Of a DNA stretch of 64,000 bases, positions 1-64,000 are shown in pieces. How positions within the stretch are numbered: position 1 is the stretch's first letter; each line of letters begins with the position of its first letter. The notes beneath the pieces were generated by a model. The model was not told the origin of the DNA. It searched no databases and saw only the letters and a program-made list of their open reading frames with translations. This stretch comes from Nitrospira sp. (GTDB lineage Bacteria > Nitrospirota > Nitrospiria > Nitrospirales > Nitrospiraceae). Made by a program: the position numbers and the translations under genes. The stretch lies in NCBI GenBank assembly GCA_015903945.1, contig JABMDL010000010.1, positions 1-64,000 of the forward strand, read 5' to 3'.

Positions 1-187
1 AGGGCAGTACCAGCAGCAATCGTTCATTTTTTTCGATAAAGATGCCATCCAGCACTGGACGGGCGAGCCAGGCATACACACCGGTCAAGAGCGCCACGAT
101 GCCTGAGCAGGCAAGGCCTCCCGCAAATCTCGCCCGATAAGGACGGACATAATGCATGAGCCGTTTGAATCGATCTATGCCTGACAT
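1..187 (-). CDS. msbA: Lipid A export ABC transporter MsbA, N-terminal part only
   Basis: Partial gene: only the first 62 codons lie in the window and the rest is beyond position 1. MsbA flips lipid A-core across the inner membrane using ATP. The visible part starts MSGIDRFKRLMHYVRPYRAR, followed by a hydrophobic helix (about residues 24-40) and LARPVLDGIFIEKN. This is the usual start of the first transmembrane helices of MsbA-type exporters. The ATG overlaps the lpxB stop by 13 bases, so the two are probably translationally coupled. The position after lpxB supports MsbA over another ABC exporter. The ORF-track entry 24..233 is a frame shadow of this gene. Confidence 0.8.
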   Translation of the reverse strand, partial: MSGIDRFKRLMHYVRPYRARFAGGLACSGIVALLTGVYAWLARPVLDGIFIEKNERLLLVLP

Positions 188-1317
188 GCCGCCAATACCA
201 CCTCCGCCGCTCTGAGCGACGCGCCAGGCTCACCCAGAGCAGCCCGCACGGTCGCCAAGTCTCGCTTCATCGCCTCATACGCCTTTCGATCGTCTAAAAT
301 CCGTACCGCTTCTTCACACAGTCGTTCCGCGGTCGCGGTGGACTGGACCAACTCAGGCACCACCGTCCGCTCTGCCACCAGATTCACCAACCCAATCCAT
401 TTCACTCGAACCACGAACCGCAGCACCACGCTCGCGACCCAATACGTGAGCGCCGTCGTTCGATAACACAAGACCATTGGCGTGCCCACCACCGCGGCTT
501 GCAGGGTTGCCGTGCCGGAAGCAACCAACACCAGGTCGGACACCGCCATGACTTCGTTGGCCTGCTCCTTCACCACCGTGATGGGAACGGCGCTTCTCTC
601 CAAGAGAGGCTGTACCAAATTATCGTGAATGGTGGAAGCTTGTGCCAGGATAAACTTTGTTTTGGGGTCCTGGCGTGTCAGCATCTCCGCCGTCTCGATG
701 AGAATCGGGAGCAATACAGATACTTCATGGGCACGACTTCCCGGCAATAACGCGATGACACGCTCGTGATCGGCAAACCCAAACCTGGTGCGAAGTGCAA
801 TCCGATCATAGTGTGGCGCAACCGCATCCAAAATCGGATGCCCGACAAAGGTACAGGGCACCCCCGCGTCGTCGTACAGGGGTTTCTCAAACGGAAGGAT
901 AACCACCACATGGTCGACCCGTTGCTTGATCCAACGCATCCGCCAGGGTGCCCAGGCCCAGATCTGCGGCGCAATATAATAGATCACGCGAAGGCCGGCC
1001 GCCTTGGCAAAATAGGCGAATCGGAGGTTGAGTCCCGGATGATCGATAAACACCACCGTATCCCACCGTTTCGACCGAAAGAGCCGCCGCATCGTGACAA
1101 ATCGTCGGATGATCTGGATCAACGCCAACGGACCGACCATGCCGATGACATCAAATTTTCCCATCTCCTCTATCAACTCTACCCCGGCCGTTTTCATCGC
1201 CCGGCCACCGATGCCGGACAATAAGACGTGAGGATCACGTGCTTTCAGCGCCTTGGCAAGATTTGCCCCATGGAGGTCCCCGGAGGCTTCACCCGTCACG
1301 ATCAAAATACGCGCCAT
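175..1317 (-). CDS. lpxB: Lipid-A-disaccharide synthase
   Basis: Glycosyltransferase family 19 enzyme. It joins UDP-2,3-diacylglucosamine and lipid X into the lipid A disaccharide at the cytoplasmic face of the inner membrane. The 380-residue length fits the family. The N-terminus ILIVTGEASGDLHGANL is the LpxB signature, and the C-terminal half has the donor-site stretch VASGTATLQAAVVGTPMV. The start at 1317 gives the usual MARILIVTGEASGD beginning. It lies downstream of lpxI and the Gfo/Idh gene and overlaps msbA, so substrate supply, disaccharide formation and export are encoded in order. Confidence 0.97.
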   Translation of the reverse strand: MARILIVTGEASGDLHGANLAKALKARDPHVLLSGIGGRAMKTAGVELIEEMGKFDVIGMVGPLALIQIIRRFVTMRRLFRSKRWDTVVFIDHPGLNLRFAYFAKAAGLRVIYYIAPQIWAWAPWRMRWIKQRVDHVVVILPFEKPLYDDAGVPCTFVGHPILDAVAPHYDRIALRTRFGFADHERVIALLPGSRAHEVSVLLPILIETAEMLTRQDPKTKFILAQASTIHDNLVQPLLERSAVPITVVKEQANEVMAVSDLVLVASGTATLQAAVVGTPMVLCYRTTALTYWVASVVLRFVVRVKWIGLVNLVAERTVVPELVQSTATAERLCEEAVRILDDRKAYEAMKRDLATVRAALGEPGASLRAAEVVLAACQA

Positions 1318-1392
1318 GATGGCCTATAGGGCATGGGCGATGAATGGAGATTGAGGAGACCCAACGGAAAGAACCTGGGCCGACCGATTCCG

Positions 1393-2352
1393 TCAAGGAT
1401 ACTCAGGTCGTTTCTCCTCCCCGGATACCTTCATTGCGGACAGCACGCGATGAGCAAGTTTCAATGCCGCTGCTCCATCTTCACCAGCAATGATGGGGCG
1501 AGATGCAAACCGAACTGCAGACAGAAACGATTCCAACTGGAACCTCAGCGGCTCGCCATCACCGGCTTGGATTTCCTCAGCGACCGCCATCGTCTGCTCG
1601 GCCGGTTCCGCAGCCCGACGTCCGATGACCCCCTGGCGACTCTGAAAGTCGATGGACACCGAACCATCTTTTTGAAACACGCGCCACTGCCGCATAGCCT
1701 TTGGGGAGATTCGACTGGCGGTGAGGTTGGCGACACAGCCCCCTTCGAATTGGATCCTTGCGTTGGCCATATCATGCGTGGGTGACAATACCGATACGCC
1801 CACCGCTTGCACATGGAGCACAGTGCCGAGATGACAAGACAACAGCAAGTCTAGATCGTGAATCATCAAATCCAGCACGACATCGACATCGGTCCCGCGA
1901 GCGCTATAAATCCCCAACCGCTGCCCCTCGATTAGCACTGGACGGTGCATGAATGGCCACATCGCCGGTACGATTGGATTGAACCGTTCACTATGGCCGA
2001 CTTGCAGAGTGCACCCTTTGGTTTTGGCAAGATTGACAAGTTCCTCCGCTTCGGCGGGGAAGACCGCGATCGGCTTCTCGACCAACACGTGCTTGCCGGC
2101 TTCCAGACAAGCCTTGGCCACGGCATAGTGCGACGACGTTGGGACGGCCACACTGACGACCTCAACCGTCTTTAATAAATCTTGCACCCGCTCGAATGTC
2201 TGCGCTCTGTGCCGTTCAGCAATCGTCCGAGCACGACCCAGATCCTGATCGGTCACACCAACCAATGTCGAATCCGGGAGCTCCGCATAGAGCCTCGCGT
2301 GGTGCTGCCCCAGATGGCCGACACCGATGACTCCGGCACGAAGTGTTGTCAT
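1393..2352 (-). CDS. Gfo/Idh/MocA family NAD(P)-dependent oxidoreductase in the lipid A cluster
   Basis: A 319-residue sugar-type dehydrogenase. The N-terminal Rossmann domain carries GVIGVGHLGQHHARLY (dinucleotide-binding glycine motif), and VEKPIA near residue 95 is the family's conserved EKP motif. A C-terminal alpha/beta domain follows. It sits between lpxI and lpxB, as in several Nitrospirota and delta-proteobacterial lipid A clusters. GnnA, the UDP-GlcNAc 3-dehydrogenase that prepares amide-linked lipid A in Acidithiobacillus and Leptospira, belongs to this family and has a similar location. GnnA is therefore a reasonable inference, but no GnnB-like aminotransferase lies nearby and the substrate cannot be read from the sequence. 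Confidence 0.85.
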   Translation of the reverse strand: MTTLRAGVIGVGHLGQHHARLYAELPDSTLVGVTDQDLGRARTIAERHRAQTFERVQDLLKTVEVVSVAVPTSSHYAVAKACLEAGKHVLVEKPIAVFPAEAEELVNLAKTKGCTLQVGHSERFNPIVPAMWPFMHRPVLIEGQRLGIYSARGTDVDVVLDLMIHDLDLLLSCHLGTVLHVQAVGVSVLSPTHDMANARIQFEGGCVANLTASRISPKAMRQWRVFQKDGSVSIDFQSRQGVIGRRAAEPAEQTMAVAEEIQAGDGEPLRFQLESFLSAVRFASRPIIAGEDGAAALKLAHRVLSAMKVSGEEKRPEYP

Positions 2353-2384
2353 GCTCGTCTACACTGGTAGGAGTTGCAAGTGAC

Positions 2385-2452
2385 ACGTTTCAAGGTACAG
2401 GTTTCGTGATGAAACGAGAAACCTGAAACACAAAACTCGAAACATGAAACGT
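2385..2452. repeat. Nested palindromic repeat between lpxI and the Gfo/Idh gene
   Basis: The gap holds two nested inverted repeats: outer ACGTTTCA (2385-2392) with TGAAACGT (2445-2452), and inner CAGGTTTC (2398-2405) with GAAACCTG (2418-2425). The word GAAAC recurs several times in between. The transcript could fold into a two-step hairpin inside the lipid A operon. There is no T-run after it, so it is not a standard terminator. Confidence 0.6.
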
Positions 2453-2467
2453 TCGACTGGGTTTGCG

Positions 2468-3361
2468 TCACGCGTCACGCTCGCCTCGCTGAGCGGGCGA
2501 AGCGGGTTTCATGCTGTCCGCCGCGATTCCGATCACCGCAATCCCCGCTCGCTCAGCTTGGCTCACGAGTTCGCCCCGGTCCAACACTACGGTGCGGCCC
2601 GCCTCCACCGCCAGCACGCTCGCTTTGACCGACGCCATGACGTCGATCGTTCGAGGCCCGACGGCGGGCAAATCAAAGCGCATATCCTGCTGCGGCTTGC
2701 TCCGCTTGACAACCACCGCACCTTCCTTGGCCAGTTCGCCACCTCGTTTGATCGCGCCGTCGGTCCCTTCCACCGCCTCCACCGCCACGATCACCCGATC
2801 TTTGACCACCACACATTGTCCGATATCGAGCCGCCCGGTCTCCTGCGCGATATCCCAGCCGTACCGGATATCGGCCCATTCTTTCTTGGACGGCTGCCGC
2901 GAGGTCAGCGGCCCTGCTTCCACGAGAATCCCTTCAAGGCCGAACGTCGATTCGCAGATGACGATCCCTTCCCGTTCGAGTTCAGCCGCGATTTCACGAA
3001 GAATATCGTCGTCCTTCCACAACGCAATGCGGGCAGCCAGCGCCAGCGCGCGAAAGTCCGGCCGTACCGTGCTGAAGACATGGGTCTTCTTGATGCCGCC
3101 CAGCATCACCACCTGCCGCACACCATCGCCCTTGAATGCGTTGATCAGCTTGTTGAGTTGCCCGATCCTGATCCAGTGAATCCGATCAACGTGGCGTTCG
3201 AGTTCCGGATCCGTTTCCCCCTCGTGCGCCACCGCGGACACGTACAGCCCCAGCTTGCGCGCGTTATCCGCGAAGATGATCGGAAACCGCCCGTTGCCGG
3301 CGATCAAGCCGATACGCCCGTCCGCTATAGGCACGGCTGGAGTCATCGTGGCTGCCATCAT
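2468..3361 (-). CDS. lpxI: UDP-2,3-diacylglucosamine pyrophosphatase LpxI
   Basis: Hydrolyses UDP-2,3-diacylglucosamine to lipid X and UMP, the step done by LpxH in E. coli. The 297-residue length, the start IGLIAGNGRFPIIFADNARK, the central GGIKKTH and the C-terminal half with MRFDLPAVGPRTI match the LpxI (DUF1009) family first characterised in Caulobacter. Its ATG overlaps the lpxA stop by four bases. No lpxH-like gene is in the window. The longest antisense ORF here (2444..3370 plus) is a shadow. Confidence 0.95.
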   Translation of the reverse strand: MMAATMTPAVPIADGRIGLIAGNGRFPIIFADNARKLGLYVSAVAHEGETDPELERHVDRIHWIRIGQLNKLINAFKGDGVRQVVMLGGIKKTHVFSTVRPDFRALALAARIALWKDDDILREIAAELEREGIVICESTFGLEGILVEAGPLTSRQPSKKEWADIRYGWDIAQETGRLDIGQCVVVKDRVIVAVEAVEGTDGAIKRGGELAKEGAVVVKRSKPQQDMRFDLPAVGPRTIDVMASVKASVLAVEAGRTVVLDRGELVSQAERAGIAVIGIAADSMKPASPAQRGERDA

Positions 3362-4176
3362 AGCTGGTGATCGGCCTCACGCTCGAGATCGAGGTGGACC
3401 GCCCGCGAGATTCCACGTTTGGTCCCCTCCATAAACGTGATAATCTTCGCAACATCCTCCTGCCCTTTGAACTCCTTCTGGGCCAGTTTGATGGCCTCCG
3501 CCGTCCGATGGCCTGCACGAAAGAGAAGATCGAAAGCTTTCCTGAGTAGCGCGATGCGTTCCGAGGAAAAACCATGGCGTTGCAACCCGACCGTGTTCAG
3601 CCCGTAGAGGTGGGCCCGATACCCGCCGGCGGCAAACGTAAACGGCGGAATATCCTGGCCGATCGCACAACACCCGCCGACCATCACATAGTCTCCGACT
3701 CGCACAAACTGAAGAATGCCGGTTAACCCCCCGATTACGGAATGATCTCCGATAGTAATGTGTCCGGCTAAGCTCGCCGCGTTTGCCATAATAATATGGT
3801 TGCCGAGCCGGCAATCGTGCGCCACGTGCACATAGGCCATCAATATACCCTTGGATCCAAGAGAGGTCACCCCGCCGCCTTGTACCGTTGCGCGATTGAT
3901 GGTGACGTATTCACGAATAATGTTGTCGTCGCCGAGGACGACTTTCGTGGGCTCCCCACGATAGCCGAGGTGCTGCGGGGGGCCGCCGATCGAGGCAAAG
4001 GGATGCACTTCGTTGCGCTCGCCGATCTCGGTCCATCCGTCGACAGAGACGTGGGACAACAATCTGGTCCCCTTGCCGATCGCGACGTGCTCGCCAACAA
4101 CACAGAATGGTCCCACTTCCACGTCATCGGCAAGTTTCGCCTTGGGATGGATAATCGCTGTTGGATGTATCTTCAC
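3358..4176 (-). CDS. lpxA: Acyl-ACP--UDP-N-acetylglucosamine O-acyltransferase
   Basis: First enzyme of lipid A synthesis. It moves a hydroxyacyl chain from ACP to the 3-OH of UDP-GlcNAc, or to the 3-amino group if a GnnA/GnnB pathway operates. The 272 residues consist of left-handed beta-helix hexapeptide repeats (for example IHPTAIIHPKAKLADDVEVG) followed by a C-terminal helical domain. The catalytic histidine lies in VHVAHDCRLG, followed by the conserved NAASLAGH. It is coupled to lpxI by overlap and lies 126 bases after fabZ. Confidence 0.96.
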   Translation of the reverse strand: MKIHPTAIIHPKAKLADDVEVGPFCVVGEHVAIGKGTRLLSHVSVDGWTEIGERNEVHPFASIGGPPQHLGYRGEPTKVVLGDDNIIREYVTINRATVQGGGVTSLGSKGILMAYVHVAHDCRLGNHIIMANAASLAGHITIGDHSVIGGLTGILQFVRVGDYVMVGGCCAIGQDIPPFTFAAGGYRAHLYGLNTVGLQRHGFSSERIALLRKAFDLLFRAGHRTAEAIKLAQKEFKGQEDVAKIITFMEGTKRGISRAVHLDLEREADHQL

Positions 4177-4302
4177 GCATGCCCCCCTTTACTTGCGTCA
4201 ACGATCACCGGTCTAGTTACCGGTCATGGGTTCATCACCATATCACTGTCAGGCTTACAACCCGACCGTCCGCTTGCGCGAACGAGAACCACGCAGTACC
4301 GT

Positions 4303-4764
4303 TTACGCTGTTTCGGCTTTCTCTTCCATCACCATCGCCGTTACCACGGCTTCACAGGCAACGACGTTGTCCACATATGCCTTCCCCTGCATTTTCCAGA
4401 CCGGTGGACGCTTCTTGAGCACTTCGATCTCAAATCGGAGCTGATCGCCCGGCACCACGGGCCGGCGGAACTTTGCCTCGTCAATACCCGCTAGATACAT
4501 AATGGTTCTCCCAACCGGTCCTCCAGACTTAAAAACCAGCACGCCTCCGGCCTGGGCCATCGCTTCAATGATCAACACGCCAGGCATGATCGGTCGACCG
4601 GGGAAATGCCCCTGAAAGAACGGCTCATTGACCGTCACGTTCTTGATCGCGACAAGCCGTTTGCCGGGTTCAAACTCTTTCACCCGATCCACCAGCAAGA
4701 AGGGATACCGGTGCGGAAGTAATGCTTGAATCTCCTGAATCTCCACCTGCTCGACCTTTGCCAT
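4303..4764 (-). CDS. fabZ: 3-hydroxyacyl-[acyl-carrier-protein] dehydratase FabZ
   Basis: Hot-dog fold dehydratase of fatty acid elongation. It controls the 3-hydroxyacyl-ACP pool that LpxA draws on. The 153 residues include the catalytic histidine motif [14 protein letters not shown] and the partner-helix motif [20 protein letters not shown] with the catalytic glutamate. It is placed between the skp-like genes and lpxA. In many Gram-negative bacteria lpxD precedes fabZ here; in this cluster no lpxD is present between skp and fabZ. Confidence 0.96.
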
Positions 4765-4802
4765 TCGCGCCGCCTCCTCTCCACTTGGATTGGTTCGCCG
4801 TC

Positions 4803-5342
4803 TCAGTTCTGCTGCCGGTCGAATTCCTTCACGACCAAGTCCGTCACATCCAGCGCCGGCTGGTGGTAGAGCACGATGCGGAACATCGACTCATTCCCTT
4901 TGTCAAGGACGGCAACAAACCCCTCCTTTTGTGCCACCGCCTGCGCGGCATCCGCGATCTTCTTCGAGTACTCCGCGGCCATGTCGCGTTGCTTCTGCTG
5001 GATCTCTCGGTTGAAGTCTTGTAGCCGCCGCTGATAGGCCTCAACCTTGGATCGAAACTGTTCCTGCTTCTCTTGTTTGGCCGCTTCACTGAGCTTGCTA
5101 TTCGGATCTTGAATGGCCTGCTCCAGTTCTTTCAGCTCCTGCTCATCGGCTGTGATGATCTTCTGTCTGGTCGCCTGATAAGTCTTGACCTCCTCGAGCG
5201 CCGCCTTGCCTGCCTTGGACCGTTCGATCACGGCCTGTTGGTCCATCACGGCAATCTTGATCGCATCGGACGCGTTCACTGCTGCCGCCCAGCATGCCAA
5301 GAGGGCACCGCCCACAACCGTCACGATTCCTACACGTCTCAT
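4803..5342 (-). CDS. OmpH/Skp-family periplasmic chaperone
   Basis: A 179-residue secreted protein with an N-terminal signal peptide (about residues 1-24, ending near AVNASDA). A long charged coiled-coil follows, with [22 protein letters not shown] in the middle and [13 protein letters not shown] at the end, the Skp layout of a short beta core plus two helical arms. Skp holds unfolded outer-membrane proteins for BamA. It follows a second skp-like gene by 17 bases and precedes fabZ, so it belongs to the bamA operon. The family assignment is firm; division of work with the paralogue is unknown. Confidence 0.9.
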
Positions 5343-5359
5343 GTCAACCCTCCACTGCC

Positions 5360-5926
5360 CTACGGATGCTCTCGATTGAATTCCTCGATCACCTGACTCG
5401 TCAGGTCCAGCCCCTCCTCACTATAGAACGTGGGGCCGCCTTTGCCTTTCTCAATGACAACCTGCAATCCGAGGCGCTTGGCCACCTTTCCGACCACGCC
5501 ATCCACTTTCACCCGAAAACCTTCCGACACCTCACGCCCCTTTTCTTGGATCTCCCGATTCAATTCCATACTCTTCTGCTGATACTCCTCGAAGCGCTGC
5601 TGTAGTTGCTGTTTGCGTCGCAGAATCCCGTCAGGCTGGAAGGACCGTGACTCTTCAAACCGCTTCAGGTCCTCTTGCATGCGTTGCAACTCCCTCGCAT
5701 CAGCCTCAAGCAACGACTGCCGGTTTTTCTGGTGGGCACTCAACGTCTCTTTCAGCTTCTTGCCCAAGTTCGATTCGTTCCACACGCGCGAGGAGTCAAC
5801 AAGCCCCATTTTGCCTTCGATCTTGTGCCCGTCGACCCTCAAACCACTTGGCGTACAGCCCACGGTCAAGAGACCGGCCATGGCCATGGCGAAGAGGATC
5901 GGAAACTGTTGACGGCCTATCGGCAT
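5360..5926 (-). CDS. OmpH/Skp-like protein with a lipoprotein signal
   Basis: The open frame runs to a GTG at 6010, but the ATG at 5926 gives MPIGRQQFPILFAMAMAGLLTVGC, a lipoprotein signal with lipobox LTVGC; I take that start (188 residues). After the lipidated cysteine comes a coiled-coil rich in charged residues with EFNREHP at the end, which parallels the next gene's EFDRQQN end. It is a Skp paralogue likely anchored in a membrane, unlike the soluble E. coli Skp. It is the first gene after bamA. The Shine-Dalgarno signal is weak for both candidate starts. Confidence 0.8.
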   Translation of the reverse strand: MPIGRQQFPILFAMAMAGLLTVGCTPSGLRVDGHKIEGKMGLVDSSRVWNESNLGKKLKETLSAHQKNRQSLLEADARELQRMQEDLKRFEESRSFQPDGILRRKQQLQQRFEEYQQKSMELNREIQEKGREVSEGFRVKVDGVVGKVAKRLGLQVVIEKGKGGPTFYSEEGLDLTSQVIEEFNREHP

Positions 5927-6204
5927 ACGAACCAGATCGTACGCTCGTTTAGCCACAGCGAAAATCACACACCGGATGATACGAAGACACTCGTTTAGGG
6001 AACGTGTCACAAGCCAACTTTCAGGATGACAGAGAAGCCGCCCCTCGCGCCGTCCAGGAGGGATACCCCTTTGAATAATTTGTGCATTTTGCCAGAAAGC
6101 GCGCAGGAAGGATAGTCCTCCGTGATGAATGTGAGCGGCGTTGCGGAGTACCCTGACATCACGCTCTGTTTCCAGATCCTCATCGCTTCAGCACAGACAT
6201 CAAT

Positions 6205-8616
6205 TCAGAAGATCGATCCGATCGTAAACTCGAACACCCCGCTTCGCTCGCCGGTCCTGGGTTCGAGATTGATACCATAGGCCGCGCGCAACGGACCGAA
6301 CGGCGAAATCCAGCGCCCCTCGATTCCCGCTGTCTTCCTGAGATCAAAAATCGACAGATCTTCATTCTCATTGAAGCCTTTCCCGTAGTCGAAGAAGAGC
6401 ACTCCGTTCAGCTTCGCGTCGGCGGAAATCGTAAAGATGAGGTCGGCGTTGAAGATCAGCTGCTTCGCCGCGCCGAGTGTCGTACGCGTCGTCGGCACGA
6501 TGGGACCGGCCCGGCCGAAGACAAACCCGCGCACGGTATTGATCCCGCCGACGTAGAACCGTTCGCTGAGCGGGACCGGCTTCCCCTCGAACGTATCCAC
6601 CGCTCCGAACCGTCCACGGAGCGACAGCCGCATGTCGAATGGCAACGAGGTGACCTTGATCACGTCGGCGCTGTACTTGATGAAATTATTCGTGCCGCCC
6701 ATCAGCGGAGTCCCGATGTCGACCCCACCGCCGATCCGCCAACCTGATCGAGGATCGAGGTAATAGTCCCTCGTGTCTCTGAACCCATGGATTCGAACTC
6801 CCGTCGTGGACTGATGTCCGAGCAGGTCGTCGCAAAACTCTGGGATGGCCTCGCATACGCCCCGGGCAGGACTTCTGTAATTCAGTTCTTCTCCGAACAG
6901 GCTGATACTCCCCGAATTGTATTCCGACAACCAGCGGCCTACCGTCACGCTCGCGCCGGTCCGTGATTCGAAAAAGGTCAGGTAATTCGTCATGCTGCGG
7001 TAGATATCCAATTGCAGCGACGTCAGGGAGTCGTTCACGTACGGGTTCCGCAACGTGATCGACCCCAGGCTCCGCCGCTGGCCAAGCTGGCCGCTGATGC
7101 GGCCCATGTAGCCATACCCGCCGATATTCCCTTCCGTGATATTGGCGATCGCCATCAGCCGGTCCAGCGAGCTGAATCCCCCGCCGATGCTGAACTGGCC
7201 TGTCGGCTTCTCCTTCACCCGAACATTCAAATCCACTTTGTCCGCGGACACTTTATCGGGCAAAATTTCGACGGTTTCAAAAAAATTGAGATTGTTCAAC
7301 CGCTGAAAACTCCGCTTCAGGGACTGGGTGTCAATGACGTCTTGTTCGTCCACCCGGATTTCTCGGCGGATGACGTTGTCCCGCGTCTTGTTGTTCCCGA
7401 AAATGTTGATTTGCCGGATGCGCATCATCTCCCCTTCTTTGATGCTGAAGATGACGCTGACTGTCCGCTCTTCGTTGTTCGGAATGGCATTGGGTGTGAC
7501 TTCGGCGAACGAGTAACCCTTCCCCCCGTAGAGATCCGTCAGGCGGGTGATTTCATCTCGCAGCTTCGCGCGCTGAAAAATTTCCCCCTGCTTGATCTTG
7601 AGTCCTTCCCGAAGCTCGAGGTCTTCGAACACCGTATAGCCCCGGAATCCTACCTCTCCAATCGTAAACGGTTCGCCCTCGAAGATGTTAAACGTCACGG
7701 TGAACCACCGCTTGTCCTCGGTCAATTCTATGGACGAGAGACTCACCCTGGCGTTGAAATACCCCTTATTCAGCAGCACTTCCCTGATCCGTTCCACGTC
7801 GTTCGTCGCTTCTTCCCGCTTCAGGACGCCGGCATCGGAGATGAGCGACGGCAAGGTGAATCGCGTAAACAGCCCATACCACGGCACCCATTCGCGGGTC
7901 GACACGACCTTAAACATCTCCGCCTTCGTCATCGTCCGCAAACCGTCGAACGTCACCTCCTTGATGCGGGCCTTGTCCCCTTCGGTCACGAAAAACGTCA
8001 GGCGCTTGCGCTCTTGGTCCAGCGCTTGAACGACCGGAATCACCTGGCAATTATGATAGCCGTCTTTTTCGTACGCCAAACGGATATTCTCGGCGCTGTC
8101 CTTGACCTGCTGTTGATCAAGGAAGGTTTGGCTCTTGATGAGGGTTTTTTCCTTGAGCTTGTCGTCGCTCAGATGCTCATTCCCGTCATAAACAATCTCC
8201 GTAATGAAGGGTTTCTCCCGAACGACGAAGACCACGGCCGTTCCTTCAGGCGCCACGTCAGTTTCGACTTGGACGTCCTCGAAGAAGCCGGACTCGTACA
8301 GAATCTTGACCTGCCCACGAACCGTCTCGGGGGTATAGGGGTCATTCACTTTGAGCGTGAGGCGCCCGATGATGGAGGGAACTTCTATGCGCTTGTTTCC
8401 CCGGACGTCAATCGACTTGACCTTGGAGACCGTTGTCTGCTCGACCGCTTCACACCAGCCGGACAAGACAGAGATTGCCACGATCAGCGCAACGAGCCAT
8501 CGAGATCTGTGGATGAGCGTCACGATCGCCAAAGAGTACTCTCGCGCGAAAATCACCCTGACCGTGGCAACGCCCCACCATCGCCCGGAGGCCGGGCAGA
8601 GAGGAGCCTCGCCCAT
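6205..8616 (-). CDS. bamA: Outer membrane protein assembly factor BamA
   Basis: Omp85-family core of the BAM machine, which inserts beta-barrel proteins into the outer membrane. The 803 residues hold five N-terminal POTRA domains (starting near VSKVKSIDVRGNKRIEV) and a C-terminal 16-strand barrel. The conserved loop motif VRGFVFGRAG is near residue 700 and the final aromatic residue is in FEFTIGSIF. The signal peptide RSRWLVALIVAISVLSGWCEA begins about 31 codons in. The GTG at 8523 may therefore be the true start, although the ATG at 8616 has a weak AGG upstream. The 537-aa plus-strand ORF over this gene is a shadow. Confidence 0.96.
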   Translation of the reverse strand: MGEAPLCPASGRWWGVATVRVIFAREYSLAIVTLIHRSRWLVALIVAISVLSGWCEAVEQTTVSKVKSIDVRGNKRIEVPSIIGRLTLKVNDPYTPETVRGQVKILYESGFFEDVQVETDVAPEGTAVVFVVREKPFITEIVYDGNEHLSDDKLKEKTLIKSQTFLDQQQVKDSAENIRLAYEKDGYHNCQVIPVVQALDQERKRLTFFVTEGDKARIKEVTFDGLRTMTKAEMFKVVSTREWVPWYGLFTRFTLPSLISDAGVLKREEATNDVERIREVLLNKGYFNARVSLSSIELTEDKRWFTVTFNIFEGEPFTIGEVGFRGYTVFEDLELREGLKIKQGEIFQRAKLRDEITRLTDLYGGKGYSFAEVTPNAIPNNEERTVSVIFSIKEGEMMRIRQINIFGNNKTRDNVIRREIRVDEQDVIDTQSLKRSFQRLNNLNFFETVEILPDKVSADKVDLNVRVKEKPTGQFSIGGGFSSLDRLMAIANITEGNIGGYGYMGRISGQLGQRRSLGSITLRNPYVNDSLTSLQLDIYRSMTNYLTFFESRTGASVTVGRWLSEYNSGSISLFGEELNYRSPARGVCEAIPEFCDDLLGHQSTTGVRIHGFRDTRDYYLDPRSGWRIGGGVDIGTPLMGGTNNFIKYSADVIKVTSLPFDMRLSLRGRFGAVDTFEGKPVPLSERFYVGGINTVRGFVFGRAGPIVPTTRTTLGAAKQLIFNADLIFTISADAKLNGVLFFDYGKGFNENEDLSIFDLRKTAGIEGRWISPFGPLRAAYGINLEPRTGERSGVFEFTIGSIF

Positions 8617-8695
8617 TACGCCTGACCCGCTCCGATGTGCAGACTTGAGGGAACACGGTTGCCGCCCATTAGCCCACGGCTCGCAAAACTGCTGG

Positions 8696-8724
8696 ATTAT
8701 ATTGACGCCCCCCTACATTGTAAA
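8696..8724 (-). promoter_or_regulatory. Sigma70-type promoter for the bamA-lpx operon
   Basis: On the minus strand, TTTACA (-35) is followed after 17 bases by a perfect TATAAT (-10). Transcription would start near 8689, about 70 bases before the ATG at 8616 or 166 before the GTG at 8523. The exact -10 and ideal spacing make this one of the best promoter matches in the window. Confidence 0.75.
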
Positions 8725-8985
8725 GGACTCGCCGACACTTTCTGACGATCGACTGCCCGCTTGTCCGCGGGCTTGACCGAGCGCGCTGTCTCAGCCTCTC
8801 GCATCGGACACATCACATACTCCTGGGCCAAATTTCAGGATTCGCCATTCGGATTTTCGTTTCTTGTGTCAGCGTGAACCGGGGACTCGCGACTTGACAC
8901 AGGCATGAACCCTCCACAATTCTCGCGTCCACACCTTCATGAAGGACGTGCGACGCGCTTTGGATGCGATGAGTTCGACCATTTC

Positions 8986-9014
8986 TTGACATCACCCTAC
9001 CCATCACATAGTAT
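8986..9014 (+). promoter_or_regulatory. Sigma70-type promoter placed directly before galU
   Basis: TTGACA (8986-8991), a 17-base spacer and TAGTAT (9009-9014). The predicted start of transcription (about 9021) is next to the galU ATG at 9022, so the message would have no leader. See findings. Confidence 0.6.
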
Positions 9015-9021
9015 CCGATTC

Positions 9022-9918
9022 ATGTCGCGTCTTACTGTCAGAAAGGCCGTCATTCCTGCAGCAGGACTCGGCACGCGGTTTCTTCCCGCGACCAAGGCCT
9101 CGCCGAAAGAAATGCTGCCGCTGGTCGACAAACCGCTCATCCAATATACGGTGGAAGAAGCGGTCGCCTCCGGGATCGAAGACATTATCGTGATCACCGG
9201 ACGGGGCAAGCGCGCCATCGAAGACCACTTCGATCGCTCGGTGGAACTTGAAGAGAATTTGAAAGGGACCGGCAAGAGCCAAGTCCTGCATCAGATGCGG
9301 CAGATTTCGAATCTCGCCAACTTCTGTTATGTGCGTCAGCCGGAAGCCTTGGGCTTGGGACACGCTGTGCTCTGTGCGCAACACTTGATCGGTGATGAAC
9401 CGTTCGCCGTGATTCTCGGCGATGAAATCATCGATGCCCCGGTTCCAGCACTCGCCCAACTGATCCATGTCTACAAGAAACGCCATGGCGCGGTTCTGGG
9501 TGTGCAAGAGGTCCCCAAGCAGGATGTCAGCCGATACGGCATCGTCGCGCCCAAACACATCGTGAGCGGTCTGCATCGCGTCCTAGACATGGTGGAGAAA
9601 CCGTCGCCGGCCGATGCCCCCTCGACATTGGCCGTCATCGGCCGGTATGTCCTGCCGCCGGAGATCTTCCCGATCCTGAGAAAAACGGCGCCCGGAAAGA
9701 ACGGGGAAATTCAGCTGACCGACGCGCTCAAAGAGCTGGCGAAACGATCCCCGATGTTTGCTCAAGAAATCAAAGGCCAACGTCACGACGCCGGGGATAA
9801 ACTGGGCTTTCTCGTCGCCACGATCGAATTCGCGCTGAAGAGCCCCTCATTGGGAGCAGATTTCGCTGAGTATCTTGTCTCACGCGCGAAGATACTTTCA
9901 AACGACCGACGAAAATAG
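9022..9918 (+). CDS. galU: UTP--glucose-1-phosphate uridylyltransferase
   Basis: Makes UDP-glucose from UTP and glucose-1-phosphate for surface polysaccharides, trehalose or glycogen-type storage. The frame opens at 8905, but the family start is the ATG at 9022 (MSRLTVRKAVIPAAGLGTRF, 298 residues). Seen: nucleotide-binding AAGLGTRFLPATKASPKEML, DKPLIQYTVEEA, and VEKPSPADAPSTLAVIGRYV in the sugar-binding half, all typical of bacterial GalU. The upstream 39 codons lack family similarity and contain the promoter. No Shine-Dalgarno sequence precedes the ATG. It is followed by lon on the same strand after 85 bases. Confidence 0.95.
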   Translation: MSRLTVRKAVIPAAGLGTRFLPATKASPKEMLPLVDKPLIQYTVEEAVASGIEDIIVITGRGKRAIEDHFDRSVELEENLKGTGKSQVLHQMRQISNLANFCYVRQPEALGLGHAVLCAQHLIGDEPFAVILGDEIIDAPVPALAQLIHVYKKRHGAVLGVQEVPKQDVSRYGIVAPKHIVSGLHRVLDMVEKPSPADAPSTLAVIGRYVLPPEIFPILRKTAPGKNGEIQLTDALKELAKRSPMFAQEIKGQRHDAGDKLGFLVATIEFALKSPSLGADFAEYLVSRAKILSNDRRK

Positions 9919-10003
9919 ATCGTTCCTCAAGCCATACGACCACACCGTGCCGCCGGACGAACCGCACATTCATCCGAGTCGGCATTAAAGGACGCGGCCT
10001 CCG

Positions 10004-12508
10004 ATGACAGACCAGAACGAACAGGACCTTCAGCCCCCGCAGAACGTCGAGATTCCCGCCCAGCTGCCCTTACTGCCTGTGCGTGATATCGTCGTGTTTC
10101 CTTATATGGTGCTTCCGCTCTTCGTCGGACGAGACATGTCGATCAAGGCGATTGAGGCGGCTCTCGCCGGTAACAGAATGATCTTCCTCGCCACGCAAAA
10201 AGCGCTCGACGTGGAAAATCCTGAACCCCACGACATCCACGAGATCGGCACCGTCGGCATCGTCATGCGTATGCTGAAGCTGCCGGATGAACGCATCAAA
10301 ATCCTCGTGCAGGGCGTCGCCAAAGCCAAAATCGCCAAGTACATCCAGACCGACCCCTACTATTCCGTCCGCATCGACAAGCTCCCCGACACCAAGCCTT
10401 CGGGAACGGCGCTCGAAGCCGAAGCGGTCATGCGCACGGTGAAGGAACAGATCGAGCGGATTGTCAGCCTGGGCAAAGTCCTCATCCCCGACGTCATGGT
10501 CGTCATTGAGAATCTGGAAGAGCCCGGACGGCTCGCCGACATGGTGGCGTCGAATCTGGGATTGAAAGTTGATATCACCCAGTCCGTGCTGGAACTCATC
10601 GACCCGGTCCAGCGTCTTCGCCTGGTCAGTGACATTCTCGGCAAGGAAATCGAAGTCCTGTCCATGCAGCAAAAGATTCAGGCGCAAGCCAAGGGCGAAA
10701 TGGACAAGACCCAGCGCGAATACTTCCTGCGCGAGCAGCTGAAAGCCATTCAAAAAGAATTGGGTGAATTGGATGAACGGGCGGAAGAAGTCACCGAGTT
10801 CCGCAAACGCATTAAAGACGCCAAGATGCCGGAGAAAGTGCTCAAGGAAGCTGAAAAACAGCTCAAACGCCTGGAAAAGATGCACCCCGACACGGCCGAG
10901 TCCGCGACGGTCCGCACCTATCTGGAGTGGATGGTGGAACTGCCCTGGTCCAAACGGTCGAAGGACAACCTCGACCTGAAGGCCGCGGCCAAGGTCCTGA
11001 ACGAGGACCACTACGACCTGGAGAAGGTCAAGGAACGGATTCTGGAATATCTGGCCGTCCGCAAGCTGAAAGAGAAGATGAAGGGCCCCATCCTCTGTTT
11101 CGTCGGGCCGCCAGGGGTCGGCAAGACCTCTTTGGGCAAATCGATCGCCCGTGCGCTCGGGCGCGAATTCGTGCGCATCAGCCTCGGTGGAGTCCGGGAC
11201 GAGGCGGAAATCCGTGGACACCGACGCACCTACGTCGGCGCGCTGCCCGGTCGGCTCATCCAGGGCATGAAACAGGCAGGAACGGCCAATCCCGTCTTTA
11301 TGCTGGACGAGGTGGACAAGGTCGGCATGGATTTCCGTGGCGACCCCTCCGCGGCGCTGCTTGAGGTGCTTGATCCCGAACAAAACAACGCGTTCACCGA
11401 CCATTATTTGGGCGTCCCCTTTGACTTGACGGAGGTGATGTTCATCACCACCTCCAATCTGATCGATCCGATCCTTCCCGCGCTGCGCGACCGGATGGAG
11501 ATCATCGAAATTCCGGGATATACCGAGGAAGAAAAACTGGGCATCGCCCAGAAATACCTGATTCCCAGACAACTCGAAGAACACGGCATCACGAACAAGC
11601 ACGTTCGTATCGCGGAGCCGGCCATCAGACAGATCATCGCGCACTACACGCGCGAAGCCGGGGTGCGCAATCTCGAACGCGAGATTGCCAACGTCATGAG
11701 GAAAGTGGCCAAGAAAGTCGCGGAAGGCAAGGGCCAGGGGTTCCCGGTTGATTCCGCGAACCTCCAGAAATATCTCGGCGTCCCGAAGTACGTGCCCGAA
11801 GCGGAATTGGAAAAAGACGAAGTGGGCGTGGCCACCGGCTTGGCCTGGACCGAAGCGGGCGGCGACGTCCTCCACATCGAAGCGACGGTCATGAAAGGCA
11901 AAGGCCAGCTGACCCTGACCGGCCATCTGGGCGACGTCATGAAAGAATCGGCCCAGGCGGCGCTCAGCTATGTCCGGTCACGGGAAAAAACGCTGGGGAT
12001 CAATCCCGATATGTTCAGCAAGCAGGATCTGCACATTCATGTCCCGGCCGGCGCGATTCCCAAGGACGGACCTTCGGCCGGCATCACCATGGCCACCGCC
12101 ATCGCCTCGGCCCTCTCCGGCATCCCCGCCAGACGGGATCTGGCCATGACGGGAGAAATCACCCTGCGCGGGCGCGTCCTGCCGATCGGTGGATTGAAAG
12201 AAAAAATCCTGGCTGCCAAGCGAGCCAAATTGACGACGGTGATTCTGCCAAAGCGGAATAAAAAGGACCTTGAAGGCATCCCGAAACACCTGCTGAAAGG
12301 TATCCATTTGTCCTTCGCCGACACGATGGACGACGTGATGAAAATCGCCCTGAGAAGAACCGCGGCCACCCGATCGGCAGCGAAAAAAGCGTCGTCCCCC
12401 GCGACGGCGGTTCCTACATCGGGGCACACCGGAAAACGCAAGCGGGACAGCCGCGCACGGGAAATCCAGGCCACGCTGTCGCCTGTCCCGGCTGCGCGTC
12501 ATCGGTAG
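10004..12508 (+). CDS. lon: ATP-dependent protease Lon
   Basis: Cytoplasmic AAA+ serine protease that degrades misfolded and regulatory proteins. The 834 residues comprise the N-terminal substrate domain ([23 protein letters not shown]), a coiled-coil region, and an ATPase with Walker [14 protein letters not shown] and Walker [10 protein letters not shown]. The protease domain has its catalytic serine in [13 protein letters not shown] and its lysine in the [15 protein letters not shown]...[10 protein letters not shown] stretch. The last 45 residues are a basic, low-complexity tail beyond the usual end. Lon coexists here with a proteasome system. The 618-aa antisense ORF (10070..11926) is a shadow produced by GC-rich codon use. 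Confidence 0.97.
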
Positions 12509-12517
12509 AGTGGCATC

Positions 12518-13564
12518 GTGGCCCTTTCAAAGGCCCCACCCCGCATCCGAGAATTCGCCCTGATCCGGACTCTCGCGCGCCGGTTCGCCCGCCACAACAC
12601 ACAACTCATCCGAGGCATCGGCGATGACGCCGCCGTGTTGGCGGCGCCGGCACCGGGATGGTGGCACGTCACGACCGATTTGCTCGTCGACGGCATCCAC
12701 TTCGATCTGCGCACCGCGTCTCTCGAATCGGTCGGATACCGGGCCGCCATGGCCAATCTCAGCGACATCGCAGCCATGGGTGCGGTGCCGCGGTACGTGC
12801 TCATCTCACTCGCCGTCCCGTCTGAATTCGGCACGAGGCAGGTGGTTCAGCTGTACACCGGCCTCATGCAGGCATGCCGGCCGCGTCATGTCGTTCTGAT
12901 CGGAGGCGACACCTCCGCCTCCAAGACTGGACTCTTTGTGAGCCTCACCCTCCTCGGAACCACTGAATCAGGGCAGGCACTGTTCCGCCACGGAGCCCGC
13001 GTGGGCAATCACATTTATGTGACGGGGACATTGGGAGACTCACTGGCTGGCCTGCAACTCCTGGCTCACACCGCATCGAAGCGACCGGCACATCGGCCCT
13101 TCTCCCCACTACGCACCACTCACAAAAACTATTTGATCAATCGCCATCTCCGCCCGACCGCCCGTCTTGCCGAAGGACAATGGCTCAACAACGCGCGAGT
13201 GGCGACCGCCGCCATCGATCTGTCCGATGGCCTCTCCGGCGACCTTCGGCACCTCTGCGAAGAAAGTCGCGTAGGCGCGGAGATCGACTTGAGTACCCTC
13301 CCCATCTCGGCGGCGTGCCGTGCCTATGCCGAAAGCCGCCGTCTGGACCCGGCGGTGATGGCGCTCACCGGAGGCGAAGACTACGAACTCCTGTTCACCG
13401 CTCCCCCGGCGAAACAGGGAGCGATCGCTCGGCATGCACGCACACACGGGTTTCACGTCACACGGATCGGCACGATCCGGTCCCGCCGGTTCGGGATGCG
13501 GATGCATACTCCCAATGGTACGATGAAACCGATTCCCAACACGAGCTACGAACACTTCCGTTGA
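12518..13564 (+). CDS. thiL: Thiamine-monophosphate kinase
   Basis: Phosphorylates thiamine monophosphate to thiamine pyrophosphate, the last step of the pathway begun by thiS/thiG/thiE elsewhere in the window. The 348 residues show the PurM/ThiL fold: IREFALIRTLARRF, the metal- and ATP-binding GIGDDAAVL near residue 36, TTDLLVDGIHF, NLSDIAAMGA and ALTGGEDYELLFT. It begins 9 bases after lon and its TGA overlaps the next gene's ATG (ATGA), so the three are probably co-transcribed. Confidence 0.95.
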   Translation: MALSKAPPRIREFALIRTLARRFARHNTQLIRGIGDDAAVLAAPAPGWWHVTTDLLVDGIHFDLRTASLESVGYRAAMANLSDIAAMGAVPRYVLISLAVPSEFGTRQVVQLYTGLMQACRPRHVVLIGGDTSASKTGLFVSLTLLGTTESGQALFRHGARVGNHIYVTGTLGDSLAGLQLLAHTASKRPAHRPFSPLRTTHKNYLINRHLRPTARLAEGQWLNNARVATAAIDLSDGLSGDLRHLCEESRVGAEIDLSTLPISAACRAYAESRRLDPAVMALTGGEDYELLFTAPPAKQGAIARHARTHGFHVTRIGTIRSRRFGMRMHTPNGTMKPIPNTSYEHFR

Positions 13565-14079
13565 TGTCCAATCACACCAGCCAGAGCGCGGTGTCGAGCC
13601 GCAGGTCGTTCCGTGCACTGCTCCGCCAAGTGCTGCACTTACAGGAGTCGCCCCAGCGTACCGCACTGGCATTCGCCATCGGGGTCTTCATCGCCTTCTC
13701 CCCCGCCTACGGCTTGCACACGGCAATGGTGGTGGTCTGCACATGGCTCTTTGGCCTTAATTTTGTGGCGTTGTTGACCGGCGCGTTCGTCAACAATCCT
13801 TGGACCATTGTGCCGATCTTGGGTGCGACCTATTGGACCGGCGCCTGGTTATTGGGATACACGGACACCCCGACATTCAATTGGACCGACCTCAGTTTCA
13901 GCGGCATCTACGAACAGGTCGTTCCCTATCTGATTCCATTTGCACTCGGTGGATTCGTTCTGAGCGTGATCGGATCCCTGCTGGCCTACCCCGTCGCGTA
14001 TCTGCTCATTCTCCGATACCGTCCGGCTCTGGGCCCACCCCCCTCTCATCCATTGCCGCCTCCCGACCAGGTGGGCTAA
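13564..14079 (+). CDS. DUF2062-domain membrane protein
   Basis: A 171-residue protein that starts at the ATG overlapping the thiL stop; the track ORF from 13180 is an overextended frame. The stretch SPQRTALAFAIGVFIAFSPAYGLHT, followed by NNPWTIVPI, is the DUF2062 signature. At least three hydrophobic helices are visible (about residues 35-55, 60-80 and 125-150). The molecular role of DUF2062 is not known. Close packing between thiL and the HD-domain gene suggests co-expression only. Confidence 0.85.
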   Translation: MSNHTSQSAVSSRRSFRALLRQVLHLQESPQRTALAFAIGVFIAFSPAYGLHTAMVVVCTWLFGLNFVALLTGAFVNNPWTIVPILGATYWTGAWLLGYTDTPTFNWTDLSFSGIYEQVVPYLIPFALGGFVLSVIGSLLAYPVAYLLILRYRPALGPPPSHPLPPPDQVG

Positions 14080-14093
14080 GATGCACTCCACCT

Positions 14094-15512
14094 ATGGTCC
14101 CCTCCGAACGATTGAACGCCCCCTATGATGGATCGGCGCTGATTGCCGATCCCATCCACCGGTACGTCTCGTTCACCGTACCCTATGCCGTCCAGGATCC
14201 TCACGAGCAAACCGAGAAGGACCTCATCGACTCACCCTGGGTCCAACGGCTGCGGTATATTTATCAGCTCCAAAGCGCCCGCTGGGTCTATCCCTCGGCG
14301 GAACATACCCGCTTTGTCCACTCGCTCGGGACCATGCATGTGGCTGGGCGATTTGCCCGGCATCTCTATCCGTTTCTCAAGAAGTCCGTCCCCGATGTGC
14401 CCTCGGCCAACTACGTCGAAGCCGTGCTGCGCATTACGGCGCTGGTCCACGACATCGGCCATGGTCCGTTTTGCCATTTCTTCGACGAGAACTACCTCCA
14501 CGGCTTTCATCTCACGCACGAAAAGCTTGGGCAAATTATCATCCGTGAGCACCTGGGGCCCATCATCCGGAATATCCGCCGGAGCCCGTCCGGCCCCTTC
14601 GCCACAGGCGAGGAGCTGGACCCCAACCAAATTGCGCATCTGATTGTGAAGGAAAAAGGGAAAGACAACTCCCGCCTGCCTCGATGGTTGAACATGCTCC
14701 AACCTGTCATTTCAGGCAGCTATACCGGAGACAATCTGGATTATGTCTTGCGGGACTCCTACATGTGCGGCGTGGCGGTCGGACCCGTCGATCTCTCGCG
14801 ATTGATTCACTACACCATCATCACCGACAAAGGATTTACGATTCACAAGACCGGACTTCCGGCTCTGCAGATGTTCCTCAATACCAGAATGTATCTGTAC
14901 TCGAATGTCTACTTCCACCGCACGACCAGGGCCATCGACATCCACTTGCGCGATATTTTTGGCGACACCATGAAGATGCTCTTCCCAAAAGACCCGCGGA
15001 CCTGCATGGACCGGTACCGAACGCTCACCGACTGGTCGCTGTTGGAGGAAGTGCGGGGATGGACACGCGCCGGCCAGAAGGCGCGGCGCCGGCTCGGGCA
15101 TGAATGGGGGCGCATTCTCAACCGGGACGTCAAATGGAAGATGGCCTACAGCACCACGCTGAAGGAAAAAGGTCAGGAACGGGGGATGGCCTTCCCCAGC
15201 CATGAGCAGTTCGCGCAGCAGATCGCGAAAGAATTGCCAAAGGAGTTGCGTGGTCTGGAGTTTCGCGTTGATATGGCGCCGCTGGACCCTCGGCCTGACC
15301 CAAAAGACCGGCGCGGAAATCCGCTGTATGTCTACGATCCCGGCACCAACCAGGTGTCAACCGAGCCGCTCGAAGAGTTCTTGGATTTGTTGCCCACGAG
15401 GCTCATCCAATTCCGCGTCTATTCGCACGACCATACGCACGACGCCGCCCTCTCACAAGCCGCGGCAACCGTCCTCAATAAGACGCCGTCCAGCCTCGAA
15501 TCGAATTATTAG
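14094..15512 (+). CDS. HD-superfamily phosphohydrolase
   Basis: A 472-residue protein beginning at the ATG at 14094 (MVPSERLNAPYDGSALIADP); the longer track ORF runs in from upstream and overlaps the DUF2062 gene. Metal-binding HD motifs are clear: HTRFVHSLGTMHVAGRFA, then ITALVHDIGHGPFCHFFDE. The Q-L-x-R-L-like RLRYIYQLQSARWVYPSAEHTR resembles dNTP triphosphohydrolase-related HD proteins. The substrate is not certain; nucleotide hydrolysis is the family expectation. The stop codon abuts the MITE-like element directly. Confidence 0.88.
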   Translation: MVPSERLNAPYDGSALIADPIHRYVSFTVPYAVQDPHEQTEKDLIDSPWVQRLRYIYQLQSARWVYPSAEHTRFVHSLGTMHVAGRFARHLYPFLKKSVPDVPSANYVEAVLRITALVHDIGHGPFCHFFDENYLHGFHLTHEKLGQIIIREHLGPIIRNIRRSPSGPFATGEELDPNQIAHLIVKEKGKDNSRLPRWLNMLQPVISGSYTGDNLDYVLRDSYMCGVAVGPVDLSRLIHYTIITDKGFTIHKTGLPALQMFLNTRMYLYSNVYFHRTTRAIDIHLRDIFGDTMKMLFPKDPRTCMDRYRTLTDWSLLEEVRGWTRAGQKARRRLGHEWGRILNRDVKWKMAYSTTLKEKGQERGMAFPSHEQFAQQIAKELPKELRGLEFRVDMAPLDPRPDPKDRRGNPLYVYDPGTNQVSTEPLEEFLDLLPTRLIQFRVYSHDHTHDAALSQAAATVLNKTPSSLESNY

Positions 15513-15721
15513 CCCGCATTATTCATGGCGGTTCGTGACGAAACCAACGAGGCGCCACGCGAGACGGGCACGCGGAGCCCTGAGCGACCGAGGCATACTT
15601 GAAACAGTATGTTGAGGTCACGAGGGGCGAGCCTGCCCGCTTGGTCGTGAGAAAACCACGACCAGGCTTGTCGCAGCGGCGTGTCGGTGGTTGCAGTAGA
15701 AGCGTTCATGAATAATGCGGG
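15513..15721. mobile_element. 209-bp MITE-like element with 15-bp perfect terminal inverted repeats
   Basis: CCCGCATTATTCATG at 15513-15527 is repeated exactly as its reverse complement at 15707-15721. The interior has two further hairpins: TGGTCGTG-agaaaac-CACGACCA (15642-15664) and CATACT...AGTATG (about 15594-15612). There is no transposase frame. The element fills the gap between two converging genes and begins on the base after the HD-gene stop. The layout fits a non-autonomous transposon remnant; a clear target duplication is not visible. Confidence 0.65.
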
Positions 15722-15735
15722 TTAACACGCCGGAC

Positions 15736-16503
15736 TTATGCCGGGACTTTTTCCGGCTGGTTGCCGAGCAGGTGCGATTTCCGCAGCTTCATGATGTTGC
15801 GTTGCCCCGCCGTCGGAAAATGGAGGCCACGCTTGTTGCTGGGAAACCGTGTTTCAAATCGCTCGATGAGTGCCAGCGCCTCATCGTTGTCTCCGGATCG
15901 GACCAACAGCAGCGCAAGTCGAAGGTACGCGGGAACAAGCAGGAGGAGATGGCGGACTTCCTTGATTTCCTCGACCGCGTACCGATAGCCGGTGGTCGAC
16001 ACCGCTCGATTGATTTTCTCATAACAGGCCGCTTCGATCATGTGCACGCCCAACCGGTCCGTCTCGGCGCTGATGCTCATCTCCCATTGCCCGTTCACCA
16101 AGGCCCGCAGTTCTTCTTGAGACAGTTGGACGCCGTTCTTCTTTGCCTGCGCACGTGCGCGTTCCACAACTCCCCGAGCTTCCTGCCACGCGCCATATAA
16201 CCCAATCAGCATTCCCGGACAAGGCGTGGGGTGCTGGCACTGGCCGTAGCGAGGTGAAAACCCCTTTCCCGCGATCTGAGAGGGAAGAAACACCCGCCCA
16301 TTCGACCCGGCGCATACAGCACAGATCGCGTCGTCATCGGGTACGACATAAATGTACATCCGGACGCCTGAGCGATCAAAAATATCGACCGCCATAATAC
16401 GCCCGGCCATGATCTGCATTTGATAGTACTGCCAGACGACCAACAGGCCGAGCACCGCCACCAGATACGGCGTCACCTCTGCGAACTCCCACTCGCCGAA
16501 CAT
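15736..16503 (-). CDS. Hypothetical membrane-anchored protein with a Cys-rich segment
   Basis: A 255-residue protein of unknown function. One N-terminal transmembrane helix (about residues 11-27, VTPYLVAVLGLLVVWQYY) anchors it. Then DDDAICAVCAGSNGRVFLPS and GQCQHPTPCPG give a pattern of cysteines and a histidine that could bind a metal. It faintly recalls the CxxC-HPxCxC motif of phage MuF-type proteins. The C-terminal half is helical (YLRLALLLVRSGDNDEALALIERFE, TPR-like). The start is supported by AGAGG six bases upstream. It converges with the HD gene across the MITE-like element. Confidence 0.65.
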   Translation of the reverse strand: MFGEWEFAEVTPYLVAVLGLLVVWQYYQMQIMAGRIMAVDIFDRSGVRMYIYVVPDDDAICAVCAGSNGRVFLPSQIAGKGFSPRYGQCQHPTPCPGMLIGLYGAWQEARGVVERARAQAKKNGVQLSQEELRALVNGQWEMSISAETDRLGVHMIEAACYEKINRAVSTTGYRYAVEEIKEVRHLLLLVPAYLRLALLLVRSGDNDEALALIERFETRFPSNKRGLHFPTAGQRNIMKLRKSHLLGNQPEKVPA

Positions 16504-16705
16504 CTCTTACCTCTCCGGTTGCACCTTCGTGCGATTCCAAGAGTAACAGTCATCCATGTCAACACCAAACGGATTCTCGATTCCTACCGGCCGGAGGCTG
16601 CGGGAATATGGACGTTTTTCCTGTGCACAGATCGAGACCGCCGACATAATGGAGTTACGACCGATCAGTCACTCCATCGGTGTGAGCGTGAAAGGAACCT
16701 GCCCC

Positions 16706-17068
16706 ATGTACAGAACAATTGCCCTGACCCTATCCCTGTTGACGCTGACAATCATCCCTGCACATGCCCAACTCGGCGGTGAACAGCACGATGCCGCCAC
16801 GATCCTGAACAGCATGCCTCCCGATGTGTTGGCCAAAGTGCAGGCCCTCGCCCAGATTCTTCAGCAGGGCGTCAAAGAGGGCAGACTGACCGATGCGGAG
16901 ATACGGCACGACATGCTGTCGGGACGGCTGGCAGAGAAGATCAAACAGCTGAGTCCTGCGGCGAATCAGCTGCTTCAGGACATCAGCAGCGCGACACAAG
17001 AAGGCACTGGGCCCGGCCAAGAAAGTATCTTGCCGTTGTTGCAAGGACTGGGCGGCCAGCCGAACTAA
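16706..17068 (+). CDS. Hypothetical small secreted protein
   Basis: I take the ATG at 16706 because it begins a clean signal peptide (MYRTIALTLSLLTLTIIPAHA, cleavage after AHA) and has AAAGGA upstream; the 50 extra codons of the track ORF look non-coding. The mature part (about 100 residues) is helical, with a conserved-looking repeat of L and Q (VLAKVQALAQILQQGVKEGRLTD). It ends in a glycine-rich tail, LLQGLGGQPN. No family recognised; likely periplasmic. Confidence 0.6.
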   Translation: MYRTIALTLSLLTLTIIPAHAQLGGEQHDAATILNSMPPDVLAKVQALAQILQQGVKEGRLTDAEIRHDMLSGRLAEKIKQLSPAANQLLQDISSATQEGTGPGQESILPLLQGLGGQPN

Positions 17069-17089
17069 CGCGTGCCGGTGGTGAGCCGA

Positions 17090-17326
17090 TCATCGGCTGT
17101 GCGGGAGTGACTCATCCACTCCCTTGTTGCTTTCGGCCGGAGCCGGAGGCTTCGACTTACGGCTCTCGTGATGCTCATGAAAAACAACCGCGGCGATGAA
17201 CAGCTGGATGCCAATCAGCAGGAGAAATAAACCGCCGATGTCGTAGCCGACGCTCTCCGTCAGATAAAACCGTCTACTGGCAAGCAGGAACGCCACTGCT
17301 GAGAGAACACCACAAAACATTCTCAT
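17090..17326 (-). CDS. Hypothetical small two-helix membrane protein
   Basis: A 78-residue protein with two predicted membrane helices (about residues 4-18 and 30-48, GGLFLLLIGIQLFIAAVVF). A charged, proline-containing tail follows. AGGAGG eight bases before the ATG supports expression. No family recognised. Its 3' end faces that of the secreted protein gene at 16706. Confidence 0.6.
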   Translation of the reverse strand: MRMFCGVLSAVAFLLASRRFYLTESVGYDIGGLFLLLIGIQLFIAAVVFHEHHESRKSKPPAPAESNKGVDESLPHSR

Positions 17327-17696
17327 GCCGGCGCCTCCTGTTCAGGGGGTTGCTAAGAGAGTACGCCCGATACGGGGGAAGATCAACGTGGACGAAGCCC
17401 AGAGAATGATCCTGACTTCACCGACCAGGCCATTGGAGAACATGGAGGTGGAGACGAAACCCTGAAGGTATCCGACGCCTTAACCCGATGGTCTAGAGCG
17501 CACAACCTTCAGGGCCACAAACCAAGCGTGATTCGGACCGCTTCATCGACTGCTGCCAACTCATCCTGACTGAGCGTTTCAATCCTGGAACGCAACCGAG
17601 ACTTATCCAGCGATCGGATCTGATCCCCCAAAGCGCGAGACCGGAGTCACAATGGCCTTCCGGAAAACGCCCGCTGGAAACACCGGAGAGATGCCG
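17327..17696. other. 370-base region without an intact gene
   Basis: It contains a decayed mazF-like fragment (17509-17646, minus) and a perfect 10-bp inverted repeat, CCCTGAAGGT (17460-17469) with ACCTTCAGGG (17505-17514). The latter half overlaps the fragment's stop codon. Nothing else protein-like was seen on either strand. Confidence 0.55.
17509..17646 (-). pseudogene. Remnant of a MazF/PemK-type toxin gene (C-terminal part)
   Basis: Reading the minus strand from an in-frame stop at 17647-17649 gives LRSRALGDQIRSLDKSRL, then about 20 more residues ending AVRITLGLWP and a stop at 17509. DQIR.LDK.RL followed by SQDELAAVDEAVRI.LGL is the typical C-terminal half of MazF/PemK endoribonucleases. 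The N-terminal half, with the catalytic arginine region, is missing, and no antitoxin gene is next to it. It is read as a decayed toxin-antitoxin locus. Confidence 0.6.
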
Positions 17697-18680
17697 CTAC
17701 GGCGCCGGGGCGCCCGCTGCGGAAACCGCGTCGGGGTCTGGCGACAAGATCGCCGGCTGTGTCTCGGATTTGAACGGCAAGTCCAGCAGCGCATAGGGAT
17801 TCACGCGCGCACCGTTGAGTTTCACACCCCAATGGAGATGAGGCCCGGTCGCGCGCCCGGTGGCCCCCACTTTACCGATGATCTGTCCCGTTTTCACCGC
17901 CTCCCCGTCCTTGACCAACACGTCGGACAGATGGAAGTACATTGAGTAGAACCCGAGGCCATGGTCCAGAAAGATGCCTTTGCCTGAGAAAACATGATCG
18001 ACGGTCAGCCGCACGACTCCGTCGTTTGTCGCCGCCACATCCGTGCCGGTCGGCGCACCGATGTCTTCTCCGTTATGGGGATTGCGGGCCTGGCCGTTCA
18101 TGATGCGCACACTGCCGAAGATGCCGGTTCGTTTCCCGCTCACCGGCTCGACAAAACTGGGCTGCCACAGTCTGCTTTGGGAATCAGTTGCGAGGGCCTC
18201 TTTCACTTGCTCCTGCTCGGCCTTCCATCGGGCCAGGCCCTGCTCGTCGAGATCGACCTTGTCCTTGGGCAGTTTCAGGTGCTCGACACGAAATTTCTCT
18301 TTGACCACCTCGACACGGTAGGTGAGCGACCGGCTGTGTCCCGCGCTGGTGACCTGAATGGCCAGTTCGTGCGTTCCCGGTTCATCTTGCAGATCGATGC
18401 CGAGCAATCCCACAAATCCTTTGGGCTCACCCGGTCTGGTCTCCGGGAACAACTGCACCGTTCGCCCCAAGAATGTGCCCTGCACACGGGCGGTGTCCTC
18501 ATCCGTAGGAACCTTGATCACGAGAATTTGGCCCTGCTTGCCGGTGTATTTCCCGTCGAGCCCGATGGCCGGCCTCGAGATTGAGAATCCATCGACCGGA
18601 AACGCGGCAGCCAGGAGAAACAACGCGAGAGCGATCACCCTGGCCGTCTTGATCATTCTCAACGGACGATACCGGGTCAT
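17697..18680 (-). CDS. Periplasmic M23-family peptidase
   Basis: A 327-residue secreted zinc endopeptidase, probably cutting peptidoglycan cross-bridges. There is a signal helix near residues 10-28 (MIKTARVIALALFLLAAAFPVDG), an immunoglobulin-like middle domain, and a C-terminal LytM domain. Both metal sites are intact: NPHNGEDIGAP (H and D) and GPHLHWGVK (HxH). Its ATG overlaps the pafA stop by four bases, so it is the last gene of the proteasome operon. It is distinct from the degenerate EnvC-like gene at 28794. Confidence 0.9.
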   Translation of the reverse strand: MTRYRPLRMIKTARVIALALFLLAAAFPVDGFSISRPAIGLDGKYTGKQGQILVIKVPTDEDTARVQGTFLGRTVQLFPETRPGEPKGFVGLLGIDLQDEPGTHELAIQVTSAGHSRSLTYRVEVVKEKFRVEHLKLPKDKVDLDEQGLARWKAEQEQVKEALATDSQSRLWQPSFVEPVSGKRTGIFGSVRIMNGQARNPHNGEDIGAPTGTDVAATNDGVVRLTVDHVFSGKGIFLDHGLGFYSMYFHLSDVLVKDGEAVKTGQIIGKVGATGRATGPHLHWGVKLNGARVNPYALLDLPFKSETQPAILSPDPDAVSAAGAPAP

Positions 18681-20053
18681 CGGTAAAATCTCCCTCCCGA
18701 CATTTGCGAGACCAATTCTTCAACCCGCCGATTGGACGCGCTGAAGGGATCCATGCACAGAATCGTTTCCTCCCAGTAGCCGTTCAGCTTCAGATAGGTC
18801 CAGTCCACCGTGTACGAGCGGTTCTTCGCCCTGGCGAACCGGATGAAGTCGCCACGGACCTTGGCCCTCGTCGTTTGTGGCGGTGTAAACATGGCCCGTT
18901 GGACCGCGTCCTCTTCCACAATCCGCTCGATGAGTCCGCGGGATTCCATCAGATAGTAGAGTCCCCGCGTTCGCTTGACGTCATGAAATTGAAGATCGAG
19001 CAGGAACACTCGCGGGTCGTCCCACCCACACCCTTTCTTGTCCACGTAGCTCTGGATCAGATGTTTCTTGGCCACCCAATCGATGTGATGCGTGAGTTGC
19101 ATGGGGTCGTCTTCCAGTCTGGCAAGGACCGTCTCCCACTTGGCATAGACGTCATCGAGAATCGCCTCGTGCGCCTGCTGGTCCAGATACTCCTTGGCAC
19201 GCTCCAGATACATCCGCTGGATTTCGACGGCCGTCAGCTGCCGGCCGTCGTCGAGCCGCACTTTCTTCTTGAGCGTCGGATCGCGCGCAATCTCGCGGAT
19301 TGCCTTGACGGGATCCTCCAACTCCATCCCGTGCACCGCATAGCCCTCCTCGATCATCGACAGGACCAGCGCCGCCGTGCCCACCTTGAGATAGGTGGCA
19401 AACTCCGACATGTTGGAATCGCCGACAATGATATGAAGGCGGCGATAGCGTTCGGCGTCGGCATGCGGTTCGTCGCGGGTGTTGATGATGCTGCGCGAGG
19501 AGGTGGTCGATGACGACGTCTTCTCATGAATATGCTGGGCCCGCTGGGAAATGAAATATTGCGGCTTCCCGGAGACCTTGAGCACCTTCCCCGCCCCACT
19601 GAACACCTGGCGCGTGACGAAGAACGGGATCAGCTGCTCCGTGACTTTCCAGAAATCGACGTCGCGCCGCATCAGAAAATTTTCATGGCAGCCGTAGGTA
19701 TTGCCCAGCGAATCCGTATTGTTCTTGAAAATATAGATCTCGCCTGACAGCCCTTCCTCGCGAAGCCGCTCTTCCGCCGCCGGCAGGCAGGCTTCCAGCA
19801 GCCGCTCACCGGCCTTGTCATGGATTACGAGATCGAGAATGTTGTCACACTCCGGCGTGGAGTATTCCGGATGGCACCCGGTATCTTGATAGAATCGCGC
19901 CCCATTGACCAGAAACGCGTTCGACGGCCAACTGTTCGGAATGAGGCCCTCGAAGATATACCCCAGTACCTTTTCCATCGGCAGATAGATTCGGCCATTA
20001 GGCGAAAAGATCAGGCCGTACTCGTTCTCGAGGCCGAAGATGCGCTGTTTCAT
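18677..20053 (-). CDS. pafA: Pup--protein ligase PafA
   Basis: Ligates the C-terminal glutamate of Pup (or the related UBact) to lysines of target proteins, marking them for the proteasome. I use the ATG at 20053 (MKQRIFGLENEYGL, 458 residues); the track ORF adds 20 unlikely codons. Family landmarks: GARFYQDTGCHPEYSTPECD, FKNNTDSLGNTYGCHENFLM, INTRDEPHADAERYRRLH and QPPQTTRAK-like PPQTTRAKVRGDFI. PafA is separated from Dop by the shorter N-terminus and by TVDWTYLKLNGYWEETILCMDPF. It lies downstream of prcA. Confidence 0.95.
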   Translation of the reverse strand: MKQRIFGLENEYGLIFSPNGRIYLPMEKVLGYIFEGLIPNSWPSNAFLVNGARFYQDTGCHPEYSTPECDNILDLVIHDKAGERLLEACLPAAEERLREEGLSGEIYIFKNNTDSLGNTYGCHENFLMRRDVDFWKVTEQLIPFFVTRQVFSGAGKVLKVSGKPQYFISQRAQHIHEKTSSSTTSSRSIINTRDEPHADAERYRRLHIIVGDSNMSEFATYLKVGTAALVLSMIEEGYAVHGMELEDPVKAIREIARDPTLKKKVRLDDGRQLTAVEIQRMYLERAKEYLDQQAHEAILDDVYAKWETVLARLEDDPMQLTHHIDWVAKKHLIQSYVDKKGCGWDDPRVFLLDLQFHDVKRTRGLYYLMESRGLIERIVEEDAVQRAMFTPPQTTRAKVRGDFIRFARAKNRSYTVDWTYLKLNGYWEETILCMDPFSASNRRVEELVSQMSGGRFYR

Positions 20054-20141
20054 GGGACCTGGATACGTCATGGGTGTCGCAATCAGATTACACGGCCATC
20101 CCCTGTTCTTCAACAGATGGGGAAGGATTGAGCGGGACGGA

Positions 20142-20828
20142 TCAGGCGGAGAGGAGCCGGCGAATGTCGCTCACCGGCACACGGCGGAATTTGCGACCCA
20201 CTCGGTGGCGTTCCAGGACGGCCACTTCAAGCCCTTCGGGGGCCAGCTTGAGATTGGCGGTCTGCTCCAGCGCCGAGACACAGCGGGACAACGCAGCGGC
20301 CAAGGACGGAGGCTCACTTGAGCTTTTTTCCTTCAACACGGCTTGGACGGCGTCGGATTTTCCGCCGATCACAGAGAAATTCTTCTCGTCAATGATGCTC
20401 CCATCGAACGAAATCCGGTAGATTTCGTTTGGCAGGGCGTCGGCGCCGACCTGTACCACGAGAATTTCAACTTCCAGCGGTTTGGCGTCTTGGCCAAACA
20501 CGGTGCCCAGGCTTTGGGAATAGCCGTTCGCCAGCGATCGGCCGGTCACATCCTCGCGGCTGTACATGAACCCTTTGAGATCGGCATGCCGAATGCCGGC
20601 TTTCCTGAGATTCTCAAATTCGCTGTATTTCCCAGCGCCGGCGAACGCAATGCAGTCGTAGATTTCCGACACCTTGTGGAGGGACGCGCTCGGATTATCC
20701 GCCGTCAGCAAAACCCCCTCGTCATATTCCATCGCGATGATCGAACGGCCCTTGGCGATGCCCTTCCTGGCATACTCCGCCTTGTCCTGCATCATCTGTT
20801 CTGGAGAGACGTAGTACGGCAACGGCAT
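20142..20828 (-). CDS. prcA: Proteasome subunit alpha
   Basis: Forms the outer heptameric rings of the 20S proteasome, gating entry and docking the Mpa ring. The 228 residues start MPLPYYVSPEQMMQDKAEYARKGIAKGRS, very close to the actinobacterial PrcA N-terminus that makes the gate. DVTGRSLANGYSQSLGT and YRISFDGSIIDE follow. The actinobacterial C-terminal tail is shorter here. It starts two bases after prcB, so the subunits should be made in equal amounts. Confidence 0.96.
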   Translation of the reverse strand: MPLPYYVSPEQMMQDKAEYARKGIAKGRSIIAMEYDEGVLLTADNPSASLHKVSEIYDCIAFAGAGKYSEFENLRKAGIRHADLKGFMYSREDVTGRSLANGYSQSLGTVFGQDAKPLEVEILVVQVGADALPNEIYRISFDGSIIDEKNFSVIGGKSDAVQAVLKEKSSSEPPSLAAALSRCVSALEQTANLKLAPEGLEVAVLERHRVGRKFRRVPVSDIRRLLSA

Positions 20829-20830
20829 GG

Positions 20831-21646
20831 TTAGGTCTCCTTCGACCGGCGCAGGTCGATCATGCCGTCGTACACCCCACGAATCCGATCGCCCGGCACA
20901 TCGGCAATGCCCTGCGCCGTCACGAATTTGGCCGTGGGATAAATCCCGCGCACGAAATCCGGACCACCCGTACCCACGTCATCGTCGGCAGCATTGTACA
21001 ATGCCGTCAGCGCCAATTTGAGCACATCCGCCTCCGACAGATTCTTTTGAAAATGCTCCCGCATGGTGTTCCGGGCATCTTTGCCCCCGGAGCCGATCGC
21101 GTGGTAATCCGATTCTTCGTACCGCCCTCCCGTAATGTCGTACTTGAAGATGCGCCCTTCCGTACGCGCGGCATCATACCCGACAAACAGAGGCATCACG
21201 ACGAGCCCCTGGAACACCATCGGCAGGTTGGCTTTGACCATTTGGCCGAGCTTGTTGGCCTTGCCTTCGCAGGACAGCGGCATCCCTTCCAATTTCTCAT
21301 AATGTTCGAGCTCGGTTTGCAACAGCTTGGCCATTTCAATACAGGGCCCTGCGGCACCGGCAATCGCCATGGCGGAGAATTCATCGATCTTGAATACCTT
21401 TTCAATACGGCGATCGGCAATCTGAAATCCCTCCGTTGCCCGGCGATCGCCGGCAATGACCACCCCCTGTTGATACTTGATGGCCAACACCGTTGTGGCC
21501 TGAGGCACCGCCAGTGAAACACCCGCACGATCCGGCTGATTCGAGGGCATTGATCCCTGGCCGCCCGGCATCAACCCAGGATGGTACTGCGTCACGAAGT
21601 TGAAAAAGCTGGAGTCGTCGTGATTCGGGAAATACGGCAGTTTCAT
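20831..21646 (-). CDS. prcB: Proteasome subunit beta
   Basis: Catalytic subunit of the 20S core. A 50-residue propeptide (MKLPYFPNHDDSSFFNFVTQ...) precedes the nucleophile Thr51, in TTVLAIKYQQGVVIAGDRRA. Counting from this Thr as 1, Asp17 and Lys33 are in place. The residue before the cleavage site is alanine (PQA/TT) rather than the usual glycine. ELEHYEKLEGMPLS and YNAADDDVGTGGPDFVRGIYPT match actinobacterial PrcB. The gene is 22 bases after dop, leaving no room for a pup gene at the place where actinobacteria carry it. Confidence 0.96.
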   Translation of the reverse strand: MKLPYFPNHDDSSFFNFVTQYHPGLMPGGQGSMPSNQPDRAGVSLAVPQATTVLAIKYQQGVVIAGDRRATEGFQIADRRIEKVFKIDEFSAMAIAGAAGPCIEMAKLLQTELEHYEKLEGMPLSCEGKANKLGQMVKANLPMVFQGLVVMPLFVGYDAARTEGRIFKYDITGGRYEESDYHAIGSGGKDARNTMREHFQKNLSEADVLKLALTALYNAADDDVGTGGPDFVRGIYPTAKFVTAQGIADVPGDRIRGVYDGMIDLRRSKET

Positions 21647-21668
21647 AAAGGTATCTAGGGTCGGCGTG

Positions 21669-23168
21669 TCAGGCCTTCAGCTTCTCAATGAGGGCATCAA
21701 CTGTCTCAACCGCATCGAGCAATCCACCGGTCAACGCCTGTGTCCCGCGATGGGGGTCCATCAACGGGATTTTCTTGATGGTCGTGTTGCCCACATCGAA
21801 CAACACCGAAGTCCAACTCGCGCCATACAGTGACGCGGCGAACTTGGCGGCGCAACGGCCCCGGAAATAGGCTCTGGTACCGGGCGGCGGCGTACATTCG
21901 GCCTGCCGGATCTCCGCTTCCTCCACGATCCGCTCAATATGAGCGCCGCGTTCCAGTGTATAGAAGAGCCCTTTCTCAGGACGGACGTCATGGTACTGAA
22001 GGTCCATGAGCTTGGTGCGAGGATCGTCCCACCCGCAACCTTTCCGATCCATGTACGATTCAATCAGATGGCGCTTGGCCACCCAATCCAACTCCCTCAC
22101 CAACAGCCGCGGGTCTCGTTCGAGTTTGCTCAGCACGTCCTCCCAGCGGGCGAGCACCTCCTGTGTCGCCTGCGTTGAACCGCGCGCGGCGTACGAGGCC
22201 GTTGCAGCCGCGAGATAGGCGCGCTGAATCGCCAGCGCCGTCGTCGGACGCCCCCCCGCCAGCTTGATCGTTTGCTTCATCTCCAGATCGCGCGAGACTT
22301 GTTTGAACACCCGAACCGGCTCCTCCAGTTCCACCTGCGGCAACTCAGCACCGGCTTCCAACAGCTCCAGCACGATGTCCAAGGTTCCCACCTTCAGATA
22401 GGTGGAGACCTCCGCCATATTGGCATCGCCCACGATGACATGGAGACGGCGAGACTTGGCGTAATCGGCATGCGGCTCGTCGCGTGAATTGATGATCGGC
22501 CGCTTGACCATCGTATTCAGATCGACCAGGCACTCGAAAAAATCGGCGCGCTGGGAGATTTGATACTCGGCTGGAGCGGTCTGATTCTCCGCGCCGACCT
22601 TTCCGGCCCCGGCAAAGATCGGCCTCGTCACCAAAAACGGCGTGAGCACCCGGACGATCTTTTCGAACGGCACCGTCCGCGAGACCAGGTAGTTCTCATG
22701 GTACCCGTAGCTATTGCCCTTTCCGTCGGAGTTGTTCTTGTACAAGAGATACTGTTCGCTCCCCCGCACCTTCGCGAGTTCCTGAAGACTCTGCGCGAGG
22801 ATCCGTTCTCCAATCCGCTCGAACGCCACCACCTCCCTCGGAGTCGAACACTCCGGCGTGGAGTACTCCGGATGGGCACCATCGACGTACAACCGCCCGC
22901 CGTTGGCGAGGACTTTGTTGAGTTGCCGGTTGTAGTCAGGATTCGGCCGCTCGCGCTCCCCATCGACTTCGAATCCTCGGGCATCTACAAGTGGATTCTC
23001 GTTTTCGTAGTCCCAGATCGCGTGTGGGGCAGGCAGTCCCCGATAGTGCCCGATGACGGCAATGGAGGCGGTCACGGGATCTGCCGCAGCACGCTCCGTC
23101 GCCGCGATGCCGAACTCCGTTTCCGTACCCAGCACTCGTGCGCGATTCGTCGAGGTCTGTTCCTGCAT
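21669..23168 (-). CDS. dop: Pup deamidase/depupylase Dop
   Basis: PafA-like enzyme that removes Pup from targets and deamidates Pup ending in glutamine. Its 499 residues begin RVLGTETEFGIAA and include the Dop-type insertion with IWDYENENPLVDARGFE. RLYVDGAHPEYSTPECS, YKNNSDGKGNSYGYHENYL, INSRDEPHADYAKSRRLH and the C-terminal ASWTSVLFDVG...TQALTGGLLDAVETVDALI follow; that C-terminal part is diagnostic of Dop against PafA. It starts 9 bases after mpa. Presence of a deamidase suggests the missing Pup-like protein ends in Gln or must be recycled. Confidence 0.95.
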   Translation of the reverse strand: MQEQTSTNRARVLGTETEFGIAATERAAADPVTASIAVIGHYRGLPAPHAIWDYENENPLVDARGFEVDGERERPNPDYNRQLNKVLANGGRLYVDGAHPEYSTPECSTPREVVAFERIGERILAQSLQELAKVRGSEQYLLYKNNSDGKGNSYGYHENYLVSRTVPFEKIVRVLTPFLVTRPIFAGAGKVGAENQTAPAEYQISQRADFFECLVDLNTMVKRPIINSRDEPHADYAKSRRLHVIVGDANMAEVSTYLKVGTLDIVLELLEAGAELPQVELEEPVRVFKQVSRDLEMKQTIKLAGGRPTTALAIQRAYLAAATASYAARGSTQATQEVLARWEDVLSKLERDPRLLVRELDWVAKRHLIESYMDRKGCGWDDPRTKLMDLQYHDVRPEKGLFYTLERGAHIERIVEEAEIRQAECTPPPGTRAYFRGRCAAKFAASLYGASWTSVLFDVGNTTIKKIPLMDPHRGTQALTGGLLDAVETVDALIEKLKA

Positions 23169-23177
23169 GAGATTTAG

Positions 23178-24947
23178 TTAGAGGTAGTGCCCGGTGGTGA
23201 CGGTTTCAATCTGGCGGGATTCGCTTGGCCCGCCGCTGATCGTCCGAAGATGCACGATCTTCTCGCCTTTCTTGCCGGCGACCTTCGCCCAATCATCCGG
23301 GTTGGTTGTATTCGGAAGGTCTTCGTGCTCCTTGAATTCTTCACGGATGGCCCGCACCAGATCGTCCGACCTGAGGCCCTGTCCTTCCTGGGCAATTGCC
23401 CGCTTCACGGCGAATTTTTTCGCGCGTGACACAATGCCTTCGATCAGCGCGCCGCTGGCGAAATCTTTGAAATACAGCACTTCCTTCTCGCCGTTGGCGT
23501 AGGTGACTTCAATAAATTTATTCTCTTCACTCGGGGCATACATGGTCTCCACCGTCTTCGCGATCAGCCGATCCACAAGCGCCTGCCGATCGCCTCCATA
23601 ACGGTCCACCTCGTCCTGAGCGAACGGCAGATCTGCCGACACATACTTCGAGAAAATGTCCCGCGCGGCGGTCGCGTCCGGGCGTCCAACTTTGACTTTC
23701 ACATCCAATCGCCCGGCGCGGAGCACGGCGGGGTCGATCAAATCCTGTCGGTTGCTCGCCCCGATCACGATCACGTTGCGCAACCGCTCGACCCCGTCGA
23801 TCTCGGAGAGGAACTGCGGCACGATCGTCGACTCGATATCAGATGAAATCCCCGTGCCCCGAGTCCTGAAGAGCGCGTCCATTTCATCGAAAAAGACGAT
23901 CACCGGATGACCGTCCTCCGCGCGCTCTTTCGCTTTCTTGAAGACCTCGCGCACTTGCCGTTCAGATTCGCCGACGTACTTATTAAGCAATTCCGGCCCT
24001 TTCACGTGCAGGAAATAGCTGCGAATCTCTTTCCCCGCGCGAGAACCCAATTTCTTGGCAATCGAGTTGGCAACGGCCTTGGCAATGAGCGTCTTCCCGC
24101 AGCCCGGCGGCCCATAGAGCAGCACGCCTTTGGGCGCACTCAGTTTGTATTCAGCAAAAATGTGCGGATGGAGGAAGGGCAATTCGACTGCGTCGCGGAC
24201 CTGCTCCAATTCTTTCTGGAGGCCGCCGATGTGTTCATAATCGACGTCCGGGACCTCTTCCAATACGAGTTCTTCCGCTTCTGACTTGGGCAATTTTTCA
24301 ATCACATACCCGGAGCGAGGGTCGTACAGCAGATGGTCGCCGACGCTCAGCCGTTCGACGAGTAGCGGGTCACCCAGTTCCGCGACTTTTTCCTCGTCGA
24401 AATGGAGCGTCACGAGTGCGCGCCCCCCCTCCAGCACGTCCTTCAGGCGGACGACCTCACCCTGGCTGTCGAACCCCTTGGCCTCGATGACGTTGAGAGC
24501 CTCGTTCAGGATGACTTCCTGCCCTTTCCGTAGCTGCGTACGTTTAATGGAGGGATGAAGGCTGACTTTCATTTTCCGTCCCGACACGAACACCGTCCCC
24601 GTGCCATCTTCGTTGAGGCAGGAAAAAATCGCGTACGCAGACGGCGGCGCCGTCAGCTTGTCCACTTCGGCGCGCAAGGCTTCGATCTGGGCCTTGGCTT
24701 CGTGCAGGGTGGCAACGAGCTTTTCGTTCTGCTTATTGGCTTGTTCGAGTTGGTGGCGTGACTGATACAGCCGGCGGATTTCCTCTTCCATCGACTGGAT
24801 TTGTACGCGCAGCTTATCGACTTCCCGCGCATGCTCGTCGTTCTTGTGTATCATGTCCGCGTCACCATCGGACAACTGGTGCGTGATTTTCTTGACAGAA
24901 TCCCGAAGAGACCGAAACCGGTTCGACCGCCCCTTGCTGTCTCCCAT
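23178..24947 (-). CDS. mpa: Proteasome-activating AAA ATPase (Mpa/ARC)
   Basis: Hexameric unfoldase that captures Pup-tagged proteins through its coiled coils and feeds them into PrcAB. The track ORF starts at 25016, but a promoter -10 box lies there. The ATG at 24947 (MGDSKGRSNRFRSLRDS, 589 residues) fits better, with GGAG just upstream. Layout: N-terminal coiled coil (about residues 35-90), OB domains, AAA module with GPPGCGKTLIAKAVAN and VIVFFDEMDALFRTRG. The C-terminus GHYL has the penultimate tyrosine that docks on the alpha ring. First gene of the proteasome operon. Confidence 0.95.
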   Translation of the reverse strand: MGDSKGRSNRFRSLRDSVKKITHQLSDGDADMIHKNDEHAREVDKLRVQIQSMEEEIRRLYQSRHQLEQANKQNEKLVATLHEAKAQIEALRAEVDKLTAPPSAYAIFSCLNEDGTGTVFVSGRKMKVSLHPSIKRTQLRKGQEVILNEALNVIEAKGFDSQGEVVRLKDVLEGGRALVTLHFDEEKVAELGDPLLVERLSVGDHLLYDPRSGYVIEKLPKSEAEELVLEEVPDVDYEHIGGLQKELEQVRDAVELPFLHPHIFAEYKLSAPKGVLLYGPPGCGKTLIAKAVANSIAKKLGSRAGKEIRSYFLHVKGPELLNKYVGESERQVREVFKKAKERAEDGHPVIVFFDEMDALFRTRGTGISSDIESTIVPQFLSEIDGVERLRNVIVIGASNRQDLIDPAVLRAGRLDVKVKVGRPDATAARDIFSKYVSADLPFAQDEVDRYGGDRQALVDRLIAKTVETMYAPSEENKFIEVTYANGEKEVLYFKDFASGALIEGIVSRAKKFAVKRAIAQEGQGLRSDDLVRAIREEFKEHEDLPNTTNPDDWAKVAGKKGEKIVHLRTISGGPSESRQIETVTTGHYL

Positions 24948-25006
24948 GCCTCCACTCGGCGATTCGCCCGTAACGGCGGTGAGAGCACATTGTGTATCCG
25001 TGTCGG

Positions 25007-25035
25007 ATTCTAACACCCGACCTAGGGGTGGTCAA
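25007..25035 (-). promoter_or_regulatory. Sigma70-type promoter of the proteasome operon
   Basis: Minus strand TTGACC (25030-25035), 17-base spacer, TAGAAT (25007-25012). Transcription would begin near 25000, about 50 bases before the mpa ATG at 24947. The -10 box overlaps the GTG at 25016, which argues against the longer mpa frame. Confidence 0.65.
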
Positions 25036-25083
25036 CTAGAGTGCGCGATCGTGCGCGAGACAATGCAGAGATGTGACGAACTG

Positions 25084-25710
25084 TTACGACATCAACGACG
25101 CCAGCATATCACGTGTCGCCGCAGCGACATTGTCGCGAGTCAGAATCGCCCCGATCACGGCGACGCCATGAGCGCCGGTCTGGCGGACATCGGGCACCGA
25201 CGCACGCGTCACACCGCCCACGGCAAACACTGGAATGGCCGAACGACGGCATGCTTCGGCCAGTGCCCCCAATCCCAACGGAGGCCCAAACGACCGCTTC
25301 GACGGCGTATCGAAAATCGGACCGAACAGCACATAGTCCGCCCCATCCCGATTCGCTTGTTCTACCTCGCCGATGGAATGTGTCGAGACACCGACGAGAC
25401 GATCGAGTCCGACCAACCGACGCGCAACGGACACCGGCAAACTGTTTGCCCGCAGATGCACACCGTCCGCGTTCATGACCAACACAAGATCGACACGATC
25501 GTTCACAATCAACGGAACGGCGCGCGGCGCCGTCATCGATTGGATCTCGCGCGCCCGCGCAAGCAATTCGCCTGTCGAGAGATCACGTTCCCGAAGTTGG
25601 ACGGCGGGCAATCCGGCGTTGACAGCTTGTTGAATGAGAGATGAAAGGGATCGACCACCCGTTTGAGTCCGGTCGGTCACGAGGAGCAGACGGAAATTGA
25701 CGGGAGGCAT
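25084..25710 (-). CDS. thiE: Thiamine-phosphate synthase
   Basis: Couples HMP pyrophosphate and the thiazole phosphate to thiamine phosphate. The 208-residue TIM barrel shows VQLRERDLSTGELLARAREI, LIVNDRVDLVLVMNADGVHL (the pyrophosphate- and magnesium-binding part) and DYVLFGPIFDTPSKR. It lies downstream of thiS-thiG, separated by 97 bases of repeat DNA; its product is the substrate of ThiL. It converges with nothing and is followed by the proteasome promoter region. No TPP riboswitch was found before any thi gene here. Confidence 0.95.
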   Translation of the reverse strand: MPPVNFRLLLVTDRTQTGGRSLSSLIQQAVNAGLPAVQLRERDLSTGELLARAREIQSMTAPRAVPLIVNDRVDLVLVMNADGVHLRANSLPVSVARRLVGLDRLVGVSTHSIGEVEQANRDGADYVLFGPIFDTPSKRSFGPPLGLGALAEACRRSAIPVFAVGGVTRASVPDVRQTGAHGVAVIGAILTRDNVAAATRDMLASLMS

Positions 25711-25726
25711 GGGATCAACAGTGGTA

Positions 25727-25804
25727 AGGACTGCGGGCTGAGGACTGAGTCCGGGAGGAATTTGGGACAGCCAACTCAGACCTCAGCACTCATGGCTCAG
25801 CACT
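25727..25804. repeat. Intergenic imperfect palindrome between thiG and thiE
   Basis: The words CTGAGGACTGAGT (about 25739) and ACTCAGACCTCAG (about 25775) form a near-perfect inverted repeat, flanked by more copies of GCTGAG/CTCAGCACT. It is the same kind of patchwork, word-repeating spacer as at 34774-34858. No coding sense seen. Confidence 0.5.
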
Positions 25805-25807
25805 ATT

Positions 25808-26581
25808 CTACAGCATGCCTTCGATCGGGCTACTGGCCGTCGCATAGAGTTTTCTGGGAATCCGACCGGCCTTGTAGGCCAATCGGCCCGCCCACACGGC
25901 GTATTTCATGGCTTCCGCCATCGCAAGCGGATTCTGCGCGCCGGCAATGGCCGTGTTCATGAGCACCGCATCGGCTCCATATTCCATCGCCAGCGCCGCA
26001 TCGGACGCAGTCCCGACGCCGGCATCGACGATCACCGGCACATTGACGGACTCCATCAGGATTTTCAGGTTATACGGGTTTCGGATGCCCAGGCCGGACC
26101 CGATCGGCGCGGCCAACGGCATGACCGCCGGACATCCAATATCCACCAACTTCTTCGCCACGATCGGATCATCATTGGTGTAGGGCAGCACAATGAATCC
26201 TTCTTTAATGAGAATCTTCGCCGCCTCGATCAGACCCGCCGTATCGGGGAACAAGGTTTTCTCATCGCCGAGCACTTCCAGTTTGATCAGGTCGGAGACA
26301 CCGGCTGCGCGGGCCAAACGGGAATATCGCACCGCATCCTCCACCGTGTAACAGCCGGCCGTGTTGGGCAGGATGGTGTACTTCTTAGGGTCGATGTAGT
26401 CGAGCAGGTTGTCCTTTGAGCGGTCGGTAATGTTCACACGGCGCACCGCCACCGTCACGACATCAGCACCGGACGCTTCGATGGCCTTTTGCGTTTCGAT
26501 GAAATCCTTGTACTTACCCGTTCCGACCCAGAGCCGGGACTTGAACTCACGTCCTGCGATTATCAACCGATCATCTGCCAT
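25808..26581 (-). CDS. thiG: Thiazole synthase ThiG
   Basis: Builds the thiazole ring phosphate of thiamine from DXP, dehydroglycine and ThiS-bound sulfur. The 257-residue TIM barrel has [22 protein letters not shown] at the start, the DXP-imine lysine region in [16 protein letters not shown], and [39 protein letters not shown] before the ATG overlaps the end of thiS. thiF and thiH or thiO are not in the window. Confidence 0.96.
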
Positions 26582-26590
26582 AGTATCCTC

Positions 26591-26809
26591 TTAGAATGAT
26601 CCCCCGCCGATGAAGCTCAGGATTTCCACCCGATCCCCGTCCTTGAGAGACCGTTGCCCGAACATGGCGCGATCCAGAATTTCGAGATTCAACTCGACCG
26701 CCACTCGCTCGGCCTTGATGTCTAACTCCCGCAACAGATCGGCGACCGTCGCGCCGCCACGCCAATCCTTCGCCTCGCCGTTCACCTGGATTCGAATAGG
26801 CGCTTGCAT
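26591..26809 (-). CDS. thiS: Sulfur carrier protein ThiS
   Basis: A 72-residue ubiquitin-fold carrier that gives sulfur to ThiG after C-terminal thiocarboxylation. IRIQVNGEAKDWRGGATVADLLREL and VAVELNLEILDR match the family, and the frame ends ILSFIGGGSF. The usual C-terminus is a free Gly-Gly; here Ser-Phe follows the glycines, so either trimming is needed or the activation differs (see findings). It precedes thiG by 9 bases. An AGGA lies 9 bases before the ATG but inside the predicted -10 box. Confidence 0.9.
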   Translation of the reverse strand: MQAPIRIQVNGEAKDWRGGATVADLLRELDIKAERVAVELNLEILDRAMFGQRSLKDGDRVEILSFIGGGSF

Positions 26810-26817
26810 AGACCGTC

Positions 26818-26847
26818 ATCCTATGAGACGCGAATTCACCTTGTCAA
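26818..26847 (-). promoter_or_regulatory. Candidate promoter of the thiSGE operon
   Basis: Minus strand TTGACA (26842-26847), 18-base spacer, TAGGAT (26818-26823). The start of transcription would fall about two bases before the thiS ATG, giving an almost leaderless message. The -10 box is only a 4/6 match. Confidence 0.45.
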
Positions 26848-26906
26848 TCAACGCCCCCTTGCCCAAACGGCCGGGAACATCGCACAATGGCCCCACAGGA
26901 ATGACG

Positions 26907-27374
26907 ATGACGCACACACATAATCAGCAGGTCGCGGAGCTCTTCCGATCAATGGCCGATCTGCTCGCGACTCAACGGGCAAACCCTTACCGCGTTCGCG
27001 CCTATCGGCGCGCTGCGGATTCGCTGCTGGCCATGGAGGACGACGTGGCGACCGTCGCGGAGCGCGGAGGCCTGGAAGACATCCAGGGGGTTGGAAAGGA
27101 CCTCGCCCAAAAGATCTTGGAGTTTCTTGAAACCGGGACGATCCGCGCCTACGAAGAACTGAAGACCCCGCTCCCGCCGGAGGTGAAGGACTGGTCAAAA
27201 CTTCCGGGGCTTTCGGATTCGCTTGTCACCTACCTGTACTTCCGGCTGGGCATCCGCACCGCCGCCGACCTGAAGCAGCTGATCGAATCGCACATGCTGA
27301 GAACTCTTCCGGGCTTCGCAGGCTCGGAAACAGCTCTGCTCGAAGCTATCGAGAAGCTCGACGAAACCACCTAA
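26907..27374 (+). CDS. Helix-hairpin-helix protein like the N-terminus of family X DNA polymerases
   Basis: A 155-residue protein. HNQQVAELFRSMADLLATQRANPYRVRAYRRAADSL followed by LEDIQGVGKDLAQKILEFLETG is the 8-kDa DNA-binding (HhH) domain found at the start of PolX enzymes. A second HhH-like unit (KLPGLSDSLVTYLYFRLG) follows. The polymerase palm and PHP domains are missing, so this is a stand-alone DNA-binding unit, not a polymerase. I take the ATG at 26907 because AGGA lies six bases upstream. It is transcribed away from thiS. Confidence 0.75.
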   Translation: MTHTHNQQVAELFRSMADLLATQRANPYRVRAYRRAADSLLAMEDDVATVAERGGLEDIQGVGKDLAQKILEFLETGTIRAYEELKTPLPPEVKDWSKLPGLSDSLVTYLYFRLGIRTAADLKQLIESHMLRTLPGFAGSETALLEAIEKLDETT

Positions 27375-27377
27375 CCG

Positions 27378-28739
27378 TTACGATGGTTTCATTTCCTTGA
27401 AGATCTTCCAGCTCTTCAGCAACTCCACCGCCTTCTGCAACTGGGCATCCTGTTCAAGCGACGGTTCGCCCAGTGCCTCGGCGGACGGAGCCGGCGGAGG
27501 CGTCCCATTCTTAGAACCCGCCTCGTCCGGAGGCTTGACACCGGATGGGGGCGCTTCTTTCCCAGTGGAGGGCTTGACAGATTTAGACTCCGCTTCTTTC
27601 TCACCCGGTTTACCTTCACCGGTCTTCGCGGTGGGCGGCGCAGGGAGCTTCACCACGATATCAGGGGTAATACCAGTCGACTGGATGGTCCGACCCTTCG
27701 GGGTGTAATACTTTGCGGTCGTCAGGCGAAGACCCGATCCGTCTCCAAGCGCCAAAATCGTCTGGACTGATCCTTTGCCGAACGACGTGGTCCCGACCAC
27801 CACCGCCCGCCCCCAGTCTTGGAGGGCGCCCGCGACGATCTCCGACGCACTCGCCGAGCCTTCGTTGACAAGCACAATGACCGGCAAATCTTCCAGCTGA
27901 TCCTTGGATTTGGCGAACCATTCGTCCTTCTTGCCGTCCCGGCTCTTGGTATAGACCACGAGCTTCCCGCTCGGAAGAAACTGTTCGGAGACATCGACCG
28001 CCGCCGTCAGGAGGCCGCCGGGGTTGTTCCGCAAATCCAGAATCGCGCCTTGTGCTTTTTGTTCTCTGAACTGCTTGATTGCCTTGGCCAAATCTCTTCC
28101 CGTCGCCTCTTGGAATTGCGTGAGCCGGACATAGCCGAGGTTGTCGATCATCTTGGATTTCACGCTCTCGATCTTGATGGTGTCGCGCACCAAGGTGAAG
28201 ACCAGCGGTTCCGGCGTGCCGTCCCGTTGAATCGTCAAATTCACCTTGCTGCCTTTCGGCCCGCGCATCTTCTGGACGGCATCCATCAGGGTGAGGTCTT
28301 TCGTCGTCTCATCGTTCACTTTCACGATGAAATCGCCGGCCTTGATGCCGGCCCGGTGCGCCGGCGTACCTTCGATCGGGGCGATGACGGCCAACCGGTT
28401 GTCTTTCACACCGATCTGAATGCCCACGCCGCCAAATTCCCCCTTCGTCTCGACCTGCATCTCCTTATACATTTCGGGAGTCATATACGCAGAATGCGGA
28501 TCCAGCGTGGCCAACATTCCGCGAATCGCCCCTTGGATAAGGTCCTTCGCTTTCGTCTCGTCCACGTAATGTCTTTGCACTTGATTGAGCACCTCGGAAA
28601 AGGTCTTGAGCTCCTCATAGGTTTCACTGGCGTGGCCCGTCCGCTCCCAGCCCTTGCCGATTACGACCCCGCCGAGGAGCGCGATCGCAATCATCGGTCC
28701 GATCACCCAAGACTTTCGCCGCGGCTGCTGATCCATCAT
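27378..28739 (-). CDS. ctpA: C-terminal processing peptidase (S41 family)
   Basis: Periplasmic serine protease that trims or degrades envelope proteins by their C-termini. The 453 residues comprise an N-terminal membrane/signal segment (about residues 10-28), a PDZ domain (GGVGIQIGVKDNRLAVIAPIEGTPAHRAGIKAGDFIVKVN) and the S41 core. The catalytic serine is in EGSASASEIVAGALQD and the lysine in TSFGKGSVQ. A proline-, lysine- and glutamate-rich linker precedes the last helix. It is the final gene of the ftsEX-envC run, which suggests a role in regulating septal hydrolases. Confidence 0.93.
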   Translation of the reverse strand: MMDQQPRRKSWVIGPMIAIALLGGVVIGKGWERTGHASETYEELKTFSEVLNQVQRHYVDETKAKDLIQGAIRGMLATLDPHSAYMTPEMYKEMQVETKGEFGGVGIQIGVKDNRLAVIAPIEGTPAHRAGIKAGDFIVKVNDETTKDLTLMDAVQKMRGPKGSKVNLTIQRDGTPEPLVFTLVRDTIKIESVKSKMIDNLGYVRLTQFQEATGRDLAKAIKQFREQKAQGAILDLRNNPGGLLTAAVDVSEQFLPSGKLVVYTKSRDGKKDEWFAKSKDQLEDLPVIVLVNEGSASASEIVAGALQDWGRAVVVGTTSFGKGSVQTILALGDGSGLRLTTAKYYTPKGRTIQSTGITPDIVVKLPAPPTAKTGEGKPGEKEAESKSVKPSTGKEAPPSGVKPPDEAGSKNGTPPPAPSAEALGEPSLEQDAQLQKAVELLKSWKIFKEMKPS

Positions 28740-28793
28740 CGTCGATATCCCTTCTTTGCGTTTAACCTTCCGGTGGCATGTGGCGCGGTTAGA

Positions 28794-29978
28794 TTACCGC
28801 TTGACCAGCCATTGGATCGGGTCCACCGGCTCGGCCCCTTCGCGTAACTCGAAGTATAAAGTATTTTCTCCGGTCACGCCCGTATCTCCGGTTTCTCCGA
28901 TCGGGTATCCCTCGGCAACCTGCTCGCCGACTTTGGCCAGAATCCTGGCGGCATGGGCATAGAGGGAGAAGAACCCATTGGCGTGGTCCAAGATTATAAC
29001 GAGTCCGTAGCCTTTCAACCAGTCCGCATAGACCACGGCACCGGGCATGACGGCATGGATGAAGCTGCCCTCTTTCGTCCTGATTTCGATGCCTTTGCGC
29101 TGCACATAGGTATTGAAGGTCGGATGTTTCTGCCGGCCAAAGAACGACACAACCTGCCCGTCGGCCGGCCATGGCAGAGCACCTCTGACCCCGCGTGAGG
29201 GAGCCGGCACCGCCTGAGGCTTGCTCGCCAACGCTCGGCGGCGAGTTTCCAACTCCTGCAGCAAACTGTCTACTCGGGCCGCCGAACGTTCGAGTTCCTC
29301 GACCGTTCGATTGTATGCGTCTTTTTCTTGCGTGATCTTCGCCAAGTAGACTTTTTTCTCTTTTTGGATGGCACGGATGTCGGTGAGCTTCTTTTCGATA
29401 CTCTCCTTGAACGCCACCATGCCGGCCCGCGCCTCAGCCCGTTGGCGTTCGGCGTGCTCCATGCGGGCCATATCCTCCCGAAATCTGCTCAGCAAGTCAT
29501 ACTCCTTTTGGGACAGCGTAGAAACGTACTGCTGGCGACGCTGAAAGTCCGCATAGGAGCCCGACGCCAACAACGCTTTCACATACCCAAACCGTCCTTC
29601 CATATATTGCACGCGAAAACGCGCCAGGATGGCATCGCGCCGCTCTTCAATGCCGGCGCGTATCACCCCGATGTGCTCCGTGATGTCATCGATCTCCCGG
29701 TCCTTCTTGCGCAGTTTTTTCGTGATCTCCTGGTGGTCATGGCGATGGCGGACCAGCCGTTCGTCCAACGATTGGATGCCTTGCAGCACCGATTCCCGTT
29801 TCTTCTCGACTTCCTCCGCCCGCTTTCGCTTTTCTTCGATTTTCCCTTTCAATTGCTCGAGCGTTTTACGTTCTCGCTCGATCTTTTCGGCGATGGGATC
29901 ATTGGCCGCGACGGCGACAGATTCCCACCCGCTCCACACCGGGAGACACCAGACGATGGCCGCAAGCCACAGCCTCAC
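28794..29978 (-). CDS. envC: EnvC-like murein hydrolase activator
   Basis: Periplasmic activator of amidases at the septum, held by FtsEX. The 394 residues include a signal peptide (about 1-25), a long coiled coil (about 28-250) and a C-terminal LytM fold. The LytM metal ligands are degenerate: RKGIEIRTKEG instead of H..D and LYFELREG instead of HxH. That is exactly the kind of loss seen in E. coli EnvC, so it should activate rather than cut. Its start overlaps the ftsX stop by four bases, placing it in the FtsEX module. Confidence 0.9.
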   Translation of the reverse strand: MRLWLAAIVWCLPVWSGWESVAVAANDPIAEKIERERKTLEQLKGKIEEKRKRAEEVEKKRESVLQGIQSLDERLVRHRHDHQEITKKLRKKDREIDDITEHIGVIRAGIEERRDAILARFRVQYMEGRFGYVKALLASGSYADFQRRQQYVSTLSQKEYDLLSRFREDMARMEHAERQRAEARAGMVAFKESIEKKLTDIRAIQKEKKVYLAKITQEKDAYNRTVEELERSAARVDSLLQELETRRRALASKPQAVPAPSRGVRGALPWPADGQVVSFFGRQKHPTFNTYVQRKGIEIRTKEGSFIHAVMPGAVVYADWLKGYGLVIILDHANGFFSLYAHAARILAKVGEQVAEGYPIGETGDTGVTGENTLYFELREGAEPVDPIQWLVKR

Positions 29979-30874
29979 CCTCGCCCCTCCCCGAATCTGC
30001 GCAGAGATACCATGCTGCCGGCCACCCCCAGCACCATTCCCACAGCCACAAACGCCACACAGATGGACAGCGGGAGAAACGACACCAGGTTTTCAATGCC
30101 GCGGAAACGGCCGACCGACCCGATCTGCTGCCGGAACAACTCAAAGCCCAGCTTCAGAATGCCCAGCGACAGCGCGCTGCCGCACACACCCAACACGGCT
30201 CCTTCGATGAAATAGGGGATGCGGATAAAGGCGCGCGTGGCGCCGATGAGGCGAAGGATTTCAATTTCCTCCCGTCTGGCGAACAGCGCAAGCCGAATGG
30301 TGTTTCCGATAATGGTGACAGCGGCCATGGAGAGGATCACCCCCACACTGATCGCGGCCAGCTCGATATATCGAATGAGTCCGGCCAATGCGTCGATCCA
30401 CTCCTGATTGTAATCGACTTTGGCCACGCCGGCCATCGTTTTGACCCGTTCAGCCCACCGATTCACCGCGTCCAGCGACCGATAATTCGGCGCCGGCGTG
30501 ACGACGAACGAGGCAGGCAGCGGGTTTTCTCCCAGCCCTTCGAGCAAATGAGAATCGGACGGAAATTGCGCCCGAAATTCGCCGAGTGCCTGCTCTTTCG
30601 AGATATACAGAAGGCCCCCCACCATTCGATCAGCCTTGAGCGTTCCTTCGAGATCCTGGATCACGTCCTGCGAGAGCCGGTCATCCAAATAGACGATCAC
30701 CTTGATGTCTTCTTGCAGCCAATCCGCCGCATGACGAAGGTTCACATAGGAGAGCAGAAAAATGCCGACGCAGGCCAATGTAAACGCCGTGGTCACAATG
30801 GCCACTACCGTGGTGGTGCGGTTAGTCCGCAAATTTGCCCACGCTTCACGGAAGAGATACACGAGCCATCTCAT
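29975..30874 (-). CDS. ftsX: Cell division protein FtsX
   Basis: Membrane partner of FtsE that transmits ATP hydrolysis to the periplasmic EnvC. The 299 residues have one N-terminal transmembrane helix (about 22-44), a large periplasmic loop with DIKVIVYLDDRLSQDVI, and three C-terminal helices in the FtsX permease pattern (EEIEILRLIGATRAFIRIPYFIEG). It overlaps ftsE and envC by four bases each. Confidence 0.95.
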   Translation of the reverse strand: MRWLVYLFREAWANLRTNRTTTVVAIVTTAFTLACVGIFLLSYVNLRHAADWLQEDIKVIVYLDDRLSQDVIQDLEGTLKADRMVGGLLYISKEQALGEFRAQFPSDSHLLEGLGENPLPASFVVTPAPNYRSLDAVNRWAERVKTMAGVAKVDYNQEWIDALAGLIRYIELAAISVGVILSMAAVTIIGNTIRLALFARREEIEILRLIGATRAFIRIPYFIEGAVLGVCGSALSLGILKLGFELFRQQIGSVGRFRGIENLVSFLPLSICVAFVAVGMVLGVAGSMVSLRRFGEGRG

Positions 30875-31551
30875 ACCCCTACGCTGTCGCCTCCCTGCCG
30901 CTCAGGCATGAGAACCCCCTGCATCAGCGTGATCACACGCCGGTTGACCAGCGACATCACATGCGGGTCATGCGTAGCGACCACGACAGTCGTTCCTCGT
31001 GCATTGATCAATTTGAACAATTCGATAATCTCCGCGGTCCGTTCAGGGTCGAGATTACCGGTTGGCTCATCCGCCAGAAGCACAACCGGCCCGTTCACGA
31101 TCGCCCGCGCAATACAGGCCCGCTGCTGCTCCCCCGTCGAGAGGCTGGCGGGTGACTGGTCTTTTTTATGCTCGACACCGACCGCCCGCAACGCTTCCGT
31201 GACCTTGCGGCGGATATCCGCCGTCGAAGATCGTTGCACGATCAAGGGCAGCGCAACGTTTTCAAACACGGACTTTTTAGGGAGCAGGCGAAAGTCTTGA
31301 AAGACCGTCCCGATCTTGCGCCGAAGGTAGGGCACCTCCGACTGTCTCAACTGGCCGACGTTCTTGCCCTGCACAAAGATCTGCCCTTGATCCGGCCGCT
31401 CCTCGCCGATCAGCATGCGCAACAGCGTGGACTTCCCCGCTCCGCTCGGCCCCATGAGCAACACGAACTCTCCCTTCCCGATTTCCAGCGTGAGGTCGGA
31501 CAGGGCGACACGGCGGTCATAACTCTTCGAAACATGGATCAGCTGGATCAT
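30871..31551 (-). CDS. ftsE: Cell division ATP-binding protein FtsE
   Basis: ABC ATPase of the FtsEX complex. The 226 residues have Walker A MGPSGAGKSTLLRML, a Q-loop, the signature SLSTGEQQRACIARAIVNGP and Walker B VVLLADEPTGNLDPE, a combination shared by FtsE and MacB-like ATPases. The first residues MIQLIHVSKSYDRRVALSDL are typical of FtsE. Overlap with ftsX confirms the assignment. Confidence 0.96.
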   Translation of the reverse strand: MIQLIHVSKSYDRRVALSDLTLEIGKGEFVLLMGPSGAGKSTLLRMLIGEERPDQGQIFVQGKNVGQLRQSEVPYLRRKIGTVFQDFRLLPKKSVFENVALPLIVQRSSTADIRRKVTEALRAVGVEHKKDQSPASLSTGEQQRACIARAIVNGPVVLLADEPTGNLDPERTAEIIELFKLINARGTTVVVATHDPHVMSLVNRRVITLMQGVLMPERQGGDSVGV

Positions 31552-31584
31552 CGTTTCCTTCGGATGACGTTCCCTGCCGACAGT

Positions 31585-31983
31585 CTAGGACATCCCTCGT
31601 TCGTCGGCATCGAACGCATTCTGGAGATGTTCGATGCGGCCTAGCGAAGACGGGTGCCCCTGCACCACCACGACATCGAATCGGCACGATCGATCCGACA
31701 GGTGGCGCTGGGTAAGATATTGAGACGCCAGCCGCACGAGTTTGGCCTGTTTTTTTCGATCCACAGCCAACACCGCGCCACCGAAAGCCTCCGTTGCCCG
31801 GGCCTTCACTTCGACAAAGACCAGCACTCCGCGGTCTTCGGCCACGAGATCCAGCTCGCCCAGGGAGGTCCGGAGATTGCGCGCTAAGATCCGATAGCCT
31901 TTGGCCTGTAAGAATCGCTCCGCCAACAATTCGCTGGCTTGTCCGAACTGATGGCGGGGATCTCTCGAATTAGCCCTGCTCAT
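31585..31983 (-). CDS. YraN-family (UPF0102) endonuclease-like protein
   Basis: A 132-residue protein with the family's core: GQASELLAERFLQAKGYRILARN, then LGELDLVAEDRGVLVFVEVKARA, whose D...E-V-K residues form a PD-(D/E)xK-like nuclease site. The role of YraN is still unsettled; it is often encoded beside rnhB and rplS, as here. It starts 14 bases after rnhB ends. Confidence 0.9.
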   Translation of the reverse strand: MSRANSRDPRHQFGQASELLAERFLQAKGYRILARNLRTSLGELDLVAEDRGVLVFVEVKARATEAFGGAVLAVDRKKQAKLVRLASQYLTQRHLSDRSCRFDVVVVQGHPSSLGRIEHLQNAFDADERGMS

Positions 31984-31997
31984 GGAGATCGGTTTGG

Positions 31998-32648
31998 TTA
32001 CCCGGTCGACCCCGCGAGGCTGAGTTCGGCGGTCCGTGCCGAGAGGATCGTGTCCCGCACCGGCGCAAATGTCCGCCGGTGGATGGGGCAGGGCCCGAAA
32101 CGCGCCAGCATCCGTAGATGTTCCGCAGTACCATACCCCTTATGCGAAAGGAAATTATATTGCGGAAATGTCTCGTGGAACGCCACCATCAGACGATCCC
32201 GTGTGACCTTGGCGATGATCGACGCTGCAGCGATTGAGAGAGACAGCGCATCACCTTTGATGATCGGACGCAACGGCACATGGAGTGCCGGGAGCGTAAC
32301 GGCATCGGTCAGGAGATAATCGGGAGCGGGATCCAAATTGGCGATAGCCCGGCACATGGCCAGGCGGGACGCTTCTAAAATGTTGAGGGCATCGATCTCG
32401 CCGGCGTCGGCCGACCCAATCCCCACGCCGACCGCTTTGTCCAGGATCGCGTGATAGAGCCGTTCCCGTTCAGCTGCGGGGAGTTGTTTCGAATCGTCGA
32501 CACCGGTCAACCTGGCGTGGATGGGCAAGATCACGGCCGCCGCGACGACCGGACCGGCCAACGGCCCGCGCCCCGCTTCGTCGATACCGGCAACACGGCG
32601 ATAACCGCGCCGCCGGGCTTCTTGCTCGAACTCATCGGCAGGCCCCAT
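31998..32648 (-). CDS. rnhB: Ribonuclease HII
   Basis: Removes RNA from RNA/DNA hybrids and initiates excision of single ribonucleotides from DNA. The 216 residues begin VAGIDEAGRGPLAGPVVAAAVIL (catalytic D-E pair), followed by DSKQLPAAERERL and DALSLSIAAASIIAKVTRD, the RNase HII pattern. The C-terminus has the YGTAEHLRMLARFGPCPIHRRTF motif. Part of the rplS-rnhB-yraN run. Confidence 0.96.
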   Translation of the reverse strand: MGPADEFEQEARRRGYRRVAGIDEAGRGPLAGPVVAAAVILPIHARLTGVDDSKQLPAAERERLYHAILDKAVGVGIGSADAGEIDALNILEASRLAMCRAIANLDPAPDYLLTDAVTLPALHVPLRPIIKGDALSLSIAAASIIAKVTRDRLMVAFHETFPQYNFLSHKGYGTAEHLRMLARFGPCPIHRRTFAPVRDTILSARTAELSLAGSTG

Positions 32649-32723
32649 CAGGCTCGCTCCCGATCACGGCTCTGTGTGAGACAAGCGGCCCCTGCACACG
32701 GCGAAACCGGGGCAACCGGGTGT

Positions 32724-33137
32724 CTAGGCCTTCGCGGGCGCTTCCGGAGCGGGTTGAGCGGCGGCCGACTGGGTGGACGACTTACTCTCCCCGACGAACT
32801 CGCGCTCTTCCACTTTGGCGAACCGCCCCTTCTTTCCGCGCAGGTAGTAGAGCTTCGCCCGCCGCACACGTCCTTGCCGAACGACATCAACCTTCGAGAC
32901 AATCGGTGAATGCACCGGGAAAATACGTTCAACACCGACACCATAGGATAGCTTCCGGACGGTGAACGTCTCCGTATTCAGGGATCCCTTGCGGGCGATC
33001 ACCGTTCCTTCATACACCTGGATGCGTTCCTTATCCCCTTCGACGACTTTGACGTGGACTCTGACGACATCCCCGATTTCAAAGCTCGGCGGTGACTTTT
33101 TCGTCAAGGACCGCTGAATGCGCTCTAACTGATTCAT
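32724..33137 (-). CDS. rplS: 50S ribosomal protein L19
   Basis: Large-subunit protein at the subunit interface. The 137 residues include [31 protein letters not shown] and [13 protein letters not shown], both conserved, and [18 protein letters not shown]. An Ala- and Pro-rich tail of about 20 residues extends beyond the usual end. It follows trmD by four bases, in the common rpsP-rimM-trmD-rplS order. Confidence 0.97.
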
Positions 33138-33141
33138 CGAC

Positions 33142-33927
33142 TTATCCCTCCTCCCCGCTACGTACGGGCGCCATCGAAACGCCTTCGTTCATCAATTCAT
33201 TCAACAACCGCTGATCTTCGTTCGTGAGCACTCGATCCCTCAGGAGATCGGGCCGTCTCAGATAGGTGCTGCGCAACGCCTGCTTCCGGCGCCACAGGCG
33301 GATCGCTTCATGATGCCCGGACAAGAGTACTTCCGGAACACCCAGACCACGCACCTCTGCCGGCCTGGTATAGTGCGGATACTCCAAGAGAGAATCCGAA
33401 AACGATTCCTCAACCATGGACTGGGGATCACCCAACACGCCTGGGACCAACCGAGCCGCCGCATCGATCAAGACAAGCGCCGGCAGTTCGCCACCGGTCA
33501 ACACATAGTCGCCGACGGACACCTCTTCCGGTGCGAGGGCCGTTCTGACCCGTTCATCGATCCCCTCGTAATGGCCGCAGAGAATCACCATGCGACGTTC
33601 TTCGCCCGCCAGACGCTGCGCATACTCCTGCGTGAAGGGCCGGCCATGGGGGGACGGAAACAGCAACCGGATTGTCTCACCATAGGCCTGTGCTTCTTCC
33701 TTCAGCGCATCGACCGCGCGCAAAATCGGTTCCGCCTTCATCACCATTCCGGCACCGCCGCCATACGGCACGTCATCCGCCACCTTGTGGCGATCATCGG
33801 TGAAGTCGCGCAGATTGCGCACCGTAACATGAAGTAGCCCCTTTTCCTGGGCGCGCTTGAGCATGCTCTGTCCCAGGACGGGAGCCACCATGTCCGGGAA
33901 CAATGTCAGCACGTCGAACCGCAACAT
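33142..33927 (-). CDS. trmD: tRNA (guanine(37)-N1)-methyltransferase
   Basis: Methylates G37 next to the anticodon and prevents +1 frameshifting. I use the ATG at 33927 ([13 protein letters not shown], 261 residues); the six extra codons of the track frame overlap the rimM end. The SPOUT-fold knot appears in [38 protein letters not shown] and [16 protein letters not shown]. It starts one base after the rimM stop. Confidence 0.97.
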
Positions 33928-33928
33928 C

Positions 33929-34450
33929 TTATTCGTCCATCCCACCCAGTATACGAACGGTCATCCGCCGGCGATCGAGATCGACGCCGGTCACCCATTC
34001 CTTGGCCGCAGGAATCAAGGTTTCCTTGGAGCCCTGCCGAACGACGAAGACGTGGTTACCCGGCAGGTCCCAAATTTCTTCCAGCACACCGAGCGGCTGC
34101 CCTTGGTCCGAGTGTACTTCCAGGCCCACTAAATCACATTTATAGTACTGTCCGATCGGAAGCGCGGGGGCGGGGCCACGAGCAGCCTGCACCAGCCCAC
34201 CGGACCAGACCTTAGCCTCTTCCGGCGTCGCCAGGCCAGCAAACCCCATGATAAATTCCGTTCCCGCGCGCCGCACATGGGTGACGCTCGTCTCCAGCAT
34301 CCGACCGTCCTTCGCCACCAATTGTACGTCCGTCAACGCTTCAAATCGGCCGGGCACGTCACTCAAGGGCCGAACCTTGACCTGCCCTTTGACCCCAAAG
34401 GGCCGCCCGATCTGCCCGACCGTGACCGTCTCAAGCGAGCCGACCATCAT
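33929..34450 (-). CDS. rimM: 16S rRNA processing protein RimM
   Basis: Helps maturation of the 30S head domain and binds S19. The 173 residues start with the conserved VGQIGRPFGVKGQVKV and have the C-terminal PRC-barrel with YYKCDLVGLEVHSDQGQPLGVL and VFVVRQGSKETLIPA. It lies between rpsP and trmD as in most bacteria. Confidence 0.95.
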   Translation of the reverse strand: MMVGSLETVTVGQIGRPFGVKGQVKVRPLSDVPGRFEALTDVQLVAKDGRMLETSVTHVRRAGTEFIMGFAGLATPEEAKVWSGGLVQAARGPAPALPIGQYYKCDLVGLEVHSDQGQPLGVLEEIWDLPGNHVFVVRQGSKETLIPAAKEWVTGVDLDRRRMTVRILGGMDE

Positions 34451-34459
34451 CCACGCATG

Positions 34460-34753
34460 TTACTTCGCGGCGGCGGCGCCCTTTTGTCCTGCCTTCTCCG
34501 CCTCGAACTGTTTCCACAAGCCCGATCGGCGAAGCAAGGTTCGCACCGTCACCGACGGCTGCGCGCCCTGCCGCAGCCAGGTCAGCACACGCTCTTGCTT
34601 GAGCTCCGGCACGCCGGCTTCTTTCAACGGATCGAACGTCCCAAGAATTTCAAGGAACCGTCCGTCCCGCGCTTTTCGTGAATCGGCCGCCACCAGCCGA
34701 TACATGGGGCGCTTGTGTCTTCCTGTCCGAGCAAGTCTCAAATGAACAGCCAC
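34460..34753 (-). CDS. rpsP: 30S ribosomal protein S16
   Basis: Small-subunit assembly protein. The track ORF adds 11 codons, but a GTG at 34753 preceded by AAGGAGG at good spacing gives the family start (AVHLRLARTGRHKRPMYRLV, 97 residues); I use it. TFDPLKEAGVPELKQERVLTWLRQGAQPS is the usual core. A lysine- and alanine-rich tail ends it. Confidence 0.96.
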   Translation of the reverse strand: MAVHLRLARTGRHKRPMYRLVAADSRKARDGRFLEILGTFDPLKEAGVPELKQERVLTWLRQGAQPSVTVRTLLRRSGLWKQFEAEKAGQKGAAAAK

Positions 34754-34773
34754 GAAGTCCTCCTTAGATGAGT

Positions 34774-34858
34774 GAGCCGACAGCAATCAGCTTTCAGCTT
34801 CTTCCATTACCAACGCTTCTTGCAGCCTATCGCTGAAAGCCATTCGCTGACAGCCGAC
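34774..34858. repeat. Intergenic palindromic spacer between ffh and rpsP
   Basis: The short words CGACAGC, CAGCTTTCAGC and GCTGAAAGC...GCTGACAGC recur on both strands, forming a long imperfect hairpin. It resembles the spacers at 25727 and 54229 in style, though not in exact sequence. Because it sits inside an operon it may affect transcript folding or processing. Confidence 0.5.
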
Positions 34859-34867
34859 TGCGTTTCA

Positions 34868-36214
34868 TCACATCGACCGCATGAGTTGGGCCAACTGCCG
34901 CCGCCCGCCTGCGCCGGTCATGGCTTTCGCCAGTTTCTTCGCCGACAAAAACTGCTTGATCAACCGATTGACATCCTGCACGCTGGTGCCGCTGCCGCGC
35001 GCGATCCGTTTTTTCCGGCTGCCGTTGATAATCGTGTGATCCCGCCGTTCGCGGATCGTCATCGAATCGATGATGGCGGCCACCCGGCCCATTTCCTTCT
35101 CCGGTTTGTCCCCTTCGATCGCGCTCTTGAGCTTTTGCCCTCCGGGCAACATACCGAGGATCTGATCCAATGAGCCGAGACGGCCCATTTGTCCCAGCTG
35201 GGCGCGAAAATCCTCCAGCGTGAACGTGTTGCTCGTCAGCCGTTTCTGCGCCGCGTCGTCCTGTTCCCGAGAGAGCGTTTCTTGCGCTTTTTCGATGAGC
35301 GACAGCACGTCGCCCATGCCAAGAATGCGCGACGCCATGCGGTCCGGATGAAACACCTCCAACGCATCCAGTTTTTCCCCCACACCGAGAAACTTGATCG
35401 GTTTGCCGGTGACGGCCCGGATGGACAACACCGCACCGCCGCGCGCGTCGCCTTCCACCTTCGTCAGGATGACGCCGGTCAAACCGACCTTCTGGTCGAA
35501 TTGGCCCGCCATTGTGACGGCATCCTGACCGGTCATCGCATCGGCAACGAGCAGCACCTCTTGCGGCGCCACTGCCTCTTTCACCGCGACCAGCTCCCCC
35601 ATCAAGTCATCGTCGATGTGCAACCGCCCGCCGGTGTCCAAGACCACCACATCGAACCCCTGCGCCTGCCCCTGTTCAACACCGGCCCGACAGATGCGCA
35701 CCACATCCGCCTGGGAAGCCTGCGCCTGATCCGCGCGGTAGACCTCGACCCCAAGGTCACGCCCCAGGGAACTGAGCTGCTCACCGGCCGCAGGGCGGCG
35801 TGGATCCGCCGCCACCATCAGGACACGTTTCCCTTGATTCTTGAACAAGCGGGCCAGCTTCCCGCAGGTAGTCGTTTTGCCGGCTCCCTGCAATCCGACC
35901 ATCATCACCACGGTGGGCGAACGGGAGCTGAGCGCAAGCCCCGCGCGCTCGCGCCCCATCATCTCGCTCAATTCTTCCCAGACAATTTTGACGACGTGAT
36001 GACCGGGCGTCAGGCTCTGCATGACCTCCTGACCGACAGCCTTCAGGCGGACCCGCTCGATGAAATCCTTGACGATCTTGAAATTGACATCGGCTTCAAG
36101 CAGTGCGAATCGCACTTCCTTGAGGGCCTCGGCGATGTTTTGCTCCGTGAGCACACCCTGCCCTCGAAGCCGCTTTAAAATATTCTCGAACTTGTCGCTC
36201 AGTGCATCAAACAT
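34868..36214 (-). CDS. ffh: Signal recognition particle protein Ffh
   Basis: GTPase that binds signal sequences together with 4.5S RNA and delivers ribosomes to FtsY. The 448 residues comprise the N domain, the G domain with GLQGAGKTTTCGKLARLF, DTGGRLHIDDDLM and TKVEGDARGG, then a methionine-rich M domain ending in MTGAGGRRQLAQLMRSM. The RNA-binding ARGSGTSVQDVNRLIKQF stretch is intact. First gene of the ffh-rpsP-...-ctpA run. Its 4.5S RNA gene is not in the window. Confidence 0.97.
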   Translation of the reverse strand: MFDALSDKFENILKRLRGQGVLTEQNIAEALKEVRFALLEADVNFKIVKDFIERVRLKAVGQEVMQSLTPGHHVVKIVWEELSEMMGRERAGLALSSRSPTVVMMVGLQGAGKTTTCGKLARLFKNQGKRVLMVAADPRRPAAGEQLSSLGRDLGVEVYRADQAQASQADVVRICRAGVEQGQAQGFDVVVLDTGGRLHIDDDLMGELVAVKEAVAPQEVLLVADAMTGQDAVTMAGQFDQKVGLTGVILTKVEGDARGGAVLSIRAVTGKPIKFLGVGEKLDALEVFHPDRMASRILGMGDVLSLIEKAQETLSREQDDAAQKRLTSNTFTLEDFRAQLGQMGRLGSLDQILGMLPGGQKLKSAIEGDKPEKEMGRVAAIIDSMTIRERRDHTIINGSRKKRIARGSGTSVQDVNRLIKQFLSAKKLAKAMTGAGGRRQLAQLMRSM

Positions 36215-36297
36215 AGGACCACAAAGAAAGAGGCCATCGAAGCCTTACGCCAGATCTCCGATCGCCTCGAAAAATCTAGAAAAAGAGTATCGTGCAG

Positions 36298-36324
36298 TTT
36301 ATAGAACCACTGCAGCCAAGTCAA
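36298..36324 (-). promoter_or_regulatory. Candidate promoter upstream of ffh
   Basis: Minus strand TTGACT (36319-36324). TATAAA follows at 15-base spacing (36298-36303), or the weaker TAAACT at 17-base spacing. Transcription would start near 36290, about 75 bases before the ffh ATG. Spacing is not ideal for the better -10, so confidence is moderate. Confidence 0.45.
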
Positions 36325-36464
36325 GAATGGGGAGGCCTGAGAAGCTGAGAACAGGCCCATGACCGAAAGGGCCGGATTTATTGACTTGCCGTGAGCCTTC
36401 CGATATGGTTCCCATCAGTTTCTGCATAGCTCGGCGCGAGGAAGACAAGAGGAGCACGGTTCTT

Positions 36465-36725
36465 GTGCGAAAATCGCCCTGGATTCTGTTCATTTTTCTG
36501 CTCATCGGAGGGCTGCTCGGCGGGATTCTCGGAGAAATTCTCCATGTCATGGCGCCCCAAGGTACAATCCAGAACATCTTCTCGACCCACTTCTCGCTTG
36601 GTATCACCCAACCCCTCACGCTCGACCTGATTCTGGTCAAACTCACGCTGGGCTTCACGATCAAGATCAACATCCTCAGCATCCTGGGCATGTTCGTCGG
36701 CATCTACCTCTACAAACACGTGTAA
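36465..36725 (+). CDS. DUF4321 small membrane protein
   Basis: An 86-residue protein. The track starts it at 36381, but a GTG at 36465 with AGGAG ten bases before begins at VRKSPWILFIFLLIGGLLGGILGEIL, the usual start of the family. Two membrane helices (about residues 5-25 and 60-80) flank a short loop, and the end KINILSILGMFVGIYLYKHV is strongly typical of DUF4321. Function unknown. It converges with uvrB with only four bases between stops. Confidence 0.85.
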   Translation: MRKSPWILFIFLLIGGLLGGILGEILHVMAPQGTIQNIFSTHFSLGITQPLTLDLILVKLTLGFTIKINILSILGMFVGIYLYKHV

Positions 36726-36729
36726 CAAC

Positions 36730-38727
36730 CTAGGATCTCACCTCCAGGTCCTTCAACTTCAACGCCCGAATCTTGTTCCGCAGTTCCGCGGCCCGTTCGA
36801 ATTCCAGCTTTTTGGCCGCCGCTTTCATCTCCGCCTCCAGCTGTTCGATGCGCTGCTCCGTCGCCCCCGCCGTTCCATACGGCTCGACCGACTCAGCCGC
36901 CAACTCCAATTGAACATAATCCAGATCGGCCACGGCATAGTCCAGCGCTGGAATCCCTTTCTTAACACTGGCGGGCGTGATGTCGTGTGCCCGGTTGTAC
37001 TCTGCCTGAATCCCGCGCCGCCGGTCTGTTTCCTCCATTGCCATCCGCATCGAATCCGTCACGAGATCGCCGTAGAAAATCACCCGTCCGTCAATGTTGC
37101 GCGCCGCCCGTCCCGCCGTCTGAATGAGCGAGCGATAGGAGCGCAGATACCCTTCCTTATCCGCGTCAAGAATGGCCACCAAGCTCACTTCCGGCAGGTC
37201 GAGGCCTTCGCGCAACAGATTGATTCCGACCAGAACGTCGAATGTCCCCAGGCGCAGGTCCCGGATGATCTCCGCCCGCTCCAGCGTCTTGATATCGGAA
37301 TGCAGATACCGCACCTTCACACCGAGATCGTGGTAGTACTCCGTCAGGTCTTCGGCCATGCGTTTCGTCAGCGTCGTGACGAGCACACGCCCTCCCTTGG
37401 CGACTTCGGCGCGCACTTGTCCCAACAGGTGATCCACCTGTCCCTTTGCCGGCACCACCTCGATGTGCGGATCCATCAAGCCGGTCGGCCTGATGATCTG
37501 TTCCACGATCTCGCCCTGGGCATGTTCCAGCTCATAAGGACCCGGCGTCGCTGACACGTACACCACGTGATTCAAGCACCGTTCAAACTCCGCAAATTTC
37601 AGGGGGCGGTTGTCGACGGCGGACGGCAGGCGAAATCCGTAGTCTACGAGGGTGCGCTTCCGGGAATAGTCCCCCTCATACATCCCTCCGACCTGGGGAA
37701 TGGTCGCGTGCGATTCGTCGACGATCAACAGAAAATCTTTTGGAAAATAATCCAACAAAGTGGGCGGCGGCTCACCCGGTGCGCGCCCGCTCAAGTGGCG
37801 CGAATAGTTCTCAATCCCGTGGCAATAGCCCATCGCGCGAATCATTTCGAGGTCGAACTTCGTGCGCTGTTCGAGCCGTTGGGCTTCCACGAGCTGGCCT
37901 GCCCGCTTCAATACCGCAAGTCGCTCATCGAGCTCTTCTTCAATGCCCGTGATGGCCCGTTCGTAGCGGTCCGGCGCGATGAGGTAGTGCGTATTGGGAT
38001 AGATCGCGACCTTGGGCAACTTGCCCAACGATTTCCCCGTCAGCGGGTCGATCTCGTGAATGGCATCCACGGTGTCGCCGAACAGCTCGATCCGTACCGA
38101 CTTGGCCTCCGACGACGCAGGGAAGATTTCGACCACGTCCCCGCGCGCGCGAAACGTCCCGCGATGGAAATCGACGTCGTTGCGTTCATACTGGATTTCC
38201 ACGAGTTTGGCCAAGATCTTCTCCCGCCTGACCTCGGCCCCTTCTTCCAAATAGACGAGCATGTCGTGATAGACCTCCGGCGAGCCGAGCCCGTAGATGC
38301 AGGAGACCGACGAGACGATCAGCACATCGTTGCGCTGAAGCAACGACGTCGTCGCGGCATGCCGCATCTGGTCAATGGCGTCGTTGATCGACGCATCCTT
38401 CGCGATGTAGGTGTCGCTTTGCGGAATGTACGCTTCCGGCTGATAGTAGTCGTAATAACTGACGAAATACTCGACCGCATTCCGTGGAAAAAACTGCTTG
38501 AACTCCTGATAGAGCTGCCCGGCCAAGGTCTTGTTGTGGACGAGCACCAGCGTGGGTTTTTGCACCCGCTCGACAAGATTGGCCATGGTAAATGTCTTGC
38601 CGGATCCGGTGACGCCGAGCAGGGCTTGATGTCTTTTTCCCGCCTCCACGCCGGCCACCAGCCTGGCGATTGCCTCTGGCTGATGCCCGCAGGGTTTGAA
38701 GGGTGCTTCCAACTTAAACGGCGGCAT
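36730..38727 (-). CDS. uvrB: Excinuclease ABC subunit B
   Basis: Damage-verification helicase of nucleotide excision repair. The 665 residues contain Walker [18 protein letters not shown], the beta-hairpin region [27 protein letters not shown], helicase motif [19 protein letters not shown] and a C-terminal UVR domain ([29 protein letters not shown]). uvrA is found about 8 kb away on the other strand; uvrC is not in the window. Confidence 0.97.
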
Positions 38728-38765
38728 AGGGCGCTCCGGCGATCATCTTACCAAACACTCAATCG

Positions 38766-38859
38766 CGTATCTCGTGAAGCGTATCGCGTATCGCGCAGAC
38801 AAAGATACACGACATTGAGGCACGCCTTCCGGCTTGCGCTTCACGCTTCACGAGATACG
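38766..38859. repeat. Dispersed intergenic inverted repeat, copy A
   Basis: A 17-bp perfect inverted repeat CGTATCTCGTGAAGCGT (38766-38782) with its complement at 38843-38859. Inside are extra copies of CGTATCGCG. Related elements lie at 53232-53313 and 56595-56650. No coding frame. Confidence 0.7.
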
Positions 38860-38933
38860 AGCGGCGAAGACCTGATTTCTGATCGGCCATGACGGAAGAG
38901 GTGTTTACACGCATGCGGGTGAAGAGCTCCCAG

Positions 38934-38972
38934 AAAAAAAGGGGGCTGCCGGAACGCCCGGCAACCCCCTTC
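38934..38972 (-). terminator. Rho-independent terminator after the RRM gene
   Basis: Minus strand: GGGGGTTGCCGG, short loop, CCGGCAGCCCCC (one G-U pair), then a run of seven T. It begins 22 bases after the stop of the RNA-binding protein gene, so that gene is probably a single transcription unit. Confidence 0.85.
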
Positions 38973-38994
38973 ATTCGAGCGGAGTGTGGTCGGA

Positions 38995-39294
38995 TCAGTT
39001 CCGACCGCCTCCAAATCCTCCACGGCCTCCGCCACCGGAACGGGGTTCCTGAGGGCGTGCTTCGTTGACCGTCAATGTGCGACCGCCGAACTGTGTCCCG
39101 TTCAGCGCCGATATCGCCGCCTGGGCCTCAGAATCGGACGACATTTCCACGAATCCGAAGCCCCGGGACTGCCCGGTGAACTTATCCGTGATGATCCGCG
39201 CCGACGCCACGGCCCCATGCGCGGCGAACAAATCGCTCAGTTGCTGCTCGGTTGTTGAATATGGCAATCCGCCGACATAAATCTTCGCACCCAT
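38995..39294 (-). CDS. RRM-type RNA-binding protein with glycine-rich tail
   Basis: A 99-residue single-RRM protein of the cold-inducible kind found in cyanobacteria and others. RNP2 is KIYVGGLPYS and RNP1 is RGFGFVEM; the tail PRSGGGGRGGFGGGRN is Gly/Arg rich. It likely binds single-stranded RNA as a chaperone or stability factor. A strong AAAGGAGG precedes the ATG. It has its own terminator and a long upstream region with an 11-bp inverted repeat (see next entry). Confidence 0.92.
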   Translation of the reverse strand: MGAKIYVGGLPYSTTEQQLSDLFAAHGAVASARIITDKFTGQSRGFGFVEMSSDSEAQAAISALNGTQFGGRTLTVNEARPQEPRSGGGGRGGFGGGRN

Positions 39295-39318
39295 CAGACT
39301 CCTCCTTTGACACAGTGG

Positions 39319-39432
39319 TGTTGTTTTGGACGCGCGAAAGAAACGAGGAAGGAACGGGCCGAAGACATCATGGGCACAGTGGCGACCGAGCTCTGGCTTC
39401 TGAGAAGGTTCCCGAGCTGGACCAAAACAACA
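39319..39432 (-). promoter_or_regulatory. Inverted repeat in the probable 5' leader of the RRM gene
   Basis: TGTTGTTTTGG (39319-39329) and CCAAAACAACA (39422-39432) are perfect complements. In the RRM-gene transcript they would pair across about 90 bases, ending shortly before the ribosome binding site. The 39295-39577 gap has no gene; a weak promoter (TTGCCT, 18 bases, TAGCAT) lies near 39490. The leader may respond to temperature, as in other RRM genes, but this is inference. Confidence 0.4.
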
Positions 39433-39577
39433 TCCGTTCAGGCCTTGTCACTCTCCGCGCTTGCTTGCCAGGCCTCTCGCAACCAAGCGGCTGCATGCTA
39501 CCCCAGACAGACGAAAAAAGGCAAGTTTCAAAGCCCCCTCTTGTCTGAACCCAAGGGATCCCTAACACCCGGTGGAC

Positions 39578-39832
39578 CTACTTCGACTGCCCGGGCTTCT
39601 TGATTTGAAGAATGTCCTGCTGGAACCGATCCCGCTCGGCGAGAATCTGTTTCCGCCGCCGCCAGCGATCCCATGTCCACCACCGCAATTTATCAGGGAA
39701 AGTCACTATCCGTGTCGGCGCGCTGCCGCCGGGCGCTTGCTGAAACGGGTATCCTTCGTGGCTGTCACGTTGCTCAAAGAACCGCTTGTAGAGATAGTCG
39801 TAGAGTCCGTTGCCTGACCCACCGGCTGCCAT
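39578..39832 (-). CDS. Hypothetical small basic protein
   Basis: An 84-residue soluble protein, rich in aromatic and charged residues (LYDYLYKRFFEQRDSHEGYPF, then WWTWDRWRRRKQILAERDRFQ). An AAGGG six bases before the ATG supports it. No family recognised. It is probably a conserved lineage-specific gene rather than a shadow, because no alternative frame covers the region. Confidence 0.5.
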   Translation of the reverse strand: MAAGGSGNGLYDYLYKRFFEQRDSHEGYPFQQAPGGSAPTRIVTFPDKLRWWTWDRWRRRKQILAERDRFQQDILQIKKPGQSK

Positions 39833-39956
39833 GGCTTGCCCTTTCCGTACCGCGTGCCCGCACGCTGTGCATAGTACCCTGTCCGGCTGAGATCGTGCAA
39901 TGGATTGCGCAGCCTATGCTATAGTCGCGCGTCCTCCTCGGAGCCTGCGGGAACAG

Positions 39957-41465
39957 ATGAAACGGATCACGATTGCTCTGGCCTCCGTCTGCACCATCCC
40001 CCTCCTCATAGGAACCGCGGCATCTGAATCGACGCTCGATTCAACCATCTCAGCGGGTACTTGGATTGAACGTGGTTTGGAGCAGATCTCCACCGAGCGG
40101 ATGATGGCGGATATCGCGGAACTCAGCAGCCCACGATTCGGGGGACGACAGACCGGCACCGATCACGATCGGGAGTCGGCGGCTTTTGTGGCCGACCGGT
40201 TTAGCGCGCTTCGGCTGCACCGCTCAACCGCCTCTCCTCCGGAAAGCCGGACCAATCCCCTGCCTCAGCGGGAATGGAAACAAACCGTACCGGTTGTCGC
40301 CAGGACGATCCAACCCGATCCTTACATACAGATCGAAGACCGTCCCCCCCTCCTTCTTGGACCGGATTTCCTGCCGATTTTGGACTCCCCGTCAGCCGAC
40401 ATTCTGGCAGCGATTGTGTTCGTTGGATACGGCATCGCGGACCCAGCCCAGCACATCGACGACTATGCAGGTCTGGACGTCCGGAACAAGATCGTCCTGT
40501 TTCTGCGCGGCAAGCCGGAACCTTACAAAGGCGCCGTCACGCATGCGGACAAGGTGCGGATCGCCAAGGAGAAAGGGGCCGCCGCCTATCTGACCGCCAC
40601 CGGACCGGTGTTGAGCCCATACGAACTGCGCCGCGGAGTCACCGGCACGCCGACCGCCTTCTATGCCGAGACGGACCCGATGCATCAACTGCCGGGCGCG
40701 TGGATCAGCACAGCCGTCGCCGAGTCGATCATCACCCACGCGACGGCCGGAAAAGGCCGGCTCAAGGACATCCAAGAAACCATCGCGCGCACCAATTCAT
40801 CGCGCTCATTGGCCACCGAGGTCACGGCACGACTGGCCTGGACCACCCTGTCCTCAACGGGCACGCTCTTTAACATCGCCTCGCTCATCCGAGGGTATTC
40901 GCCGCGCGCCATCATCGGCGCCCACCGCGACCATTTCGGAGTGCAAGGCGGCCGTCTCTTCGCAGGGGCGGACGACAATGCGTCGGGGACTGCCGTCATG
41001 CTGGAAGTGGCGCGCGTCCTGGCCTCGGCCCCCTCGGCGCCGAAACGCTCCATCCTCTTCATCTCATTCAGCGGGGAAGAACAGGGGCTGCTAGGCTCAC
41101 GGCACTACGTCACCCAACCGATCGCGCCGCTGACCTCGACGGCAGGCATGATCAATATCGACCATGCAGGCGTCGGCAACGGGCGGCTCACAGTGGGCGT
41201 GACGGGATTCGAAAAGAGCGTGGCGTCGGAAGCAGGCCAGACCGCCGGGCTCAGCGACAAGCTCGATCTCTATGGATTCTTCCCCGGCGGCGATCACGTA
41301 CCGTTCAAAGAAGCCGGCGTGCCGACCGTCACCGTCGTCAGCGGCGGCGTTCATCCACACTTTCACCAGCCCACCGACACAGCCGACACGATCGACCCGG
41401 AGATTCTGAAGTCTGTCGCCCGGTACGTCCTAGCATTGGCGTGGCAATTGGCCAACGAACCGTGA
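39957..41465 (+). CDS. Secreted M28-family aminopeptidase-like metallopeptidase
   Basis: I take the ATG at 39957, which begins the signal peptide MKRITIALASVCTIPLLIGTAAS (502 residues). A PA-type insert domain (about residues 130-230, FVGYGIADPAQHIDDYAGLDVRNKIVLFLRG) precedes the peptidase core. Zinc and catalytic residues are present: GAHRDHFG (HxD), AGADDNASG, SGEEQGLLGS, NIDHAG and HPHFHQPTDT. It likely trims peptides in the periplasm. RHD replaces the more usual HYDH spelling, but the metal ligands remain. Confidence 0.88.
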   Translation: MKRITIALASVCTIPLLIGTAASESTLDSTISAGTWIERGLEQISTERMMADIAELSSPRFGGRQTGTDHDRESAAFVADRFSALRLHRSTASPPESRTNPLPQREWKQTVPVVARTIQPDPYIQIEDRPPLLLGPDFLPILDSPSADILAAIVFVGYGIADPAQHIDDYAGLDVRNKIVLFLRGKPEPYKGAVTHADKVRIAKEKGAAAYLTATGPVLSPYELRRGVTGTPTAFYAETDPMHQLPGAWISTAVAESIITHATAGKGRLKDIQETIARTNSSRSLATEVTARLAWTTLSSTGTLFNIASLIRGYSPRAIIGAHRDHFGVQGGRLFAGADDNASGTAVMLEVARVLASAPSAPKRSILFISFSGEEQGLLGSRHYVTQPIAPLTSTAGMINIDHAGVGNGRLTVGVTGFEKSVASEAGQTAGLSDKLDLYGFFPGGDHVPFKEAGVPTVTVVSGGVHPHFHQPTDTADTIDPEILKSVARYVLALAWQLANEP

Positions 41466-41711
41466 TGCCGGGGGACTGACCGCCTCCCCCGCATCCGTGC
41501 GTGGGGTCTGTCCCCGTCCGAACCGTCAGAAACCCTATCCAGAAAGCTCCGAATTCCCTGTCGATTTCACAGGGATTTTGGATTATCCTGGAGAAGGTCC
41601 AAAAACTACTGGTTCTGATTGTAATAGTCCATCCTGCAGCCGGACAAGAAAGTTAAACCGGAACCTGACACGCCGCCATCACGGTTAGCGTGCACATAGA
41701 GGAGGTGTGAG
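41466..41711. other. Intergenic region with GTCCCC-type repeat
   Basis: The first 50 bases after the M28 stop hold GGGGGACTGAC and GGGGTCTGTCCCC, the same words as in the uvrA insertion at 49475. Farther on CCCTGT-cgatttc-ACAGGG (about 41557-41575) could form a hairpin followed by a few T. The end carries a strong AGAGGAGGTG ribosome binding site for the next gene. No gene seen. Confidence 0.5.
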
Positions 41712-42569
41712 ATGGCAACACAGTCCAAGCTCATTCTGGTGACGGGTGCCACGGGGCAACAGGGAGGAGCCGTCGCGACCGCGCTGTTGGCGAAAGGGCA
41801 GAAAGTCCGGGTGATGAGTAGAACCCCTGAGAAGGCCTCCGCACTGGCTAGAGCTGGTGCGGAAGTGGTCAAAGGGAATTTGACCAATCCCTCGGATTTG
41901 CAGGCGGCGCTCCGAGGCGTGCACGGGGTGTTTGCCATGTCGACCCCTTTCGAGGCAGGGATGGAGGCGGAGGTGCGCCAGGGGATCATGCTGGCGGATG
42001 CCGCGAAGCAGGCTGGTATCACCCATTATGTCTATACGTCCGTCGGGAGTGCGCATCGCAACACTGGAATTCCACACTTTGAGAGCAAGTGGAAAGTGGA
42101 GCAGCACATCCGACAGATTGGATTGCCGGCCACGGTTCTGCGGCCCGTGTGGTTTATGGAGAATTTCACCACCTTTGCGAAACCGTCTGCGCAAGGGGTC
42201 TTGATGCTGCCCATGAAACCGGCTAGGAAGCTGGCGATGGTTGCGCTCAAGGATATTGGCGCGTTCGGAGCCGTCGCGTTTCTGCGTCCGAAGGACTTTC
42301 TCGGACAGGCCATTGACTTGGCAGGGGATGAGCTCACGATGCCTGAAACCGCCGCACTGTTGACAAAGGCGATGGGCCGACCGATTCGCTTTGAGGAGTT
42401 CCAGATGGAGCAGGCCGAGGCGGCGATGGGCCATGACCTCGCCACGATGTTTCGCTGGTTCAACGAGGTTGGCTACGCGATCAATATTCACGCGTTGAAG
42501 CAGCAGTTCGGGATGCCGCTCACCACATTTGCTGAATGGATCAAGACAGTCGACTGGACGAATGGGTGA
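41712..42569 (+). CDS. NmrA/HSCARG-family NAD(P)-binding protein
   Basis: A 285-residue atypical short-chain dehydrogenase. ILVTGATGQQGGAVATALLAKGQKVRVMSRTP is the NADP-binding motif of the NmrA family, followed by HYVYTSVGSAHRNTGIPHFESKWKVEQHI. The catalytic Tyr/Lys pair of classical SDRs is not obvious. NmrA-like proteins sense NADP(H) or act on small quinones. The strong AGGAGG before the ATG and gene isolation suggest its own promoter. Recent transfer is possible but not shown. Confidence 0.85.
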   Translation: MATQSKLILVTGATGQQGGAVATALLAKGQKVRVMSRTPEKASALARAGAEVVKGNLTNPSDLQAALRGVHGVFAMSTPFEAGMEAEVRQGIMLADAAKQAGITHYVYTSVGSAHRNTGIPHFESKWKVEQHIRQIGLPATVLRPVWFMENFTTFAKPSAQGVLMLPMKPARKLAMVALKDIGAFGAVAFLRPKDFLGQAIDLAGDELTMPETAALLTKAMGRPIRFEEFQMEQAEAAMGHDLATMFRWFNEVGYAINIHALKQQFGMPLTTFAEWIKTVDWTNG

Positions 42570-42685
42570 ATGATAGGGGCCACGCTAAGGAAGAGCGGAC
42601 TTCCCACGGCTTCGCGGACGACGGACGCTGAAACACTCGAATAGAGTATTGACCTCGGCCTGAGCCTTAACCTACCTGAACGTTG

Positions 42686-43096
42686 CTACGGCATCTCGTC
42701 GAGGAGCGAGCGTGGAGAGGACTCAAGGATTGAAGATTGCACCGGGGGCAGCAGTGACGTTTGTCGTGGAGGACCCGGCAGGACGAGCGGCGTCCCCGTT
42801 TGATTGGCCCCTTGGATAAGCCCGATGGACAGCTGCGGGCCTAACGTGCCCACCGCGCCGCTCCAGGCTTGGCCTGTCGTCGGATTACGAAAACTGTACG
42901 ATTGAAAGTTTTGGCCCGGCGTGTACAGGAAGCCCTGCGTGCCTTGATTGTCGTTGTAGAGATTCCCGCCCGGCATTCTGGCAAGCGGCGCAACACCGCC
43001 CCCGAAGGCCCGTACGCCCGACACGCTCTGAGCCCACGCGGGCGAGCCGGCTCCGGCTGTCACCAACAGGCAGATCCACAGTACGATCGGTACCAT
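42686..43096 (-). CDS. Hypothetical secreted protein
   Basis: I use the ATG at 43096 because it has GGGAGAG at correct spacing and begins a clean signal peptide (MVPIVLWICLLVTAGAGSPAWA, 136 residues). The mature part is Gly-, Pro- and Gln-rich (GGNLYNDNQGTQGFLYTPG, GPPRQTSLLPPVQSS). It may be a small surface or periplasmic protein. No family recognised. It is divergent from the TolC-like gene. Confidence 0.6.
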   Translation of the reverse strand: MVPIVLWICLLVTAGAGSPAWAQSVSGVRAFGGGVAPLARMPGGNLYNDNQGTQGFLYTPGQNFQSYSFRNPTTGQAWSGAVGTLGPQLSIGLIQGANQTGTPLVLPGPPRQTSLLPPVQSSILESSPRSLLDEMP

Positions 43097-43201
43097 CCGA
43101 GCTCTCCCAACCGCAGGGTGTGTTTTCATCCCATCAAACATGGACGCGTTCTATAAGTGCATTATATGATGCGTCTACTACAACTGTCCACGGAGGCGTT
43201 T

Positions 43202-44767
43202 ATGTCTGTCGCCACATTCGGTCAGGGATACTGCCGTATTGCACTCGTCTTAGCCGGTCTCGTGAGCCTCTCGGGACCGACTGCCGGTTGGTGTGCGGGG
43301 ATCGGAACCGATCCGTCCAACGAGCAGCGCGAATCTCTCTCGCTGGCGGATGCGGCGATTCGGGCACTGCAAAGCAATCTCGACATCAGCATCAGCCGCC
43401 ACACGAAGGAAAGCCGGCTGGCTGACATCGTCATCGAACAATCCAAGTTCGACCCGACGTTCAGCCTCAACGGAACCTACAACCGAGCGGCGAGTCCGCT
43501 CAACCGGCCGGTGTTCGGCGGAACGGGCGGCGCCTTGAACAACATCACCATCTTTGACCAGCGATCCCATTCGGTCACCGTGGACCTGACGCAAAACCTG
43601 ATCACCGGCGGAAATATCGACCTGAACTACAGCCCCTCGCGCACCAACGTGAACCAAGACGTGGCAACGGGATTTCTGTTCAATCCGGCATGGACGGGCG
43701 GCCTGGCGTTGACCTTCACCCAGCCATTACTCCGGAACGCAGGCATCGACGTCAACAAGACGTTCATCCGAGTGGCACAAAACAACGCCGAGGTGGAGCA
43801 GCACGTGTTTCGCGATCGCGTCATGACCGTGATCGCCTCGGTGGAGCAGGCCTATTGGGAATTGGTCTTCGCCAACGAGAATTTGAAAGTTGCGCAAGCC
43901 GCTCTCAAAGCGGCGGAAGAACTGCTGGCCACCAACCGGGCCAAGGCGAAGGCGGGTATCATGTCCATTGTGGATGTCCTCCAAGCCGAAGCCGCGGTCG
44001 CCTCCCGCATTGAACAGGTGCTGGTGACCGAGCGCGCGATCCGCGACCAGGGCGATCAGCTGCGGCGGCTCCTCAATCCCGGCGAAGAGAGTTTGCGCCA
44101 AGATGTGTGGATCATCCCCACCGACACCCCCCTGTCTTTCTTGGAACCGATCAGTCTTCAGGAAGCGATCGACACGGCCATCGACCAGCGGCCCGAAATC
44201 GCCCAAGCGAAGAAAAACGTGGAATCGGGTGAGATCAATAAACAGTTCGCCCGCAACCAGCTGCTCCCCACCCTCTCCTTCCAGGGCACGATGGGGATGT
44301 CCGGACTGGGCAAAGACTACGGCGACTCCTTTACCAGAAATTTCAGCGGTGATTTCTACAACTACGGAGCCGGCCTTGTGTTGAGTTATCCCCTCGGCAA
44401 CCGTTCGGCCGTCAGCACCTATACTAAGCGCGAGTTGGAAGCCAGGAACGCCGAGGCCATTCTCGCCAAGGTGCGCCAACAGGTGATCGTGGGCATCCGG
44501 GAGGCTGTGCGCCGGGTCCAAACCGACTTCAAACGTATTGAGACGACCCGTTCAGCCCGCATCATGGCGGAAAAGCAGTTGCAAGCCGAACAAGAGCGCC
44601 TGCGGGTCGGACTCAGCACCACCCGTTTCGTGCTCGACTTTCAGCGTGACCTCGCGACGGCACAGGCGAACGAATTGCGGGCCACCGTTGATTATAATAA
44701 ATCGCTCTCCAATTTCGCGCGGCACAAAGCGACGACACTTGAGCGATACAATCTTCAGCTGGACTAA
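43202..44767 (+). CDS. TolC-family outer membrane efflux protein
   Basis: Trimeric outer-membrane channel for type I secretion or efflux. The ATG at 43202 has GGAGG five bases upstream and begins a signal peptide (521 residues). Two repeats of the TolC fold are visible, each with long helices (SLADAAIRALQSNLDISISRH; LQEAIDTAIDQRPEIAQAKKNVES). The beta segment FNPAWTGGLALTFTQPLLRN also fits. No membrane-fusion protein or pump gene is adjacent, so the partner is elsewhere. Confidence 0.9.
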   Translation: MSVATFGQGYCRIALVLAGLVSLSGPTAGWCAGIGTDPSNEQRESLSLADAAIRALQSNLDISISRHTKESRLADIVIEQSKFDPTFSLNGTYNRAASPLNRPVFGGTGGALNNITIFDQRSHSVTVDLTQNLITGGNIDLNYSPSRTNVNQDVATGFLFNPAWTGGLALTFTQPLLRNAGIDVNKTFIRVAQNNAEVEQHVFRDRVMTVIASVEQAYWELVFANENLKVAQAALKAAEELLATNRAKAKAGIMSIVDVLQAEAAVASRIEQVLVTERAIRDQGDQLRRLLNPGEESLRQDVWIIPTDTPLSFLEPISLQEAIDTAIDQRPEIAQAKKNVESGEINKQFARNQLLPTLSFQGTMGMSGLGKDYGDSFTRNFSGDFYNYGAGLVLSYPLGNRSAVSTYTKRELEARNAEAILAKVRQQVIVGIREAVRRVQTDFKRIETTRSARIMAEKQLQAEQERLRVGLSTTRFVLDFQRDLATAQANELRATVDYNKSLSNFARHKATTLERYNLQLD

Positions 44768-44775
44768 CTGCAGCC

Positions 44776-45483
44776 ATGGTCTCCGAGCCGGATCGGCTCG
44801 CTCATACGCAGGCAGCGGAGCGGGGATTCGCGCTGGCCTTGCTTCCCCTTGCCGCCACCGTCGGCTACTACTTCCTGCCTGTCTCGCTCCAAGCACGAAC
44901 GCTGGTTCAATTCATTCCGCAGATCCTTGCCTATCTGGCACTGTTCCTATGGGCATCCCGCAATCAAGCGGTCTGGTCCCGGCTCGGACTCGGCCGCGCG
45001 AACTTCCACAATGGTCTGCGGTGGGGCATCACGACGGGCCTGTTGCTCGGCAGCCTGAACACGTTCGCCATTCTGTCGATCTACCCTGCTCTGGGCTATG
45101 ACATCACTTTCCTGAAACAGACTCCGCACGGACGACTCCCTGTCCTCCTTATGGTCCCGTGGATCACCTGCTTCATCGCATTGTTCGTGGAGCTGAATTT
45201 TCGTGGGTTCCTATTGGGACGGTTCGCCGCGCTGGAAGCCTCTCTGTGGACCTCACGTCTGTGCCGGCACCTGACACCTGTCGCGCTCGTGACCAGCGCA
45301 CTGGCATTTACTTTCGATCCATTCATGATGAATACTTTCCGACATCTGCACTGGATCGCCCTCTGGGATGGGCTGATCTGGGGGGTGATCCGGCTGCGTA
45401 CCGGCAATCTCTCCATCACCATTGTGGCGCACGCAGTCGAAGTGATGATGATGTACCTGGCAGTGCGGGCGGCGATCGGATGA
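44776..45483 (+). CDS. CPBP-family membrane protease-like protein, divergent
   Basis: A 235-residue protein with about six membrane helices. The CPBP (CAAX prenyl protease/bacteriocin-processing) pattern is recognisable: FVELNFRGFLLGRFA in place of EExxxR, then FRHLHWIALWDGLIWG, and a late IVAHAVEV. The first glutamate of the E-E pair is replaced by valine, so activity is uncertain. It follows the TolC-like gene by eight bases. Confidence 0.7.
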   Translation: MVSEPDRLAHTQAAERGFALALLPLAATVGYYFLPVSLQARTLVQFIPQILAYLALFLWASRNQAVWSRLGLGRANFHNGLRWGITTGLLLGSLNTFAILSIYPALGYDITFLKQTPHGRLPVLLMVPWITCFIALFVELNFRGFLLGRFAALEASLWTSRLCRHLTPVALVTSALAFTFDPFMMNTFRHLHWIALWDGLIWGVIRLRTGNLSITIVAHAVEVMMMYLAVRAAIG

Positions 45484-45514
45484 CACTCGTCGATCCACCG
45501 TGGGCGACAGCACG

Positions 45515-46531
45515 ATGAACCCCTCCTTTTCCAGCTACTTGGTCAACGATGTGTTCGGCGACCCCGGCGTCTACGTGGACATTCGCTGGTCCAAGCGGGC
45601 ACTGCTCTTCGACCTCGGACACAACGACGGATTGGGCCCTACCAGGCTCTTGCGGGCCGGCGAAATTTTCATCTCCCACACCCATATGGACCACTTCATC
45701 GGATTCGACTCCGTACTTCGAATCGCCCTGGGGCGTGGGAAGACGCTCCGACTGTTCGGTCCGCCCGGCCTGATCGACAACGTGCAGGGCAAGCTCCGCG
45801 GGTATACCTGGAATCTTGTGGACGGCTACCCACTCACCATCGACGTTCAGGAATTCCACGAGCGCGAAATTCAACGGACGACTTTTCTCGCGAGTACCGG
45901 CTTCCAACCGTCGGACCGAACCAGCACACCGGCGCCGCGCCAGGATGGTCCGCTGGTCACGGTGCTCGAAGACCCGATGTTCATCGTCAAGGCCGTCGCG
46001 TTGAATCATCGAATTCCCTCATTCGCCTATTCCTTGGAAGAACAGTTTCACATCAACGTCAACAAGCAGAAGCTGCATGAGGCCGGGCTGCGGGTTGGCG
46101 CGTGGCTCACAGAGGTGAAGCAACACATCTGGAAAGGGAAGCCGGATGATTTCCGATTCCCGGTGGCACTCTACGACGAGCACCGCCGGGAAGATCGGGA
46201 ATTCGTGCTGGGAGAGGTCAAGGAGCAGTTCTTGACGATCTCACGGGGACAGAAGATCGCCTACGTAGTCGATGCGCGGCACGATGAAGAGAACGAAGCG
46301 AGGATCGTGACGCTTGCCCAGGGCGCGGACGTCTTCTATTGCGAATCGCCCTATCTGGACGTCGATGCCGAAAAGGCCCGTGACCGATACCATCTGACTG
46401 CGAGGCAGGCAGGACTCATGGCGCGCAAAGCTCAGGTCCGCGATCTGGTTGTATTTCATTTCTCTCCGCGCTATACCGGCCAGGGCGACTCACTGGAACG
46501 GGAAGCGATGGAAGCATTTCAGGGAGAGTAA
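45515..46531 (+). CDS. Metallo-beta-lactamase-fold hydrolase, RNase Z-like
   Basis: A 338-residue protein with the HxHxDH motif in ISHTHMDHFIGFDSVL and the later ligand pattern KIAYVVDARHDEENEAR and VVFHFSPRYTGQ. The order resembles ribonuclease Z, but the tRNA-binding exosite is not obvious. The ATG at 45515 is chosen over an upstream GTG at 45500. It lies between the CPBP-like gene and a DUF3147 gene. Confidence 0.8.
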   Translation: MNPSFSSYLVNDVFGDPGVYVDIRWSKRALLFDLGHNDGLGPTRLLRAGEIFISHTHMDHFIGFDSVLRIALGRGKTLRLFGPPGLIDNVQGKLRGYTWNLVDGYPLTIDVQEFHEREIQRTTFLASTGFQPSDRTSTPAPRQDGPLVTVLEDPMFIVKAVALNHRIPSFAYSLEEQFHINVNKQKLHEAGLRVGAWLTEVKQHIWKGKPDDFRFPVALYDEHRREDREFVLGEVKEQFLTISRGQKIAYVVDARHDEENEARIVTLAQGADVFYCESPYLDVDAEKARDRYHLTARQAGLMARKAQVRDLVVFHFSPRYTGQGDSLEREAMEAFQGE

Positions 46532-46545
46532 GGAGGAGCGATTTC

Positions 46546-46884
46546 GTGAATGATCTCGTGAAGTATGCCTTGTATTTTCTGCTGGGCGGCACAATCGTCA
46601 GTGTCTCGACCTACCTCGGCTCACAAGGCAAATCGTTTCTCGCCGCCTTCGCCAGCACGTTTCCCGCCATCACCGGCGCGACGTTTGTCCTCATCTATCT
46701 GAACGGGGGCAACGACGCGATCGTCAGTTACGCCAAGAATCTTTTATGGTTCGTCCCGCCCTGGATCGTCTACGTGACCACGATGATCGTGGGCATTCCC
46801 CGTTTCGGCTTCTGGCCCGCTATGGTCGGATCACTCGTGTTGTATATGGGCTGCATAGGCGCCTTACGGCTCTGGCTGCGCTGA
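46546..46884 (+). CDS. DUF3147-like small membrane protein
   Basis: A 112-residue protein with four membrane helices (about residues 6-24, 34-52, 62-82 and 88-110). It starts with GTG preceded by AAGGAGGAG. The pattern LLGGTIVSVSTYLGSQGKSFLAAFASTFPA resembles the DUF3147 family. Function unknown. It sits 14 bases after the metallo-beta-lactamase-fold gene. Confidence 0.65.
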   Translation: MNDLVKYALYFLLGGTIVSVSTYLGSQGKSFLAAFASTFPAITGATFVLIYLNGGNDAIVSYAKNLLWFVPPWIVYVTTMIVGIPRFGFWPAMVGSLVLYMGCIGALRLWLR

Positions 46885-46974
46885 GTCCAATAGCCAACGC
46901 CCTCCTCAAATCCTCATTGAAGGGATCGGGCGAGGCTGCTAGGATTTCCCATTTTCTCGTTGGGAGCCCATGCT

Positions 46975-49833
46975 GTGAAGCCTTCCCCTATGGCCTCGGA
47001 TCGGCCTTCCGTCCTCATCATCGAAGGCGCCCGGCAGAATAATCTCAAGAACATCTCGCTCCAGATTCCCCACGATACAGTCACAGCCATTACCGGCGTC
47101 TCCGGATCGGGGAAATCCTCCTTGGCGTTCGACACCCTGTTTGCCGAAGGCCAATGGCGATACGTCGAATCGCTCTCAACCTACGCCCGCATGTTTCTCG
47201 ATAAAGTGGCCCGCCCCGACGTGGACCGCATCCTGAATGTGCGCCCGGCCATCGCGATCGAACAGAAGAATCAGGTACGCACGGCCCGTTCGACCGTCGG
47301 CACCACCACGGAAATTGCCGATCTCTTGCGGCTGCTCTTTGCCAAGATCGGCAAGCCGACCTGTCCGGATTGCCGTCAGGAAGCCCGCTCGTTTCATCCG
47401 GATGCGGTCACGGAGGACCTGCTCCGGCAGTTCCCGGAGACCAGAGCGATGGTGTTGTTTCCGATCACTCCGCCATCGGCAAAGACGGAAGCATCGTTCA
47501 TCCAATCGCTACTCACCCGTGGGTTTACAAGGCTGAAAGTAGGCGGCGACATTGTTTCGCTCCAAGAGATCACCCCCTCATCGCTCCACAAGCAGCAGGC
47601 TCTCCACGTGGTCCTCGACCGCCTGATCATCAGGGAGATCGACCGGTCACGGCTGGCTGAGGCCGTGGAAACCGCGTTGCGCGAAGGCGAGGGGCATTGT
47701 GTCATAGAGATCATCGGTCACGGCCTTCAGACCTACAGCACCAGCTTTCTGTGCCAAGGCTGCGGCCGGACGTTCGAACCGCTCCGGCCTATCCTCTTTT
47801 CATTCAACCACCCGCTCGGCGCATGCCCCGAGTGCAAAGGATTCGGCAACGTCCTGCGCTACGATCCGGAGTTGGTGATTCCGGACCACAACAAATCACT
47901 CGTCCAAGGCGCCATCGAGCCCTGGAGCAAGCCCAGCGCCGATTGGTGGCAACAACAGATGTTGCTCGCCATGAAACGGAAAGGCGTTGACCTCACCGCG
48001 TCATACCGGCTGCTCCCGAAAGACATCCAGCAACTGCTTTGGACCGGCGATAAATCATTCGATGGCATCGACGATTTCTTCGAGTACCTCGAAGGCAAGC
48101 GGTACAAGCTGCACGTGCGGGTACTGCTCAGCCGCTACCGCACACCCTTCGATTGTCCGGGTTGCCGAGGCAGCCGTCTCAAGCCGGACGCCCGATTCGT
48201 CAAGATCGCCGGCTGTGATATTCACGACGTCTCGGGGCTCACCATCGAACAGGTGGCCGCATGGCTGGAATCATTGCCCCTACGCCCCACGGAACAGGAC
48301 GTTGCTAAGGACATCCTGCGGCAATTGCACGCAAAACTCGGTTTCCTCCTGCGAGTCGGTCTCGGCTACCTGACGCTCGCCCGGCAAACGAAGACACTGT
48401 CGGGCGGTGAAGCGCAGCGGGTATCGCTCGCCAGCCAGCTCGGGGCCCGGCTGGTCGGCACGCTGTATGTGCTCGACGAGCCCACGATCGGGCTGCATGC
48501 GCGGGACACAGACTTGCTCGCCGGTATCCTCAAAGACCTGGCGGCAGCCGGCAATACCGTCGTAGTCGTCGAGCATGACCGGCATATGATCGAGTCGGCC
48601 AATTATGTGGTTGAAATGGGGCCGCGATCGGGAGAACAGGGCGGACGCATCGTCTGCGCCGCTCCCTTCGAGACCTTCGTACGCGATCCTCATGCCACAA
48701 CCGCCCGCTATCTTCGCGGAGAAGACTCCATTCCGCTGCCGAAATCTCGGCGCCCCGGATCAGGACAATTCCTTGTCGTCGCCGGCGCGGCGGAACACAA
48801 CCTCAAAGACCTCCTCGTGCGTATCCCGCTCGGCATGTTCGTTTGCGTGACCGGCGTCTCAGGTTCCGGCAAGAGTACCTTGGTGGAGGATACCCTGTAC
48901 CGCGCACTCGCCCGTGCCTTTCGCATCGAGTCGCTCCCCATGGGCCGCTTCACAGCTATCAAGGGCATCGAACATCTCAAGGGCGTTCGGCTCATCGACC
49001 AGCAACCGATCGGCCGCACCCCACGCTCCAATCCCATCACCTATCTGAAAGCCTTCGACGATATCCGCCAGTTGTTTGCCGGTGAACGGGAGGCAATCCG
49101 CCAAGGGCTGACGGCAGGCCACTTCTCCTTCAACACACCCGGCGGACGGTGCAACCGGTGCGAAGGGGCCGGCGTCGAAAAGCTGGAGATGTATTTTTTC
49201 GAAGACATCTACGCTCCCTGCGAACTGTGCGAGGGGAAACGGTTCACGCCGAAGGTCCTCGGCATTCGTTATCGGGACAAGACGATTTCAGATGTCCTCG
49301 CCATGACGATCGATGAGGCCCTGTCGTTTTTCACCGGCACGCCGAAGCTCCAAGAACGGTTGCACTTGCTGTCGTCGATCGGCCTGGGTTACCTGCGCCT
49401 CGGCCAGGCAGCAACAACCCTCTCAGGCGGCGAAGCCCAGCGGTTGAAAGTCGCGGCAGAGTTGATCCACGGCAGGGGACTGTCCCCGCTGGGGGCTGTC
49501 CCCCTGAAGCCAAGTGGGGACAGGCACCGCGACAGCCGGAGCCCGTCCCCTGGCGTACTCTACATTATGGATGAACCCACGACGGGCCTGCATTTCGACG
49601 ACATCAAGAAGTTGCTGGCCGTCTTACACAAGCTTGTGAATGCCGGCAACACCCTCGTGGTGGTGGAACATAATCTCGACGTGATTAAGTCGGCCGATTG
49701 GATCATCGATCTCGGCCCGGAAGGCGGCGCAGCCGGCGGACAGATCGTGGCGGAAGGGCGGCCGGAACAAGTAGCCAAGGTAGCGGCATCCCATACGGGA
49801 CGGTTTCTGGCGAAGATTCTAGCGGATGGCTAG
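46975..49833 (+). CDS. uvrA: Excinuclease ABC subunit A
   Basis: DNA-damage sensor of nucleotide excision repair. I use the GTG at 46975, which has GGGAG eight bases upstream (952 residues); a TTG at 46960 opens the frame and an ATG at 46990 is another option. Two ABC modules are present: GVSGSGKSSLAFDTLFAEGQ with LSGGEAQRVSLASQLG, and GVSGSGKSTLVEDTLY with LSGGEAQRLKVAAELI. Zinc-finger cysteines lie in CPDC and CNRCEGAG. About 23 residues of repeat-derived sequence are inserted between the second signature and Walker B (YIMDEPTTGLH); see findings. Confidence 0.96.
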   Translation: MKPSPMASDRPSVLIIEGARQNNLKNISLQIPHDTVTAITGVSGSGKSSLAFDTLFAEGQWRYVESLSTYARMFLDKVARPDVDRILNVRPAIAIEQKNQVRTARSTVGTTTEIADLLRLLFAKIGKPTCPDCRQEARSFHPDAVTEDLLRQFPETRAMVLFPITPPSAKTEASFIQSLLTRGFTRLKVGGDIVSLQEITPSSLHKQQALHVVLDRLIIREIDRSRLAEAVETALREGEGHCVIEIIGHGLQTYSTSFLCQGCGRTFEPLRPILFSFNHPLGACPECKGFGNVLRYDPELVIPDHNKSLVQGAIEPWSKPSADWWQQQMLLAMKRKGVDLTASYRLLPKDIQQLLWTGDKSFDGIDDFFEYLEGKRYKLHVRVLLSRYRTPFDCPGCRGSRLKPDARFVKIAGCDIHDVSGLTIEQVAAWLESLPLRPTEQDVAKDILRQLHAKLGFLLRVGLGYLTLARQTKTLSGGEAQRVSLASQLGARLVGTLYVLDEPTIGLHARDTDLLAGILKDLAAAGNTVVVVEHDRHMIESANYVVEMGPRSGEQGGRIVCAAPFETFVRDPHATTARYLRGEDSIPLPKSRRPGSGQFLVVAGAAEHNLKDLLVRIPLGMFVCVTGVSGSGKSTLVEDTLYRALARAFRIESLPMGRFTAIKGIEHLKGVRLIDQQPIGRTPRSNPITYLKAFDDIRQLFAGEREAIRQGLTAGHFSFNTPGGRCNRCEGAGVEKLEMYFFEDIYAPCELCEGKRFTPKVLGIRYRDKTISDVLAMTIDEALSFFTGTPKLQERLHLLSSIGLGYLRLGQAATTLSGGEAQRLKVAAELIHGRGLSPLGAVPLKPSGDRHRDSRSPSPGVLYIMDEPTTGLHFDDIKKLLAVLHKLVNAGNTLVVVEHNLDVIKSADWIIDLGPEGGAAGGQIVAEGRPEQVAKVAASHTGRFLAKILADG
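49475..49556 (+). repeat. GGGGAC/GTCCCC repeat DNA inside uvrA
   Basis: GGGGAC-T-GTCCCC (49475-49487) is followed by GGGGGCTGTCCCC, GGGGACAGGCACC and GTCCCC. The cluster of short palindromes is unlike the rest of uvrA and matches words after the M28 gene at 41466. It keeps the reading frame and adds LSPLGAVPLKPSGDRHRD. Confidence 0.7.
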
Positions 49834-49912
49834 CAAGAGCCAAGTCTTGTAGTTGGCTGAACAAACCGCTACTCTAGCGGGGAATGGTACAGCACATGGG
49901 TAACGTCCGTGA

Positions 49913-51298
49913 TTACTGATCCGATTTTCCGTTCACTGGCTTCACCTGCTCGTCGGCCAGCTTCTTGTGCAGATACTTCCTGCTGAATGTCGTGACGGCG
50001 AAAGCCAGGCCAAGGGCGATGGGGACGAAGATGGCTGATGCCAGGTTGGCGTTGGCCAGCCAGCCCATTTCAGAGAATCCTTTGAACACGTACCCCATCA
50101 ACCCAGCCAGATAGTAGGCAATCACGATCACCGATAGCCCTTCGACCGTGTGCTGCAGGAGCACCTGGCTCTTGGTTGTCTTATCCACACTTTGGAGCAG
50201 CGTCAGGTTCTGCGCCTCGACGATCAGGTCAACGCGCGTACGGATGATGCCGATAATCCCTTCAAACCCGTTTCGCAAGGTGTCGATCCGTTTCAAGAGC
50301 TGCTGATACCCCTCGGCGACACCGGTAATTCCCTTGAGAACATAGTCGGAGATGGGACGATAGGCCTCCAGCGGTTTCTCTCCCAACGACGCCAGCGTCG
50401 AATGCACGATCTTGTCGTACGGCACCGCGGCCGACAATTCGAAATGTAGCTTGCCGGCCATGCGGTTCGTCTTCAGCAAATCCTGCGTGAGACTGTTCAG
50501 CCATCGTTGCAAGGTCTGCGAATCGGCATGGCCGATATGGTTAGTGATGATTTCGCGCTGTTGCAGATGGACCTGTTCGAATTTATAGACCTGATCGACC
50601 GCCGCGGAAAACAGCGGCTTCTGCATCAACAGCAGATGATAATAGGTCTCGATCCGCACCAGGACATCGACGACCTCTTTCAGGTGCGACGGATTCGAAC
50701 GAGGAGACCCGACGGTCACCCAATACCGTTCCCTCCCCTGTTCATCCGGTGTAAAACTAGTGAGCACGCTCGTGTGTTCGTCGAGGATATGGCTCCCGTA
50801 CAGGACCCGACCGGGAAGCAGCGATCGCACGCGCTCTGGCGATGGCGGCATGTCCGGCGTCAAGACAATATCCAACCGGCAGACTTCCACCCCCAAGGCC
50901 GTCCCGGGAAATCGATAGCCCGGGAACGCCAACGGTCCGAATGCGACGCCGCTAGTTCCAGGTGGAGGAAGATGCCACAACTGGTAATTGTAATACTCGG
51001 TATGGGCCTGCCAGATGACAATGAGGCGGTCGCCGCTCTCCACTTCCTTGACGCCGTACCCGAAGGTATCCCGCAAGACGGCGGTTTCTGCACCAATCTT
51101 GAGGGCCTCCAGCAGCGATTGGAATTCCGAGCGGCTCTGTGGTCGCTGGGTCGGCGGGTCCGACATGCGGAAGGCCTTGTAATGCACATGCGCGGGGGCT
51201 CGCAGCCAGTCGATCAGGGGAATCTGAGGCTGCTCGTGCAGCTTTCTCAACAGCACATCGGTTGCCGGACGCCCCACTGGCGGCTGATTCACGTTCAC
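49913..51298 (-). CDS. DUF3422-family membrane protein
   Basis: A 461-residue protein. The N-terminal soluble part (RPATDVLLRKLHEQPQIPL, HVHYKAFRMSDPP) and FGYGVKEVESGDRLIVIWQAHTEYYNYQ match DUF3422. Two membrane helices follow near residues 390-415 and 425-445. The overall arrangement resembles a CorA-like fold with a long helical stalk, but transport has not been shown for the family. It is followed by a lipoprotein gene on the same strand, ten bases upstream. Confidence 0.8.
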   Translation of the reverse strand: MNVNQPPVGRPATDVLLRKLHEQPQIPLIDWLRAPAHVHYKAFRMSDPPTQRPQSRSEFQSLLEALKIGAETAVLRDTFGYGVKEVESGDRLIVIWQAHTEYYNYQLWHLPPPGTSGVAFGPLAFPGYRFPGTALGVEVCRLDIVLTPDMPPSPERVRSLLPGRVLYGSHILDEHTSVLTSFTPDEQGRERYWVTVGSPRSNPSHLKEVVDVLVRIETYYHLLLMQKPLFSAAVDQVYKFEQVHLQQREIITNHIGHADSQTLQRWLNSLTQDLLKTNRMAGKLHFELSAAVPYDKIVHSTLASLGEKPLEAYRPISDYVLKGITGVAEGYQQLLKRIDTLRNGFEGIIGIIRTRVDLIVEAQNLTLLQSVDKTTKSQVLLQHTVEGLSVIVIAYYLAGLMGYVFKGFSEMGWLANANLASAIFVPIALGLAFAVTTFSRKYLHKKLADEQVKPVNGKSDQ

Positions 51299-51307
51299 TC
51301 CTTCTAC

Positions 51308-52525
51308 TTATAATCCCGGCCGCTTTTCAGCGGTCACGTATACATCGAGGACTTGTTCCGCCCGCCTCACGTCAAGTTGCAAAACCTTTCCCGCTTCAAC
51401 TCGGCACAGCCCCTTCGCCTCGCGTTCAGTCTTGATCCCTGACAGCGGCTCGCCGTTGCACGCCACGACACGATCGCCGACCTTGAGCCCGGCCTTTTCA
51501 GCCGGCAGACCTCCTCGCAACTCCCTCACCAAATAGAATCGTCCCCCTTGCTCTTCCTGCAACTCCCAGTAAACACCGATCCGCCCGGACCCCAACAGTC
51601 CGGCCTGCGTGCCGAACTGGGTAAGTATTCGATGTATGATCAGGCGCGCGGAGCTTTCCGGATTGTCGTTCGTTGGATCGGTAAGATGTCCTTGCCCGCT
51701 GAACAGGAGCAGGCCGGTTTCCACATCGATCATCCGCAAGGCCAACGACACGCTGTTGGTGCGCTCCTGCTCATGCCGTTCCCATTGCTGCACCTCCCCG
51801 ACGATGACGGCTTGTGCCCCAACCAACTTACCGATTTTCAGCGCATTCGCGTCGTCGGCATGGGTCAGCTGGATGACCTGCTCCCGCAACACGTCGTCCA
51901 GCTGAGCCCGTTCGACCATATGCACATCAAGATCCAGCATCAGGGTGGTCACGATGCCTGCCACTCGGGAGCCGGTTCCTTGCGCGCCGGCGGCATCGTC
52001 AAACAGCATCACCGCCATCGTCTGGTACCGACCAATCGTGTCTCGATCAATCGGCCCTCTCCCCGAGACCACCGGCTCCGGTCTCGCCCAAGACCCGCCT
52101 CCACCGGAAGGCGCGCCGACTGCAACGCACGCACGCCGCCTCTGCGCGATGGCGGTCGGCACTCCCCAGGCACAGAGCTCGTTGTCAATCAGCACGACAT
52201 GCTGCGGCTGCTCGCGTTGATCGGACAGGAAGTTCGTGATCGGATAGACGAGGCAGCCGCCAACCCACATCGAGAGCGGACAATAGGCCAACTCGTACCA
52301 CCACTGCTTCCTGGTTGTGAGGGAATACTCCCAAACCAGCACCCGCCCATCGTCCTTGAGCACGCGGTCCGGATGCCCGATGTGATCAAGCACCTGCGCC
52401 TTGGTCATGGGGACGGCAAGCCGATCCAGCTTCGCCTCGGACTTGATCAGGGCATAGCCGACTCCGCAGCCTGACATCAGCATCCACACCAGGAGCATGA
52501 TTGCACCGCTCAGGATCGATCGCAT
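51308..52525 (-). CDS. Lipoprotein with BamE-like, CsgG-like and PDZ domains
   Basis: I use the ATG at 52525, which begins a lipoprotein signal (MRSILSGAIMLLVWMLMSGCG, lipobox LMSGC; 405 residues). Domains in order: a BamE/SmpA-like unit (MTKAQVLDHIGHPDRVLKDDG, residues about 40-100); a CsgG-like unit (VMLFDD...GIVTTLMLDLDVHMVERAQLDDVLREQ, about 165-290); and a PDZ domain at the end (RGGLPAEKAGLKVGDRVVACNGEPL). I know no standard family with this order. It is probably outer-membrane anchored. Confidence 0.75.
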   Translation of the reverse strand: MRSILSGAIMLLVWMLMSGCGVGYALIKSEAKLDRLAVPMTKAQVLDHIGHPDRVLKDDGRVLVWEYSLTTRKQWWYELAYCPLSMWVGGCLVYPITNFLSDQREQPQHVVLIDNELCAWGVPTAIAQRRRACVAVGAPSGGGGSWARPEPVVSGRGPIDRDTIGRYQTMAVMLFDDAAGAQGTGSRVAGIVTTLMLDLDVHMVERAQLDDVLREQVIQLTHADDANALKIGKLVGAQAVIVGEVQQWERHEQERTNSVSLALRMIDVETGLLLFSGQGHLTDPTNDNPESSARLIIHRILTQFGTQAGLLGSGRIGVYWELQEEQGGRFYLVRELRGGLPAEKAGLKVGDRVVACNGEPLSGIKTEREAKGLCRVEAGKVLQLDVRRAEQVLDVYVTAEKRPGL

Positions 52526-52609
52526 GCGCGCGCCATGCCTCTCAGCCGTCGGCATGTAAAGAGCGTAGCACTCCGTTGGGAACGGCTGCAATGGAGATCG
52601 TGCGGGAAA

Positions 52610-53170
52610 TCAATTGGAGGAGGGATCGAACGGCATATCTGCGTAAGGCCGATAGGACTCATCCAGCGTGCGCAATAACTCACCCCAGACCAACTCGGGG
52701 TCTGTTTCAAACACCCACTTGGGATCAGCAGGCACCAGAATCCACGAACCGGTCTTCATCTCGTTTTCCAATTGCCCTGGCCCCCACCCCGAATAGCCCA
52801 GATACGCGCGGAATGATTCCTTGCTGCCGGTCTCGGTCAGAATCCGCTCCACCATGCCTATATCGCCACCAAGACACACCCCGTCGAACACGGGATGTGC
52901 ATTCTCTGGAAACTGGCTACCCCGATAGAGCAGCATGACCTGGTTCGTCTGCACCGGACCGCCGGCGTAGAGCACGTGGCCGGCCCCTTCGATGATCGGC
53001 ACCTGCGGCAGCGCTTCAGAAATAGACATGGCCGTCGGACGGTTGACCACCATACCCAAAGCACCTTCCGGCCCATGTTCGCACAGCAGCACCACCGTCT
53101 GACGGAAATTGGGGTCGCGCAGACTAGGGGCGGCAATCAGAAAGATACCTTTGCCGAGTTTCGGTTCCAT
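52610..53170 (-). CDS. YqgE/AlgH family protein
   Basis: A 186-residue protein of family UPF0301. FLIAAPSLRDPNFRQTVVLLCEHGPEGALGMVVNRP and YLGYSGWGPGQLENEMKTGSWI are the family's two conserved blocks. AlgH was first linked to alginate regulation in Pseudomonas, but the molecular role is unknown. AGGA is seven bases upstream. It is a single gene, flanked by the lipoprotein gene and a repeat element. Confidence 0.93.
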   Translation of the reverse strand: MEPKLGKGIFLIAAPSLRDPNFRQTVVLLCEHGPEGALGMVVNRPTAMSISEALPQVPIIEGAGHVLYAGGPVQTNQVMLLYRGSQFPENAHPVFDGVCLGGDIGMVERILTETGSKESFRAYLGYSGWGPGQLENEMKTGSWILVPADPKWVFETDPELVWGELLRTLDESYRPYADMPFDPSSN

Positions 53171-53231
53171 GCAGAAATCCTACCGCGCCTGTCTCCTCCG
53201 CGCAAGCCTGAATCCCACTGGATGTTTGTTC

Positions 53232-53313
53232 CTCGTGAAGCGTATCTCGTATCTGGCAAGCAAAGAGATGGACTCTTCCGTCTGTCCTGCGCTTCACGCT
53301 TCACGAGATACGA
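53232..53313. repeat. Dispersed intergenic inverted repeat, copy B
   Basis: CTCGTGAAGCGT (53232-53243) with the complement at 53296-53307, followed by GATACGA, and an internal CGTATCTCGTATCT. This is the same family as copies at 38766 and 56595. Confidence 0.7.
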
Positions 53314-53376
53314 ACGACGAAGCGCGGAACAGCGGATCGGCGATTACGGGGCGAAGAAGCGTATAGGTCATGCAGG

Positions 53377-54168
53377 CTATGTCTTATAAAGCGCTGCACG
53401 GCGATCGCGCAACAGATCGTTATACCGATTCAGATGTTTGTTGCGCGCTTCGGTGGGATCGATGTCGAGCACGGCAAGATCTTCGCCGTCGCGGGAAGCC
53501 CGATACCGGATGACACCCTTGGGTGTGACGATCTCGCTATTCCCGATGTAGGTCAACCGGTCCTTCCCTCCACGGGCTTCGCTGCCGATGCGATTGCAGG
53601 TAATGGCAAACACTCGATTCTCCAGACATCGCACCGGCATGGAATCCGGGCAGTTCGGCAGCACGAGGTTGGACGGATGACAAATGATGTCGGCCCCCTG
53701 CAGGGCCAGGGAACGGGCCGCTTCGGGGTAGTACCAATCGAAACAAATCATCACGCCGATCTTCGCCACGCCGATATCCCATACTTGAAATCCGCTATCA
53801 CCCGGCGTGAAGAACAGGGTTTCTTCATAAAACAGGTGTGTTTTGCGATAGCAGCCGAGAAACCCGGATGGTCCCACGATGACCGCGGAGTTGTAGCAGT
53901 GTGAACCGGATTGTTCCGGCAGACCGGCGACAATGTGCATCCGGCGTCGTTTGGCCACATCCACCAAGCGGCGGACCGTCTGGCCGTCAGGGACCGGTTC
54001 GGCCAGCCCCTGCGCCTCCTCCTGCGACACGAATTGGTAGCCCGACGCAAATAGCTCCGGCAGAACGATGAGGTCGGCCTCCGTCTGCTCCAGCCTTGCC
54101 GTCACCCGATCGAGATTCTTGGCCACTTCGCCAAACAGCGGATCGTATTGATAGAACCCAACGCGCAT
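53377..54168 (-). CDS. Nitrilase-superfamily carbon-nitrogen hydrolase
   Basis: I use the ATG at 54168 (MRVGFYQYDPLFGEVAKNLD, 263 residues). The catalytic triad is visible: Glu in LIVLPELFASGYQF, Lys in CYRKTHLFYEE and Cys in VMICFDWYYPEAARSLALQGADI. This is an amidase of the omega-amidase or N-carbamoyl-type branch; the substrate cannot be told. NRIGSEARGGKDRLTYIGNSEIVTPKG is also typical. It may be a repair enzyme for metabolites. Confidence 0.9.
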   Translation of the reverse strand: MRVGFYQYDPLFGEVAKNLDRVTARLEQTEADLIVLPELFASGYQFVSQEEAQGLAEPVPDGQTVRRLVDVAKRRRMHIVAGLPEQSGSHCYNSAVIVGPSGFLGCYRKTHLFYEETLFFTPGDSGFQVWDIGVAKIGVMICFDWYYPEAARSLALQGADIICHPSNLVLPNCPDSMPVRCLENRVFAITCNRIGSEARGGKDRLTYIGNSEIVTPKGVIRYRASRDGEDLAVLDIDPTEARNKHLNRYNDLLRDRRAALYKT

Positions 54169-54228
54169 GGTGTACCGCACTTCATATGAGAACGGGCAGG
54201 GAGTAATCCCTGCCCGTTCCACGATTAC

Positions 54229-54257
54229 CAGCCGTCAGCTCACAGCCGTCAGCTCTA
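54229..54257. repeat. Short tandem repeat downstream of the SmbP-like gene
   Basis: CAGCCGTCAGCTCACAGCCG followed by TCAGCTC: the 13-14-base word is repeated about twice in direct orientation. It lies between the SmbP-like gene and the nitrilase gene. No terminator T-run. Confidence 0.5.
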
Positions 54258-54269
54258 AATTGCTCGCCC

Positions 54270-54617
54270 CTACTTCACTTCGGCCAAGTGCGTCGCGCCA
54301 CCGTCCGCGTGATCCTTGCACGCATCGGCATGCCCGGCCTTGCCGTGCGTTACGGCTTCTTTCAAATGCTTCACACCTTCGTCCAAATGGGGATTTTTCA
54401 CGCCGGCGGCCTGCGCGTGCTTGAGCGCTTCCTCCGCATGCTGGACGCAAGCATCCGCATGCCCTTCCTTCCCGTGCGACGCGGCTCCTCGCGCATGCTC
54501 CACCGCTTCATCGACATGTTTGTTCCCGGCGAGCGCCACCCCGCTCAACATCGGCAAACCGGCGAGCGCCCCGACCGCAGCCAGCACCAACGCACCCTGC
54601 CCGATCTTGATTCTCAT
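54270..54617 (-). CDS. SmbP-like small metal-binding protein
   Basis: I use the ATG at 54617, with GGAGG upstream and a clean signal peptide (MRIKIGQGALVLAAVGALAG..., ending near GVALA; 115 residues). The mature part has two related halves: HVDEAVEHARGAASHGKEGH and HLDEGVKHLKEAVTHGKAGH, each followed by ADAC. Histidines recur every few residues. The small periplasmic metal-binding protein SmbP of Nitrosomonas has the same helical, histidine-rich pattern. Each half here also has one cysteine. It is probably a periplasmic copper or other transition-metal buffer. Confidence 0.75.
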   Translation of the reverse strand: MRIKIGQGALVLAAVGALAGLPMLSGVALAGNKHVDEAVEHARGAASHGKEGHADACVQHAEEALKHAQAAGVKNPHLDEGVKHLKEAVTHGKAGHADACKDHADGGATHLAEVK

Positions 54618-54677
54618 TGCCGCCTCCTCCATAGTTAGAACTTGATGCATCAGCCACATCACATCGATCGTGCGTTC

Positions 54678-54706
54678 ACCTTACACAGCGTTCCCAACCC
54701 TGTCAA
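54678..54706 (-). promoter_or_regulatory. Candidate promoter of the SmbP-like gene
   Basis: Minus strand TTGACA (54701-54706), 17-base spacer, TAAGGT (54678-54683). The -35 is perfect and the -10 weak, a layout that often needs an activator. It overlaps the last codons of the sulfurtransferase gene. The leader would be about 55 bases. Confidence 0.45.
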
Positions 54707-55581
54707 GAAGGCCTGGCCGCCTGGTCGAACCCGAGTATCTTCTGAAGTCCACGAAAATCTTTCTCCACCGGACAGGCGAAATCCCGGCTCCACTCCCACC
54801 AGGACCCCGGATAATTTCTTACCGTCCGATACCCCGCCAATTTGAGGATGAAATACAGCCACGCCGACCGCACTCCGCCGGTGCAATAACAGATCAGATC
54901 CTGATTGCCCCGGATGCCTTTATCCTCCAACATTTCCTTGATCACATCCGTATCCTTGATCGTCGCATCCTTGTTCAAGAATCCGTTCCAGGCCACGTGG
55001 ATCGCCGACGGGATGTGCCCGGGCCTTGGAATGCCGGGGACTTCTTTCCCCATATATTCTTCCAAACTCCGCGCATCCAAGATGGCGGTTTGGTCATGGG
55101 GCGATCGCACGATCTGCTTCAAATCGTCCTTGGAGATCGCCAGGGCTTTGACCGGCTGCGCGTTGAAATTCCCCGCGGTCTGCGACACACGGCCGTGCTC
55201 GAACGGACGCTTCTCCGCCGTCCACTTGACCCAGCCGCCGTCCAAAATCCGCAGATGCTGGTGGCCCAAATACTCCAACATCCAGAACATTCGCCCTTCG
55301 TCGCCCCAGTTATCGAAGGGATTGGAGTAGATCACCACCTCACTCTCATTGCTGATGCCGAGCGTGCGCAGATGCCGTTCGATCTGGCCAAGGTCCGGAT
55401 TCAGCAATCCTTTCGGCACGGCGGCGGGATCACTGTACTCATGCCACGTGGTATGCACGGCGCCGGGAATATGGCCGCCGAATTCATAAGCCGCTCGACC
55501 ACGCACGTCGATCACGACGAGGCCGGGCGTACCCAATCGGTCTTGCAATGTATCCGTATCGATCAACAGCGGGTGGTTCAT
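54703..55581 (-). CDS. Two-domain rhodanese-type sulfurtransferase
   Basis: A 292-residue enzyme of the SseA/thiosulfate sulfurtransferase type. An inactive N-terminal rhodanese domain (LGTPGLVVIDVRGRAAYEFGGHIPGA) is followed by an active one with the catalytic Cys in DLICYCTGGVRSAW. The active-site loop CTGGVR suggests a 3-mercaptopyruvate- or thiosulfate-type donor; I cannot choose. It may take part in sulfur detoxification or cyanide metabolism. The gene stands alone and overlaps the smbP promoter. Confidence 0.9.
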   Translation of the reverse strand: MNHPLLIDTDTLQDRLGTPGLVVIDVRGRAAYEFGGHIPGAVHTTWHEYSDPAAVPKGLLNPDLGQIERHLRTLGISNESEVVIYSNPFDNWGDEGRMFWMLEYLGHQHLRILDGGWVKWTAEKRPFEHGRVSQTAGNFNAQPVKALAISKDDLKQIVRSPHDQTAILDARSLEEYMGKEVPGIPRPGHIPSAIHVAWNGFLNKDATIKDTDVIKEMLEDKGIRGNQDLICYCTGGVRSAWLYFILKLAGYRTVRNYPGSWWEWSRDFACPVEKDFRGLQKILGFDQAARPS

Positions 55582-55629
55582 AACGTTTCCTATTTTACCA
55601 GCAGCGGCGCTCAGGATCTCAAGCCGAAT

Positions 55630-56574
55630 TCATGCGTGCAAGAGAGCCTGGATATGGGCATCGACGGATGCAGCGAGCGCGGTCAGATTGTATCCCCCTT
55701 CAAGCGATGACAGGATGTGGCCCTTCGCATGGCGCTTGGCAATCCCGGCGACGATGCCCGTCAGATCGGCATACCCTGCTTCCGTCAACCCCATGCTTGC
55801 CAAGGGATCGTCCTTGTGCGCGTCGAATCCGGAAGAAATGATGACGAACTCCGGCTTGAACTCATCGGCCGCCGGCACGAGCGCTTTGAGGAAGACCGCC
55901 TGGTACGCCTCATCACCCTCTCCGGCTTCCATCGGCACATTGATCGTGAATCCCTCTCCGTCTCCCTTGCCTCGCTCGGTCACCCAACCGCTGCCAGGAT
56001 AATGGGGATACTGGTGGGTGCTGAAAAACAACACGGACGGATCCTCCTCGAAGCTATGCTGGGTCCCATTGCCGTGATGCACATCCCAATCGACAATCAG
56101 CACCCTGGAGAGCCCATACTTCCTCTGCACATAGCGTGCGGCAATGGCCACATTATTAAAAAGACAGAACCCCATGGCCCGACCCGCCTCGGCATGATGC
56201 CCCGGAGGCCTCACCGCGCAAAACACCTGATCGACCTGCCCAGCCATGATGGCATCAACCCCGGCGAGTGCCCCGCCCGCTGCCAGGTACGCGGCATTCA
56301 ACGAACCGGGAGACATGGAGGTATCGGGATCGAGCGAGACACGGCCGCTCAGCGGCACATGCCGGTTCAGCGAGGCGACATAGCTTGGCGTGTGAACCTG
56401 GGTGATCCACTCATCCTCGGCTTTTCGCGGCTCGATTCTGGTCATCTGCGTCAGCGTCCCGCTCTGTTCCAGCTGCTGCATGATCGCCCGCAGCCGGTTG
56501 GGAGACTCCGGATGCCCGGCTCCCATGTCATGTTCAAGATAGGCTGGATGATAGACGAGACCGGTTTTGCTCAT
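55630..56574 (-). CDS. Histone deacetylase-family (acetoin/acetylpolyamine) amidohydrolase
   Basis: I use the ATG at 56574 (MSKTGLVYHPAYLEHDMG, 314 residues). It is a zinc amidohydrolase of the arginase/deacetylase fold: AVRPPGHHAEAGRAMGFCLFNN with the paired histidines, VLIVDWDVHHGNGTQHSF with the zinc ligands, and ISSGFDAHKDDPLASM. Bacterial members remove acetyl groups from polyamines or proteins. The substrate is unknown. It is separated from its neighbours by repeat DNA upstream. Confidence 0.92.
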   Translation of the reverse strand: MSKTGLVYHPAYLEHDMGAGHPESPNRLRAIMQQLEQSGTLTQMTRIEPRKAEDEWITQVHTPSYVASLNRHVPLSGRVSLDPDTSMSPGSLNAAYLAAGGALAGVDAIMAGQVDQVFCAVRPPGHHAEAGRAMGFCLFNNVAIAARYVQRKYGLSRVLIVDWDVHHGNGTQHSFEEDPSVLFFSTHQYPHYPGSGWVTERGKGDGEGFTINVPMEAGEGDEAYQAVFLKALVPAADEFKPEFVIISSGFDAHKDDPLASMGLTEAGYADLTGIVAGIAKRHAKGHILSSLEGGYNLTALAASVDAHIQALLHA

Positions 56575-56594
56575 AGTGCCAAGACACCGTGGTG

Positions 56595-56650
56595 CGTGAA
56601 GTGTATCTCGCAAACAAGAACTTCTTCAGTCCTGCGCTTCACGAGATACG
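56595..56650. repeat. Dispersed intergenic inverted repeat, copy C
   Basis: CGTGAAGTGTATCTCG (56595-56610) pairs with GCGCTTCACGAGATACG (56634-56650). Shorter loop than copies A and B, same words. Confidence 0.65.
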
Positions 56651-56739
56651 GAATACGGATTCAGATTAGCACGCAGAAAACACCATAGACAATGTGCGCC
56701 GGCGCTGCTATCGTCGGTCATCACAACACGGAGTATCCG

Positions 56740-57057
56740 ATGCCTAATCCAAGAATTGAACCGCTGAAAAAAATCCTCGCCATGGACCCGAACGACGATA
56801 TGGCCTGGTTCGGCCTCGGCAAAGCCTACATGGACGATGGGAATTTCGAAGAAGCGGCCACGGCGTTGCGGCAGTGTGTCACGGTCAAGCCCACCTATTC
56901 CGCCGCCTACTTCGCGCTGGCGCAGTCCCTCCATACGCTCAACCGCCTGGACGAATGCCGTACCGTCATTGCAACCGGTATCGAAGTCTCGACGAAGAAC
57001 GGCGATGCGATGGTAACGAAGAATTTGGAAGCGATGAAAAGTTCACTGCCGTCGTGA
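56740..57057 (+). CDS. Tetratricopeptide repeat protein
   Basis: A 105-residue protein starting at the ATG at 56740 (ACGGAG seven bases before). About two and a half TPR units are visible: PNDDMAWFGLGKAYMDDGNFEEAATALRQ, then TYSAAYFALAQSLHTLNRLDECRTVI. It is probably a small scaffold or assembly factor. Its TGA overlaps the GTG start of the deaminase gene by two bases, so the two may be coupled. Confidence 0.8.
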   Translation: MPNPRIEPLKKILAMDPNDDMAWFGLGKAYMDDGNFEEAATALRQCVTVKPTYSAAYFALAQSLHTLNRLDECRTVIATGIEVSTKNGDAMVTKNLEAMKSSLPS

Positions 57058-57665
57058 CAACGCGCCGCTCTTCCGCCTCCCCCTTCCGCCTGCCTCAGTG
57101 GGCCATCCAACTGGCGCGGAGCCGGCACGCCCCATTTCCCTCAAAAGAAAGCCGCATGCGGTTTGTTATCGCATTGGCCTCGACCAATGTGGCGAAAGGC
57201 ACCGGCGGCCCGTTCGGCGCGGCTATCTTCGAATGCCGCACTGGCCAGCTGGTCGGGATTGGAGTCAACGTCATTGAATCAACCAATTGCTCGCACGCCC
57301 ACGCGGAGATGGTCGCCATCGCCGCCGCCCAACAAGCCGTCGGCAATTTCGACCTTGGAGCAGAAGGCATGCCGAAGCATGAGCTCGTGACCAGCTGCGA
57401 GCCCTGCGCCATGTGCTATGGTGCGATCCCCTGGTCCGGCGTCCGGCGGATGCTCTGCGGGGCCCGCGCCAGTGACGCGGAAGCGATTGGATTCGATGAA
57501 GGGGCTAAACCGAAGGACTGGGTGGCGGAACTGAACAAACGAGGAATCTCCGTCGTCCGCGATCTCTCCCGAACACAAGCCGTCTCCGTCCTTCAGCGCT
57601 ACAAAGCAGGCGGCGGCAGGATCTACGGCACCAGGCGGACGCGAAAGAAACGCCTTCACTCGTAA
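57054..57665 (+). CDS. Nucleoside deaminase (CDA-fold, guanine/tRNA-adenosine deaminase-like)
   Basis: I take the GTG at 57054 (203 residues); the track ORF extends upstream into the TPR gene. The zinc motif is complete: NCSHAHAEMVAIAAAQ (HAE) and SCEPCAMCYGAIPWSG (PCxxC). The LARSRHAPFPSKESRMRFVIALASTNV start and long C-terminal half (WVAELNKRGISVVRD) resemble guanine deaminase (GuaD) more than TadA. Substrate assignment to guanine is inference. Confidence 0.85.
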   Translation: MTTRRSSASPFRLPQWAIQLARSRHAPFPSKESRMRFVIALASTNVAKGTGGPFGAAIFECRTGQLVGIGVNVIESTNCSHAHAEMVAIAAAQQAVGNFDLGAEGMPKHELVTSCEPCAMCYGAIPWSGVRRMLCGARASDAEAIGFDEGAKPKDWVAELNKRGISVVRDLSRTQAVSVLQRYKAGGGRIYGTRRTRKKRLHS

Positions 57666-57670
57666 GGCCG

Positions 57671-58516
57671 CTACAGGGTGTCCCGACAGACATCGATCAT
57701 CCGTTCGCTCAGGCCTGCAACCGCTCCGGGGTTCTGAATCAAGACCCTTACACGCGGCTGAGTGCGCTGATGTTTCGCCCGTTCCACCAGTTCAACGTTT
57801 GCTAATCTCGTTCCCGCCTTCGACGGCAGCGGCTCCACATCCCACAGCGCAATCAGCACCGCGCTGACGTGGCGCAACGTCGTCAGCAACACGGTGACGG
57901 CGCCGGATAATGTTTTTAGATCCAGCCAGATTTCTTCCCGCCGGCTGTTCACCCCGCTCCGCAGATCCGCGCGAGGGATAGAGATCGTCAGGATCACCGG
58001 ATCGCAGTAGTCGGCCAGTTGCTTCGCTTTCTGTTGAATGCGCGCGAGAATGCGATGGATGAGGATCACGCCGCGATCCTCTTCTTCTCCTTGCTCTTCC
58101 TCTCTCGCCATGCCACGGAGTGGCACTCGTCGGCGCACCGATGATCCCACCATCGCCGTCACCTCGACGAAGAACCGTTCACGTCCCAAGCCGCACTCGA
58201 GATCGGCGGTGCGCGCTTGCGATTCCGGCAGAAACGTAACGTGGACTCCCGCGCGAATCAGTTGCGTCGCCAACTCCAATTCCGCCAGCGCCGACTCGCG
58301 CACGCCGGGATCGTAGTGCGTAAGGCGATGCATGAGTCGTCCCAGCCGAAGATGGCTCGAATGATTGTCGCAGTGGCGACGCAGCGCGTGCCACCGATCG
58401 TGAAGATCGCGGGAGAGCCCCTCTTCCTCCCGCTTCCAAGCAGGCATCTCTTCAGGGGGCGCGCCTCGCAGATGCGCAACCAGCCTTACGGTCTTTCTTG
58501 GGCGAAACCGTCCCAT
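57671..58516 (-). CDS. Hypothetical protein with a possible PD-(D/E)xK nuclease core
   Basis: I use the ATG at 58516 (281 residues). ALAELELATQLIRAGVHVTFLPESQARTADLECGLGRERFFVEVTAM follows the order E, then D, then E-V-T that marks a restriction-endonuclease-like fold. A basic N-terminus (MGRFRPRKTVRLVAHLRG) and a long C-terminal beta/alpha part follow. No known family is certain. It starts two bases after the small gene at 58519, so the two form a pair. Possible roles include DNA or RNA cleavage. Confidence 0.55.
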   Translation of the reverse strand: MGRFRPRKTVRLVAHLRGAPPEEMPAWKREEEGLSRDLHDRWHALRRHCDNHSSHLRLGRLMHRLTHYDPGVRESALAELELATQLIRAGVHVTFLPESQARTADLECGLGRERFFVEVTAMVGSSVRRRVPLRGMAREEEQGEEEDRGVILIHRILARIQQKAKQLADYCDPVILTISIPRADLRSGVNSRREEIWLDLKTLSGAVTVLLTTLRHVSAVLIALWDVEPLPSKAGTRLANVELVERAKHQRTQPRVRVLIQNPGAVAGLSERMIDVCRDTL

Positions 58517-58518
58517 AA

Positions 58519-58848
58519 TCAGGCCACAGCGGAACCGCCCTCGTCGTTCGAGGATCGGCCGAGGACATCCGGCTGCCGCTTGGCGACTTCCTCGTACATG
58601 TCGTCGAGCCAGCGGCCGGCACAACCGAGCACCTCCCGCACCAGCGGCTCCGGCTGGCCGGTCCGTTTGATGGTCCATTGCGACACATATTCCATGAGGG
58701 CCTCCCGGTCAAATTGCCGGCTGGACTGCGTGGCCAACGTCACGAGTTCGCCCAAGCCGGTCTTCACGATCTCGGCAACCGTGTCCCGCCCGTAGGAGGT
58801 GCTGGCGGTCACGTATTGAATGGCCCGATTGATTTCTTGGTCGGTCAT
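58519..58848 (-). CDS. Hypothetical small helical protein
   Basis: A 109-residue protein without signal or membrane segment. It is mostly helical (NRAIQYVTASTSYGRDTVAEIVKTGLGELVTLA; LVREVLGCAGRWLDDMYEEVAK). No family recognised. It is encoded just before the possible nuclease and probably acts with it. There is no clear ribosome binding site. Confidence 0.55.
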   Translation of the reverse strand: MTDQEINRAIQYVTASTSYGRDTVAEIVKTGLGELVTLATQSSRQFDREALMEYVSQWTIKRTGQPEPLVREVLGCAGRWLDDMYEEVAKRQPDVLGRSSNDEGGSAVA

Positions 58849-58997
58849 AGCGATGACGTTGAAAACGTGTCACATTCCCTGCATCTCCGTCAATGCATCC
58901 GACCATGCGAGGCCCCTGCCACCAATTTTTCTCTTCTCCCCAACCAGACCGATGGTATGATCGTCCATCAGCCGATGTCTATCTCAAGGAGTATCCG

Positions 58998-60800
58998 ATG
59001 GCCGGATTAACCCGTACGCAACGCGCCACGAGACGCAACCGTTCGACGTTTCCCGATCGGTGGAACCTGACCCAGCTGGTCAACGACCCAGTCGTTGGCA
59101 TCGATTCGCTGCTGGCCGACCTGGAATCGAAGGCCACCAAGATCGAAGCCGCGCGGGCGACGCTCGCCCCATCCATGTCAAGCCAGGATCTCCTCGCGCT
59201 GTTGCGTCTCAGCGAGGAAATCGCCCAAGGCTCGTCGCGTCTTGGCGCCTATGCCTACCTTCGATTTTCCGAAAACACGAAGGACTCGGGTGCGCGGTCG
59301 CTGAAAACACGGGTGGAGGAACGGCTGACAGGCCTGAACAATCGACTGCTCTTTTTCGAGCTCTGGTGGCAAAGTGTCGATGACGTTAATGCGGCGCGCC
59401 TGATGGCCGACGCGGGTGACTTGCGCTATCACCTGGAAACGATCCGGCGCTTCAAACCCCACACCTTGTCCGAACCGGAAGAAAAGATCATCAATCTCAA
59501 GAACGTCACCGGCCGGAGCGCGGTCCACACGTTGTACGATGTTGTGACGAACGGATTCACCTTCACACTGGGGGTCGGCGGCAAGAAGAAGACGGTCAAT
59601 CGTGAAGAACTGATGACTTACGTGCGAAGCCCGAAGGCCTCCGCACGACAGGCCGCCTATCAAGAGCTCTATCGGGTCTTTGCCACCCAACGCGACTTGT
59701 TGGGGGAAATCTACAAGACGCTCGTGAACGATTTAAAATCGGAAAACCTCGGGCTCCGCCGATTTTCCGCTCCGATCACCAGCCGCAACCTTAGCAACGA
59801 CGTGCCGGACCAAGCCGTCGATGTACTGCTGGCATCCTGCGCCAAGAACGCCGACATCTTCCAGACGTATTTCACATTGAAAGCCAAGATTTGCAAGATC
59901 AAGCCGATGAACCGCTACCATCTCTACGCGCCGCATCGTACGGAGTCGAAAACGTACAAGTATGCTGACGCGGTCACGATGGTGCTCGACGCCTACCGCG
60001 GGTTCAGCCCTCGCCTGGCCGATTTGGCCGAACAAGTGTTTCGTGATCGGCACATCGATGCCCCGACGAGGCCCGGCAAATTAGGCGGCGCCTACTGCTA
60101 CAGCATCGTCCCCGGCATGACGCCCTATGTCATGCTCAATTACACTGGGGAAGCTCGTGACATTGCCACGATGGCGCACGAACTCGGTCATGCCGTCCAT
60201 GGAATGCTGGCCAAAGACCACTCTGTCTTCACCTTTCATTCGACTCTCCCGCTCGCGGAAACCGCGTCCGTCTTCGGCGAACGTATTTTGTCCGATGCCC
60301 TGATGTCCCAAGAGCGGAACAAGGCTGTGCAACAAGGGCTCTTGCTGAGCCAGTTGGACGACATGTACGCGACCGTGCTGCGGCAGGCCTATTTCGTCCG
60401 CTTCGAAAAGCTGGCCCATCGAATGATTGCGGACGGCGCGACAGCCGACCAATTGGCCAAGACCTATGGAGAAGAGCTTCGGCAGCAGTTCGGGAAGGCT
60501 GTGAAAGTACCGGATGAGTTTCAATGGGAGTGGCTGACCATCCCCCATATTTTTGCCAGTCCGTTCTATTGTTACGCCTACAGCTTCGGCAATCTGCTCG
60601 TGCTGGCGCTCTACCGGATGTACAAAGAACAAGGCGCATCGTTCGTCCCGAAGTATCTGGATCTCCTCGCTACGGGCGGCTCGCAATCACCGCAACAGAT
60701 TCTCGCCACCGTCGGCGTCGATATGACATCCGACGCCTTTTGGCAATCGGGGTTCGATACGATCCGAGAAATGGTGGAACAGTTGGAAGCGACGATGTGA
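58998..60800 (+). CDS. pepF: Oligoendopeptidase F (M3 family)
   Basis: Cytoplasmic zinc peptidase that breaks down oligopeptides, for example proteasome or Lon products. I use the ATG at 58998, with AAGGAG six bases before (600 residues). The HExxH motif is MAHELGHAVHGMLAK with the downstream glutamate in LAETASVFGER. The N-terminal helical half (NLTQLVNDPVVGIDSLLADLE) is typical. The gene is isolated on the plus strand. Confidence 0.94.
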   Translation: MAGLTRTQRATRRNRSTFPDRWNLTQLVNDPVVGIDSLLADLESKATKIEAARATLAPSMSSQDLLALLRLSEEIAQGSSRLGAYAYLRFSENTKDSGARSLKTRVEERLTGLNNRLLFFELWWQSVDDVNAARLMADAGDLRYHLETIRRFKPHTLSEPEEKIINLKNVTGRSAVHTLYDVVTNGFTFTLGVGGKKKTVNREELMTYVRSPKASARQAAYQELYRVFATQRDLLGEIYKTLVNDLKSENLGLRRFSAPITSRNLSNDVPDQAVDVLLASCAKNADIFQTYFTLKAKICKIKPMNRYHLYAPHRTESKTYKYADAVTMVLDAYRGFSPRLADLAEQVFRDRHIDAPTRPGKLGGAYCYSIVPGMTPYVMLNYTGEARDIATMAHELGHAVHGMLAKDHSVFTFHSTLPLAETASVFGERILSDALMSQERNKAVQQGLLLSQLDDMYATVLRQAYFVRFEKLAHRMIADGATADQLAKTYGEELRQQFGKAVKVPDEFQWEWLTIPHIFASPFYCYAYSFGNLLVLALYRMYKEQGASFVPKYLDLLATGGSQSPQQILATVGVDMTSDAFWQSGFDTIREMVEQLEATM

Positions 60801-60936
60801 CCTTGATCGTTACAGATAATGCCCGTTGTGGCAGACAAATCTTCGTGTAGCACTTGACCTCGCGGATGGTATCGGTGTCGTTTGCGACCAGCCTCCCCAT
60901 CACTGTTGATTTCGAACCTGAATAGTAGCCGATCAC

Positions 60937-61506
60937 TCATCCTGTGATGGCCCTAATTTCATCCCGTTGCACTTCCCGCCATTCACCCGGTTTGAGATCC
61001 CCTAACCGAACCGGCCCGATCGCGATGCGCACCAGACGCACGGTCGGATGGCCCACCGCCGCCGTCATGCGGCGGACTTGGCGATTCATTCCTTCGTGGA
61101 TCGTGACTTCCAGCCAAGCGGTGGGCACGTGCTTCCGAAACCGGATGGGCACGGGCCGCTCGGGCAACGCAGGCTCCTCTGCCAACAGCCTCACCTCCGC
61201 CGGCCTCGTTCGTTTTCCACCGAGCGGCACGCCCTTGCAGAGGCGTGCTATGGCATGGTCGTCGGGAATGCGTTCGACTTGTGCCAGATAGACTTTCGGC
61301 AGTTTGTGCATAGGATCGGTAATCCGATGTGCAAGCGCCCCCTCCGAGGTCAGGATCATCAGTCCTTCACTGTCCTGATCGAGACGCCCCGCTGCATAGA
61401 CACCGGGCACGGCGATGTAGTTTGCCAGAGTTGGCCTCCCTCCCGGATCAGTAAAACACGGCAAGACGCCGTAGGGTTTATTGAACGCGATGGCGCGTAT
61501 GGGCAT
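60937..61506 (-). CDS. rRNA pseudouridine synthase, RsuA/RluB/RluE family
   Basis: A 189-residue enzyme without the N-terminal S4 domain, as in RluE. AIAFNKPYGVLPCFTDP, YAAGRLDQDSEGLMILTSEGALAHRI (catalytic aspartate) and HEGMNRQVRRMTAAVGHPTVRLVRIAIGP are the family motifs. RluE modifies U2457 of 23S rRNA in E. coli; the exact target here is not proven. It converges with pepF. Confidence 0.9.
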   Translation of the reverse strand: MPIRAIAFNKPYGVLPCFTDPGGRPTLANYIAVPGVYAAGRLDQDSEGLMILTSEGALAHRITDPMHKLPKVYLAQVERIPDDHAIARLCKGVPLGGKRTRPAEVRLLAEEPALPERPVPIRFRKHVPTAWLEVTIHEGMNRQVRRMTAAVGHPTVRLVRIAIGPVRLGDLKPGEWREVQRDEIRAITG

Positions 61507-61640
61507 AATCGTGGTGGGGCTATCGCCGATCCGTTACGCAATCGCAGGGGTGAAGATACGGCTAACTACCTGAATCACTTGGTGGTTTTCTCCAGCAAGC
61601 CGTTCAACGTCAGGCGTCTTACGGCGCCACTCTCGGTGGG

Positions 61641-61669
61641 TTGACAAAACTCTGAGCAAGGCCTATACT
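61641..61669 (+). promoter_or_regulatory. Sigma70-type promoter of the Bfd-like gene
   Basis: TTGACA (61641-61646), 17-base spacer, TATACT (61664-61669). Transcription should begin near 61676, within the Fur box. Together they predict strong expression when iron is low. Confidence 0.75.
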
Positions 61670-61688
61670 GATAATGCTTCTCATAATC
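61670..61688 (+). promoter_or_regulatory. Fur box overlapping the transcription start
   Basis: GATAATGCTTCTCATAATC matches the 19-base Fur consensus GATAATGATAATCATTATC at 15 positions and is palindromic in its arms (GATAATG and CATAATC). It covers the predicted start site of the Bfd-like gene, the usual place for repression. Confidence 0.7.
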
Positions 61689-61705
61689 GTCGGAAGGAGC
61701 AGACC

Positions 61706-61903
61706 ATGTATATGTGCCTCTGCAAGGGAATTACCGAATCGGAGGTCCGCGAGGCCGGACGCGGGGGGCTGGTTATGCCCAGCCAGCTGAAGGCCAAATT
61801 CGATCTCAAGTGCAACGGTTGTTGCGGGCGCTGCGCCAAGAACATCCACGAATTTGTCGACGTCGCCATTCAGGGAGCCGCGACCTCCTGCCCACTACCG
61901 TAG
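61706..61903 (+). CDS. Bacterioferritin-associated ferredoxin-like [2Fe-2S] protein
   Basis: A 65-residue BFD-like domain. MCLCKGITESEVREA and CNGCCGRCAKN supply the CxC and CxxC-type ligands of the 2Fe-2S cluster (one extra Cys in CNGCCGRC). Bfd helps release iron from bacterioferritin. AAGGAG lies six bases before the ATG. The promoter and Fur box upstream predict induction on iron shortage, as known for bfd in Pseudomonas and E. coli. No bacterioferritin gene is next to it. Confidence 0.9.
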   Translation: MYMCLCKGITESEVREAGRGGLVMPSQLKAKFDLKCNGCCGRCAKNIHEFVDVAIQGAATSCPLP

Positions 61904-62033
61904 ACCTGTAATTAACCCTCAGCCGCCGCCGATCCCATACAACACGCCAACACAGCGCGCCCCCCCTTGAACAGCATCCACACGCATCTCGTTCTGACCT
62001 CGAAAAACCATCTCTGCGCGGGAAAGATCTCAC

Positions 62034-62642
62034 TTACTGGGAAGAAGCTCGACGAATAAGTTTGGCAATCTCCGCAACACGTTGGCCCAGGGCCTTGGCA
62101 TCGGCAAGTTCTTTCTTATCGATCCCCGGACTGTCGCCCTCCGTCGTGGCCGACGCTCCAAAGGCTCCACCACCGCTCACCACGATCATCTGGTTGCCCA
62201 GCATGGCGGCGAGCATCGTCAGCATCGTGACCTCTTTGCCACTGGAAATCTGCCCACCGGTCGCAAAAGCCGCACCGACTTTGTTCTTCATCTTGAACTC
62301 GGGAAACACGCCGAACTTGAATTGCCAATTGTCAAAAAACGTCTTGACCTCCCCCGACATGTTGGACCAATAGACCGGCGAGCCGACGATCACGGCGTCG
62401 GAAGAGAACAAATCCTCCGCAGTGACCTGGCCGACACGTTTGAGCAGCACCGTTGTGCCGGGCACCGACTTCGCTCCCTCGACAACCGCTTCCGCCATCC
62501 GCTCCGTATTGCCGGTGAGCGAGTGATAGGTCACAAGCACCTTCACGGGTACGGGCGTTTCCTCCGCCCACGACCTGAAACCGAGGCCACCGATAGTGGT
62601 GATAATAAGAACGGCTGTGGTGAGAATACGGCCTGTATTCAT
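62034..62642 (-). CDS. Flavodoxin/WrbA-like protein with an N-terminal export signal
   Basis: I use the ATG at 62642 because it begins a hydrophobic signal (MNTGRILTTAVLIITTIGGLGFRSWA, 202 residues) and the longer frame overlaps the zinc-ribbon gene. The mature part is a flavodoxin fold: VLVTYHSLTGNTERMAEAV (FMN phosphate loop), DAVIVGSPVYWSNMSGEVKTFFDNW and FATGGQISSGKEVTML, as in WrbA-type NAD(P)H:quinone oxidoreductases. Flavodoxins are normally cytoplasmic; here export or membrane anchoring is predicted. Confidence 0.8.
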   Translation of the reverse strand: MNTGRILTTAVLIITTIGGLGFRSWAEETPVPVKVLVTYHSLTGNTERMAEAVVEGAKSVPGTTVLLKRVGQVTAEDLFSSDAVIVGSPVYWSNMSGEVKTFFDNWQFKFGVFPEFKMKNKVGAAFATGGQISSGKEVTMLTMLAAMLGNQMIVVSGGGAFGASATTEGDSPGIDKKELADAKALGQRVAEIAKLIRRASSQ

Positions 62643-62679
62643 GACGGGCGCCATGAATCTGAAGCAATGCGGGATGTCC

Positions 62680-62865
62680 CTACCGCCGGAATGTCTCTTC
62701 TTCCATGTGCTCTTCAACCGATACTTCCGTCAAAGTACCCCGGTAGCTGCAGCGGTGACAGCGGATTCGCCACTCTTCGATCCACTTTTCCTGCACATAC
62801 GACTGACGACAGGTAGGACAGACAAAGACCCCTTTTTTGTAGAGCACCCGGCGCTTTTCCTGCAT
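62680..62865 (-). CDS. Small zinc-ribbon protein
   Basis: A 61-residue protein with two pairs of cysteines, FVCPTCRQSYVQEKW and IRCHRCSYRG, likely binding one zinc. GGGGA precedes the ATG. The ends are charged (VEEHMEEETFRR). No family recognised. It lies 37 bases upstream of the flavodoxin gene on the same strand and may be co-transcribed with it. Confidence 0.55.
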   Translation of the reverse strand: MQEKRRVLYKKGVFVCPTCRQSYVQEKWIEEWRIRCHRCSYRGTLTEVSVEEHMEEETFRR

Positions 62866-62966
62866 AAGTTCCCCGCAGCGATCTGATTGGAGAATCGCAC
62901 AACGCCCGACGGGATTGCAAGGAGTCAGTTTCTTGACTCGGCGGGACCTGCTCGTTACGATGCGGC

Positions 62967-63446
62967 ATGATCATTCCACCTATTCCCATCGGTCGACTGC
63001 CATCGGCGTTGCTGACAGGCATTCTGCTTGTCCTCGCAGCATCGCCAGGCACCGCTTCAGATTCAGGCCTTATCGCGATCCGCACTCCCTCAGGCAGTAC
63101 CATCCAAGCGGAACTCGCCGACACCCCATTCAAACGCGCGACCGGCCTCATGTACCGAGATCATCTGCAGAAAGACCACGGAATGCTGTTCGTATTCGGC
63201 CAGCCGCATGCCTGGTCATTCTGGATGAAGAACACCAAAATCGCACTCGACTTAATTTGGTTGGACGACAAAAAGCGGGTTGTGCATATCGAGCGGAATG
63301 TCCCCATCTGCACCAAAGCCGACGACTCTTGCCCACAGTATCGGCCGACCAGCGAAGACGCCGTATTTGTCTTGGAGATTGCAGGCGGCACAGCGGCCAG
63401 TTACAAAATCGAGAAGGGCTCAACGCTGCAATTCACGAAGTCGTAA
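62967..63446 (+). CDS. DUF192-family periplasmic protein
   Basis: A 159-residue protein with a signal peptide (about residues 1-30, LPSALLTGILLVLAASPGTAS) and a DUF192 domain. ELADTPFKRATGLMYRDHLQKDHGMLFVF and WSFWMKNTKIALDLIWLDDKKRVVHIE are the conserved blocks. The fold is known but the function is not. It is divergent from the zinc-ribbon gene and converges with the RelA/SpoT gene. Confidence 0.9.
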   Translation: MIIPPIPIGRLPSALLTGILLVLAASPGTASDSGLIAIRTPSGSTIQAELADTPFKRATGLMYRDHLQKDHGMLFVFGQPHAWSFWMKNTKIALDLIWLDDKKRVVHIERNVPICTKADDSCPQYRPTSEDAVFVLEIAGGTAASYKIEKGSTLQFTKS

Positions 63447-63495
63447 TCGGAAGCGCGATGGGACAATTGACGTGACGGCTACGGATACACCGTTT

Positions 63496-64000
63496 CTATG
63501 ATTTCTCCTGCCAGGACCGGACACGCCGCGCGGTGATCACACCCTCTACTCGTTCGATGGCTTTCAGTACGCGATTCAAATGCGCTGTATCGGCGATCTC
63601 GACCACAAAATCCAACTCCGCCTTCCGATCCTCGCGTGTGATGATTTCCGCACGACTGATGTTGGCGTGACATTCCGCAATGGCGGAGGAAACATTCGCC
63701 AGCACCCCGGTCTTATCCGCGGCAATCACCGCGATCTTCACCGGATGGTGCCCGGGAGTGGCGATATCCCACTCAACCTCCACCAGCCTCGCCCGATCAT
63801 AATCCAGCGCCTCCAAGTTCGGGCAATCGACAGCGTGGATCGTGAGACCCCGCCCGCGTGTGATGTACCCCAAAATCTTGTCGCCGGGAACGGGGTTGCA
63901 ACAGCGGGATAACTGCATCAACAAATCCCGTGCTCCCTTGACCTGAATCCCTTTGCTTAGACTCTTGTTGCCCGATACTTTCCCCGGACTGGTCGGCTCT
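63496..64000 (-). CDS. RelA/SpoT-family (p)ppGpp synthetase/hydrolase, C-terminal part
   Basis: Partial: the gene continues beyond position 64000. The visible 167 residues include the end of the zinc-finger/CC domain (LSRCCNPVPGDKILGYITRGRGLTIHAVDCPNL) and the ACT/RRM domain (PVKIAVIAADKTGVLANVSSAIAECHANISRAEI). The track ORF starts at an internal ATG; the frame stays open to the edge (..GIQVKGARDLLMQ). It is likely a bifunctional Rel, because only one such gene is usual in this phylum. Confidence 0.9.
   Translation of the reverse strand, partial: EPTSPGKVSGNKSLSKGIQVKGARDLLMQLSRCCNPVPGDKILGYITRGRGLTIHAVDCPNLEALDYDRARLVEVEWDIATPGHHPVKIAVIAADKTGVLANVSSAIAECHANISRAEIITREDRKAELDFVVEIADTAHLNRVLKAIERVEGVITARRVRSWQEKS

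Follow-up and report, generated by a model that had tools for sequence, protein, structure and literature searches.

A pup gene apart from its proteasome operon in a Nitrospira genome and across its order

Where is the tag encoded in a genome whose pupylation and proteasome operon holds no tag gene? The question is raised by an operon of Nitrospira that we found in the window analysed here, a stretch of 64,000 bases corresponding to bases 1-64000 of a contig of 119,635 bases (C52, whose numbering continues that of the window). All five genes of the string mpa-dop-prcB-prcA-pafA are present at window positions 18677-24947 on the minus strand, with ATG starts and intact frames. They are tightly packed, with intergenic gaps of 9, 22, 2, and 88 bases, exactly as described in the first-pass annotation. 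The features of the region are:

25007 to 25035, minus strand: promoter-like site of the operon, sigma-70-type, TTGACC-17-TAGAAT (consensus scan)
23178 to 24947, minus strand: mpa, proteasomal ATPase of 589 aa with the C-terminus GHYL (TIGR03689, 737.8 bits; frame and start checked)
21669 to 23168, minus strand: dop, depupylase of 499 aa (TIGR03688, 544.2 bits, above the cut-off)
20831 to 21646, minus strand: prcB, 20S proteasome beta subunit of 271 aa (TIGR03690, 292.9 bits)
20142 to 20828, minus strand: prcA, 20S proteasome alpha subunit of 228 aa (TIGR03691, 298.7 bits)
18677 to 20053, minus strand: pafA, Pup ligase of 458 aa (TIGR03686, 560.4 bits, above the cut-off)
17697 to 18680, minus strand: gene of an M23-family peptidase (PF01551, 101.8 bits)

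Mpa, Dop, PrcB, PrcA, and PafA all passed the NCBIfam cut-offs. The domains PF17758 and PF16450 were found in Mpa, which identifies it as an Mpa/ARC ATPase with proteasomal OB domains. Dop aligns over residues 11-495 with the solved Dop 4b0r, and PafA over residues 3-452 with the solved PafA 4b0t; both have kept the Asp that is catalytic in this family. The consensus scan found one TTGACC-17-TAGAAT site where 0.1 was expected. Its role as a promoter is predicted, and relatives from the same order also have a TTGAC...TAGAAT arrangement upstream of mpa. The M23 peptidase gene and pafA share 4 bases, at the start of the former and the stop of the latter, and such a gene adjoins pafA in most of the operons that we read across the phylum, including those of other orders. 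Judged from these sequences, the operon is an ordinary Pup-proteasome system in an unusual gene arrangement. It shares with the actinobacterial Pup system (Mycobacterium) the same enzymes, the same mpa-dop-prcB-prcA-pafA order, and the same C-terminal half of Pup, but differs from it in the place of the pup gene.

In Actinobacteria, pup lies between dop and prcB, as the earlier annotation rightly stated, and sister orders within the phylum have it there too. The whole window contains 782 stop-to-stop frames of 40-130 codons, none with GGE or GGQ at its end. Around the cluster, the sole frame of at least 30 codons ending in G[E/Q] is an out-of-frame stretch within dop. No UBact gene was found in this operon either, the only UBact profile match over the threshold being in a different operon on contig C65. 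The frame scan of the window and the profile searches thus confirm the original observation that the cluster contains neither a Pup nor a UBact frame. That observation might have been undone by a missed short frame or by an assembly gap between dop and prcB. We checked both and found neither: a hidden Pup or UBact is ruled out by the six-frame scan together with the profile searches, which place both tags elsewhere, and a gap is ruled out by the continuity of the sequence and by the recurrence of the same pup-less junction across the order.

The whole-genome profile search proposed at that stage was run with the Pfam Pup profile PF05639. It gave a single match over the cut-off (66.9 bits, C52:67622-67822), on the operon's strand of the same contig and outside the operon. 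The full frame, C52:67619-67843 on the minus strand, encodes 74 aa with the C-terminus GGE (MEKQERKQEPKREPQAKDEVKANPKVVEAGKKLKVVEAGKKLKEDIDKLVDEIDDVLEKNAEEFVKNYVQKGGE) and scores 61.2 bits against TIGR03687. It lies 3.6 kb beyond the end of the window, at a distance of 42.7 kb upstream from mpa, and is flanked by two neighbors, one on each side, that read in sequence as hppA (membrane pyrophosphatase) and recJ. The modifier had been suggested to be unlinked, replaced, or lost; the first of these holds, and the other two do not. The C-terminal half of this Pup closely matches that of M. tuberculosis Pup in solved complexes, although it ends in GGE instead of the mycobacterial GGQ. Within the gene, 27 bases are exactly duplicated in tandem (VVEAGKKLK twice) where the region of the Mpa-binding helix begins. 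None of the relatives read has this duplication, and it had no match in the other genomes where we sought it, a collection that possibly does not include the genome's own record; it is either genuine or an artifact of assembly.

To place this arrangement in the phylum, we used a sample of 198 genomes of Nitrospirota, this one included. Pup is present in 88 of the 89 genomes that carry PrcB1, the PrcB of the window-operon type. Outside the window's order, pup stands directly before prcB in 34/34 loci, whereas inside the order it occurs within 1 kb of the operon in none of 55 genomes. When the DNA is read, the sister orders show the string thiE-mpa-dop-pup-prcB-prcA-pafA-M23 peptidase (e.g., L069, L074, and L076, with closely related proteins), and the order shows the same string minus pup. 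Unlinked pup genes of the order lie on the operon's contig in 27 cases, at distances of 41-220 kb or, once, 1.4 Mb. They have a common site: in four families of the order (f1, f2, f3, and f4), almost all loci read have the arrangement hppA-pup-recJ-relA, and in a few loci of the order one neighbor of pup, hppA or recJ, went undetected. The recJ loci that we found in sister orders have no pup upstream of recJ. Five members of the order (G008, G014, G019, G041, and G225) yielded no Pup, but recJ is also missing from these assemblies or cut at a contig end. These absences therefore look like assembly gaps, and we do not accept them as losses of Pup.

Since the sister orders keep pup between dop and prcB, the gap at this position marks a relocation within this lineage. 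One relocation event at the base of the order would be the simplest account and the one that best fits the gene orders. We are highly confident that the window holds an ordinary Pup-proteasome operon using an ordinary Pup, whose gene was relocated in the order's ancestor and is separately transcribed beside recJ. In that ancestor, pup would have left the dop-prcB slot and settled as a separate gene next to recJ, in most cases with hppA on its other side, and it would have stayed there.

A scan of titled records for Pup agreed with the sample, and the less regular genomes gave several further observations. The hppA/recJ site recurs in 27 records titled Nitrospira, Nitrospiraceae, or Nitrospirae (L098-L124), which hold the closest Pups, and in one record titled Nitrospinota (L125). 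In the other 52 records of the scan, operon genes were present in the stretch read in 50 and absent from two (L131 and L134). The first of these two, from a genome titled candidate division NC10 (G239), has a well-conserved Pup, ending in RGGE, whose gene lies close to an integrase-like frame. We found no PafA/Dop gene in that assembly; either the tag is an orphan or the assembly is incomplete. The second comes from a genome titled Rokuibacteriota (G240; L134, L178/L182), where mpa-dop-prcB-prcA-pafA has no detected pup and a pup lies on another contig, possibly through an independent relocation. A decayed pup that ends in QQGRG, with no terminal Glu, occupies the usual recJ site in G043 (L092, G043:C79, about 3230-3400), a 96%-complete draft genome in which no gene of the Pup-ligase family (PafA/Dop) was found. 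This one draft genome fits the idea that pup is kept only while its enzymes remain. Finally, the Pup encoded by one single-contig genome (L062, G052:C1) is unusual in carrying an internal insertion, DKALGENAVKENAAEFVKNNVQKGGE.

The relocated gene seems to have its own expression signals. A terminator with a 15-pair stem and a T-rich tail (C52:67956-67990) follows hppA, upstream of pup. Between this terminator and pup, most of the family has a conserved block, CTTGACGG-N14-G[A/G]GTA[A/T]GGT, in unconserved surroundings; in this genome the promoter-like block is at C52:67909-67938. It is followed by a conserved GGAGGTGCTC (ribosome site) and by the start codon of pup. Because of the terminator and of this block, and because the operon has a site of its own, pup is most likely a separate transcription unit. 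The median dN/dS of pup is 0.017 (169 pairs), and the gene is therefore under strong purifying selection at its new site.

Separate transcription may have a purpose, since the relocation could let the levels of the tag and of the enzymes be set separately. It is at least as likely that the move was neutral, i.e., a chance rearrangement after which any promoter that expressed pup sufficed and no separate control arose. We give this view, which competes with the supposed purpose and not with the relocation itself, even odds. Both promoter-like sites resemble housekeeping sites, in line with a neutral move, and the pup block is not common to other genes: we found it nowhere else in the genome, could not find a pup regulon, and found no regulatory motif common to pup and the operon. 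Against it, a deep clade has retained both the site and the promoter-like block, although such conservation is compatible with either view.

Another possibility is a transfer, in which the order's native pup was lost and a foreign copy arrived beside recJ. The neighbors at the new site are indeed unrelated, and a protein as short as Pup does not allow a decisive tree. Yet the closest Pup sequences come from Nitrospirota, and the remainder of the operon has been inherited vertically; in a quick tree, the order's Dop and PafA fall within Nitrospirota beside the sister orders with operon-linked pup. We regard such a transfer as unlikely, and as less likely than relocation.

With the relocated Pup as the tag, the pathway would run as follows. 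PafA would attach Pup, through its C-terminal Glu, to lysines on the proteins to be tagged. By the chemistry of PafA, a Pup that already ends in Glu requires no deamidation, and Dop would therefore act as a depupylase. Mpa would bind the helix of Pup and pass the tagged protein on to the PrcA/PrcB barrel. That Pup is covalently attached to lysines here, and that proteins so tagged are degraded, is expected from established pupylation biochemistry, and the match of the window's PafA and Dop to Pup-system enzymes suggests that they act on the relocated Pup in the cell.

The genome encodes a second tag. The first-pass annotation had mentioned that a Pup-like modifier, UBact, has been proposed for Gram-negative phyla; it is present in this genome, in an operon other than that of the window. 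The genome search with the UBact profile gave one match over the threshold (C65:28843-29007), within a complete second operon, mpa2-dop2-UBact-prcB2-prcA2-pafA2, at G000:C65:25535-32170 (L033:5536-12171):

C65:25535-27289: mpa2
C65:27296-28822: dop2, which overlaps the UBact gene by a few bases
C65:28819-29010: UBact, 63 aa with its ATG, ending in RTGE, between dop2 and prcB2
C65:29091-29879: prcB2
C65:29872-30681: prcA2
C65:30689-32170: pafA2

The UBact-proteasome system, reportedly described by Lehmann et al. in BBRC in 2017, is thus complete in this genome, whereas the proteins of the window fit the models of the Pup system instead. Here, UBact fills the dop-prcB slot that pup holds in other Pup operons. 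The products of dop2 and pafA2 fall short of the Pup-system cut-offs that Dop and PafA of the window pass, and in a quick tree their very long branches set them apart from every Pup-system enzyme. Both tags occur in 63 genomes of the phylum sample, Pup only in 27, and UBact only in 7, among which G225 is probably so counted because of an assembly gap.

That the window operon tags with UBact from the second operon, the unlinked Pup being a leftover, is very improbable: UBact is present in the genome and the Dop/PafA proteins of the two systems are homologous, but UBact sits within its own complete operon, the two pairs of enzymes fall on opposite sides of the Pup-system cut-offs, Pup is under strong purifying selection, and relatives with a window-type operon and PafA/Dop but with neither UBact nor a second Dop/PafA pair (e.g., G036, G039, and G050) keep Pup. 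The reading that we retain for the window, an ordinary operon with a relocated Pup, would have the second operon running in parallel with its own UBact tag. A more ambitious version, in which the two pathways are orthogonal and a rewiring of the Pup branch has put the supply of tag under a promoter of its own, independently of the enzymes, is rather doubtful.

The co-existence of Pup and UBact is not new in kind; its frequency in Nitrospirota is documented here. Leptospirillum ferrooxidans has two copies of its pupylation locus, L1 and L2, with identical genetic contexts reported and with an L2 tag that lacks the terminal GGE (PMC3511204). This resembles the present case in having two whole systems per genome, one with a tag that, like UBact, does not end in GGE, and we infer that L2 is a UBact system. 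The contexts of L1 and L2 are nevertheless said to be identical, unlike the situation in the window's order, where the operon of the Pup system has no pup.

Our literature search, which covered openly readable papers, found no description of a relocated Nitrospira pup. Published accounts describe Pup as invariably next to a PafA gene (PMC2588565) and the order of pupylation genes as rigidly conserved (PMC3511204). An unlinked pup throughout an order contradicts both statements. In the present genome, the distance is 42.7 kb and pup has signals of its own, instead of standing between dop and prcB, as in Actinobacteria, or directly before prcB, as in the sister orders. The adjacency of pup to dop and prcB is usual but does not define a Pup-proteasome system, whose chemistry is independent of it.

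These results correct a published generalisation, since a whole order keeps pup apart from the genes of its enzymes. Searches based on operons would wrongly call such genomes tag-less. Nitrifiers of the Nitrospira type are also a natural place to ask whether the two small protein tags, Pup and UBact, act independently within the same cell.
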